A DNA stretch of 34,462 nt. Source: a virus. Position 1 is the stretch's first letter. Each line of letters opens with the position of its first letter. A model generated the notes under the pieces. The model had not been told where the DNA came from, did no database searches, and saw only the letters and a program-made list of their open reading frames with translations. This document shows positions 1 through 34,462 of this stretch, one piece after another. The translations under genes were made by a program, and so were the position numbers. The stretch covers positions 1 through 34,462 of IMG/VR virus record IMGVR_UViG_3300006916_000159. One strand, given 5' to 3'.

Positions 1-1
1 A

Positions 2-598
2 CCCACCAAGAATTTTAACTTTGGTATGGTCTATGGCATGAGCAAGAAAACTTTGATTGCTGGGTTAGGGGTGGCGGAGGATATAGGAGAAAATTTATAC
101 GGGAGCTATCACAAAGGTTTACCGTTTATTAAAACTACCTATGACAAAGCAATGCAAGTGGCAGAAGAAAGGGGCTATATAAAAACGCTGCTAGGAAGAA
201 GGCGCCATTACAATCTATGGGAGCCTCAAGAATGGAAACTAAAAGCCGTCATTAGCCCAAGCGAAGATAAGCAGGCGGTTATTGATCAATGCCTAGAACA
301 TAAAAGCCGTCGAGGGGCATGCCGGGTAGGGTCCTTCACTGCATTAAACAATATCCTACAGCTATCAAGCGCAGACATCATCAAGAAAGCAATGGTAATG
401 ATATGGGAAGGCGGCCTATGCGATATACTGAAACCTCTAATACAAGTTCATGATGAATTAAACTGGTCGAAGAACCGCTCGCCAGAGGCCGATGAAGCCC
501 TTGCCGAAGCACGGCGCATAATGGAGACCGCAGTAAAGGTCGATGTGCCGTTGCTGGTATCTGAGGAACGAGGAGAGGACTGGGGAAATCTTGAATAA
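2..598 (+). CDS. DNA polymerase I family A, C-terminal part (5' end cut off)
   Basis: The frame is open from the window edge, so this is the last 198 residues of a replicative family A polymerase. It starts inside motif B (O helix): NFNFGMVYG, the conserved NFGxxYG signature that binds the incoming nucleotide. Further on are LGRRRHYN, a typical fingers/palm segment, and IQVHDEL, which is motif C with the catalytic His-Asp-Glu of the palm. The C-terminus is complete and ends in an acidic tail. An internal ATG at 26 is only a residue of motif B, not a start. The gene would act in phage DNA replication. It is followed by a promoter and the small-gene region, so it probably closes a replication operon lying upstream of the window. 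Confidence 0.93.
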   Translation, partial: PTKNFNFGMVYGMSKKTLIAGLGVAEDIGENLYGSYHKGLPFIKTTYDKAMQVAEERGYIKTLLGRRRHYNLWEPQEWKLKAVISPSEDKQAVIDQCLEHKSRRGACRVGSFTALNNILQLSSADIIKKAMVMIWEGGLCDILKPLIQVHDELNWSKNRSPEADEALAEARRIMETAVKVDVPLLVSEERGEDWGNLE

Positions 599-619
599 AT
601 CAACGAGTTAGAGAAATTA

Positions 620-664
620 TGAATTAATGCTTGCATTTCACCGCTAACCTGCTATTCTTATACC
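620..664 (+). promoter_or_regulatory. Early promoter P1 with conserved block around the -35
   Basis: TTGCAT at 631-636 and TATTCT at 653-658 are separated by 16 bp, a good sigma70 pair, followed by TATACC. The surrounding block from 620 to 640 (TGAATTAATGCTTGC then ATTTCA) is nearly the same as blocks at four other promoters in the window. The outer TGAA and TTCA are inverted, so an operator overlapping the -35 is possible. It drives the gene at 704. Confidence 0.75.
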
Positions 665-703
665 TAAGTGGTAGCAATTTTAACTAGAAAGCGGAGAAAT
701 AAC

Positions 704-1024
704 ATGATAACAATTCAAGCAGCAGAAAACGATAGCGTAGAATTTACCGATAATGAAATGCGCATGCTCAAAGCATTTTATGATGAATCAATGGCAACAT
801 GTGGTTCATGTAACCGGTACGAAAATTTATCCTACATGAACGCCAGCGACCTTCTTAAGGTTCTGGGCGGCACGAAACAAAGCATCGGCGGCACCATGTC
901 TAGTCTTGATTCAAAATCAGCCATTACCGATACGATGGAATCCGCTCGCCGCGACAGATTAAATGATTGGGTCTTGGATGATTGGGTAGCTGATTATTTC
1001 AATTCTTTACAGGAGGTGAAATAA
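704..1024 (+). CDS. Small winged-helix-like phage protein, function unknown
   Basis: A 106-residue acidic protein. I place the start at ATG 704, not at the GTG at 668, because the leader AGAAAGCGGAGAAATAAC ends directly before 704 and supplies GGAG at good spacing. The GTG would translate through that leader and part of the promoter. Residues about 20-80 (LKAFYDESM, then SDLLKVLGGTKQSIGGTMSS, then KSAITDT) read like a winged helix-turn-helix: two helices, a recognition helix and a wing. That suggests a DNA-binding regulator, but no family is recognised. It is the first gene after P1, and its stop region carries the next promoter, P2. Confidence 0.7.
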   Translation: MITIQAAENDSVEFTDNEMRMLKAFYDESMATCGSCNRYENLSYMNASDLLKVLGGTKQSIGGTMSSLDSKSAITDTMESARRDRLNDWVLDDWVADYFNSLQEVK

Positions 1025-1062
1025 TACTTGCAAACCGGGAATTAATGATTTAAGTTATACCT
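1017..1062 (+). promoter_or_regulatory. Early promoter P2
   Basis: TGAAATAATACTTGCAAACC begins at 1017 inside the last codons of the preceding gene. TTGCAA (1028-1033) is followed after 17 bp by TAAGTTATACCT, matching TATTCTTATACCT of the other copies except for a one-base shortening. The right-hand TTCA arm seen in other copies is absent here. It serves the operon beginning at 1089. Confidence 0.65.
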
Positions 1063-1088
1063 TCGTAACTAGAAAGTGGAGAAATAAA

Positions 1089-1391
1089 ATGAAAGCAAAT
1101 TTAATGGAAGCATCGCCTGAAGCAATAGTCGATTCATTAGGCGCATTGCGCGCAAAGAAAGCAGTGCTGGATAAACAGATCAAAGATGCAGAATCTTTGC
1201 TGCTGGATATCGTAGGCACCGATACCGCAGTTAACGGATCAAAGTACCGGGTAACTATTAATACCTGTGAAGTCGCAACAGTCGCATGGAAAAAGATTGC
1301 AGAGAAGTTGAATGCGACAAAGCAAATGATTGCAGGCAATACAAAGAAATCAGAGCGCACGACTGTTAAAGTCGTTGCCCTAAATAAATAA
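1089..1391 (+). CDS. Conserved small phage protein, coiled coil plus basic domain
   Basis: A 100-residue protein. The N-terminal 40 residues form an amphipathic helix (LGALRAKKAVLDKQIKDAES), likely a coiled coil. This is followed by a compact part with NGSKYRVTINTCEVATVAWK, KIAEKLNAT and TTVKVVAL. Similar short proteins occur in many phages of Gram-negative hosts; I know of no established function. The start follows the conserved leader at 1071-1091. It is the first gene of the P2 operon, 11 bp before the acyl carrier protein gene. Confidence 0.8.
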   Translation: MKANLMEASPEAIVDSLGALRAKKAVLDKQIKDAESLLLDIVGTDTAVNGSKYRVTINTCEVATVAWKKIAEKLNATKQMIAGNTKKSERTTVKVVALNK

Positions 1392-1402
1392 GAGGGAAGA
1401 GC

Positions 1403-1642
1403 ATGTCCGAAAATACAAAAGTAGCGTGGCGCATAATGAACGAATATTCGGGTGCGCAGATACAGCCCGATGAACTTCTCGAGGATTATTTCGATAGCCT
1501 CGATATCGCGCAAATCAAAGTAGAGATTGAAGAATATCTCGAAATCGAAATTCCTGATGATCGTGTTTTTGAAACAGCGCAGGATCTTATTAATTACATA
1601 GAAAGTGGAGAACGAAACGATGTGGCTAAAAATACAAAATGA
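1403..1642 (+). CDS. acpP-like: Acyl carrier protein homologue
   Basis: A 79-residue acidic protein that follows the ACP pattern closely. A first helix is followed by LLEDYFDSLD, where DSL holds Ser32, the expected 4'-phosphopantetheine attachment serine. Then come the long acidic recognition helix IAQIKVEIEEYLEIEIPDD and a last helix AQDLINYIE. Cellular ACPs have the same DSLD, acidic helix II and EIPDE sequence. The carrier serine is intact, so the protein could be charged by host holo-ACP synthase. No fatty-acid or polyketide enzyme is visible nearby, so the partner is unknown. The SD is GAGGGA, 11 bp after the previous gene. The last 23 bases overlap the next gene and hold its ribosome site. 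Confidence 0.85.
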   Translation: MSENTKVAWRIMNEYSGAQIQPDELLEDYFDSLDIAQIKVEIEEYLEIEIPDDRVFETAQDLINYIESGERNDVAKNTK

Positions 1643-2882
1643 TGGCGAGTTAGATACAGCCGCCCTGTTCTTAATGGGCGCAAGTACAAAGAACGAAAAT
1701 CAAATCGGTTATTTTGGAACCGGAATTAAATATGCAATGTGTTACTTCTTGCGTAACGATATTGATTTCAGAATATTTAGCGGCAAAAAAGAAATCCATA
1801 TCACCCTAGAAAAGCAAAAACTGCGCGAGGAAGAATTCTTTGTTGTGCATATAGACGGCAAGCAAACATCACTTACAACGCGATTAGGGCGCGACTGGTC
1901 GCATTGGTATTCAGTGCGCGAAGTGTATTGTAATTGTCTCGATGAACCGAACCCGGTTATCTCTGTCGTCGAATCTATCGAAGATCTCGAAGACAACACC
2001 ACCGCATTTTATCTGCATATGACTGATGAACTTCAGGGCATTGTTGATAACATTGAGGAATACTTTTCTTTTAATCGTAAACCTATCTATGAGTGCGATG
2101 AAGGGCGTATTTATGAACGCGCAGCGAAACATACGACCACGTACAGAAAGGGAGTTAAATGCAACGTAGGGACATCGTACGAAGGCGTATTCGATTATGA
2201 TCTGAACAACATCCAGATCAACGAACAACGCGAAGCACAGTATTATTGGCACGTTATCGAGGGCGTTTGGAACATGCTTTATAAATGCACTGATGCCAGC
2301 ATTATTAAAAAGATTATAACAGCAGGTTGCCGGGACTATGAAAACACGGTGGGAAATGGTATCGCTTCAACGCGAAAAGATTTCATTAACAAAGAAGCAT
2401 GGGAACAAGCGCTCGAAGGTATCACGGTCTTCCATAAGGGCATGGTTCCCTTAATGTCAGAAAGTGAAATACAGCAAGCGTATGAATTACCCTTTACAGT
2501 GATACAAGATATGCGATCGACTATTAGTATTAATTTGCCACGCAGCGTGTCGCAAGTGGGGGATGAAGCCTACATGGACGCGGTGCTGACCAATGAAGAG
2601 CAACAAGCACTAGATGATGCGATAGATATGCTTGCCCGCCACGGGCTTACTATTCCCTATCCTATTAAAGTTGTGCATTTTAACGATAACAAGATTCACG
2701 GCATGGCAGATATTGAAGAACGCCAGATCTATATTGCTGACATTACGTTAAGCAAGGGATTGCATTGGATAATGAGCACGTTGATCGAAGAGTATGTGCA
2801 TGTAAAGCATCGCGTAAAAGATGAAACGCGCTCGATGCAAGATGCGCTGATCGATGAATTAATCCATGCGCTGATGAGATAA
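1620..2882 (+). CDS. GHKL-ATPase-like protein with C-terminal EExxH motif
   Basis: 420 residues from ATG 1620. A GTG at 1605 is possible but lies inside the conserved leader (AGAAAGTGGAGAA), which reads as the ribosome site for 1620. N-terminal IQNDGELDTAALFLMGASTK followed by IGYFGTGIKYA resembles the Bergerat/GHKL nucleotide pocket (N box, then a glycine-rich loop). The C-terminus has STLIEEYVHVKH, then DETRSMQDALIDEL. The EEYVH core resembles a zinc-protease HExxH helix whose first His is replaced by Glu. Proteins with a similar TRxxQ ending occur in phages, to my knowledge without assigned role. ATP binding is inferred; peptidase activity is doubtful because of the missing His. It overlaps the acyl carrier gene, so the two are probably co-translated. 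Confidence 0.75.
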   Translation: MWLKIQNDGELDTAALFLMGASTKNENQIGYFGTGIKYAMCYFLRNDIDFRIFSGKKEIHITLEKQKLREEEFFVVHIDGKQTSLTTRLGRDWSHWYSVREVYCNCLDEPNPVISVVESIEDLEDNTTAFYLHMTDELQGIVDNIEEYFSFNRKPIYECDEGRIYERAAKHTTTYRKGVKCNVGTSYEGVFDYDLNNIQINEQREAQYYWHVIEGVWNMLYKCTDASIIKKIITAGCRDYENTVGNGIASTRKDFINKEAWEQALEGITVFHKGMVPLMSESEIQQAYELPFTVIQDMRSTISINLPRSVSQVGDEAYMDAVLTNEEQQALDDAIDMLARHGLTIPYPIKVVHFNDNKIHGMADIEERQIYIADITLSKGLHWIMSTLIEEYVHVKHRVKDETRSMQDALIDELIHALMR

Positions 2883-3004
2883 TGTATTTAATCACAGCAA
2901 CCGCCTGCGGTGCGGCACTTGCCGCAGGCAATGATTTTCTAGCAGCCTCGATGTTTGCGCTGCAAGTCGTAGTAGAGCTATGGGAGGTTAAGAATGGGCA
3001 TTAA
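2882..3004 (+). CDS. Small hydrophobic peptide, one helix
   Basis: A 40-residue reading frame starting in a TAATG overlap with the preceding stop and ending 11 bases inside the next gene. The sequence is rich in Ala, Leu and Val (MYLITATACGAALAAGNDFL then SMFALQVVVELWEV), compatible with one or two short membrane helices. Support is only position, tight coupling and hydrophobicity; the next gene's ribosome site (GGGAGG) lies within it. No function assigned. Confidence 0.45.
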   Translation: MYLITATACGAALAAGNDFLAASMFALQVVVELWEVKNGH

Positions 3005-3482
3005 GGATTATAAAAAAGGGGTCATAAGTTATGTTGAAATCGCGCAAGCTATGATTGACGGATTAAAGGCCGCTAGGTATATGAAAAACTTTACCGTTGA
3101 TATGGGTACGTTTGGAACGACTGAAGAAAATATGTGTTACGGCTGCGCGGCAACTAGCACGATGATGCAGTTAACTGGGAAAAAGGTAAACACTAAAGAA
3201 TTTGATGAATTTACCCGGTACTCTTATTTCGCTAACGGTCTTCGTCCCGGCGATGTCGCGAAAATAGAATATGCTGTGGATATCTTTAGAAGAGGCGGGA
3301 TAGGACCATTATTATTTTTATGTAAAGTCAAAGAAGAAGATTGTCAGTCTATAGAGAAAATCTACGAAGAGGGCGATAAATGGATGCTTGACAATAGAGA
3401 TTGGCTTTCCAAACTAAATGTTGTGCAGCGTCATATCAATAAAGTAACGCGACATTTTGATCTAGAGTGGTATGAAGTATGA
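2994..3482 (+). CDS. Hypothetical phage protein with CYGCAATS motif
   Basis: 162 residues, start ATG 2994 after a GGGAGG site. The middle holds CYGCAATSTMMQLTGKK (Cys, Gly, Cys, then a helix), a pattern I associate with uncharacterised phage proteins. The rest is mixed helix with conserved-looking GLRPGDVAKIEYAVDIFR. The two closely spaced cysteines could bind metal or be redox active, but there is no second pair. Its stop overlaps the next start (ATGA). Confidence 0.7.
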   Translation: MGIKDYKKGVISYVEIAQAMIDGLKAARYMKNFTVDMGTFGTTEENMCYGCAATSTMMQLTGKKVNTKEFDEFTRYSYFANGLRPGDVAKIEYAVDIFRRGGIGPLLFLCKVKEEDCQSIEKIYEEGDKWMLDNRDWLSKLNVVQRHINKVTRHFDLEWYEV

Positions 3483-3820
3483 ACCCAGATGAAATCGATA
3501 AGGTAATAGCAGAGTACACGCGCTTTGATTCAGTCGATACCTATGTTATCGATGAAGCCAACGTACGGGATATTATTCGCTGCGTTATCGCAAAAACCTG
3601 CGAGCGCATGCGCTACGATATAGGCAGCAACAAAGTGGCAGGATTCGGTTATGAGCAAATCGAATTTATTCGCCTTTTGTATTTACAATTAGGCGGCGCG
3701 GTACAGCCTACGCCTAATGAAATCCATCGCGTATTTGCAACGCGCGAAAATACAACGCCTATCGAACATGCGCTTGAAGACTTGCGCGATGAAATAGCGA
3801 AGCTGGTAGCGAAGCTATGA
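3479..3820 (+). CDS. Hypothetical phage protein
   Basis: 113 residues, no recognised domain. Mostly helical and acidic at the N-terminus, with ANVRDIIRCVIAKTCERMRY and a final helix ALEDLRDEIAKLVAKL that could form a coiled coil. It starts in an ATGA overlap with the upstream gene and ends in an ATGA overlap with the downstream one, so it is translated as part of the chain. Confidence 0.65.
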   Translation: MNPDEIDKVIAEYTRFDSVDTYVIDEANVRDIIRCVIAKTCERMRYDIGSNKVAGFGYEQIEFIRLLYLQLGGAVQPTPNEIHRVFATRENTTPIEHALEDLRDEIAKLVAKL

Positions 3821-4050
3821 TCAACGAACTTAAATTGACTCGACAAGAATGGTGGGACCTTGTTTGTTTTTGTCGCCGAGAAATGAACAACGCCCGCGAA
3901 GCCTATACGAATTACAGGCTGTCGATGAAAGGGAAGTCATTGTCAGATCGATGCGCGATGCTGAATGAAATTAAATTGCGTAAAAAAGAATTGCGCTACC
4001 AAGTAAACAGAATGAATTTATTATTTGGGGAAAAATATGGGCGCGCATAA
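3817..4050 (+). CDS. Hypothetical small basic helical protein
   Basis: 77 residues with many Arg and Lys residues and almost entirely helical (RQEWWDLVCFCRREMNNARE, then EIKLRKKELRYQVNRMN). No family recognised. The charge pattern would suit nucleic acid or protein contact, which is speculation. It starts at ATGA and overlaps the next gene by 14 bases. Confidence 0.6.
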   Translation: MINELKLTRQEWWDLVCFCRREMNNAREAYTNYRLSMKGKSLSDRCAMLNEIKLRKKELRYQVNRMNLLFGEKYGRA

Positions 4051-4315
4051 GGAATACTTTGCTGATGCAGATGGTAATAAAGTTAGCCTGCGCGCATTAG
4101 TAAAAGCAGAGCCTGAATGGGCTGTGGGCATGATTAAATGGTACGAAGAAAAGTATGAAGAATTAGTAAAAGCAGAAGAGACGATTTGTATCTTGTATTC
4201 AGCATTAGAGAGAATAGAAAGCGATTCAAGAAAAAGGATCGAAAGCAATCGCCATCGCATTTACAGGCTAGAGCATGTAAATGGCATTGCTAAACGAACG
4301 ATAGGCAAGGGGTGA
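4037..4315 (+). CDS. Hypothetical coiled-coil protein
   Basis: 92 residues from ATG 4037. The TTG at 4025 lies in the GGGG-rich ribosome site and is rejected as start. An N-terminal GAHKEYFADADGNKVSLRAL segment is followed by a long charged helix (KWYEEKYEELVKAEETICIL and on to RKRIESNRHRIYRL) typical of a coiled coil. No function recognised. It overlaps the preceding gene by 14 bases. Confidence 0.65.
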   Translation: MGAHKEYFADADGNKVSLRALVKAEPEWAVGMIKWYEEKYEELVKAEETICILYSALERIESDSRKRIESNRHRIYRLEHVNGIAKRTIGKG

Positions 4316-4318
4316 TGT

Positions 4319-4480
4319 ATGAGTGATCTTGTAGTTTTTATCGTTTCAATAATTTGCGTGGCATTTATATGGCTAATGTCTTCCGCATTGGCAGCACAAG
4401 GCGAACGCGAAAAAATGTGCGCTCAACAGCATTGGAAGGATTCGCCAGAATATAGCCAGTGCATTTATAGCAAGGGGTGA
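4319..4480 (+). CDS. Small membrane-anchored peptide with two cysteines
   Basis: A 53-residue protein starting 3 bases after the previous stop. SD AGGGG sits about 8 bases upstream. Residues 4-25 (LVVFIVSIICVAFIWLMSSA) form one strongly hydrophobic helix ending in ALAAQ, so either a signal anchor or a cleavable signal peptide. The remaining ~28 residues contain Cys34 and Cys48, which could pair if exported. No family recognised. Small phage proteins of this shape include spanin-like and membrane-stress proteins, but nothing here proves that. Confidence 0.6.
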   Translation: MSDLVVFIVSIICVAFIWLMSSALAAQGEREKMCAQQHWKDSPEYSQCIYSKG

Positions 4481-4511
4481 ATGATGATTAAGAATGTAGT
4501 GGAGAGGATGC

Positions 4512-4703
4512 ATGAATGTAGTGAAATACACGATCAAGGAATACTCTGAAAAGAAAGGCTGTTCGATTAGCCATGCGCGATTAACGTTGAACAAGATCGC
4601 AATAAAGAAAACATCTAAGCGGGTAAAGAGTAAAACGCCGCACAGCGAATTCAATAATAAACGAATAATAGTTGCGGTCTATTATGTTAAGGAAGATGGC
4701 TGA
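4512..4703 (+). CDS. Small putative DNA-binding protein, related to the gene at 6416
   Basis: 63 residues. YTIKEYSEKKGCSISHARLT reads as a helix-turn-helix of the kind in small excisionase/MerR-like proteins. A basic segment KKTSKRVKSK and a terminal beta hairpin IIVAVYYVKEDG follow. The gene at 6416 repeats the plan (ALEYSIEQSCSVPQARRLL, basic run, MLVFELEEGE), so the two look like diverged paralogues. The start is supported by GGAGAGG just upstream; the ATGs at 4508 and 4516 are out of frame. Confidence 0.65.
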   Translation: MNVVKYTIKEYSEKKGCSISHARLTLNKIAIKKTSKRVKSKTPHSEFNNKRIIVAVYYVKEDG

Positions 4704-4862
4704 GTGATATTCTTAACAGAATACACGGATCAATTTGGAACAACATGGTGCGATGATATCGAAGCGGAGTCATGGGAAGAAGCAGAAAAACTTTGCGAAG
4801 GGACATCGATTAAAGTAATAGGCAAATTAATAGAAAGCATAGAGGTATCAAAATGGATCTAG
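4704..4862 (+). CDS. Hypothetical small phage protein (GTG start)
   Basis: A 52-residue frame with GTG start directly after the upstream stop and AAGGAAG eight bases before it. The sequence FLTEYTDQFGTTWCDDIEAE, then SWEEAEKLCEG and VIGKLIESI, matches a common small phage protein type of unknown role: a beta hairpin with an ESWEEAE helix. The last ten bases overlap the next gene. Confidence 0.7.
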   Translation: MIFLTEYTDQFGTTWCDDIEAESWEEAEKLCEGTSIKVIGKLIESIEVSKWI

Positions 4863-5026
4863 AAACAGTTGGAGAACAAATAATGTCTGCGATCGCGCTG
4901 CTGTCGTTAACGCTTATTTTATGCACGCTCATATTTTCATTTTCGATGTATAAAGCAAGCGAGAACGTGCGCATCGATGTTATTTATAAAATGCATGATC
5001 ATACGCTGAAGGTTAAGCGTAAATGA
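4853..5026 (+). CDS. Single-pass membrane protein
   Basis: 57 residues. Residues about 9-32 (QIMSAIALLSLTLILCTLIF) are one clear transmembrane helix, with a short acidic N-terminus and a basic C-terminal tail (KMHDHTLKVKRK). The topology suggests the tail is cytoplasmic. The stop overlaps the next start (ATGA). No family is recognised. Confidence 0.65.
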   Translation: MDLETVGEQIMSAIALLSLTLILCTLIFSFSMYKASENVRIDVIYKMHDHTLKVKRK

Positions 5027-5214
5027 ACAAACTAGAAATGCTGAAGCGCGATCACGCCAACATGGCCGCAACCTTAAACACCATAAAAGATTGGCGGGCA
5101 TTAGCAACAGCAAAAGATATTGAAGAAGGGAACGTTTGTATTCGTAAATTTTGTAATGATGTCAAATTAATAGAACGCTATGTCGAACGCACGTTAGAGA
5201 GGAATTTATTATGA
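5023..5214 (+). CDS. Hypothetical small helical protein
   Basis: 63 residues with no recognised domain and predicted to be all helix (KLEMLKRDHANMAATLNTIK, then DVKLIERYVERTLERNLL). ATGA overlaps at both ends place it firmly in the translated chain. Confidence 0.6.
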   Translation: MNKLEMLKRDHANMAATLNTIKDWRALATAKDIEEGNVCIRKFCNDVKLIERYVERTLERNLL

Positions 5215-5609
5215 GCAGAGAAATATTTATTCGGGTAATAAAAGACGGCAAGTTTGCCACTATTCCGATTCACACATTCACCTACAAAAGTTTAATTATC
5301 GAAAGAGCGTTTAAAGTAGCAGGCCGCATCGTGTTTGTCGGGACGAAGAGTAAAAAACTGTACACGACAGAAATGTACGGCCCGCGCAACGTCCCTATCT
5401 GTAACCCGCTGATACCGGAATGGGCAGAATTCTTTCGCAAACTGAGCATCATAACAAGACAAGATTTTGAAGAAACCTTGAAAAAGAATAAAGAAGAAAA
5501 ACAGCGCCGCATGAATTCTTCAGATGTAATTGAGTTTGAAGGGCTAGCAGAAAGATTGAAGATCACGTTAACAAAAGCACAGAAGAAGAAACTCGAGGCA
5601 CTCGCATGA
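5211..5609 (+). CDS. Hypothetical phage protein
   Basis: 132 residues. An N-terminal beta-rich part (EIFIRVIKDGKFATIPIHTF, then GRIVFVGTKSKKLYT) may be a small barrel. A C-terminal charged helical part follows (EETLKKNKEEKQRRMN, then TLTKAQKKKLEAL). No family recognised. Overlaps by ATGA with both neighbours. Confidence 0.65.
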   Translation: MSREIFIRVIKDGKFATIPIHTFTYKSLIIERAFKVAGRIVFVGTKSKKLYTTEMYGPRNVPICNPLIPEWAEFFRKLSIITRQDFEETLKKNKEEKQRRMNSSDVIEFEGLAERLKITLTKAQKKKLEALA

Positions 5610-5887
5610 TGAAACTGAAACTGCATTTCGATTCGGTATTTAGGGCAGATCCCGATGCTAATTACGCCATCGCGGTTGCTGATGAAAAAGTGCTGATAAG
5701 CAATCCCATATCCGGAAGGGATTGCGTAGAGCATTGCATAAACCTCGACGGCTTTATGCATCAACTGCGTATCAGCGCAATAGGTTTATATTGCGCTCAA
5801 TATAATTCGGTAGAAATATGGTACCGAGACAACCAACAGCGATCGGTGTATCTGATTGCATTAAGGGAGAATAACTATGGCAGATGA
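5606..5887 (+). CDS. Hypothetical phage protein
   Basis: 93 residues, unrecognised. Beta-rich sequence with YAIAVADEKVLISNPISGRD and SVEIWYRDNQQRSVYLIAL, compatible with a small mixed alpha/beta domain. ATGA overlap upstream; the last 11 bases overlap the next gene, whose SD (AAGGGAG) lies inside this one. Confidence 0.6.
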   Translation: MMKLKLHFDSVFRADPDANYAIAVADEKVLISNPISGRDCVEHCINLDGFMHQLRISAIGLYCAQYNSVEIWYRDNQQRSVYLIALRENNYGR

Positions 5888-6089
5888 TATTGAATTCGTA
5901 CCCGGCATGATCGTAAAAGAGCCGCACAAAAACGCACCGCCGTTCGTGATATGCCAAGTCGCCGTCAAGCGCAAAGAATTGGGCAATTTCTTACGCAGTA
6001 AAGACGAGGACTGGATAAACATGACCATTAAGAAAGCGAAGTCAGGAAAGCTCTATATCGAAGTCGATAACTGGAAGCCCGGTCAATGA
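5877..6089 (+). CDS. Conserved small phage protein
   Basis: 70 residues with the ordered pattern FVPGMIVKEPHKNAPPFV, VAVKRKELGNFLR, EDWINMTIKKAKSGKLYIEV and ending DNWKPGQ. I recognise this as a recurring small phage protein without known role, often near replication genes. The pattern of short strands around a Lys/Arg helix might fit a nucleic-acid or protein-binding OB/SH3-like fold. That is inference. Confidence 0.7.
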   Translation: MADDIEFVPGMIVKEPHKNAPPFVICQVAVKRKELGNFLRSKDEDWINMTIKKAKSGKLYIEVDNWKPGQ

Positions 6090-6280
6090 TCTGCATCGAC
6101 TTACCGCGTAAAATTGTGAAAATGCCCAACACGTTTGCCGCCTATGCTTTTTTAAGGGACATGTGGCGGCATAACAACGCGAATTTGATGCGGTACGAGT
6201 TTCCCGTAGTCGATAGCCGTCTGCACCTGTATGCCTCGTATATCGCACAAGGCGACTGGACGTTGGAGATATTAGAATGA
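6086..6280 (+). CDS. Hypothetical small protein
   Basis: 64 residues, no family recognised. Mixed sequence including NTFAAYAFLRDMWRHNNANL and LHLYASYIAQGDW. It starts in an ATGA overlap and is followed by a 10-codon ATGATG frame (6277-6309) leading into the next gene. Confidence 0.55.
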   Translation: MICIDLPRKIVKMPNTFAAYAFLRDMWRHNNANLMRYEFPVVDSRLHLYASYIAQGDWTLEILE

Positions 6281-6305
6281 TGATTAAATACATGAAGGGG
6301 TTATT

Positions 6306-6419
6306 ATGATAGAAGAACTGATACAAGAATTACGGGAAGTTGCCGTCGTGCAACTGTACGGCCAACGCAAAGATGCGCTTGCAGATGAGCTTGAAAAATT
6401 GATTAAGGAACGTAAATGA
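6306..6419 (+). CDS. Very small helical protein
   Basis: 37 residues, MIEELIQELREVAVVQLYGQ then a second charged helix ADELEKLIKERK: a helical hairpin. SD AAGGGG lies upstream, and its stop overlaps the next start by ATGA. Short, but spacing and coupling support translation. No function. Confidence 0.5.
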   Translation: MIEELIQELREVAVVQLYGQRKDALADELEKLIKERK

Positions 6420-6604
6420 GCATTCGGCGCGTTACTGCGCTGGAGTATTCAATCGAGCAATCGTGCAGTGTGCCGCAAGCGCGGCGATTATTGCGCGAAA
6501 AGGGCTGCAAAGAGATTCGCATACGTCGACGCAAGAAACTGGGCTTTAACACAAGCAGATGGCAGCCTATGCTGGTGTTCGAGCTGGAGGAGGGAGAAGC
6601 ATGA
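6416..6604 (+). CDS. Small putative DNA-binding protein, paralogue of the gene at 4512
   Basis: 62 residues with VTALEYSIEQSCSVPQARRL (putative helix-turn-helix), a strongly basic run EIRIRRRKK and a terminal hairpin MLVFELEEGEA. The same order of elements and the Cys-Ser turn recur in the gene at 4512. The basic run supports DNA binding; the target is unknown. It overlaps the next gene by four bases (ATGA). Confidence 0.65.
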   Translation: MSIRRVTALEYSIEQSCSVPQARRLLREKGCKEIRIRRRKKLGFNTSRWQPMLVFELEEGEA

Positions 6605-6891
6605 ACTGGAAGCCGGGTGATTTGGCGATATTGTGCCATTTTGAGATTGAATACCTGAACGGCTGGCTTGTTGAAGTCATGAGTCCTTTGCGCCATTCTG
6701 AAATCTTTGACGGCGAAACGAAGCTGTCAAAAGGGGAAGTGAATCACTACAGCATCCGGTTCCTGCCCGCGATTAAGCGCATAGAAGTCAAGGATTTTGA
6801 AAGCTACGTGGCGCTGCCGCATCAGCTAAAGCGTATTGAAGACCCGGATCACGACGAGCAGTTGCTGCGGATGTTGCTTCGTGGGCAGTGA
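6601..6891 (+). CDS. Hypothetical phage protein with SH3-like N-terminus
   Basis: 96 residues from ATG 6601, preceded by a very strong GGAGGAGGGAG. An upstream ATG in frame at 6559 would run through the previous gene and is rejected. MNWKPGDLAILCHFEIEYLN then GWLVEVM looks like a small beta-barrel opening (compare KPGDLAxV domains), and the C-terminus is an acidic helix. Function unknown. It directly precedes the nuclease gene. Confidence 0.65.
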   Translation: MNWKPGDLAILCHFEIEYLNGWLVEVMSPLRHSEIFDGETKLSKGEVNHYSIRFLPAIKRIEVKDFESYVALPHQLKRIEDPDHDEQLLRMLLRGQ

Positions 6892-7309
6892 AAGCTCGCT
6901 ATGGACGAATCTGCGTAAAAAGCTGGTCGGAACCTATTCTGGTATCGATGTCATGCGGGTGGAGAATATGACCCAAGATGGGACGCCAGATGTCAACGTG
7001 TGCCATGGCGGCCGGGAGGTCTGGATTGAGCTAAAGCATGTGCATGCGTTTCCCAAGCGGCTGTCTACCACCATAGGCAAAAAGGAATGGATTAGACGGG
7101 CACAGGTCGATTGGGCCTATGCCCGCATTCAAGCAGGCGGGGCAGTGTTTCTGTTGGTACAGGTTGAGCGAGAATATTTCCTGTTTGCAGGAGAACTTAT
7201 TCCCGCATTATACGTGGGTCAGGTTCGAGACTGGTGGAATCAACATGCACTGGGTCAATCCAATTCATTGAACGCGGATCTCTTGAATCTATTATTTTTG
7301 TATGATTAA
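6881..7309 (+). CDS. PD-(D/E)XK nuclease (VRR-NUC-like)
   Basis: 142 residues from GTG 6881; a TTG at 6836 is the only upstream alternative. The nuclease core is plain: GTPD with Asp37, a turn, then VWIELK with Glu50 and Lys52, preceded by a helix (LWTNLRKKL) and followed by a basic helix (KEWIRRAQVDWAYARIQAGG). This is the order of small phage endonucleases, which are proposed to resolve or nick DNA during replication, recombination or packaging. Position just before the terminase region would suit a packaging-related role. The last 113 bases are antisense to the minus-strand gene at 7197-7583. Start choice is uncertain; the call is firmer. Confidence 0.8.
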   Translation: MGSESSLWTNLRKKLVGTYSGIDVMRVENMTQDGTPDVNVCHGGREVWIELKHVHAFPKRLSTTIGKKEWIRRAQVDWAYARIQAGGAVFLLVQVEREYFLFAGELIPALYVGQVRDWWNQHALGQSNSLNADLLNLLFLYD

Positions 7310-7583
7310 GCAGCACGCTGAATAGCTCGATGAACTGGGTGGTGTTGATAGTGGTTTCCCCTTTCTCCAAGATCTCTTCCCGGAGGCTTAAGAATAACTT
7401 ATTGGCTGTTTCGGGATCTGCGGCGTGGGCCTTATCAATGATCTCCTGCAGGATGTCCGCCTGCACTTCCTGCCTCGCCAGCGCCCGCCGGACGAGGTGC
7501 ATCTTTATCCCAGTTATTTCGCAGAAGCGTTTGACGCTCTGGAAGCTGAACCGGATACGATCTTCAAGTGAATCTGTAAGCAT
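7197..7583 (-). CDS. HTH-like putative regulator, antisense to the nuclease gene end
   Basis: 128 residues on the minus strand in an otherwise rightward region. The start is well supported: GGGGAG lies 9 bases before the ATG at 7583. Residues about 15-40 (QSVKRFCEITGIKMHLVRRA) look like a helix-turn-helix. An acidic helical part follows (ILQEIIDKAHAADPETANKL) and a tail. The final ~37 residues lie over the nuclease gene and look less like folded protein (many Asp, Pro, Ser), so they may simply be tolerated read-through. TATAAT on the minus strand in the palindrome 7614-7628 is a possible promoter. Its place beside repeated elements and the terminase genes suggests a regulator of the late region; this is inference. 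Confidence 0.6.
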   Translation of the reverse strand: MLTDSLEDRIRFSFQSVKRFCEITGIKMHLVRRALARQEVQADILQEIIDKAHAADPETANKLFLSLREEILEKGETTINTTQFIELFSVLLNHTKIIDSRDPRSMNWIDPVHVDSTSLEPDPRIMRE

Positions 7584-7613
7584 GTAATTATCTCCCCGAT
7601 AAGTGTTTCAGAG

Positions 7614-7628
7614 CCTATATTATATAGG
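7614..7628. promoter_or_regulatory. 15-bp palindrome with TATAAT on the minus strand
   Basis: CCTATAT-T-ATATAGG is a perfect inverted repeat with a one-base centre. Read on the minus strand it contains TATAAT about 30 bases before the HTH gene start, so it may be that gene's -10. The expected -35 position reads TTTTAT, which is weak. Symmetry also fits an autoregulatory operator. Confidence 0.45.
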
Positions 7629-7678
7629 GGAAAATTAAAAGATAAAACAATGGAGTATCAAAAACATATACCACTTAA

Positions 7679-7703
7679 CCACTTACTTATTGAAATATAA
7701 AGG
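7679..7703 (+). repeat. Repeat element copy 1
   Basis: CCACTTACTTATTGAAATAT followed by AAAGG. It differs at one base from copy 2 at 7750. It is preceded by a partial CCACTTAAC at 7671 and followed by TCTAATGCTTAAC, which is echoed after copy 2. Confidence 0.75.
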
Positions 7704-7749
7704 ATTCTAATGCTTAACTATTATTTACTTTAGGTTATATCACAATGTA

Positions 7750-7774
7750 CCACTTACCTATTGAAATATAAAGG
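7750..7774 (+). repeat. Repeat element copy 2
   Basis: CCACTTACCTATTGAAATAT followed by AAAGG, spaced 71 bp from copy 1. It is followed by GAAAGCTGA, which recurs after copy 3. In-phase spacing close to seven helical turns would suit protein binding. Confidence 0.75.
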
Positions 7775-7809
7775 GAAAGCTGAATATCAATGAGTTAGCT
7801 AATGCTTTT

Positions 7810-7838
7810 AACTTATTGAAAGGTAAAAAGAAAGCTGA
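7810..7838 (+). repeat. Repeat element copy 3 (diverged)
   Basis: AACTTATTGAAAGGTAAAAA followed by GAAAGCTGA. It shares CTTATTGAAA and the GAAAGCTGA tail with copies 1 and 2 and lies 60 bp after copy 2. It is preceded by GCTAATGCTTTTAAC, similar to the sequence after copy 1. Confidence 0.6.
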
Positions 7839-7869
7839 TTATTCCGGACTACGTGCGCGAGGTTAAGGA

Positions 7870-7903
7870 TTGCCTTTTATGTTTTGATTTTTCTTTATAT
7901 AAT
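7870..7903 (+). promoter_or_regulatory. Candidate promoter for the terminase operon
   Basis: TATAAT at 7898-7903 lies 40 bases before the terS start within a strongly A+T-rich stretch. TTGCCT at 7870-7875 is the nearest -35-like hexamer, but the 22-bp spacing is too long; an activator-dependent or alternative promoter is possible. The conserved early block seen at the other promoters is absent. Confidence 0.35.
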
Positions 7904-7943
7904 ATAACTTCAGCATTTTGGCGATTAGGGATTATAAAAGGAT

Positions 7944-8342
7944 ATGTCAGCAGCCCACGTACCAACCCAAGACCTCTGCTCGCAGGTAGAGGCACTAGCT
8001 GGAGTGGGAGTTCCCTACGAAGCCATAGCCGCGTACATCGGGATTGCACCGATGACCCTCACTAAGCATTACAAAGAAAACCTACAGCTTGGAAAAGCTC
8101 GAGCATTCGAGAAGATCGGGCGCACCTTATTTCAGAAAGCACTCGACGGGGATAATACATGTTTGATTTTTTACGCCAAAACGCAGATGGGATGGAACGA
8201 GAAGATAGAGGTCTCGGGGGAAATAGACCTTATCCCAAGAATAGAGAAGACCATTACCACAATCGACGCTGTGAATATAATCGAACATGAAAGTGAATCT
8301 GCATCACAAGCAGACACAGGCGCAGTACTCGCCCGCGACTGA
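7944..8342 (+). CDS. terS: Terminase small subunit
   Basis: 132 residues. Residues about 12-44 (VEALAGVGVPYEAIAAYIGI then APMTLTKHY) are a helix-turn-helix of the small-terminase type. A basic helix (GKARAFEKIGRTLFQKAL) for oligomerisation and the characteristic IFYAKTQMGWNEK segment follow. The protein recognises phage DNA and regulates the large subunit during packaging. SD AAAGGA lies directly before the ATG. It overlaps the large subunit gene by 56 bases in another frame. The repeats just upstream are candidates for its DNA target. Confidence 0.88.
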   Translation: MSAAHVPTQDLCSQVEALAGVGVPYEAIAAYIGIAPMTLTKHYKENLQLGKARAFEKIGRTLFQKALDGDNTCLIFYAKTQMGWNEKIEVSGEIDLIPRIEKTITTIDAVNIIEHESESASQADTGAVLARD

Positions 8343-9708
8343 GATATTATTCGGCGGGGCAGCAGGGCCGGGAAAGTCACATCTACTTCGAGTTGCCGCA
8401 ATCGAATGGGCGCTTGATATCCCGCATCTGCAGATCTACCTATTTCGCCGCACGTTTCCTGACTTATGGAAGAATCATATGGAAGGCCCTTCCGGCTTTC
8501 CCTCATTACTTGCAGAATTCATGGAAAAAGGACTCTGCAAAATCAATTACAGTAAGAACTACATCGAATTCAAGAATGGATCCAAGATCATGCTCTGCCA
8601 TTTACAGTATGAAAAGGATCTATATAACTATCAGGGCGCAGAAATACACGTACTGCTGATGGATGAGTTAACGCAATTCAGCGAGGAAATGTATCGTTAC
8701 TTGCGAGGTCGCGTACGTATGATTGGCGTTAAGGTCCCGGAAGAGCATACTGGCAAATTCCCTAGAATCATAAGTGGCAGCAATCCCGGTGGTCTTGGGC
8801 ATTCATGGGTGAAGCGCACTTTTATCGATGACAAGCTCCCCATGAGCTGCTACCGCCAGAGCAAGAAAGAAGGGGGCATGCTACGCCAATTTATCCCGGC
8901 CAGAATGGATGATAACCCGGATCTGATGCGGGATGACCCTAATTACGGGGACCGCCTAGAAGGGTTAGGCAATAAAGATTTAGTCCGGGCCTATAAGGAA
9001 GGCGACTGGGATATTGTGGCAGGTGGCATTATTGATGATCTCTGGAATAGAGATAAGCATATCCTCCCGGCACTTATAGATGTGCCATCAAGCTGGACCA
9101 TAGATCGATCCTTTGACTGGGGCAGCAGCAAGCCCTTTAGTGTGGGGTGGTGGGCCGAGACAGATGGGACGCCGGCTGTTTTCGCGGATGGCAAAGAGCG
9201 TCATTTCCCTCGGGGAACCTTGATCCGCCTACATGAATGGTATGGCTGGAATGGAGAACCTAATACCGGATGTAAGATGCTGAGCGTGGAAATAGCGCGG
9301 GGTATTCTGAAGAAAGAAGAAATGATGAGACTGAAGGGCCGGGTAAAAGCAGGGCCGGCAGATAGCAGCATCTATGATGATGTGGATGGGAAATCCATAG
9401 CGGGGGAAATGTCTTTAGCTGGGGTCCGATGGGAGAAAGCGAATAAGAAAGCGGGTTCCCGGGTGCAAGGCTGGGAGCTATTGCGCCAACGACTGACGGC
9501 TTCGCTGCCCGATCGGCCAGAAGATCCGGGTCTCTATGTCACTGAATTATGTACACATTTCATAAGAACGATGCCGGTATTGCCGAGGGATAAGAAAAAG
9601 CCCGATGATGTGGACAGCGATGCCGAGGATCATATCGCCGATGAGGTACGCTACCGTTGCTTACATGAACGTAAATATTTGGTAGAGCAAACGTTATACG
9701 GGATGTAG
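8287..9708 (+). CDS. terL: Terminase large subunit
   Basis: 473 residues, the packaging ATPase and nuclease. Walker A is GGAAGPGKS at residues 23-31. Walker B is VLLMDE with Asp126-Glu127, followed by a coupling-type segment IISGSNPGG. The nuclease half opens with SFDWGSSKPFSVGWW, the RNase H-like DxG strand, and further acidic residues follow (GPADSSIYDD and DAEDHIADEVRY). The length is normal. The start has no clear SD, but overlap with terS and the short distance to Walker A are typical of this group. It works with the portal encoded just downstream. Confidence 0.95.
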   Translation: MKVNLHHKQTQAQYSPATEILFGGAAGPGKSHLLRVAAIEWALDIPHLQIYLFRRTFPDLWKNHMEGPSGFPSLLAEFMEKGLCKINYSKNYIEFKNGSKIMLCHLQYEKDLYNYQGAEIHVLLMDELTQFSEEMYRYLRGRVRMIGVKVPEEHTGKFPRIISGSNPGGLGHSWVKRTFIDDKLPMSCYRQSKKEGGMLRQFIPARMDDNPDLMRDDPNYGDRLEGLGNKDLVRAYKEGDWDIVAGGIIDDLWNRDKHILPALIDVPSSWTIDRSFDWGSSKPFSVGWWAETDGTPAVFADGKERHFPRGTLIRLHEWYGWNGEPNTGCKMLSVEIARGILKKEEMMRLKGRVKAGPADSSIYDDVDGKSIAGEMSLAGVRWEKANKKAGSRVQGWELLRQRLTASLPDRPEDPGLYVTELCTHFIRTMPVLPRDKKKPDDVDSDAEDHIADEVRYRCLHERKYLVEQTLYGM

Positions 9709-9712
9709 GGAA

Positions 9713-9750
9713 GTTGCTTTTTACCCGGTGTTTGGGTATAAATAAGCAAC
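9713..9750 (+). other. Stem-loop between terL and portal
   Basis: GTTGCTT (9713-9719) pairs with AAGCAAC (9744-9750), and TACCC (9722-9726) pairs with GGGTA (9734-9738), with a 7-base loop GGTGTTT. It starts 4 bases after the terL stop and ends about 20 bases before the portal start. There is no U-run, so it is not a standard terminator. RNA processing, mRNA stability or partial attenuation are options. Confidence 0.55.
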
Positions 9751-9771
9751 CTTTCGACAGGAACCGCATCA

Positions 9772-11229
9772 ATGCCAGTCAACACGCCTCATACCAACTA
9801 CACTGAACATGTAGGGAAATGGAAAAGATGCAGAGATACCATAGCGGGTTCTGATGCTGTTAAAATCAAAGAAGATACCTACCTTCCTCGACTTACCAAA
9901 CAAAGCGACAGCCAATACAAAGCATATGTGCAACGCGCTAATTTTTACGGCGCAACAGCACGTACGCATCAAGGTTTAATCGGCGCTGTCTTTCGCAAAG
10001 ACTACGAACTTGAAACTACTGATCCTGAAATCGAGCAATACATTACGCGCGAAGGATTGGACTTAACCGATCTATCAAAACGATTTGTTGCAGAGACATT
10101 GACGACAGGCAGATCAGGTGGCCTTGTTGATATCGATTCAAAGAGCGGCGGCAAGCGAGCATACATCGCTTTGTACACAGCAGAATCTATTTTGAACTGG
10201 CGTACGAAAACAGTGAGGGGAAAAGAAGTGCTATCCCAAGTCGTGCTCCAAGAGAACTACACAGAAGAAAACACTATCGATCCATTCATGCTGGAAGAGA
10301 AGCCGCAGTGGCGCGTACTCAAGTTAGATGAAAGAGAATTATACGTCCAAGAAATTTGGCGCCAGAAGAAAAGCACTGAAACGAAAGATGCCTCTGATAC
10401 GTATTACATTTTCGAGACTATCGAGCCTAAGAGAAACGGCACTCGTATCGACTTCATCCCTTTTCGTTTTATCTCTGCCGATAATCATTTAACCCGGATC
10501 AGCAAGCCACCATTACTGGATCTGGTTGACGTTAACTTATCCCATTACCGAACCTCTGCAGATCTGGAGCATGGCGCGCATTACACCGCATTGCCTACCG
10601 CATGGGTCGCGGGCTTTGAAACAGATAAGGATCTAGTGATAGGGAGTTCAGTAGCATGGGTAACCAATAATTCCAATGCCTCTGCCGGCTTCCTCGAATA
10701 CACCGGACAAGGGCTAGGCGCATTAAGCGGTTTATTGAAAGATAAAGAATCCATGATGGCGGCGCTAGGTGCGCGGCTGTTAGAAGAATCCAAGAAGGCA
10801 GCAGAAAGCGCCGAAGCATTAGAGATACGCCAATCAAGCGAGAACGCATCGCTTGCCGGCATCATACGCACTGTATCGACAGGTCTTGAAGATATGATGA
10901 ATTGGGTATCGTGGTGGAGTAACCCAACTGCGAAGACTGAAGCAAACAATTTCAATTTGAATATGGACTTCGTAGCTACTCGTATGTCGCCTCAAGAATT
11001 GCAGGCACTGATGGGCGCATGGCAGGGCGGTGGTATGTCTGTTGATACCTTCCTATGGAATCTGAAGCGGGGCGAAATGCTTCCTGAAGATCGCACGATT
11101 GAAGATGAAAAGGATCTTCTCGATAAAGACAAACCAACTGATGACATGCAGGATATCATCCCTATCAAGCGCAGATTCAACGTAGTGCAAGATGAAGAAG
11201 GCAATACGACAGGTGTTGAAGAAGCGTGA
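9772..11229 (+). CDS. Portal protein, DUF4055 type
   Basis: 485 residues. The N-terminal region has YLPRLTKQSDSQYKAYVQRA then NFYGATARTHQGLIGAVFRK, the sequence I associate with the DUF4055 phage portal family. TLTTGRSGGLVDI, DVNLSHYRTSADLEHGAHYT and a long helix ALGARLLEESKKAAESAEAL follow in the expected order for wing, clip/stem and crown parts. Portals form the dodecameric ring at one capsid vertex and receive the terminase motor. The acidic tail is normal. It follows terL after the stem-loop, with AGGA in front of the ATG. Confidence 0.9.
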   Translation: MPVNTPHTNYTEHVGKWKRCRDTIAGSDAVKIKEDTYLPRLTKQSDSQYKAYVQRANFYGATARTHQGLIGAVFRKDYELETTDPEIEQYITREGLDLTDLSKRFVAETLTTGRSGGLVDIDSKSGGKRAYIALYTAESILNWRTKTVRGKEVLSQVVLQENYTEENTIDPFMLEEKPQWRVLKLDERELYVQEIWRQKKSTETKDASDTYYIFETIEPKRNGTRIDFIPFRFISADNHLTRISKPPLLDLVDVNLSHYRTSADLEHGAHYTALPTAWVAGFETDKDLVIGSSVAWVTNNSNASAGFLEYTGQGLGALSGLLKDKESMMAALGARLLEESKKAAESAEALEIRQSSENASLAGIIRTVSTGLEDMMNWVSWWSNPTAKTEANNFNLNMDFVATRMSPQELQALMGAWQGGGMSVDTFLWNLKRGEMLPEDRTIEDEKDLLDKDKPTDDMQDIIPIKRRFNVVQDEEGNTTGVEEA

Positions 11230-11369
11230 TCGAAGGTCACATCTTAATCAAATGCACTTATTGCGATTGCGTTATAATGCGCTGTCAATGCAAAGTAGAT
11301 AATAAGCCCGTGACTTATGACACGTGCCATAAATGCCAAAAGAAAATCGACTCAGGTGAAATTAAATGA
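11226..11369 (+). CDS. Cysteine-rich zinc-ribbon-like small protein (GTG start)
   Basis: 47 residues, GTG start overlapping the portal stop by four bases (GTGA) and ending in an ATGA overlap with the next gene. Seven cysteines: KCTYCDC (10, 13, 15), RCQC (20, 22) and TCHKC (34, 37). Two CxxC pairs about 24 residues apart make a zinc ribbon likely. Similar tiny Cys-rich genes near portal genes occur in phages. No function is known to me. Confidence 0.65.
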   Translation: MIEGHILIKCTYCDCVIMRCQCKVDNKPVTYDTCHKCQKKIDSGEIK

Positions 11370-11713
11370 TCAGAGTTACGCAGAACGGTAACAAGGTGAT
11401 GATCGACGCAATAACAGCAAGCGTCGATAAGTTTCACTTGTTCACCGACGATGGAGAATTGACGGGCCATGGCTACAGCCCAATACAAGTAGATCCGACA
11501 CTATGGGACCGCGGAGCGTATCCCATGCAAGAATGGACTTTCGCCGGGGGCGATACAACCAAAGTAATAGGTTATTTTGCCTCCTCTAAAGATGGAACGA
11601 TATTGTTCGACGAGAATTTTCAAGACGACTCGGAAGACGATTTCATCATTAAGAATGAAGGAGACAAAATAAAAATAAGCGTGCGTCTCATGCTTATTAC
11701 CCAAGGCGGATAA
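11366..11713 (+). CDS. Conserved small virion-region protein
   Basis: 115 residues, beta-rich. It follows a plan I recognise from proteins next to portal or fibre genes: KVMIDAITASVDKFHLFTDD, a GYSPIQV strand, PMQEWTFAGG, VIGYFASSKDGTILF and a final basic strand KIKISVRLML. Its place between portal and fibre-like genes suggests a small structural or adaptor protein. It is coupled to the upstream gene by ATGA. Confidence 0.7.
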   Translation: MIRVTQNGNKVMIDAITASVDKFHLFTDDGELTGHGYSPIQVDPTLWDRGAYPMQEWTFAGGDTTKVIGYFASSKDGTILFDENFQDDSEDDFIIKNEGDKIKISVRLMLITQGG

Positions 11714-11716
11714 TAC

Positions 11717-13807
11717 GTGGCCGTACGTACGCAAACCGTATCCAAAGCATCCGCTGCGGTAGTCTCTGCAACTGCTTCTACTATTCAAGGCTCAGGTCTT
11801 GGCGCGTATGTTGGTTATCATATAGCGATCACATCAGGCACCGGTTCAGGTCAAGTACGCTACGCTATCAACAGTGCAGGCCGAACTGATGTATTAACAG
11901 TCAGTGAAGACTGGGACATTATACCAGACACTACCAGCGACGTTCATGTTGCTTGGAATCAAGCAGACTACGATTCAAACTTCGGTAACGATTTCAAATT
12001 AGTATTAAAAGCGACTGCTGAATGGGATGTTGGTGCAACTGGCTGGACTATAGGCGATGGCACGAATCCCGTAATAGGCGGCTTAGTCGATCAAGCATTA
12101 TCGATGGATGATGATCTAATCCTATTGAATCGCGGCTTCTTTGCGATGGGCTATCGGGCAGGCGATACGTCGCTAGGCGGATGGTACTTCAATTCAAACA
12201 ACGGAACATCAACGCTTGGTTACCCGCATATCAAAGTTCAGTCAGGCGGTACATTATGGCTAGGCAACATGGTATGCGGTACAGTATTCGCGCATTCGGT
12301 ACACGCCTACACGGGATCAAACGTCTATATCTACGACTCCTCTTTTACAAATGTCGCTTACAACGGTATGCGATTAGAGGGCAAAGTATACGGCACTGGC
12401 ATGAAGGTTACGGGCAAAGGCGTAACAAACGATTACGTGGTGGTCGCATCGGGCATCGTTAATTACACGGGACCGATCACGCTCGCTAATACTTACGGCT
12501 TTCAATCAAGCGCAGTTTCGCAGACTTGCAGAATACGTGGATATGAGGCAGTAGCGCCGCAGCAAGATGTTGAAGCCCATAATTCTACGACATGGGAATT
12601 TGTTAACCCTTCATGGGGAACGCCTCAGATCTTATGGACCCAGAACGACGGCAATTCGACTGTCAGCGAAATATTCGAGATAGTAGGCGATGTAAAAGAT
12701 ACGAGCGGTAACGCATTATCTAGTTCAAAATTCATTGTTGTTCGATCAAGCACAGTTGCAAATGCGACGATCGTGGTAGACGCTGTTACGAGTACGAATG
12801 GCGCTTTCAGCGATGAGATATTAAAGCGTCAATGGGTATCGACCAATTCATCTTCGACGTTTGGTAATTTCACCGGACGCGCATGGAATTATGGTTACGT
12901 TCCTTTCGGTGGCGCACTTGATGTAACAGAACGAATTGATCTAGCAGTGGGCATGTCCCTTGACAGCGAAATCTTTCAGACGACAGCAGCATCCGCCGTA
13001 ACGGGCGGTGCGGGCATCACTGTCGAGAACTGGGCATCCGCTGGCGTTAACAAATTAACCGCATTAGCGTATGCATCAGGCGGCGCAGCGCTTGTAAACG
13101 ATGCTATCGTTAGTGGCGCAGTATCCGGCGCGCAAGGAACAGTGCGCGAGACATTAGGCGACACTACTTCAGGCACCGTCGCCCTATACGATCGCAATGG
13201 GGTGGCTTTTACGAATAATGAGGATCTGTTTGTACTGGGCGCACGCAAAGCACAGGCGAACGTATCCTCATTCAGCGAAGATTACACGTGGGAAGTAATA
13301 GCATCAGCGAAATCGATGCAAGCAACCTACGATTACACCGCAGCGCGCATGGCCTCGACATCAGCAACCGTCGAAGATTGGATTACCCAGATGCGCGAGC
13401 GCAACACAACGATCATTGATGCTGCCGCGCAAACATACGATACAGAGGCATACGGATCGACAGGCGTTTGGATATCGAAGCGTGGGTCAGGCACGATAAA
13501 CTTCATGACAGCAGACAGCGGGACGCAATTTATCCCGGCGGCTTCTTATACGTTTACGTTGACGGGAATCCAGTCTGACAGCGAGGTACGTTTTTATCGC
13601 ACGAGCGACAACGCATTAATCGACGGCATTGAATCTTCAGGCACTTCCTTTGGCTATACGTATACGTATACGGGAGACGTAGGTATTTATGCCATCGTTT
13701 TTCATCTATTATACAAAGAAGTGAGATTAACCGGATTGACGCTAAGCAACGCGAACCAATCAATCCCAGTACAGCAACAAACAGACAGGGTATATAGGAA
13801 TCCATGA
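11717..13807 (+). CDS. Large beta-rich virion protein, fibre- or spike-like
   Basis: 696 residues, GTG start with GGCGGA just upstream. It is rich in Ser, Thr, Gly and Asn. The N-terminal module (HIAITSGTGSGQVRYAIN then DVLTVSEDW) resembles repeated modules of the next gene. Residues ~160-270 (GGTLWLGNMVCGTVFAHSVH, then SNVYIYDSSFTNVAYNGM) have the rung-like pattern of a right-handed parallel beta helix. At ~458-507 (NDAIVSGAVSGAQGTV) is a small module also found at the start of the protein encoded at 16749. The C-terminus ends DRVYRNP, a tail I have seen on phage fibre-type proteins. Probably a virion surface protein; receptor binding is inferred. Confidence 0.7.
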   Translation: MAVRTQTVSKASAAVVSATASTIQGSGLGAYVGYHIAITSGTGSGQVRYAINSAGRTDVLTVSEDWDIIPDTTSDVHVAWNQADYDSNFGNDFKLVLKATAEWDVGATGWTIGDGTNPVIGGLVDQALSMDDDLILLNRGFFAMGYRAGDTSLGGWYFNSNNGTSTLGYPHIKVQSGGTLWLGNMVCGTVFAHSVHAYTGSNVYIYDSSFTNVAYNGMRLEGKVYGTGMKVTGKGVTNDYVVVASGIVNYTGPITLANTYGFQSSAVSQTCRIRGYEAVAPQQDVEAHNSTTWEFVNPSWGTPQILWTQNDGNSTVSEIFEIVGDVKDTSGNALSSSKFIVVRSSTVANATIVVDAVTSTNGAFSDEILKRQWVSTNSSSTFGNFTGRAWNYGYVPFGGALDVTERIDLAVGMSLDSEIFQTTAASAVTGGAGITVENWASAGVNKLTALAYASGGAALVNDAIVSGAVSGAQGTVRETLGDTTSGTVALYDRNGVAFTNNEDLFVLGARKAQANVSSFSEDYTWEVIASAKSMQATYDYTAARMASTSATVEDWITQMRERNTTIIDAAAQTYDTEAYGSTGVWISKRGSGTINFMTADSGTQFIPAASYTFTLTGIQSDSEVRFYRTSDNALIDGIESSGTSFGYTYTYTGDVGIYAIVFHLLYKEVRLTGLTLSNANQSIPVQQQTDRVYRNP

Positions 13808-13883
13808 GGGCTACTACATTATTATTTTTATTAAGTACAAATAGATCGGGGTCTATTAATTTTATCCAACGGAGGATGCAAGC

Positions 13884-16337
13884 ATGGCTATTATCGTAGA
13901 TCCCGATAACCTAGATCGCGAACAGGTTATCTTTGGGAGCAAAAATCAAACTCTTTCAATACGGGATGTAGGGGCATTAGTCAATGCGAGTGCATCCTCT
14001 ATTACAGGGGTTACATCGGCAGCGTCGCCTACGATCTTCAAAGATCCTAACGGCGATTTCGCAACGTGGGGCGTTACCTCTGCACACTTTCTTGTTTTAA
14101 AGAACGGGGACCATGCAGGGCACATACAGGTATCCGCAGTTGTTAATGCGAGCACACTTGAAATGGCAGCAGATGATGCCTTCACCGGTTTCACTGCTGA
14201 TGCCAGCGGCCTTGTTTATCGCATCGCAGAAGCAAGTGGCGGTTCAGTCGTTGACGGCGCAACAGAGCAAGCGATCTATTCATTCGCGAAAGAAGAATGG
14301 CGAACAGATACCTATGCAACAGTGCTTGCAGATGATTTGATTCGACACGAATTGCCATTTGAAGGTATTACCTCAGAGCAGTTTGAAATAGGTGGCGGTA
14401 CATCGCACGCAGATTGGATCTGGTATAATCAGTACACGCGAAAGAAAGTACGAACAGGTGGTTGGGCAGAAAAGAATACGGCTGCATCTACCCTTGCAGA
14501 ATGGGCGGGTGTTATTACCTTGGGTGCTGCTGATGCTGATGCGCAAGTATATTACCAGCAAGTATCTGCACAGAATCCGCCTGTATCATTTACATTTCTA
14601 GGTCCTGTTAACGAATCAATCCAAACGTTTGAAGATGGCGGCGTCGATAACAGAAACTATCTGAAATTGTTCTTACGCAAGAAAGCACGCACCTACGTAG
14701 GCTCGCAAATATCTGATATCGGTGTTACGCAATTACAGACCATCGTAAATCGTTTCCCACTATCTCATACCGTCGATGGCGCTATTACAGCGAAAGATGC
14801 CACTATCCTTGCAACGTCTCCTTATCGACAAACAGCGAGCGTCGTAACAGCCTCTGATGGTTCAACGACAGCGGGCGGCACCTCGTTCCGAAGTAACGGA
14901 GCAACGTTTACCTCTACCGTTGTTTCAGGCGATTCATTATTGCTGAACACGGGTACCGATACCGGTAACTACTTCACGATCGCAAGCATTACTGATGCAA
15001 GTACCTTGGTTATCGCAGCAGACGTTGAAGTATCCTCTGGCTTCGCTGCAACTGAAGGTACGTTGAATTATGATATCTTCACGCCTTACCGGGTAGCGAG
15101 TAAGAACGCGGGAATTGCATCTGCAATAGGTGATCTGAAACTTGAGGTCGGCGCAAGCGCAGGTGTTGCCATCGCATCTTCTGTTACAGGCGGCTTTTCA
15201 GCAGCAAGCGTTATTGTGGGCGATGTCTTACACATCACTTCAGCAACATCAGATCACGAAGGGCTATATCAAATTGTATCCGTCGTTTCTGATAATCGCG
15301 TATTGGTCGATTCAACAGACAACCCATTTACCGCAGTTACAGGCGCTGACTTTAGAATCATGGTTAAAGGTATGTACTTGCAGTACAAGCAAGAAGATAT
15401 CGCAATCAGCGCAGTGGGCAGTGTAACGTTCGACAAAGTTAACCCAGCCTACAGCAGCGCGCCATCTATTCAGCGTGATACAGGTACATGGTCAGGCGAT
15501 GGCGTTACTAAGGGAACGGTGGTTACTTTTGCCTCGACGACAAGCAACAACAGAGCGTATACCGTTGCATCGGTAGTTACTGCTTCTACCATTACCTGCG
15601 TACCATTAGATGCATCAACGATGGTCGATGAAGTAGCAGTCGGCGCAAGCACAACAGCATTTGACGGCTTCAAGCGAGACATTGCAGGCCAGACGTATGC
15701 ATTCAACTGGCGCTTGTTGGGCAATGGCGGTACATTGGGTCAGTGTTATCAATTCCATCAGCATCAGATGCGCCAAACAACAGATATCGATTGGGGCGAT
15801 GGTACCTTTAGAGGCGACGTAAACGATTTATTGTTAACGTATGCTTTCCCTACTGGTACAACCTCCAATATGTACATCGATGATATCGATGCAGATGATA
15901 CCAACAACGTTACCTATCTCGATGCGACAGGCATAAGTCGATCTGAATCATTTGTAAGTTCGTTAACAATCAGCTTCAACACAAACTTACAAAATGATGC
16001 TTCTGCAAAATATCGCGTGTTCTTTACGAATGATGATGCAGGCGATAACACAGGCCGAGATTTCAGTACCAAGGATGCTATTACAGTACAAGATCCAGCA
16101 GACACTGAAATGGCAGGTAACGTAAGCGCAGCGCCTAGTGTTCAGTGGACATATGATTACGACGGCAACACGCAACGCGGTATTGCCAGTGCAGGACAAG
16201 TTGCTCCAATAACCATTGTTGCAATCGGCCTTGATACTGCGCAGTACGTGATAACAACGGGTAACATTACACGCGCTAAAGGTCTTTCATTCTCGCTTGT
16301 TGCGCCGCTTGAAAGAAACTACTCGAATCCAGCATAA
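13884..16337 (+). CDS. Large virion protein with repeated beta modules
   Basis: 817 residues, SD GGAGG before the ATG. At least three modules of about 75 residues share GDxLxI, a glycine-bearing turn, then (Y)xIxSVxxxxTL: residues ~320-397 (SGDSLLLNTGTDTGNYFTIA), ~420-495 (VGDVLHITSATSDHEGLYQI) and ~527-585. A related copy is at ~37-116 (HFLVLKNGDHAGHIQV). Between them is a unique region with QTFEDGGVDNRNYLKLFLRK. The C-terminal ~200 residues form a separate domain ending in LSFSLVAPLERN. Size and composition fit a major tail or fibre protein, and the genomic position supports a virion role. No enzyme motif is visible. Confidence 0.7.
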   Translation: MAIIVDPDNLDREQVIFGSKNQTLSIRDVGALVNASASSITGVTSAASPTIFKDPNGDFATWGVTSAHFLVLKNGDHAGHIQVSAVVNASTLEMAADDAFTGFTADASGLVYRIAEASGGSVVDGATEQAIYSFAKEEWRTDTYATVLADDLIRHELPFEGITSEQFEIGGGTSHADWIWYNQYTRKKVRTGGWAEKNTAASTLAEWAGVITLGAADADAQVYYQQVSAQNPPVSFTFLGPVNESIQTFEDGGVDNRNYLKLFLRKKARTYVGSQISDIGVTQLQTIVNRFPLSHTVDGAITAKDATILATSPYRQTASVVTASDGSTTAGGTSFRSNGATFTSTVVSGDSLLLNTGTDTGNYFTIASITDASTLVIAADVEVSSGFAATEGTLNYDIFTPYRVASKNAGIASAIGDLKLEVGASAGVAIASSVTGGFSAASVIVGDVLHITSATSDHEGLYQIVSVVSDNRVLVDSTDNPFTAVTGADFRIMVKGMYLQYKQEDIAISAVGSVTFDKVNPAYSSAPSIQRDTGTWSGDGVTKGTVVTFASTTSNNRAYTVASVVTASTITCVPLDASTMVDEVAVGASTTAFDGFKRDIAGQTYAFNWRLLGNGGTLGQCYQFHQHQMRQTTDIDWGDGTFRGDVNDLLLTYAFPTGTTSNMYIDDIDADDTNNVTYLDATGISRSESFVSSLTISFNTNLQNDASAKYRVFFTNDDAGDNTGRDFSTKDAITVQDPADTEMAGNVSAAPSVQWTYDYDGNTQRGIASAGQVAPITIVAIGLDTAQYVITTGNITRAKGLSFSLVAPLERNYSNPA

Positions 16338-16363
16338 CCATTTATTAATAACGGGGAGTTAAA

Positions 16364-16744
16364 ATGAAGAAACTGGAAGTACCATTAACCGAAGAAGAAG
16401 GAGAGGAGTTGTTGCAATTAAAGCAGCAAGTCCTCTCTGGTAACAAGCACACGATCCGAGTCCTGCGAAGACAAATTCGCAGGACCTTGTTTCGTACTCG
16501 ACAGAAGGCAATGGAACCGGGAGCGATCAGTAAGTTGATCGAATCGCAGCTTGAAGGAAACAATACGCTGGATGATTTTACGTTTGCATGGGATCTATCT
16601 CCACTTGATCCTTTGCAAGTCGTATACGTACATGACTGGTCTGCTGTCGGCGGAAAGTTTGAAACAATAATGGAACCGGGAGCGGATGGTATACCGAGAC
16701 CAAAACGCATTTGCTTTCCGACTGCTTTCACAAATCAGGAGTAA
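16364..16744 (+). CDS. Hypothetical protein of the virion operon
   Basis: 126 residues, SD GGGGAG. The N-terminal half is helical and charged (EEEGEELLQLKQQVLSGNKH then VLRRQIRRTLFRTRQKAM), likely a coiled coil. The C-terminal half (WDLSPLDPLQVVYVHDWS) has a strand-rich stretch. No family recognised. It lies between two structural genes and could be a chaperone or minor tail component. Confidence 0.6.
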   Translation: MKKLEVPLTEEEGEELLQLKQQVLSGNKHTIRVLRRQIRRTLFRTRQKAMEPGAISKLIESQLEGNNTLDDFTFAWDLSPLDPLQVVYVHDWSAVGGKFETIMEPGADGIPRPKRICFPTAFTNQE

Positions 16745-16748
16745 TTAA

Positions 16749-18326
16749 ATGACAATCGAAAATGTGAGGGTACCGCCAGATAGTACCGGCAAGCGAATAA
16801 ACGTAAGACACAGTATGGAGCTAAACTATACTACTGGCTCAAGAATATTTGTTATCGGCGAAGAAGTTATAGGCGGTACTACCGGTGCAAAAGGAACGAT
16901 CTCTGCTGTCGAAGGAACTGCTTCAAGTGGCTACATCCTTTTAGATCATGATAAAACAACCGCCGAAGCATTCTCTGCTGGCGAGGCATTGCAGGTAGAG
17001 GCAAGCACTGTTGCACTTGCGGCAACGCAAACAGACTACTTCACGCAAAAAGTAATAATAGTGGGCGGGGCAAATTCAGAGAACGCGCAGGCGATAGATA
17101 GCGAAGGACAAGCAGCAGTAAGATTTGCTGAAGGTGCCCAGCAATTCAATCCTTTCGGTGTATCGAAAGTTGTTCAATCTACAATTCTCGCTGAGTACAT
17201 GCATGATAAAGGTGCCAACGCAGGCGACTATTCAGAAGTCACTGCCACGGGCGCAACCGTCGCCCATAATTCTACAGAGTCCGCGCTGATCTTATCGACA
17301 ACCGGATCAACCGGGTCGCATGCGCAGCTAACAACAAATCGTTATCATAAATATTATCCGGGAGCGGGAACGCTGACGGTTATGTCCGTTTCTTGCGGCG
17401 ACACGGGAAAAGCTAACAACGAAAGAGCTTGGGGATTATTCGATGACGATAACGGAGTATTTTTCAAATTAAACGGATCGGGTGGTCTCAGCGTAGTACA
17501 GCGAAGCGCGGCAACAGGATCTATTGTAGATACCGCTATATTTCAAGCAGATTGGAATGGCGATACCTTAGATGGTAATGGGTTAAGCCAAATGAATATC
17601 GATGTAACAAAACTCAATATCTTTTGGATCGATTTTCAGTGGCTGGGAGCAGGTCAGGTAAGATTCGGAGTATTTCGCCCAGACGGCGGTCGCGTAATAT
17701 GCCATGCGATCAGAAATGCTAATTCACTACCCATTGCTTATATGCAGACAGGAAGTTTACCTGTCCGCGTAGAAAATGAGGATATAGGAGTTGCGGGTTC
17801 TCCCTCAACATTACGATATCAGTGCTGTGCAGTTAAGTCAGAAGGGCCGGTATTCCCTTATATTCATGATGCCAACCAATCTGGTGCAGTAAAAGAACTG
17901 CAAGCAGTAACATCTACCCTTGCACCTGTTTGTTCTTTGCGCGCAGCGGCTTCGGTAGAGGGCATAGTAAATCGCAATCTAATACAAGTGCTCGGCTTCA
18001 GCATATCTGTACAAGGTACGGGGAATGTACTGGCGCAAGTTCTTGAGGATACGTCATTGACGGGAGCAACATGGGCAGCAGGGCAAGTTGGTGCTGCGGA
18101 TACTGATATCGCAGCATCGGCTGTTACAGACGGAAAAGCAGTATGGTCTAAAGTGCTAAGCGCGGGAGATCACGAAATTGATCTGCGCAGTGTTTACGAT
18201 TACACCAGCAACACGTTACGCTTGAATGCAGATGGCACGCAAGACCAAAACGTCGTTCTTGCCGTAAAAGGTATCGGTGCTTCTGCAACAGTTACTGCTG
18301 CGGCTAATTGGCAAGAGCTTGGCTAA
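16749..18326 (+). CDS. Virion protein with lectin-like beta-sandwich domain
   Basis: 525 residues. The N-terminus has a small module at ~34-83 (FVIGEEVIGGTTGAKGTISA) related to one in the 11717 gene. Residues ~135-345 form a domain I recognise from many phage structural proteins: FGVSKVVQSTILAEYMHDKG, WGLFDDDNGVFFKLNGSGGL, QADWNGDTLDGNGLSQMNID, FWIDFQWLGAGQVRFGVF and YMQTGSLPVRVENE. It looks like a concanavalin/lectin-type jelly roll. The C-terminal part is another beta domain. Likely a capsid or tail decoration or fibre protein; carbohydrate binding is unproven. Confidence 0.75.
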   Translation: MTIENVRVPPDSTGKRINVRHSMELNYTTGSRIFVIGEEVIGGTTGAKGTISAVEGTASSGYILLDHDKTTAEAFSAGEALQVEASTVALAATQTDYFTQKVIIVGGANSENAQAIDSEGQAAVRFAEGAQQFNPFGVSKVVQSTILAEYMHDKGANAGDYSEVTATGATVAHNSTESALILSTTGSTGSHAQLTTNRYHKYYPGAGTLTVMSVSCGDTGKANNERAWGLFDDDNGVFFKLNGSGGLSVVQRSAATGSIVDTAIFQADWNGDTLDGNGLSQMNIDVTKLNIFWIDFQWLGAGQVRFGVFRPDGGRVICHAIRNANSLPIAYMQTGSLPVRVENEDIGVAGSPSTLRYQCCAVKSEGPVFPYIHDANQSGAVKELQAVTSTLAPVCSLRAAASVEGIVNRNLIQVLGFSISVQGTGNVLAQVLEDTSLTGATWAAGQVGAADTDIAASAVTDGKAVWSKVLSAGDHEIDLRSVYDYTSNTLRLNADGTQDQNVVLAVKGIGASATVTAAANWQELG

Positions 18327-19684
18327 TGCTATTCATCATCGGAGCATGGCAAGACTATTGGCTTCTCTACCATAAGGTCACGTTCGACGGCGAGAATAAA
18401 TTAATTATTCCCAATGAAGGCGTGACTGAAATTAATGTCGAGCAGGACATCTACAGTGATCACAAAGAATGGCTGAAGACATACGACAATACAAAATTTG
18501 ATATCGGCGTACGAACGGTTGCAGGCGATCCCACGGTTGGCCTTGATTCATTGGGGGCAACGTTCTTCTTAACGAACGGTTGGCAGATTGTACTTAATCA
18601 AAGTATTCTTTTTACAGGCAATCTATTCAGCGATGATTTTTCTAGCCCGTTTATCGTGGGTGAAAACATTCAGCTAGCACAACAGAAATTTAGTAACCTT
18701 GTCGATGCTCCGGGACTCGATCAATCCGGTATAGCGCCCGCAGTATGGGGGGCATCCGCAGCCGCTTACGCATCATCAACCACGATGGGCGGATCAATAG
18801 CGCATATTCTTGGTGATGTACACTCTTCTGCATATGAAGGCGTGGTATGGATCGATACTAATAACGGCGTCGCAGGTACGGCAGAGGGAGTCGGTAAACG
18901 AATTTCTCCTAGCAATAACTTTACAGACGCGACGGCTATTGCAACGGCGTTAAACATTACAAAATTACAAGTCGTCGAGAATGGCGTAATTCTAGCAACA
19001 GATGATGTAAGCGGATATTTAATTTACGGATCGCATCCTTTAAAAACAGAGATCATTGTTACGCCGGGAGCCACGACAACCTTCACGCAGTTTTACGATA
19101 CCTCATTGAAGGGCACGTTTAACGGAGAAGTATTAATCAGAAATAGCCGCGTCGAAGATCTTATTAATTTCGAGGGCATACTTCATCAAACATTGATCGA
19201 TGGCGACATACAATTATCAGTAGGCGCAAAATCATCGCATATTATCGAATGCTACAGCGGCATACCCGGAGTCAGTACGCCTCAATTAGATTTTAATAAC
19301 GTTAACGTATCGATGAGCATACGTGCCTACAGCGGCGGTATAAAATTAGTCAACAAAGATGGCAATGCTTCTGTATCTATCGATATGAATAGCGGGCAAG
19401 TAATATTAGATGGCACCATTACCGCAGGCACCATCGTATCGAGAGGCGTTGGCAAGTTAGTCGATAATCTAGGAAACAAATTAAGCTCTGGCTCATTTAA
19501 TGGAGCCAATCTTGTTGTCGAAATGCATGATAGCCAGTACGCTTACGAAACATGGAAATTATTAGGCTTAGATCCTAACGATCCGTTAGTGAATACGCCA
19601 TCAAGAAGATACGTACAAAGTTCATCCATCGTACAGGGTCTAACGGGCGATCCTGATACATCCATAACAGTAACAAGGGGATAA
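18326..19684 (+). CDS. Virion protein of the tail/baseplate type
   Basis: 452 residues from ATG 18326 in a TAATG overlap; an upstream TTG at 18308 would lie in the previous gene. Near the N-terminus is VTFDGENKLIIPNEGVTEIN then DIYSDHKEWL and GATFFLTNGWQIVL, a domain common in phage tail-region proteins. The middle (LQVVENGVILATDDVSGYLI, SLKGTFNGEVLIRNSRVEDL) has short repeated strands suggesting a beta helix. The end RYVQSSSIVQGLTGDPDTSI is also typical. Probably a virion tail or spike-type component. Confidence 0.7.
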   Translation: MLFIIGAWQDYWLLYHKVTFDGENKLIIPNEGVTEINVEQDIYSDHKEWLKTYDNTKFDIGVRTVAGDPTVGLDSLGATFFLTNGWQIVLNQSILFTGNLFSDDFSSPFIVGENIQLAQQKFSNLVDAPGLDQSGIAPAVWGASAAAYASSTTMGGSIAHILGDVHSSAYEGVVWIDTNNGVAGTAEGVGKRISPSNNFTDATAIATALNITKLQVVENGVILATDDVSGYLIYGSHPLKTEIIVTPGATTTFTQFYDTSLKGTFNGEVLIRNSRVEDLINFEGILHQTLIDGDIQLSVGAKSSHIIECYSGIPGVSTPQLDFNNVNVSMSIRAYSGGIKLVNKDGNASVSIDMNSGQVILDGTITAGTIVSRGVGKLVDNLGNKLSSGSFNGANLVVEMHDSQYAYETWKLLGLDPNDPLVNTPSRRYVQSSSIVQGLTGDPDTSITVTRG

Positions 19685-19685
19685 T

Positions 19686-20231
19686 ATGAAAGCATCGCAA
19701 AAAGAAACAGAGTTCTTGAAATTTCTTGAAGTCATAAAGGGCAAGAAGTCTTTGATGGAAATCGGATCGCGTTATGGCGAATCTTTGATACGCATGGCAG
19801 AGGTATTGGAGCCCGGTGCAGATATAACAGTCGTTGAATTACCCAATACGCAAACAGGCCGATCAGATAGCGTACCTATACTCGAAGCTAATTGTGAAAT
19901 GCTTCGCCAAAAAGGATTCAATGTTGATCTGATATTTGGCAGCAGTCGGGATATCGAAGTAATTCAAAAGGTGCATGCAAAAGAACATTTCGACGCTATC
20001 TTTATCGACGGCGATCACAGTTACGAAGGCGTTAAAGCAGATTGGCATCATTACGGGCACCTCGCAGACATCGTTGCCTTTCATGATGCATGCGCAACGA
20101 CATGGGAAGCGCGCCTATTATGGGAAGAAATAAAACATCGATTTCAGTACATGGAAATATTCGATAAGACAGGAGATCCGGTGCGCTATATGGGTATCGG
20201 TGTTTTGTTCATGGCCGCGCTGAATAAATAA
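19686..20231 (+). CDS. Class I SAM-dependent methyltransferase
   Basis: 181 residues. Motif I is LMEIGSRYGESL (24-33), the SAM-binding glycine loop. A Val-Glu pair (VVELPN) ends the second strand, and FDAIFIDGDHSYEGVKADW is the typical strand with Asp-His seen in Methyltransf_24-type enzymes that bind a metal and small or sugar substrates. FHDACATTWEARLLWEEI follows. The substrate is unknown. It starts 2 bases after a virion gene and lies inside the virion operon, so modification of a structural protein or surface glycan is a reasonable guess. Confidence 0.82.
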   Translation: MKASQKETEFLKFLEVIKGKKSLMEIGSRYGESLIRMAEVLEPGADITVVELPNTQTGRSDSVPILEANCEMLRQKGFNVDLIFGSSRDIEVIQKVHAKEHFDAIFIDGDHSYEGVKADWHHYGHLADIVAFHDACATTWEARLLWEEIKHRFQYMEIFDKTGDPVRYMGIGVLFMAALNK

Positions 20232-20232
20232 C

Positions 20233-20463
20233 ATGGAAATCTTCTACACTTGCGAAGAGTGCGGTATAGATAATCGATCTGTTGATGTGCCCATACGCGA
20301 CAGAAGCGAATCAGTAGACTATTGGATTCATACCGTCGTACAAGATGCGATCGATAAAGATCATACTGATCATTCGCCTTTCTGTATTTGCGAACAATAC
20401 ACTGAAGTATGTATCCCGTTAGCAGCAGAAGAACCATCCTCTAAAGGGCATACCATCCACTGA
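20233..20463 (+). CDS. Small conserved phage protein with CxxC
   Basis: 76 residues: FYTCEECGIDNRSVDVPIRD, then ESVDYWIHTVVQDAIDKDHT and FCICEQYTEVCIPL. Cysteines in CEECG and CICE could bind zinc. I recognise it as a recurring short protein in phage structural regions, role unknown. TGATG overlap with the next gene. Confidence 0.65.
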   Translation: MEIFYTCEECGIDNRSVDVPIRDRSESVDYWIHTVVQDAIDKDHTDHSPFCICEQYTEVCIPLAAEEPSSKGHTIH

Positions 20464-21386
20464 TGGCAACGAAATCATTTAAGAAGCGCGCGTTAACGCT
20501 TGCTACCCTAGGTATACTAGGTGCTGCTACGCCGCTGTCGATGGCAACGCTTGGGCATAACCAACGTGCCGTCGGAGTTGTCGAACCAGAAGTACCTTTT
20601 GAACGAGTTGTTGCTGCTGGCGGCATTTCGCGTATTGACTATGCAGAAAAGCCAGCAATATATTACCACCGGTCAACGCTCTCTCTCGCGTTAATCGCAT
20701 TTACGAATAATGAATTTCAGCCTGTAGCGCTGAATGAACACAGTTTTAATTCTAGCGCATCTTTTATCTTAATCGGTGATTCAGAGCAAAGTGCATCCCA
20801 TTCAAACGAACATAATTCGACACTAGAGCTTGGCATTGCGTCAGTTTTAGATGTCTCCCTGTTTGAACCTAGTGCAGTTGAAAATGATTCGACGTTAGTT
20901 GTTACCCTTGCTTCTGACACTGAATTTGGCTTTTCTGAACAGGTGACGCTTAGCGTCTCCCCGAACCTGTTTGTCTCGCTAGATACTGCATCTAGGTTCA
21001 ATCTTACCCGCGTTGGCGAATCAGTAATATCGGTTAGCTCTGATCTAACGATCGCATCCGATAGCAGTTATGAATTCGAGGCGCAACAAGCGAGTGCAGA
21101 ATATGATTCGCAATCGATAACAGTTGCAATTATTAACAGCGAGATAAATGCAGAATTTATCCCTGCGATAGTAGCTACTGAAACAAGCACAACCAGCAGA
21201 GGCGTATTCTCCGTTGTCGGTATTGCAGATTATTCTTTTGAAAGCGAAGAACGCAATGATCATAGCCATACATCGATGAACGGAACGGCAACGATGATAT
21301 CGCTTACAGATGCCTTCTTTGAAAGAAGAAAGGTTAAGGATAAAACGTTAATGCTGTTATTAGCAGCGATGTATGACGATGATTAA
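20463..21386 (+). CDS. Beta-rich virion-region protein with signal-like N-terminus
   Basis: 307 residues. The first 30 (MATKSFKKRALTLATLGILG then AATPLSMATLG) look like a bacterial signal sequence: basic start, hydrophobic stretch, small residues. The rest is Ser/Thr/Glu-rich with alternating strands and no Cys, typical of fibre or decoration proteins. The end is helical (KDKTLMLLLAAMYDDD). If the N-terminus is really a signal, this would be an exported protein; it may equally be a virion protein with a hydrophobic anchor. No family recognised. Confidence 0.6.
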   Translation: MATKSFKKRALTLATLGILGAATPLSMATLGHNQRAVGVVEPEVPFERVVAAGGISRIDYAEKPAIYYHRSTLSLALIAFTNNEFQPVALNEHSFNSSASFILIGDSEQSASHSNEHNSTLELGIASVLDVSLFEPSAVENDSTLVVTLASDTEFGFSEQVTLSVSPNLFVSLDTASRFNLTRVGESVISVSSDLTIASDSSYEFEAQQASAEYDSQSITVAIINSEINAEFIPAIVATETSTTSRGVFSVVGIADYSFESEERNDHSHTSMNGTATMISLTDAFFERRKVKDKTLMLLLAAMYDDD

Positions 21387-22032
21387 TGCGCCTAAGTATT
21401 ACATTAAAAAAACAGAGAAAGTTTCCCGCATAGAGGACGATTCTACTATTGGGGTAATGGGGCAATGGGATAATCCCACTAAAGAAAGAATCAGCAGGAA
21501 ATTATTGCGCAGCGTAGAACTTGTTGCAGAAGAAGCATTACAGATACCTTTCCCTAATATACTGGATATAGGTTGCTTCACTGGATACACCTATGATTGG
21601 CTTGTTAAATATATACAAGGCGATTTTAAATACCTAGGGATAGATATCGATGCTGAAGCAATCGAGATAGCGACAAAAACACATAACGCAAAACCAATTT
21701 ATAGAACGCATGATCTCTATGGCATAAACTGTCCCTTCGCAGACATTGCAATATGCTCGCGCGTATTGATCCACGTTCCCGATTTTCGTAAAGCACTGGA
21801 GAAGATATTGACCGCTGCACCTGTTGCTGTGATCTCGCTCAGCTTTTCAGATAGATGGCAAATCATAAAGAAAACAGTTGGCATGCAAGATCAATCTCCC
21901 GATGGAGTTTATTACCATCGATACGTAACAACGGCTAATCTCGAAAAAATGTTTAACGAATTAGGGATCGTATGTAGTAAGATACCCAATACGACAAAAG
22001 GTACGCATTCAATGGTGATCCGCAATGGCTGA
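21373..22032 (+). CDS. Class I SAM-dependent methyltransferase (second)
   Basis: 219 residues; an ATG at 21379 is an alternative start. Motif I ILDIGCFTGYTYDWL (63-77), motif II GIDIDAEAIEIA (89-100), then HDLYGINCPFADIAICSRVL with IHVPDF, the usual Methyltransf_11/25 order (Asp at strand 4, then SRVLIHV). A tyrosine-rich loop (DGVYYHRYVTTANL) follows. It overlaps the upstream gene by 14 bases and the downstream MuF gene by 8. The substrate is unknown. It is not clearly similar to the methyltransferase at 19686 outside the SAM fold. Confidence 0.83.
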   Translation: MTMINAPKYYIKKTEKVSRIEDDSTIGVMGQWDNPTKERISRKLLRSVELVAEEALQIPFPNILDIGCFTGYTYDWLVKYIQGDFKYLGIDIDAEAIEIATKTHNAKPIYRTHDLYGINCPFADIAICSRVLIHVPDFRKALEKILTAAPVAVISLSFSDRWQIIKKTVGMQDQSPDGVYYHRYVTTANLEKMFNELGIVCSKIPNTTKGTHSMVIRNG

Positions 22033-25000
22033 TAACAATACCACAAAGAAAATCGCAGAGGCACTTCTGAAGCACGATATCGATTTAATGAAAGTCGAAA
22101 ACGGGGTCAAAGCAAAGATCACAAAAATGTTTAACGGTCTTGGCAAAGAGTTAATCAATAAAATAAAACGGGTCGATCCTTCCGCGCCGGCGCAAATAGT
22201 AACCAAGACAAAGCGACTCGATACTTTAGTTGCGGTATCTGACCCGGTTATCAAAAATGCCTATAAGCAGATGGAAGATCTTTTATCTGATGAATTAAAA
22301 GGCGTGGCGCAATTAGAGGGCATCATACAAGAGCAGGCAATCAACAGCTCGGTAGGTGCTGAATTAGTAAGTGGAAGATTAAATCCAAATACACTTGTTT
22401 CCTTATCTAAAAATACAGTCGTCGAAGGGGCTGTTATAAAAGACTGGTGGGCTTCACAATCATCGACGTTTAGGGATGCTTACAAACGCGAAATCAATAC
22501 TGCGATAATGAGCAATGAAACAATGGGCGACATGGTGCGAAGAATACGCGGCACTAAGGCAAATAATTTCAAAGACGGATTAATATCGACAAGCACGCGC
22601 CGCGCGAATGCCCTTGCCCGGTCATCCGTGCTCGCAGTAACGAACGATGCCCGGTTTTCAATGTATAAAGAAAATGCAGATGTCATAAAAGGCGTCGAAT
22701 GGTTATCTACGCTTGATGGGCGAACCACGGATATCTGCAAGGCGCTCGACGGTCAGGCATGGAAGTTAAACGGCGATAGATTAGATGGCACGACGCTCGC
22801 ATTCAGAGGCCCACCTCCTGCGCATTGGAATTGCCGTAGTACATTGGTGCCTATTACCAAGTCATTCGCAGAATTAGCAAAGAATCCAGCATCAAAGAAA
22901 AAGCTGGCGAAGATGCCGCCCGATAAAATCAGGGATGCCCGCGCCAGCATGGACGGCAAGATATCTGGTGGGTTAAATTACGAGGAATGGCTTAAAACAA
23001 AGCCAGAAGATTTCCAGATTGAAGTGCTCGGCCCTATCAAGCATAAATTATGGAAGCAGGGAAAATTATCCTTCACTGACCTAGTTGATCAGTCGCACAA
23101 TCCTTTATCGATAGCAGAGCTGACCGAAAAGCTGAATATCAAGATCGCCCTAACCAATACCGCCAAAAAAGAAGCCGAAGAGAAAGCCGCCAAAGCAGCA
23201 ATACGAAAAGAGCAAGCAGAAGCACTTGCCAAGAAGAAAGCCGCCGAGGAAAAGGCCGCAAAGGCCGCCATAGACGATTATGTAGCCGCCGCAGTCGCAG
23301 GAAAGCCCATCCCGGCCGCAGCAGAAGCGGAATTTGGCAAGTTAGGGATACTAGGCAAGCATAACGTAGAGTCTTCCATATCATTGCAAAAACAGGCGCT
23401 TAAAGAGGCCGCAGAGGCAAAGGCGATTGCCGCCCAAGAAGCAGCCGCTGCCAAGGCGGCGGCTGAAGCCGCGGAGAAGGCCATTATCGAAGCACAGAAG
23501 AAAGCTGCTGCTGAAGCCCTCGTCGCCCAAGAAGCCTCCCTGCAACAGACCGCTCTCGATAAGTTATCGGCTATTGTAGTTAATGATACTCCCTACAAGA
23601 AGGCGGCTTTCCTTAAATTAGGTAAAGATCCCTCTTTCGGTAAACTGACGCCTGTCGAGAAACTGGTAAAGGTCAACGCATCTGCTGCCGCAGCGAAGCA
23701 GCAAGTGGGACTAAGCAACTATAAAAAAGCAATCCTCGCCGGGAAGAAACCCACGCCGCAAGCGCAATCCATATTTGACGATCTAGGGGACTTCGAGAAA
23801 CAGAATATCACCACGGCAATCAATGCTGAGAAAAAGACGACCGCACTGGCGTCTGATTATGTCAAGGCAATTCAAACCAGCAAGGTACCAAGCGCTGCAG
23901 AAGTAGAGGCATTTAACAACCTGACCCCGGCAAAGAAAGCAAAATTATTAAAGAAGGTAGACGAGGCAAACTCGGTCAAGGTAGCAGAGGATATTACCGG
24001 GTTCGATCTAGGCTTTAGTTCAGCCGCTAAAGCAGCAGATGATATCGTCGATGAAGTCATGGAATTTAAACCTACTAATTTTACCCAGATCGGATCGCAA
24101 AAAGGTAGTAACACGGGAGGCCTATTTCAGAACATAGAAACAGGCAATAAGTGGTACGTGAAAACAGATATCGTGGAAGACGCTGCGCGCAATGAAGTAT
24201 TAGCCGCGAACTTTTACAAAGCAGCGGGAATCGATGTCCCGGAAGTCGTATTGGTTAATATGCCAGATGGAACATTCGGGGTTGCATCCCGTTACATCGA
24301 TGATCTTGTTCAAAGCGAAAATAGATTGAAATGGGGAGTCCCAACTGGTATCCGGGAAGGCTTCGGGATGGACGCATGGCTTGCGAACTGGGATGTGGTA
24401 GGTCTGAGCTACGATAATATGCTGATCAATGGCCGCAAAATATTGCGCCTAGATACCGGCGGCGCTTTGCGGTACCGGGCACAAGGCGGACTGAAAGGAA
24501 ACGCATTCGGTAAGTCGGTAGATGAAATAGAAACAATGCGAAAAGTGGCAGACAATCCGCAAGCCGCCAGCGTGTTTGGCAATATGACTAAAGAGCAGCT
24601 AGACGAATCGGTGCGAAAAGTATTAGCGTTTACAGATGATCAAATAGATGATCTTGTTACCAAGTATGGGCCTGTACTTAAATCCGATAAGAAAGATCTT
24701 GCTGATATACTAAAAGCGCGCCGCACTGATCTGAAGAAACGCTTTCCCCATTTAGCGGAGAAACCGAAACCAGCACCGAAACCGAAAGACGCAAACCTTC
24801 GGATATCCAAAACAGAAGAACAAAGAATAGATGGTGCCAGAAGTAATGGCTATGCGATAAGAACAGACCTTGATCAAATAGAAGACCAGTCTGTACTAAT
24901 ATGGCGCGAAGTAGATGAAAAAGGAAATATAGTAACGAGGGCACAATTAAAAGTTACTGAAAAGGGGCGCGCAGCAATAGCGAAAACGATAGAGGATCTA

Positions 25001-26527
25001 GAAGTCGTAGAAGAGCTGGAGGTATTGGTCGTTCCGCTACAGAATACGTACGAATCGTTTAAGATCGCAGTTAGAGGGATGCGCCGCCAGCTCTTTGTAG
25101 AAGGGGGAACTCTTCGTCCCGTAGATTATACAAGGATGGAAGAAGCCCTCGATAGGTATAGGCATATTAATAGAGAAATTAAGGCTTTGGACGGGCTGGA
25201 TTCAAAGACGGTAAAAAAATTCACCAATGATTTCGACGGCTGGGCAAAAGAATTCAAAGAGCTTATCGATGCAAAAGATAAATTAAAAACAGTAGATGAC
25301 GTAATAGAAATTGGCAAGATATTAGATAACTCGAAGCGCAATGTCCTCCCTCCTTCCATCAAAAAAGTGCCGGCTAAAAAAGAACTTAAAGAAGGCGTAC
25401 TCGACTGGTCAAAAGAAACCGGGGTTGGGGTATATAAGCAAAAAGAAATAGTTAATGGGAAGATTACCAAAACAATAGACAATGCCGTATCCCATGAAAA
25501 CTACCCGGTAGGACTCGAAAAAGTACATACCCTTGATTTGGGTGATACGAAGATAAATTATTTTAGAGGGAAGGAGAAAGTAAGGAGAAGCGCTTACGCG
25601 GAAAAATTAGAAGGAGACGTGCAGCAATTTGCTCTTAGGGATAGAGTTGAAATAACTGTCGCCGGCGATGATTCCCAAAAGATATTTGAAGCAATAGAAA
25701 AGATGGGGATTAATGCTTCCGCACCATCAGCAGACGATATTGAATTACTTTACCTGCGCAAGATAGCAGCAGCACGCAGGCAGTCAAAAATATTGCAGGA
25801 AGAAATAGGGGCAAGTCAAAATACGGCTGTTCAGTTAAAGAATGCCCGAAAATATCTAGAGGATGCGACGGGCACCAAGATCGAGGACATGCCAGAGTAT
25901 AAGCCGTTCGGGAAAAGGCAGGCATTCGACAATAGCCATATCTACACCGAGCGCCCAGATCTAGACCCGGTGGAGTTTAAGGAATTCACAGAAAAGTACC
26001 GGATAACGCATGAGCTTTATCAAGCAGGGGACGAACTGGAAGCTATTGTTCAATCTGGTGGGCAATTAATAGCTACCACCGATAAGCTGCGAAGAGGAAT
26101 TAATCTTTACGGTAAATCTCCGATACAAGATCTTAATACAGGCGGGGCGAACTATGTATTCACCCGGATAACGCCAGCAAAAAAATTAGCCGCTACAGAC
26201 CGATCTTATATCGTATATAAACCCAAAATGGTAAAACGCACCGATGCTGTATCCTATCGAACCGATGAGTATGGGGAAGTGCGACCGCAATTTATGGAAG
26301 AGAAGAGGCTTCCTAAAATCTCTGACTGGGTGGATGCGGCGGAGAATAATACGAATTATAATGAGACCTTATTTAAAAATAGTGTTTCTTTATATGACGA
26401 TGTGGAGAGTATTCTTATCCCGCAGCGCAAAGTTGAGGCTACCATCGAAATGTTTAAACGAAACAAAATCGAAAGATGGCCCGACGGCCGCGCATTAGAA
26501 GATGTGATTAAACCGAATGTACGTTAG
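22025..26527 (+). CDS. 1500-residue MuF minor head protein fused to kinase-like and ART-like domains
   Basis: Residues ~90-280 are a Phage_Mu_F head-morphogenesis domain: TTDICKALDGQAW (235-247) and RGPPPAHWNCRST (261-273). Residues ~375-505 are an Ala/Lys/Glu-rich helix. About four helical repeats (YKKAILAGKKPTPQAQSIF and others) run to ~645. Residues ~686-905 resemble a HipA/PI4K-like kinase: WYVKTD (Lys713), Glu724, LANWDVVGLSYDN (Asp790, Asn798), LRLDTGG (Asp810). Residues ~1340-1495 resemble an ADP-ribosyltransferase: LIATTDKLRRGINLYG, LNTGGANYVFTRI and NETLFKNSVSLYDDVESI with possible catalytic Glu1447. This is the layout of polyvalent phage proteins and MuF polymorphic toxins carried in the capsid. 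The MuF call is firm; the kinase and ART calls are by motif. Confidence 0.82.
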   Translation: MADNNTTKKIAEALLKHDIDLMKVENGVKAKITKMFNGLGKELINKIKRVDPSAPAQIVTKTKRLDTLVAVSDPVIKNAYKQMEDLLSDELKGVAQLEGIIQEQAINSSVGAELVSGRLNPNTLVSLSKNTVVEGAVIKDWWASQSSTFRDAYKREINTAIMSNETMGDMVRRIRGTKANNFKDGLISTSTRRANALARSSVLAVTNDARFSMYKENADVIKGVEWLSTLDGRTTDICKALDGQAWKLNGDRLDGTTLAFRGPPPAHWNCRSTLVPITKSFAELAKNPASKKKLAKMPPDKIRDARASMDGKISGGLNYEEWLKTKPEDFQIEVLGPIKHKLWKQGKLSFTDLVDQSHNPLSIAELTEKLNIKIALTNTAKKEAEEKAAKAAIRKEQAEALAKKKAAEEKAAKAAIDDYVAAAVAGKPIPAAAEAEFGKLGILGKHNVESSISLQKQALKEAAEAKAIAAQEAAAAKAAAEAAEKAIIEAQKKAAAEALVAQEASLQQTALDKLSAIVVNDTPYKKAAFLKLGKDPSFGKLTPVEKLVKVNASAAAAKQQVGLSNYKKAILAGKKPTPQAQSIFDDLGDFEKQNITTAINAEKKTTALASDYVKAIQTSKVPSAAEVEAFNNLTPAKKAKLLKKVDEANSVKVAEDITGFDLGFSSAAKAADDIVDEVMEFKPTNFTQIGSQKGSNTGGLFQNIETGNKWYVKTDIVEDAARNEVLAANFYKAAGIDVPEVVLVNMPDGTFGVASRYIDDLVQSENRLKWGVPTGIREGFGMDAWLANWDVVGLSYDNMLINGRKILRLDTGGALRYRAQGGLKGNAFGKSVDEIETMRKVADNPQAASVFGNMTKEQLDESVRKVLAFTDDQIDDLVTKYGPVLKSDKKDLADILKARRTDLKKRFPHLAEKPKPAPKPKDANLRISKTEEQRIDGARSNGYAIRTDLDQIEDQSVLIWREVDEKGNIVTRAQLKVTEKGRAAIAKTIEDLEVVEELEVLVVPLQNTYESFKIAVRGMRRQLFVEGGTLRPVDYTRMEEALDRYRHINREIKALDGLDSKTVKKFTNDFDGWAKEFKELIDAKDKLKTVDDVIEIGKILDNSKRNVLPPSIKKVPAKKELKEGVLDWSKETGVGVYKQKEIVNGKITKTIDNAVSHENYPVGLEKVHTLDLGDTKINYFRGKEKVRRSAYAEKLEGDVQQFALRDRVEITVAGDDSQKIFEAIEKMGINASAPSADDIELLYLRKIAAARRQSKILQEEIGASQNTAVQLKNARKYLEDATGTKIEDMPEYKPFGKRQAFDNSHIYTERPDLDPVEFKEFTEKYRITHELYQAGDELEAIVQSGGQLIATTDKLRRGINLYGKSPIQDLNTGGANYVFTRITPAKKLAATDRSYIVYKPKMVKRTDAVSYRTDEYGEVRPQFMEEKRLPKISDWVDAAENNTNYNETLFKNSVSLYDDVESILIPQRKVEATIEMFKRNKIERWPDGRALEDVIKPNVR

Positions 26528-26847
26528 GTAAAAGAATCGGCGACGATGACTTTTAGGTAATCCTCATCATGCTTTCCTTCCGACCATATTTTCCATGTCT
26601 CGGCAATATCATCTTCTTCTTTGGTTGGGCGTAAAGTAAATACTTTGCCAACGGAAAGCCCGGTGGAAATATCCCCTTTCATTTCTCCTTTCAGCAAATG
26701 AATAGGATGATTGGAGGGGTCGTCCCATCCCGCCTCCACGACAATGATCTTTCCATCTTGGGTAAATACATCAGATATTAGGATAGCTAATTCGGCGGCA
26801 TTAGGCCGCTTTACTTCCAGTATCAACGGACCTTTGATATGTTTCAT
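26524..26847 (-). CDS. Hypothetical small protein, last gene of the leftward module
   Basis: 107 residues, unrecognised. Alternating strands and helices (GPLILEVKRPNAAELAILIS, then DGKIIVVEAGWDDP) and an acidic C-terminus. It starts in a TAATG overlap with the gene at 26847-27260, so it belongs to the leftward operon. Its stop overlaps the end of the MuF fusion gene by 4 bases, tail to tail, with no terminator in between. A role as partner or antidote of the MuF protein is only a positional idea. Confidence 0.65.
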   Translation of the reverse strand: MKHIKGPLILEVKRPNAAELAILISDVFTQDGKIIVVEAGWDDPSNHPIHLLKGEMKGDISTGLSVGKVFTLRPTKEEDDIAETWKIWSEGKHDEDYLKVIVADSFT

Positions 26848-27260
26848 TACACTTCTCCATCAGGTAAGAATCTACGCTCTATTTCTTCAGCTTCAAAAGT
26901 GCCGCCGATATAACGTTTAAAATGATCCTCATTATACATCGAATAAACATCGCTATCTTCACCTAAACGAAAAGATGTCGCCCATAATTGATGATAGACA
27001 TTCACCCGCGCTGGATCTTTAACGCTATCTTTAAAATTATCGTACTCGATGCTATTTATTCTTGAAGCAATAACGCGCGAAACATCTTGCTCGTGTATAA
27101 CTGCCCGATAGCGATAATCCGCGACCGGAGTACGATCAACTGATGCCGCTGGGAACACCGCTTCGATGTCGCCCTTGCGACGAGCACGTACCATTAAATA
27201 TTGCGGCTGATCCCGATGGCGTACGATAGATAAAAAACTATCATTCATATATATCCACAT
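26847..27260 (-). CDS. Conserved hypothetical protein, MWIY type
   Basis: 137 residues: MWIYMNDSFLSIVRHRDQPQ, YLMVRARRKGDIEAVFPAA, ADYRYRAVIHEQDVSRVIAS, INSIEYDNFKDSVKD, then YHQLWATSF. This ordered pattern is one I recognise from a widespread uncharacterised family in bacteria and phages, usually starting MWIY. The function is not known. The start follows a conserved leader variant (AAGTGGAGAAATAAT) ending at the ATG. Confidence 0.8.
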   Translation of the reverse strand: MWIYMNDSFLSIVRHRDQPQYLMVRARRKGDIEAVFPAASVDRTPVADYRYRAVIHEQDVSRVIASRINSIEYDNFKDSVKDPARVNVYHQLWATSFRLGEDSDVYSMYNEDHFKRYIGGTFEAEEIERRFLPDGEV

Positions 27261-27261
27261 A

Positions 27262-27648
27262 TTATTTCTCCACTTTTTTAAGTTCTTCCATTACCCGGTT
27301 GCATTGCTCGACGCTCAGATGCTTGATCTTTGAATCAAACATCTCGCGAAGATCGTTGCGAGCACTATCCAGTTCCTGCTTTTCGAGGACATCCTTATTA
27401 TGGGCCTCTAGCTGCGCGAGGGTCATTAGGCGATTCGTGTGCACGCTATACTTCACTGCGCCTTTTTCACGGCCAGATGCTTTCAGAAAAGTGTTCTGGA
27501 TGTCCGGTCTATCTTCCCGCTGCACCACCACTAATGTCTTAGTGGTACGGACAACAACTGCTTTCGGGCATATTTCCCCACCAGAAAAGGAGGGGGAAAA
27601 TCCTACTACTTCCCCACCTTTTAAAGAATTTAAATCTAATTTTTCCAT
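27262..27648 (-). CDS. Hypothetical protein
   Basis: 128 residues. The N-terminal half is a small beta domain (GGEVVGFSPSFSGGEICPKA then VVVRTTKTLVVVQRED), KOW/SH3-like in look. The C-terminal half is helical (TLAQLEAHNKDVLEKQELDS then SVEQCNRVMEELKKVEK). No family recognised. It has the conserved leader AGAAAGTGGAGAAATAAA before its ATG, while the next gene starts one base after its stop. Confidence 0.65.
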   Translation of the reverse strand: MEKLDLNSLKGGEVVGFSPSFSGGEICPKAVVVRTTKTLVVVQREDRPDIQNTFLKASGREKGAVKYSVHTNRLMTLAQLEAHNKDVLEKQELDSARNDLREMFDSKIKHLSVEQCNRVMEELKKVEK

Positions 27649-27676
27649 TTTTATTTCTCCACTTTCTAATTAATTA

Positions 27677-27955
27677 TTAATCGCGATATAATGCTGCGTT
27701 CTCCGCATCCTTATATTGGGTGAAAAGCATATAGACGCCATCCCTAACATAAGTATCGCTGATACCTATTCCGGGATACTTGGTGATCAGCCTATTCATT
27801 CTGCTTGAATTCCAAAGATCCTCAAAATCTTTATCGCAATTATTAGAATTTCCTAACCAACCGTTAACTACCTTAGATATATCAATGGTTGCTTTTGCAA
27901 CGGTCGATGCGCCTTTGTTATCGTATAGGCCTAATGGGTTCATTGCTTGATTCAT
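27677..27955 (-). CDS. Hypothetical protein
   Basis: 92 residues, unrecognised, with a polar sequence (KATIDISKVVNGWLGNSNNC then GIGISDTYVRDGVYMLFTQY). It is the first gene after the minus-strand promoter at 27989-28017 and carries the conserved leader AGAAAGCGGAGAAATAAA directly before its ATG. This marks it as an early gene. Confidence 0.65.
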   Translation of the reverse strand: MNQAMNPLGLYDNKGASTVAKATIDISKVVNGWLGNSNNCDKDFEDLWNSSRMNRLITKYPGIGISDTYVRDGVYMLFTQYKDAENAALYRD

Positions 27956-27988
27956 TTTATTTCTCCGCTTTCTGATTTCCTAGGTATA

Positions 27989-28028
27989 AGAATAAGCGAA
28001 GAACATATGAAAAGCAAGCACTAAACCA
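27989..28028 (-). promoter_or_regulatory. Early promoter for the genes from 27955 leftward
   Basis: On the minus strand TTGCTT (28017-28012) and TATTCT (27994-27989) are 17 bp apart, followed by TATACCTAGG. The downstream 25 bases (27971-27995) are identical to 32065-32089. The upstream flank runs into a 14-bp inverted repeat. Confidence 0.78.
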
Positions 28029-28049
28029 AAATAAATTTGGTTTAGTGCT
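28017..28049. terminator. 14-bp perfect inverted repeat (terminator or operator)
   Basis: AGCACTAAACCAAA (28017-28030), loop ATAAA, then the exact complement TTTGGTTTAGTGCT (28036-28049). It lies 12 bases after the stop of the ribbon-helix-helix gene (minus strand) and touches the -35 of the next promoter. It could end transcription of that gene despite lacking a U-run, or be a binding site for the ribbon-helix-helix protein itself. Confidence 0.6.
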
Positions 28050-28060
28050 AACTCGTTGAT

Positions 28061-28276
28061 TTAACGGGTTCCTTTTAAATGAATCTTAAGGGCTTCCGTT
28101 ACCACGGCAGACATGCTGATCCCTTGTCTGGCTGCCTTTTTGCGCAGCTTACTCTTGATGCTTACCGGGACGGTAACAGATATGCCCATGGTATCCTCAT
28201 TGTAGATTAATTTACGGCCCGCACCTTTTCTTGCGCCACCGCGATCTTTTTTAACTACTGCTTTTTTATCAGCCAT
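28061..28276 (-). CDS. Ribbon-helix-helix DNA-binding protein
   Basis: 71 residues. The N-terminus is a basic tail (KKDRGGARKGAGRKLIY). Then GISVTVPVSIKSKLRKKAAR forms the strand and first helix, and GISMSAVVTEALKIHLK the second, as in CopG/Arc-type dimers whose paired strands enter the major groove. The SD is GGAGAAT. The perfect 14-bp inverted repeat just downstream is a natural candidate operator, and the next promoter abuts it. Probably a phage transcription regulator; which genes it controls is inferred. Confidence 0.82.
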   Translation of the reverse strand: MADKKAVVKKDRGGARKGAGRKLIYNEDTMGISVTVPVSIKSKLRKKAARQGISMSAVVTEALKIHLKGTR

Positions 28277-28335
28277 TTTATTCTCCTTTATATTTACGAA
28301 TTAACTCTATTATGCACTTGTCGCACATTCTTGTT

Positions 28336-28503
28336 TCATTTCTTTTTATCTTTGAACGCTTCGATGCGCTCGACTAATTCTTGATTAGTCTTGATCAGCT
28401 TCGCACCTTTTTTATCCTCACTGAAGATCATCGATACGCCATTCTCCATGCACACCCGATGCGCCTCATGCACGCTCATATTTTTATCCAGTATGTAGGC
28501 CAT
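28336..28503 (-). CDS. Hypothetical small protein
   Basis: 55 residues, starting in a TAATG overlap with the gene at 28503-28700. MAYILDKNMSVHEAHRVCME, then GVSMIFSEDKKGAKLIKTNQ and a basic end KDKKK. The sequence is helical and charged with no family recognised. Support comes from coupling and reasonable composition. Confidence 0.55.
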   Translation of the reverse strand: MAYILDKNMSVHEAHRVCMENGVSMIFSEDKKGAKLIKTNQELVERIEAFKDKKK

Positions 28504-28700
28504 TAGTCAAACGCTCCTATGTACTTAACGGATACTTTTTGCATTCCCGCAACGCCATGAATATTTACATATAGCGTCCTACCGTTAAGCCCGGTTACGG
28601 TGCCTTGATATGTTTTATTCAGCTTGTCGTCGATGCAATTAATAATTGCGCCTTTTTCTATCTTAGCCACCCCCCGATGTATTTCTGTATATAATGCCAT
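28503..28700 (-). CDS. Hypothetical small beta-barrel-like protein
   Basis: 65 residues made mostly of strands: GVAKIEKGAIINCIDD, KTYQGTVTGLNGRTLYVNIH and MQKVSVKYIGAF. The spacing suits an SH3-like small barrel. The function is unknown. TAATG-type overlaps join it to both neighbours. Confidence 0.6.
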   Translation of the reverse strand: MALYTEIHRGVAKIEKGAIINCIDDKLNKTYQGTVTGLNGRTLYVNIHGVAGMQKVSVKYIGAFD

Positions 28701-29014
28701 TACATTTCCTCTCCTGCCTTATGGATTGCATTAACAATGATCGAACGTGCTTTAAAATAATCATCTGATCCTAGCTTGATGCCTTTTGAATAAAGAAGAG
28801 CATTTACTTGTTTCAGGGCATCTAGCAAATCAGGAGCAGCAAGAATCAATTTTGCATTCGCTTCGCATTTAGGGGAGCTCTCTCCATCTTCCATGCGCCA
28901 CACTACTGTCGCGAGAGCTCCATGCTCCTCAGAAGAAATACATCTTATTTCTCCCGGCTCATCTTCATCCCAATGCTCGGTGAATATCCATGGTGCCTTG
29001 TCGTGCCTAGCCAT
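28700..29014 (-). CDS. Conserved small phage protein
   Basis: 104 residues. The stretch CEANAKLILAAPDLLDALKQ is a hallmark of a very common phage protein type (NARLIAAAPDLLEAL), usually found in early regions and without known function. The N-terminal half is a strand-rich domain (APWIFTEHWDEDEPGEIRCI, then LATVVWRM). It lies directly after ardC with a one-base overlap, so it is probably co-translated. Confidence 0.75.
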   Translation of the reverse strand: MARHDKAPWIFTEHWDEDEPGEIRCISSEEHGALATVVWRMEDGESSPKCEANAKLILAAPDLLDALKQVNALLYSKGIKLGSDDYFKARSIIVNAIHKAGEEM

Positions 29015-29871
29015 TATGCTTTCTCCTCTTTCTGTTGTTCGATTAACCAGTCGCTGGCAAGTTGTGCTTTCGCAGATGCTTGGAAAATAAACGATGTATC
29101 ATTCTTCAATGCAGCGATCCAATTCTTTAAGTACTTCGCGTGATCTTCGCGAGGCTCAGACTCAAGCCCTAGATGCGCCATTGTAAATGCGCTTCCTAAT
29201 TCAGCAATCAATTCTTCAAAGGCATAAGTCTCATCCCCATACTTCCCGGATAAGTTACGATCAAGACGTGTCTTTGCGCCGGTCGCATGGGTAAATTCAT
29301 GAAACAATACCGAGTAATAACTTTCAGCATCTTTAAACTGATCTAACTTCGGAATGTGAACACGATCAGTTGAAGGCATGTAGAACGCTTGACCGATATC
29401 ATTGCGCACTTCGATACCGCAGTTCTTTACAAACTCTTCTGCGTGCTTCACTGCTTTGTTATCATTCAACGTGTTGTCGAATACGATAGGCTCATAGCCG
29501 TCGACTTGCGAACAATTAAAAACAGTTGAGTGTTTCAGTAATGGGATCGTTTTCTTTTCGCCCGTGTCCTTATCTTCAATTTCAAAAGGCATGTAATAGA
29601 TAACAAGATGACCCTTCTCCCCTTTACGAACTTGCGCACCGATCGATTCCCATTGCTTGTAGGAGGCGAATTCAAGAACACTGTATCCCGTTAAGCCTAA
29701 CCAGAAAGTATTCATACCTCGATACGTTTTTTTCGTAACCGCATTGATCGGCATCATGTCGATGCTGAACCAAGGCTTTTTATAATCTGATGCGATGCAT
29801 GCTTGCATCTGCTCGATGATCTTATCCGTAATAATTTTACGAACATCCTTTTTTGCTTTTTTCTTTGCCAT
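29014..29871 (-). CDS. ardC: ArdC-type antirestriction protein
   Basis: 285 residues. The N-terminal domain (~8-125) is ArdC-N/DUF1738, a single-stranded DNA binding domain: KPWFSIDMMPINAVTKKTYR, GMNTFWLGL, QWESIGAQVRKGEKGHLVIY. The C-terminal domain is the metallopeptidase-like part: YYSVLFHEFTHATGAKTRLD with HEFTH at 191-195 and FEELIAELGSAF with the third zinc-ligand glutamate. ArdC of plasmid pSa protects incoming DNA from host restriction, and polyvalent phage proteins carry the same pair of domains. It is preceded by its own promoter, a structured RNA element and the conserved leader. A complete, apparently active gene. Confidence 0.92.
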   Translation of the reverse strand: MAKKKAKKDVRKIITDKIIEQMQACIASDYKKPWFSIDMMPINAVTKKTYRGMNTFWLGLTGYSVLEFASYKQWESIGAQVRKGEKGHLVIYYMPFEIEDKDTGEKKTIPLLKHSTVFNCSQVDGYEPIVFDNTLNDNKAVKHAEEFVKNCGIEVRNDIGQAFYMPSTDRVHIPKLDQFKDAESYYSVLFHEFTHATGAKTRLDRNLSGKYGDETYAFEELIAELGSAFTMAHLGLESEPREDHAKYLKNWIAALKNDTSFIFQASAKAQLASDWLIEQQKEEKA

Positions 29872-29894
29872 TTTATTTCTCCGCTTTCTGATTT

Positions 29895-29966
29895 AAAAAA
29901 ATAGCAGGGCTTCCGTATCATGCGTGCCTTCTTGGAGTACGTTTACCGAAAGTTTCCGCCCTGCTA
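29895..29966 (-). ncRNA. Structured RNA element in the ardC leader, terminator-like 3' end
   Basis: On the minus strand UAGCAGGGC (29966-29958) pairs perfectly with GCCCUGCUA (29910-29902), a 9-bp stem closing a ~47-base interior, followed at once by a run of seven U. Inside, CGUA and UACG can also pair, and symmetric GGAA sequences flank the stem. Promoter hexamers end about 13 bases upstream, so transcription would start just before the element. It could be a small RNA, an attenuator or a ligand-sensing leader. No known riboswitch or ribozyme consensus is recognised. Confidence 0.6.
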
Positions 29967-29978
29967 AAGTATGATCCA

Positions 29979-30018
29979 AATATATTAGGTATTAGGATGA
30001 AAAGCAAGTATTATTTCA
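29979..30018 (-). promoter_or_regulatory. Early promoter upstream of the RNA element and ardC
   Basis: On the minus strand TTGCTT (30007-30002), 17 bp, then TATATT (29984-29979). The conserved flank TGAAATAATACTTGCTTTTC (30018-29999) has five-base inverted arms TGAAA/TTTCA, the most symmetric copy. Its TGA is also the stop codon of the upstream gene. Confidence 0.75.
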
Positions 30019-30198
30019 AATTCTTTTACATGCCGCATATTCTTTGATTGTAGGGCAAGTCTGCGGTTCTATAGCTACCACTAGCTCCTCCTCCAGAAAC
30101 TGCTCAATTACCTGTATTTTGCGGGCCTCCGTATCATGTATGGAGACCTCGCCGTACTTTAGTAAGCAAGTTACAATATTTAATTCAGTTAGGGTCAT
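30016..30198 (-). CDS. Hypothetical small protein, possible winged helix
   Basis: 60 residues from the ATG at 30198, which overlaps the upstream stop (ATGA) and has GGGAG before it; a longer start at 30213 lacks these. MTLTELNIVTCLLKYGEVSI then TEARKIQVIEQFLEEELV resembles a short winged-helix opening. Its stop codon lies inside the next promoter block. Unknown function. Confidence 0.6.
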   Translation of the reverse strand: MTLTELNIVTCLLKYGEVSIHDTEARKIQVIEQFLEEELVVAIEPQTCPTIKEYAACKRI

Positions 30199-30767
30199 GC
30201 CCGTTTCTCCCATATCATTACTTCAGCGAATGCCACAGCAGGGTCATAGTCGTTATGCTCATGATAATCTTTAGGCGATGCGGCTAAGTCATAGCCATTG
30301 TCGAGCCATATTTCCTTCAGACCTATTCGATCTTTATATTCTTCGACAATTTCTTGGATGTCTTTTTTAGTAATCTTGTTCCCGGCCCATCGCTCGATAT
30401 CCATGCGCTCTCCATGCTCGTCCATAAAGACATACTCAGTCCCGCGAGAAAATGCACACATATTCTTGGTGCCCTTTAATGCTTCCGCTCGGGCCTTTTT
30501 TCGTTGGGCCATTAACGCGAGCATTAGATCTTTATGCTTAGCAAATCGATAGCCGATCGTCTTCGCCCGCTTTCTATTTTCGGCGCCAATAAATCTAAAC
30601 AAATTTCGACGAAACATAGGGGAGCTGTAATTGTGGATGCTCTCTACTTCGAACTTCTCGCAACGTTCGATAGGCATTGCCGTCTTTAAAGAGGCCACGC
30701 TCAATACCGTAGCGCGATGAACGTAGCCGCTTCTTTCGTAACATTTAACTATGGCATAATTACTCAT
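30195..30767 (-). CDS. Hypothetical phage protein
   Basis: 190 residues from the ATG at 30767. An upstream in-frame start at 30863 would run through the previous gene in another frame, and GGAGATGGAAG supports 30767. Features: VKCYERSGYVHRATVLSVAS, a basic stretch RRNLFRFIGAENRKRAKTIG, AQRKKARAEALKG, then an acidic C-terminal half (KDIQEIVEEYKDRIGLKEIW). No family recognised. It overlaps both neighbours (8 bases upstream, ATGA downstream). Confidence 0.65.
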   Translation of the reverse strand: MSNYAIVKCYERSGYVHRATVLSVASLKTAMPIERCEKFEVESIHNYSSPMFRRNLFRFIGAENRKRAKTIGYRFAKHKDLMLALMAQRKKARAEALKGTKNMCAFSRGTEYVFMDEHGERMDIERWAGNKITKKDIQEIVEEYKDRIGLKEIWLDNGYDLAASPKDYHEHNDYDPAVAFAEVMIWEKRA

Positions 30768-31008
30768 CTTCCATCTCCTCTTCATCTTCTTGTTGCATCT
30801 TTTCTTCGATTTCTTTAACCGTTGTAGCGAATGTTGAATCGTATGGATTGCTCGACCAGCCAAATGCCGTTACCTGATAAGCAGAAGCATGCACGACTTC
30901 ATCGGGAAAATGCTTCTCTAATATCTCATCTGCGCGCTGCGATAATTCCTGTAACTGTAACTGGATATCCTGTAATTCTTTTAATGCTGTTTCTTGTGCT
31001 TTGTTCAT
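30760..31008 (-). CDS. Hypothetical acidic coiled-coil protein
   Basis: 82 residues. The N-terminal helix ALKELQDIQLQLQELSQRAD has a clear heptad look. The middle contains AYQVTAFGWSSNPYDSTF, and the end is strongly acidic (MQQEDEEEMEDE). No family recognised. A conserved leader variant (AGAAAGCGGAGAAACAAA) precedes the ATG. Confidence 0.65.
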   Translation of the reverse strand: MNKAQETALKELQDIQLQLQELSQRADEILEKHFPDEVVHASAYQVTAFGWSSNPYDSTFATTVKEIEEKMQQEDEEEMEDE

Positions 31009-31051
31009 TTTGTTTCTCCGCTTTCTGTAAATGTTGTCATGTTTTTCTCCA

Positions 31052-31147
31052 TTAAATAAATAGGGCGGTGTAAGCTACATACCCGATAAAGGCTATAGCC
31101 GCAGTCACTAATATCACATCTATTGCAAAATCAAAATACTTATCCAT
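31052..31147 (-). CDS. 31-residue single-helix membrane peptide
   Basis: MDKYFDFAIDVILVTAAIAF then IGYVAYTALFI, nearly all membrane helix. AGGAG lies just upstream. A tandem ATG at 31150 would add one residue but sits too close to the SD. The reading frame is open between two real genes and clearly hydrophobic, so it is probably translated. No function assigned. Confidence 0.5.
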   Translation of the reverse strand: MDKYFDFAIDVILVTAAIAFIGYVAYTALFI

Positions 31148-31162
31148 CATAATCTCCTCTTT

Positions 31163-31537
31163 TTATTTTTTCCAATATGAATTTACAGGTCTATACGTGC
31201 AGTCCCATGCATCGACGACGTATCCATCAACGACAGCCGTTAAATGCCTGCTATTGCGTACGACAGCGACTATGCCGGGTGCTTCCCAGTCGCGCAGCTT
31301 GATCAGCTTGCCGTAGCAATCTCTGGGGGGCTTGTTTTTTACAAACCCGTGATCTTCGAGATACTTGATCCAGACCTTATCGTGATTTGGATAAGCGCCC
31401 ATTTTCATGCCGAGCGTCATAAGTTCTTTGAACGTCTTTGCATATGATTGATTTAACGCAATGCTTATTGAGCGCACTACACAATCATCTTTAAATGTTT
31501 TGCAGATTCTGCCGTCTTTAAATTCTTGATACTTCAT
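31163..31537 (-). CDS. Papain-like (cysteine peptidase fold) small protein
   Basis: 124 residues. KDDCVVRSISIALNQSYAKT places Cys19 at the start of the core helix. RHLTAVVDGYVVDAWD gives His98 and Asp109 or Asp112 on following strands, the Cys-His-Asp order of papain/NlpC-like folds. Phages carry many short proteins of this shape (DCVVRALA ... HxxAVxxG ... DxWD), with activity mostly untested. It might cleave a host protein or isopeptide bond; substrate unknown. It overlaps the next upstream gene by four bases. Confidence 0.75.
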   Translation of the reverse strand: MKYQEFKDGRICKTFKDDCVVRSISIALNQSYAKTFKELMTLGMKMGAYPNHDKVWIKYLEDHGFVKNKPPRDCYGKLIKLRDWEAPGIVAVVRNSRHLTAVVDGYVVDAWDCTYRPVNSYWKK

Positions 31538-31833
31538 TTTGCCGTCTCCCTTTTAAGTTGGCTATGAAATTTCTGCGGGATCTTTAACGTCGCGTTTCCG
31601 TACGTGTTCTTGAAATGCGTTCCCATTCTGCCGTCTTTAACGTATGCCCACGAGCGTTCCCATTGACCATCGACATAGTAAGCATCGCATACAAGTACAA
31701 GAACCTCATTCGCTTCAGTTGGCAATCGTAACGTATCAAGAAAATCATGATCGATAATATCGCCCGCGTAACCGTCTTCGCTATCTTCAAGCACGACAGT
31801 TTCGATATCCCATTCGTATTCGTATTGCGCCAT
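31534..31833 (-). CDS. Hypothetical phage protein
   Basis: 99 residues. The sequence YEYEWDIETVVLEDSEDGYA, then ANEVLVLVCDAYYVDGQWER and SWAYVKDGRMGTHF has strand-rich acidic character. Phage proteins with a similar beginning exist, function unknown to me. It overlaps the papain-like gene by ATGA, so the two are co-translated. Confidence 0.65.
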   Translation of the reverse strand: MAQYEYEWDIETVVLEDSEDGYAGDIIDHDFLDTLRLPTEANEVLVLVCDAYYVDGQWERSWAYVKDGRMGTHFKNTYGNATLKIPQKFHSQLKRETAK

Positions 31834-31835
31834 GA

Positions 31836-32039
31836 TTACGCGCTCTCGTATAGATAAAAAGCAGGCTCGACGATTAACTGCTGGTGCGCATTTAATTCAA
31901 AACCTAGCGCATTTAATTTTAAGTCTAATTCAGCAAGCGCTTTAGTGCCCGAATTCGTTTGCATGCGCAATACCCCTTTTCTTAAGGATATATGTACATT
32001 GTGCATTTCTTTCAGATTTTCTAATTCTAATGAAGTCAT
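31836..32039 (-). CDS. Hypothetical small protein, first gene of the leftward module
   Basis: 67 residues: TSLELENLKEMHNVHISLRK then a strand, KALAELDLKLNALGFELNAH and a C-terminal strand LIVEPAFYLYESA. No family recognised. The conserved leader AGAAAGCGGAGAAATAAC precedes the ATG, and the strong early promoter at 32083-32122 lies upstream. It is the promoter-proximal gene of the module. Confidence 0.65.
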   Translation of the reverse strand: MTSLELENLKEMHNVHISLRKGVLRMQTNSGTKALAELDLKLNALGFELNAHQQLIVEPAFYLYESA

Positions 32040-32082
32040 GTTATTTCTCCGCTTTCTGTTAATTTCTGATTTCCTAGGTATA

Positions 32083-32122
32083 AGAATAACTCATGCTTAC
32101 TTGAAATGCAAGTATTAATTCA
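32083..32122 (-). promoter_or_regulatory. Main early promoter of the leftward module
   Basis: On the minus strand TTGCAT (32111-32106), 17 bp, TATTCT (32088-32083), then TATACCTAGG. The flank TGAATTAATACTTGCATTTC (32122-32103) matches the other copies. ACTTGAA and TTCAAGT form a larger inverted repeat around the -35. Sequence 32065-32089 is an exact 25-base copy of 27971-27995. Confidence 0.8.
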
Positions 32123-32205
32123 AGTTAATTTATTTAATAAAAACAATAACTTATAGGTAATATTGAAAACCAAGGAAAATAATTTCCAGATTTCACTCGT
32201 TTTTG

Positions 32206-32236
32206 TTGTCATTTTCGCCGGTTTTTTGTATATAAT
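32206..32236 (+). promoter_or_regulatory. Promoter for the head genes
   Basis: TTGTCA at 32206-32211 is followed by TATATAAT at 32229-32236: TATATA at 17 bp or TATAAT at 19 bp spacing. Transcription would start near 32242, about 20 bases before the TTG start at 32262 and its AAAGGA site. It lacks the early block and so is likely a different promoter class. Confidence 0.6.
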
Positions 32237-32261
32237 ACCCAAACTTGAAAGGAAAAAGCCT

Positions 32262-33143
32262 TTGTTACTACAACCATTATCAGCGCCGATACACTTACGC
32301 CACTATTCTCTTGTTGCAGAAAAGAGCAGCGACAACGGCAAGAAAATCAAATTTGTAAATCCTAATGTCGATAATTACGACAGAAATATAAAGCACGCCG
32401 CGTCACTTGGGCTGCCTTGTTACCAAAAAAATCAATTCGAGGGACGCGCGGTAATAGTATGCGGCAGCGGCCCATCTTTAAAAAATCCAGAAGTGCTCGA
32501 CGAAATTCGCCGACGCATAGCAGATGACAATGCAATCCTTGTCGCATGCAAAAAAGCAATCAAATACCTATACGAAGAAGGCTTCCAAGTCGATTGGGCG
32601 GTTTCTATGGATCCCGGTGATCATATCGCCAATGACGATCGTATGTTCCGGGCACCCAATGTTAAGCACTTGATCGCATCATCAAGTGATCCTGCTGTAT
32701 TTGAATGGCTGAAGGATGAGGATGTAACGATCTTCCATAGCGCAACAGGCTATGAAAAAGAGGTGAGGCTGTACAAAGAATTATTCGATAACGATATGTG
32801 CATGGGTGGCGGCTATAATGTAGTCAACCGGGCAGTATCTGCTTTCTTGTATATGGGCTGCAAGCCTATGGTATTGGCAGGAACAGATTGCGGCTGGCGC
32901 GAAGGCTCGAAATTTTATGTTGACGAGACAAACAATCGACCGGGTGTGGATATGTGCGACAACGGCGCGGTAGATGGCACGCCTTGGATGACGCGCCCTG
33001 ATATGCTCGCAAGCGCTGTATCGCTTGCTAAATTAGCGAAGAGCATGAGCGAGAAAGATTTCGTAATGCTAGGGGATACCATACCCTCTAAGCTGCGATA
33101 CAAGGACAATGATTTTTTAGACAACTGCGCAAGAATGGGATAA
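32262..33143 (+). CDS. MptE-like / DUF115 family protein
   Basis: 293 residues if the TTG at 32262 is used (AAAGGA upstream, promoter just before). The frame is open back to a TTG at 32163, which would add a 33-residue hydrophobic N-terminus that the promoter overlaps. GRAVIVCGSGPSL (61-73) is the nucleotide-binding-type loop of the 6-hydroxymethylpterin diphosphokinase MptE-like/DUF115 fold. DWAVSMDPGDH, GGGYNVVNRAVSAFLYMGCK and MVLAGTDCGW follow. Related domains occur in flagellin glycosylation proteins and in phage genomes beside head genes. The role in this phage is unknown. Confidence 0.78.
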   Translation: MLLQPLSAPIHLRHYSLVAEKSSDNGKKIKFVNPNVDNYDRNIKHAASLGLPCYQKNQFEGRAVIVCGSGPSLKNPEVLDEIRRRIADDNAILVACKKAIKYLYEEGFQVDWAVSMDPGDHIANDDRMFRAPNVKHLIASSSDPAVFEWLKDEDVTIFHSATGYEKEVRLYKELFDNDMCMGGGYNVVNRAVSAFLYMGCKPMVLAGTDCGWREGSKFYVDETNNRPGVDMCDNGAVDGTPWMTRPDMLASAVSLAKLAKSMSEKDFVMLGDTIPSKLRYKDNDFLDNCARMG

Positions 33144-33160
33144 TTAAGGGGATATAAACT

Positions 33161-33973
33161 ATGTTAAAAGCAACTGTAAAAGCACTGACTGAAGTAGATG
33201 AAAAATACCGTGAGCTGTATAAACAGGTCGGCGAAGAATTTGTACTTGATCTGGATGACGGTGATTACAAAACCCGTATATCAGAATTCAGAAATAACAA
33301 CATTGAGTTGACTCGCCAGCTTGAAGAAATGAAAAAGCAAGGCGCCTCTGTTGAAGAAATGCAAAAGAAATTAGCTGAGTTCGACGGCATTGATGTCGAG
33401 CAAGCAAAAGAGGCGATGGAACAAGCGCGCCAAATGAAAGACAAAAAATTATTAGATGCAGGTAAGATCGATGAGTTGATCGCAGAGCGCACAGAGCGCA
33501 TGCGCCAAGATTACGATGGTAAAGTATCTGCCTTGCAAAAAGCCCTTGAAAATGCAGAAGGTTCTGCGGGCGAATTCAAGAATAAATTATCAACTGTTGT
33601 TATCGATAACAGTTTACAGCAAGCGGTATCCCAAGTTGCAGCAGTAAGGAAAGGCGCAATGCAAGATATCATTGCAAGAGGACGTAGCGTATGGTCTCTC
33701 GATGACCAAGGAAATCCAATACCGAACGGTCCTGATGGATCAGTGCTATATGGCGCTGATGCTAAAACGCCTCTCAGCATGACTGAATGGGCAGAAAGTC
33801 TTGTTAAAGAAGCAGACTATCTTTTCGATGGTAACGCAGGTGGTGGCGGTGGTGGTAACGACAAAGGTAAATCCGGTGGAGATCCTAAAGGCGTTCCTTC
33901 CCACGATGCCGATGCCATAGGCGCGAATCTTGAGGGTATTGCTTCAGGGCAAGTAACCGTAGTAAACAACTAA
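33161..33973 (+). CDS. Capsid scaffolding protein
   Basis: 270 residues, strongly charged and helical: LTRQLEEMKKQGASVEEMQK, EQAKEAMEQARQMKDKKLLD, MRQDYDGKVSALQKALENAE. Then come a globular part (AVRKGAMQDIIARGRSVWSL) and a Gly-rich linker (GGGGGGNDKGKSGGD) before the end. This coiled coil, conserved AVRKGAxxDI region and disordered tail fit phage scaffolds. The gene lies directly before the major capsid gene, the usual place. SD AAGGGG. Confidence 0.85.
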   Translation: MLKATVKALTEVDEKYRELYKQVGEEFVLDLDDGDYKTRISEFRNNNIELTRQLEEMKKQGASVEEMQKKLAEFDGIDVEQAKEAMEQARQMKDKKLLDAGKIDELIAERTERMRQDYDGKVSALQKALENAEGSAGEFKNKLSTVVIDNSLQQAVSQVAAVRKGAMQDIIARGRSVWSLDDQGNPIPNGPDGSVLYGADAKTPLSMTEWAESLVKEADYLFDGNAGGGGGGNDKGKSGGDPKGVPSHDADAIGANLEGIASGQVTVVNN

Positions 33974-34008
33974 TAGAATTCGGAGAATTCTATGCCTCTC
34001 GGTGAGAG
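33974..34008 (+). other. Two tandem hairpins between scaffold and coat genes
   Basis: TAGAATTC-GGA-GAATTCTA (33974-33992, 8-bp stem) then CTCTC-GGT-GAGAG (33996-34008, 5-bp stem). They begin inside the stop region of the scaffold gene and lack a U-run. They probably shape the mRNA, for example to raise coat over scaffold expression by processing or stability. Confidence 0.5.
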
Positions 34009-34060
34009 TAATTAACGTTATATAATTTTTATTAATTGCTTATTAGAGGAGCATTGAATC

Positions 34061-34462
34061 ATGGCTAACACATTAGCAACAATTATGCCGAAAATCCTTG
34101 CACGAGGACTTTTGGCTCTACGCGAACAGGCAGTAATGCCTCGTTTGGTTAACGGCAGCTACAGCGCAGAAGCAGCAGAAAAGGGCGACACTATCGACGT
34201 GCCTATCCCAACAGCAAACGCTGCGACGGATGTAACTCCTTCAGCGACGCCTTCTGCACCAACTGACACGACTCCTGAAAAAGTTCAAATTGCATTGGAC
34301 AACTGGAAGAAAGTTAACTTCCATATGTCTGATAAAGATATGGTCGAAGTGGATAAGAACGCTCATTTCATCCCTATGCAAATGTCAGAAGCAGTACGCG
34401 CACTTGCCAACGTAGTTAACATCGATATTCATAACGAATATGTAGGCGTATATGGTTACACC
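34061..34462 (+). CDS. Major capsid protein, P22-like coat (3' end cut off)
   Basis: The first 134 residues are visible; the frame is open to the window end. MANTLATIMPKILARGLLAL, REQAVMPRLVNGSYSAEAAE then KGDTIDVPIPTANAATDV and a strand-rich part WKKVNFHMSDKDMVEV are typical of P22 gp5-type HK97-fold coats, with N-arm then first core strands. SD GAGGAG lies 10 bases before the ATG. It directly follows the scaffold. The call rests on these features and synteny. Confidence 0.88.
   Translation, partial: MANTLATIMPKILARGLLALREQAVMPRLVNGSYSAEAAEKGDTIDVPIPTANAATDVTPSATPSAPTDTTPEKVQIALDNWKKVNFHMSDKDMVEVDKNAHFIPMQMSEAVRALANVVNIDIHNEYVGVYGYT

What the first reader, a model, noticed from the sequence alone, without database searches (positions are those of the whole stretch)
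22025..26527. Giant MuF head protein carrying kinase-like and ADP-ribosyltransferase-like domains
One open frame joins a MuF minor head domain, Ala/Lys-rich helical repeats, a HipA/PI4K-like domain (Lys713, Asp790, Asn798, Asp810) and a C-terminal domain with GGANYVFTRI and NETLFKNSV that reads like an ART. MuF toxins and polyvalent proteins are known classes, but a capsid protein that could phosphorylate and ADP-ribosylate host targets in one chain is unusual. The region ~920-1340 between the enzyme-like parts is unassigned.
Basis: partly seen in the sequence, partly recalled or inferred. Interest (0 to 1): 0.72.

Follow-up and report, generated by a model that had tools for sequence, protein, structure and literature searches.

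The report
Phage head protein with two enzymes
A phage head protein carries a HipA/CtkA-like kinase followed by a DarT-like ADP-ribosyltransferase in one chain, and the same kinase-before-transferase pairing turns up in dozens of diverse viral contigs, which points to a widespread two-enzyme package that phages probably inject to take over or disarm their bacterial hosts.

Summary
Window 22025-26527 is one 1500-residue frame with an N-terminal MuF head domain, an Ala/Lys-rich helical stretch, a kinase domain (676-915), a conserved middle (916-1305) and an ADP-ribosyltransferase (ART) fold (1306-1500). The kinase model (pLDDT 96) matches Helicobacter CtkA, CotH, PI4KII, HipT and HipA. Lys713, Glu724, Asp790, Asn798 and Asp810 are kept in nearly all of 149 kinase domains. 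The C-terminal model is closest to DarT, with a conserved His1329-Tyr1377-Glu1447 triad; this support is weaker, and the DarT sequence profile is not met. The combination is not a curiosity of this window. The kinase is in 462 viral contigs and 19 sequenced phage records. Of 58 non-redundant viral kinase proteins, 53 carry an ART (31 DarT-like, 22 Alt/VIP2-like, none both). Most carry MuF. One relative is annotated as particle-associated. MuF-ART fusions and polyvalent effectors are published, but a HipA/CtkA-type kinase as regular partner of a head-borne ART was not found in the literature searched. Most likely it is packaged, ejected with the DNA, and modifies host targets early. Activity, targets and ejection are inferred.

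The parts
22025..26527 (+). 1500-aa MuF-kinase-ART protein (whole frame; stop included)
   Evidence: start ATG overlaps the stop of the upstream methyltransferase gene
22490..22846 (+). MuF minor head domain, residues 156-274
   Evidence: Pfam PF04233 E 1.4e-10; phrog_241 residues 5-516 E 6.5e-93; about one thousand phage records match, mostly in this N-terminal part
23159..24049 (+). Ala/Lys-rich helical linker with YKKAI..GK.P repeats, residues 379-675
   Evidence: sequence; two repeat units at residues 566 and 612 found by pattern
24050..24769 (+). HipA/CtkA-like kinase domain, residues 676-915
   Evidence: model pLDDT 96.1 pTM 0.92; Foldseek CtkA E 4.9e-8; VIA CtkA Z 16.2, CotH 14.8, PI4KII 13.3, HipT 12, HipA 10-12
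24161..24163 (+). Lys713, predicted ATP-binding lysine
   Evidence: 147/149 domains
24194..24196 (+). Glu724, predicted partner of Lys713
   Evidence: 148/149 domains
24392..24394 (+). Asp790, predicted catalytic base
   Evidence: 146/149 domains
24416..24418 (+). Asn798, predicted metal ligand
   Evidence: 147/149 domains
24452..24454 (+). Asp810, predicted metal ligand (DFG-like Asp)
   Evidence: 146/149 domains
24770..25939 (+). conserved middle, residues 916-1305: small alpha/beta unit, helical bundle, beta unit, alpha/beta unit
   Evidence: model of 905-1500; partly shared with Pseudanabaena phage Pan1 gp15, which lacks the kinase
25940..26524 (+). DarT-like ART fold, residues 1306-1500
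   Evidence: model; VIA Thermus DarT 7omx Z 8.9, rmsd 3.7, 150 aligned, model 417-596 = residues 1321-1500; Foldseek best hit SopF E 0.033
26009..26011 (+). His1329, predicted NAD-binding His
   Evidence: 58 of 72 relatives, three with another letter, the rest cut before it or gapped
26153..26155 (+). Tyr1377 in GGANYVFTRI
   Evidence: 70/72 relatives, Phe in two
26363..26365 (+). Glu1447 in NETLFKNSV, predicted catalytic Glu
   Evidence: 72/72 relatives; aligned to the Glu that is invariant in 17 DarTs
9772..11229 (+). portal protein (context)
   Evidence: phrog_145 E 3.5e-127
8287..9708 (+). terminase large subunit (context)
   Evidence: phrog_979 E 3.1e-39
33161..33973 (+). head scaffolding protein (context)
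   Evidence: phrog_206 E 2.5e-38
34061..34462 (+). major head protein, cut by the window end (context)
   Evidence: phrog_283 E 9e-24

Best explanation
This is a head-borne, two-enzyme effector of a tailed phage. The MuF domain builds the protein into the new head near the portal. The helical linker and following domains lie inside with the DNA. At infection the chain (or its C-terminal part) is ejected with the DNA and refolds in the cytoplasm. There the HipA/CtkA-like kinase phosphorylates, and the DarT-like ART ADP-ribosylates, host molecules before phage genes are expressed, to shut down or redirect the host or to disarm its defences. Shown here: the frame, the MuF domain, the kinase fold with complete active site, an ART-type fold with conserved H-Y-E residues, and the recurrent kinase-then-ART order. 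Inferred: packaging of this protein, ejection, enzymatic activity, and targets.
For: MuF by Pfam and PHROGs in a head-gene region with terminase, portal, scaffold and major head genes. Kinase fold at very high confidence with CtkA, HipT and HipA as neighbours; the active-site set K-E-D-N-D is complete in 144 of 149 domains, and three of the five exceptions are second copies in tandem proteins. C-terminal fold closest to DarT and SopF, both ARTs; H-Y-E triad conserved in 72 diverse relatives; one relative reaches the DarT profile at E 3e-4. Of 58 non-redundant viral kinase proteins 53 carry an ART, and ART class changes 11 times on the kinase tree (at least 2 on strongly supported branches), so the pairing survives replacement of the ART. 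MuF in 22 of 34 full-length relatives. Gordonia phage Forza has the same parts as neighbouring genes: portal 77, kinase 78, ART 80. fHe-Yen8-01 gp129 (kinase plus ART) is annotated 'phage particle associated protein'. Head-packaged ARTs fused to MuF are an established theme (PMC9503650, PMC5512222).
Against: No activity, virion or ejection data for this protein. The ART match is not significant in Foldseek against the PDB (E 0.033), its VIA Z lies near the noise level stated by the tool (7-8), and the window protein has no Pfam ART hit. Profile comparison with 17 DarTs gives only 2% probability. Targets are unknown. The kinase-retrieved loci were ranked by likeness to the window, so 53/58 is not an unbiased sample. 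In bacterial genome loci 22 of 47 had a recognised ART.
Confidence: 0.66

Rival explanations
1. The kinase acts in cis: it phosphorylates the ART (or the head) of its own chain and so keeps the ART silent in the producing cell or switches it on after ejection; only the ART touches the host.
For: Order kinase then ART in one chain, kept while the ART class is swapped; no immunity gene was recognised in the downstream genes scanned.
Against: In Forza-type phages kinase and ART are separate proteins; some kinase proteins end in NUDIX instead of a recognised ART. No direct evidence of autophosphorylation.
Confidence: 0.15
2. The kinase-fold domain is not a protein kinase but acts on a small molecule or lipid, or transfers AMP or glutamate, for instance as part of NAD/ADP-ribose metabolism together with ART and NUDIX partners.
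For: The fold is also near PI4KII (Z 13.3) and the Legionella lipid kinase MavQ (Z 12.7). NUDIX domains occur in 3/34 and 4/36 relatives, and a NUDIX gene lies two genes after the kinase-ART gene in Mecenats66 and ST4.
Against: The closest fold matches are CtkA and CotH, protein kinases by published work (own knowledge); K-E-D-N-D residues complete.
Confidence: 0.2
3. It is a MuF polymorphic toxin used for competition between lysogens and non-lysogens (model of Jamet et al. 2017) rather than a takeover effector.
For: MuF plus C-terminal ART fits that family's layout (PMC5576092); some relatives lie in bacterial chromosomes.
Against: No integrase or immunity gene was recognised in the parts of the window scanned; the window carries ArdC and, by reading, the end of a DNA polymerase. 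Most relatives lie in viral contigs whose lifestyle was not tested.
Confidence: 0.12
4. The enzyme-like domains are catalytically dead structural fillers of the head.
For: MuF proteins can be structural only; tandem second kinase copies in L092, L076, L216 have lost active-site residues.
Against: Active-site residues of the first copies are conserved almost without exception among sequences only about 30-50% identical to the window; Glu1447 is invariant.
Confidence: 0.05

Closest known systems
MuF polymorphic toxins (Jamet et al. 2017, PMC5576092)
   Same: N-terminal MuF head domain with a C-terminal enzyme domain; ARTs are among the known C-termini
   Different: Paper mentions no kinase; here two enzymes in series, and no immunity gene recognised
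Polyvalent proteins (Iyer et al. 2017, PMC5512222)
   Same: Several effector domains in one virion-linked chain; ARTs and kinases both occur
   Different: Their kinases are truncated Ser/Thr/Tyr kinases lacking the C-lobe; HipA is not mentioned; here a complete HipA/CtkA-type kinase. Their prototype N4-type ART shows no detectable similarity to this ART
CtkA, Helicobacter pylori kinase (PDB 3akj/3akk/3akl)
   Same: Best fold match, Z 16.2, 219 residues aligned, 16% identity
   Different: No MuF or ART part in the matched chains; sequence similarity not significant (E 0.74)
HipA/HipT toxin kinases
   Same: Same kinase fold and active-site residues
   Different: Pfam HipA_C below cut-off, no HipA N-terminal domain hit, no HipB recognised
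DarT DNA ADP-ribosyltransferase (PDB 7omx, 8baq)
   Same: Best ART fold match, Z 8.1-8.9; H at strand 1 and Glu at strand 5 line up
   Different: Profile cut-off not met; DarT's invariant Arg has no evident counterpart; no DarG recognised
T4 Alt / VIP2 ARTs
   Same: Head-packaged ART; many relatives of this protein carry this class after the same kinase
   Different: The window protein has the H-Y-E class, not R-S-E
HipA-family kinase of Gratiaviridae (PMC8008677)
   Same: HipA-like kinase gene between portal and major capsid genes
   Different: Reported as a separate protein, explained as superinfection immunity, no ART link reported
Pseudanabaena phage Pan1 gp15
   Same: MuF plus the same C-terminal ART family (32% identity)
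   Different: Lacks the kinase

Membership tests
MuF minor head proteins (PF04233) | Profile match over the curated cut-off | tested here: met
   42.3 bits against 29.6
MuF minor head proteins (PF04233) | Encoded among head genes | tested here: met
   terminase, portal, scaffold, major head in the window
MuF minor head proteins (PF04233) | Present in virions | not testable with these tools
   only a relative is annotated as particle-associated
HipA kinase family | HipA_C profile over cut-off | tested here: not met
   15.3 bits against 30.5
HipA kinase family | HipA/CtkA kinase fold | tested here: met
HipA kinase family | Catalytic Lys, Asp, Asn, Asp | tested here: met
HipA kinase family | HipB antitoxin next door | tested here: inconclusive
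   no Pfam match in the four genes after the protein; not every window frame was scanned
DarT | PF14487 profile over cut-off | tested here: not met
   no match in the window; best relative 20 bits against 22.5
DarT | DarT fold | tested here: met
   six DarT entries at Z 8.1-8.9 over about residues 1311-1500, near the tool's noise level
DarT | Catalytic Glu | tested here: met
   Glu1447 aligned to DarT's invariant Glu
DarT | Conserved Arg (R63 of L225) | tested here: inconclusive
   no evident counterpart, alignment weak there
Alt/VIP2 ART (PF03496) | Profile match | tested here: not met
   no hit in the window protein
Polyvalent proteins | Several effector domains in one chain linked to virion genes | tested here: met
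Polyvalent proteins | N4-type HYD ART of the prototype | tested here: inconclusive
   no similarity found between this ART profile and the Roseovarius phage vRNAP protein

The most novel reading that the evidence does not exclude
Tailed phages share an undescribed delivered module in which a HipA/CtkA-like kinase and an interchangeable ART (DarT-like or Alt-like) work as one unit, either on the same host target or with the kinase controlling the ART, so that phosphorylation and ADP-ribosylation are coupled in the first moments of infection.
Probability: 0.35. Interest if true: 0.82.

Novelty: new variant of a known kind. Interest (0 to 1): 0.64.

Why it matters
Few phage protein kinases are studied, and head-delivered ARTs are known mainly from T4. 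A kinase that regularly travels with one of two ART classes in head proteins of many phages, including isolates on Pseudomonas putida, would make phosphorylation plus ADP-ribosylation at entry directly testable and would assign a function to many large hypothetical head proteins.

Tried and rejected
Pfam, NCBIfam and PHROGs name neither the window's kinase (HipA_C below cut-off) nor its ART (NCBIfam was run on relatives only). PDB sequence search with both profiles gave nothing significant; CtkA appeared at E 0.74 with collinear weak stretches. Alt/VIP2 class for the window's ART: rejected, no PF03496 hit and different residues. N4-type ART: no similarity detected. DarT membership: rejected on the profile cut-off, kept as nearest fold. 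VIA hits on model residues 94-211 are helical-bundle matches and were ignored. BFVD search gave uncharacterised proteins, the best by coverage a 170-aa Tupanvirus protein, TMt 0.69. Literature searches for a HipA/CtkA kinase with ART or MuF in phages found no report; only open-licence PMC papers were searched, no bioRxiv.

Full report
OBSERVATION. The frame at 22025-26527 is real: 1500 codons from ATG, directly overlapping the stop of an upstream methyltransferase gene, against a maximum of 203 open codons in 100 shuffles. The window is a 34,462-base virus record with terminase, portal, scaffold and major head genes. The N-terminus is a MuF head protein (PF04233 E 1.4e-10; phrog_241 E 6.5e-93).

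KINASE. Residues 685-907 have relatives of about 32-44% identity in 19 phage records and in 462 viral contigs. An alignment of 76 viral sequences gave a model with pLDDT 96.1 and pTM 0.92. Foldseek ranks CtkA first (E 4.9e-8), then HipT. VIA-align gives CtkA Z 16.2 (219 aligned, rmsd 3.5), CotH 14.8, PI4KII 13.3, MavQ 12.7, HipT 12.0, HipA 10-12. It therefore works like a HipA/CtkA-type kinase; it does not meet the HipA_C cut-off and is not filed as a HipA.

ART. The C-terminal family (70 viral loci) has invariant Asp1369, Gly1373, Gly1374, Asp1407, Asp1414, Gly1417 and Glu1447, near-invariant Tyr1377, and His1329 in nearly all sequences that reach it. The model of 905-1500 has pLDDT 87 overall and about 95 over the ART. 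Six DarT entries score Z 8.1-8.9 on the last 180-190 residues, and they are the only family in that list matching this part. Foldseek's top hit is SopF, also an ART, at E 0.033. One relative reaches the DarT Pfam profile at E 3e-4, below its cut-off. Profile comparison with 17 bacterial DarTs is not significant (2% probability), but its two local matches are the strand with His1329 and the strand with Glu1447, the latter on DarT's invariant Glu. I take the ART fold as about 90% likely, and DNA as its substrate as open, since DarT's invariant Arg has no evident counterpart.

MIDDLE. Residues 916-1305 fold as four small units. Parts are shared with Pseudanabaena phage Pan1 gp15, a MuF protein with the same ART but no kinase. 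No function can be named.

RECURRENCE. Of 58 non-redundant, 3'-complete kinase proteins found by the kinase alone, 31 have the DarT-like ART, 22 an Alt/VIP2-like ART, none both, 5 neither. In all proteins held, DarT-like ARTs always lie after the kinase, VIP2-like ones in 54 of 58. On a kinase tree of 100 rows the ART class changes 11 times by parsimony; strongly supported branches force at least two. MuF is present in 22 of 34 full-length relatives; other N-termini occur, including frames over 2,000 codons. In Gordonia phage Forza the kinase gene stands between portal and ART genes. In bacterial genomes the kinase is in 56 loci from several phyla; ARTs, NUDIX and minor capsid domains recur. 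The loci were chosen by likeness to the window's kinase, so these fractions are not a census.

MECHANISM. Established theme (PMC9503650, PMC5512222, PMC5576092): MuF proteins carry enzymes into heads, and T4 Alt is ejected and modifies host RNA polymerase. Applied here: packaging by MuF, ejection with DNA, phosphorylation and ADP-ribosylation of host molecules. fHe-Yen8-01 gp129, with both enzymes, is annotated as particle-associated. Ejection, activity and targets are inferred. Retention of the kinase across ART swaps argues that the two enzymes serve one purpose. Whether the kinase acts on the host, on the ART, or on a small molecule cannot be decided here.

KNOWN AND NEW. MuF-ART fusions and multi-enzyme polyvalent proteins are known; those papers describe a different kinase or none, and none mentions HipA. 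One paper describes HipA-like kinases near portal genes of gut phages without an ART link. The pairing of a HipA/CtkA-type kinase with exchangeable ARTs in head proteins appears undescribed in the library searched. Verdict: a new variant of a known kind.

Noticed in passing
window 29014-29871 (-): ArdC-type antirestriction protein (ArdcN plus MPTase-PolyVal, E 3.8e-46), a second likely injected or early counter-defence protein.
   Followed up: no
window 32163-33143 (+): MptE-like domain protein just upstream of the scaffold gene (PF01973 E 4.7e-22); role in a phage head region unclear.
   Followed up: no
window 19686-20231 and 21373-22032 (+): Two SAM-dependent methyltransferases upstream of the MuF gene, the second overlapping its start.
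   Followed up: no
L092:1925-5767, L076:3698-9613, L216:4350-7070: Tandem kinase domains in which the second copy has lost active-site residues, suggesting a pseudokinase partner.
   Followed up: partly
L011:2833-11292: A 2820-residue protein with the kinase and what read like several ART domains in one chain.
   Followed up: no
L126-L163: Giant open frames, up to 5461 codons in the record of L151, that carry the DarT-like ART and often the kinase.
   Followed up: partly
L187, L188, L198 (Pseudomonas chromosomes): In L187 and L198 the kinase is followed by a C-terminal NUDIX-like stretch instead of a recognised ART; phage origin not checked.
   Followed up: no
L193-L215 (Gastranaerophilales and other MAGs): Kinase proteins whose tails look like further, undetected ART classes (E-x-V-x-P-x-G motif in some).
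   Followed up: no
BFVD A0A6N1NNZ5: Tupanvirus 170-aa protein with a fold close to this ART (TMt 0.69).
   Followed up: no
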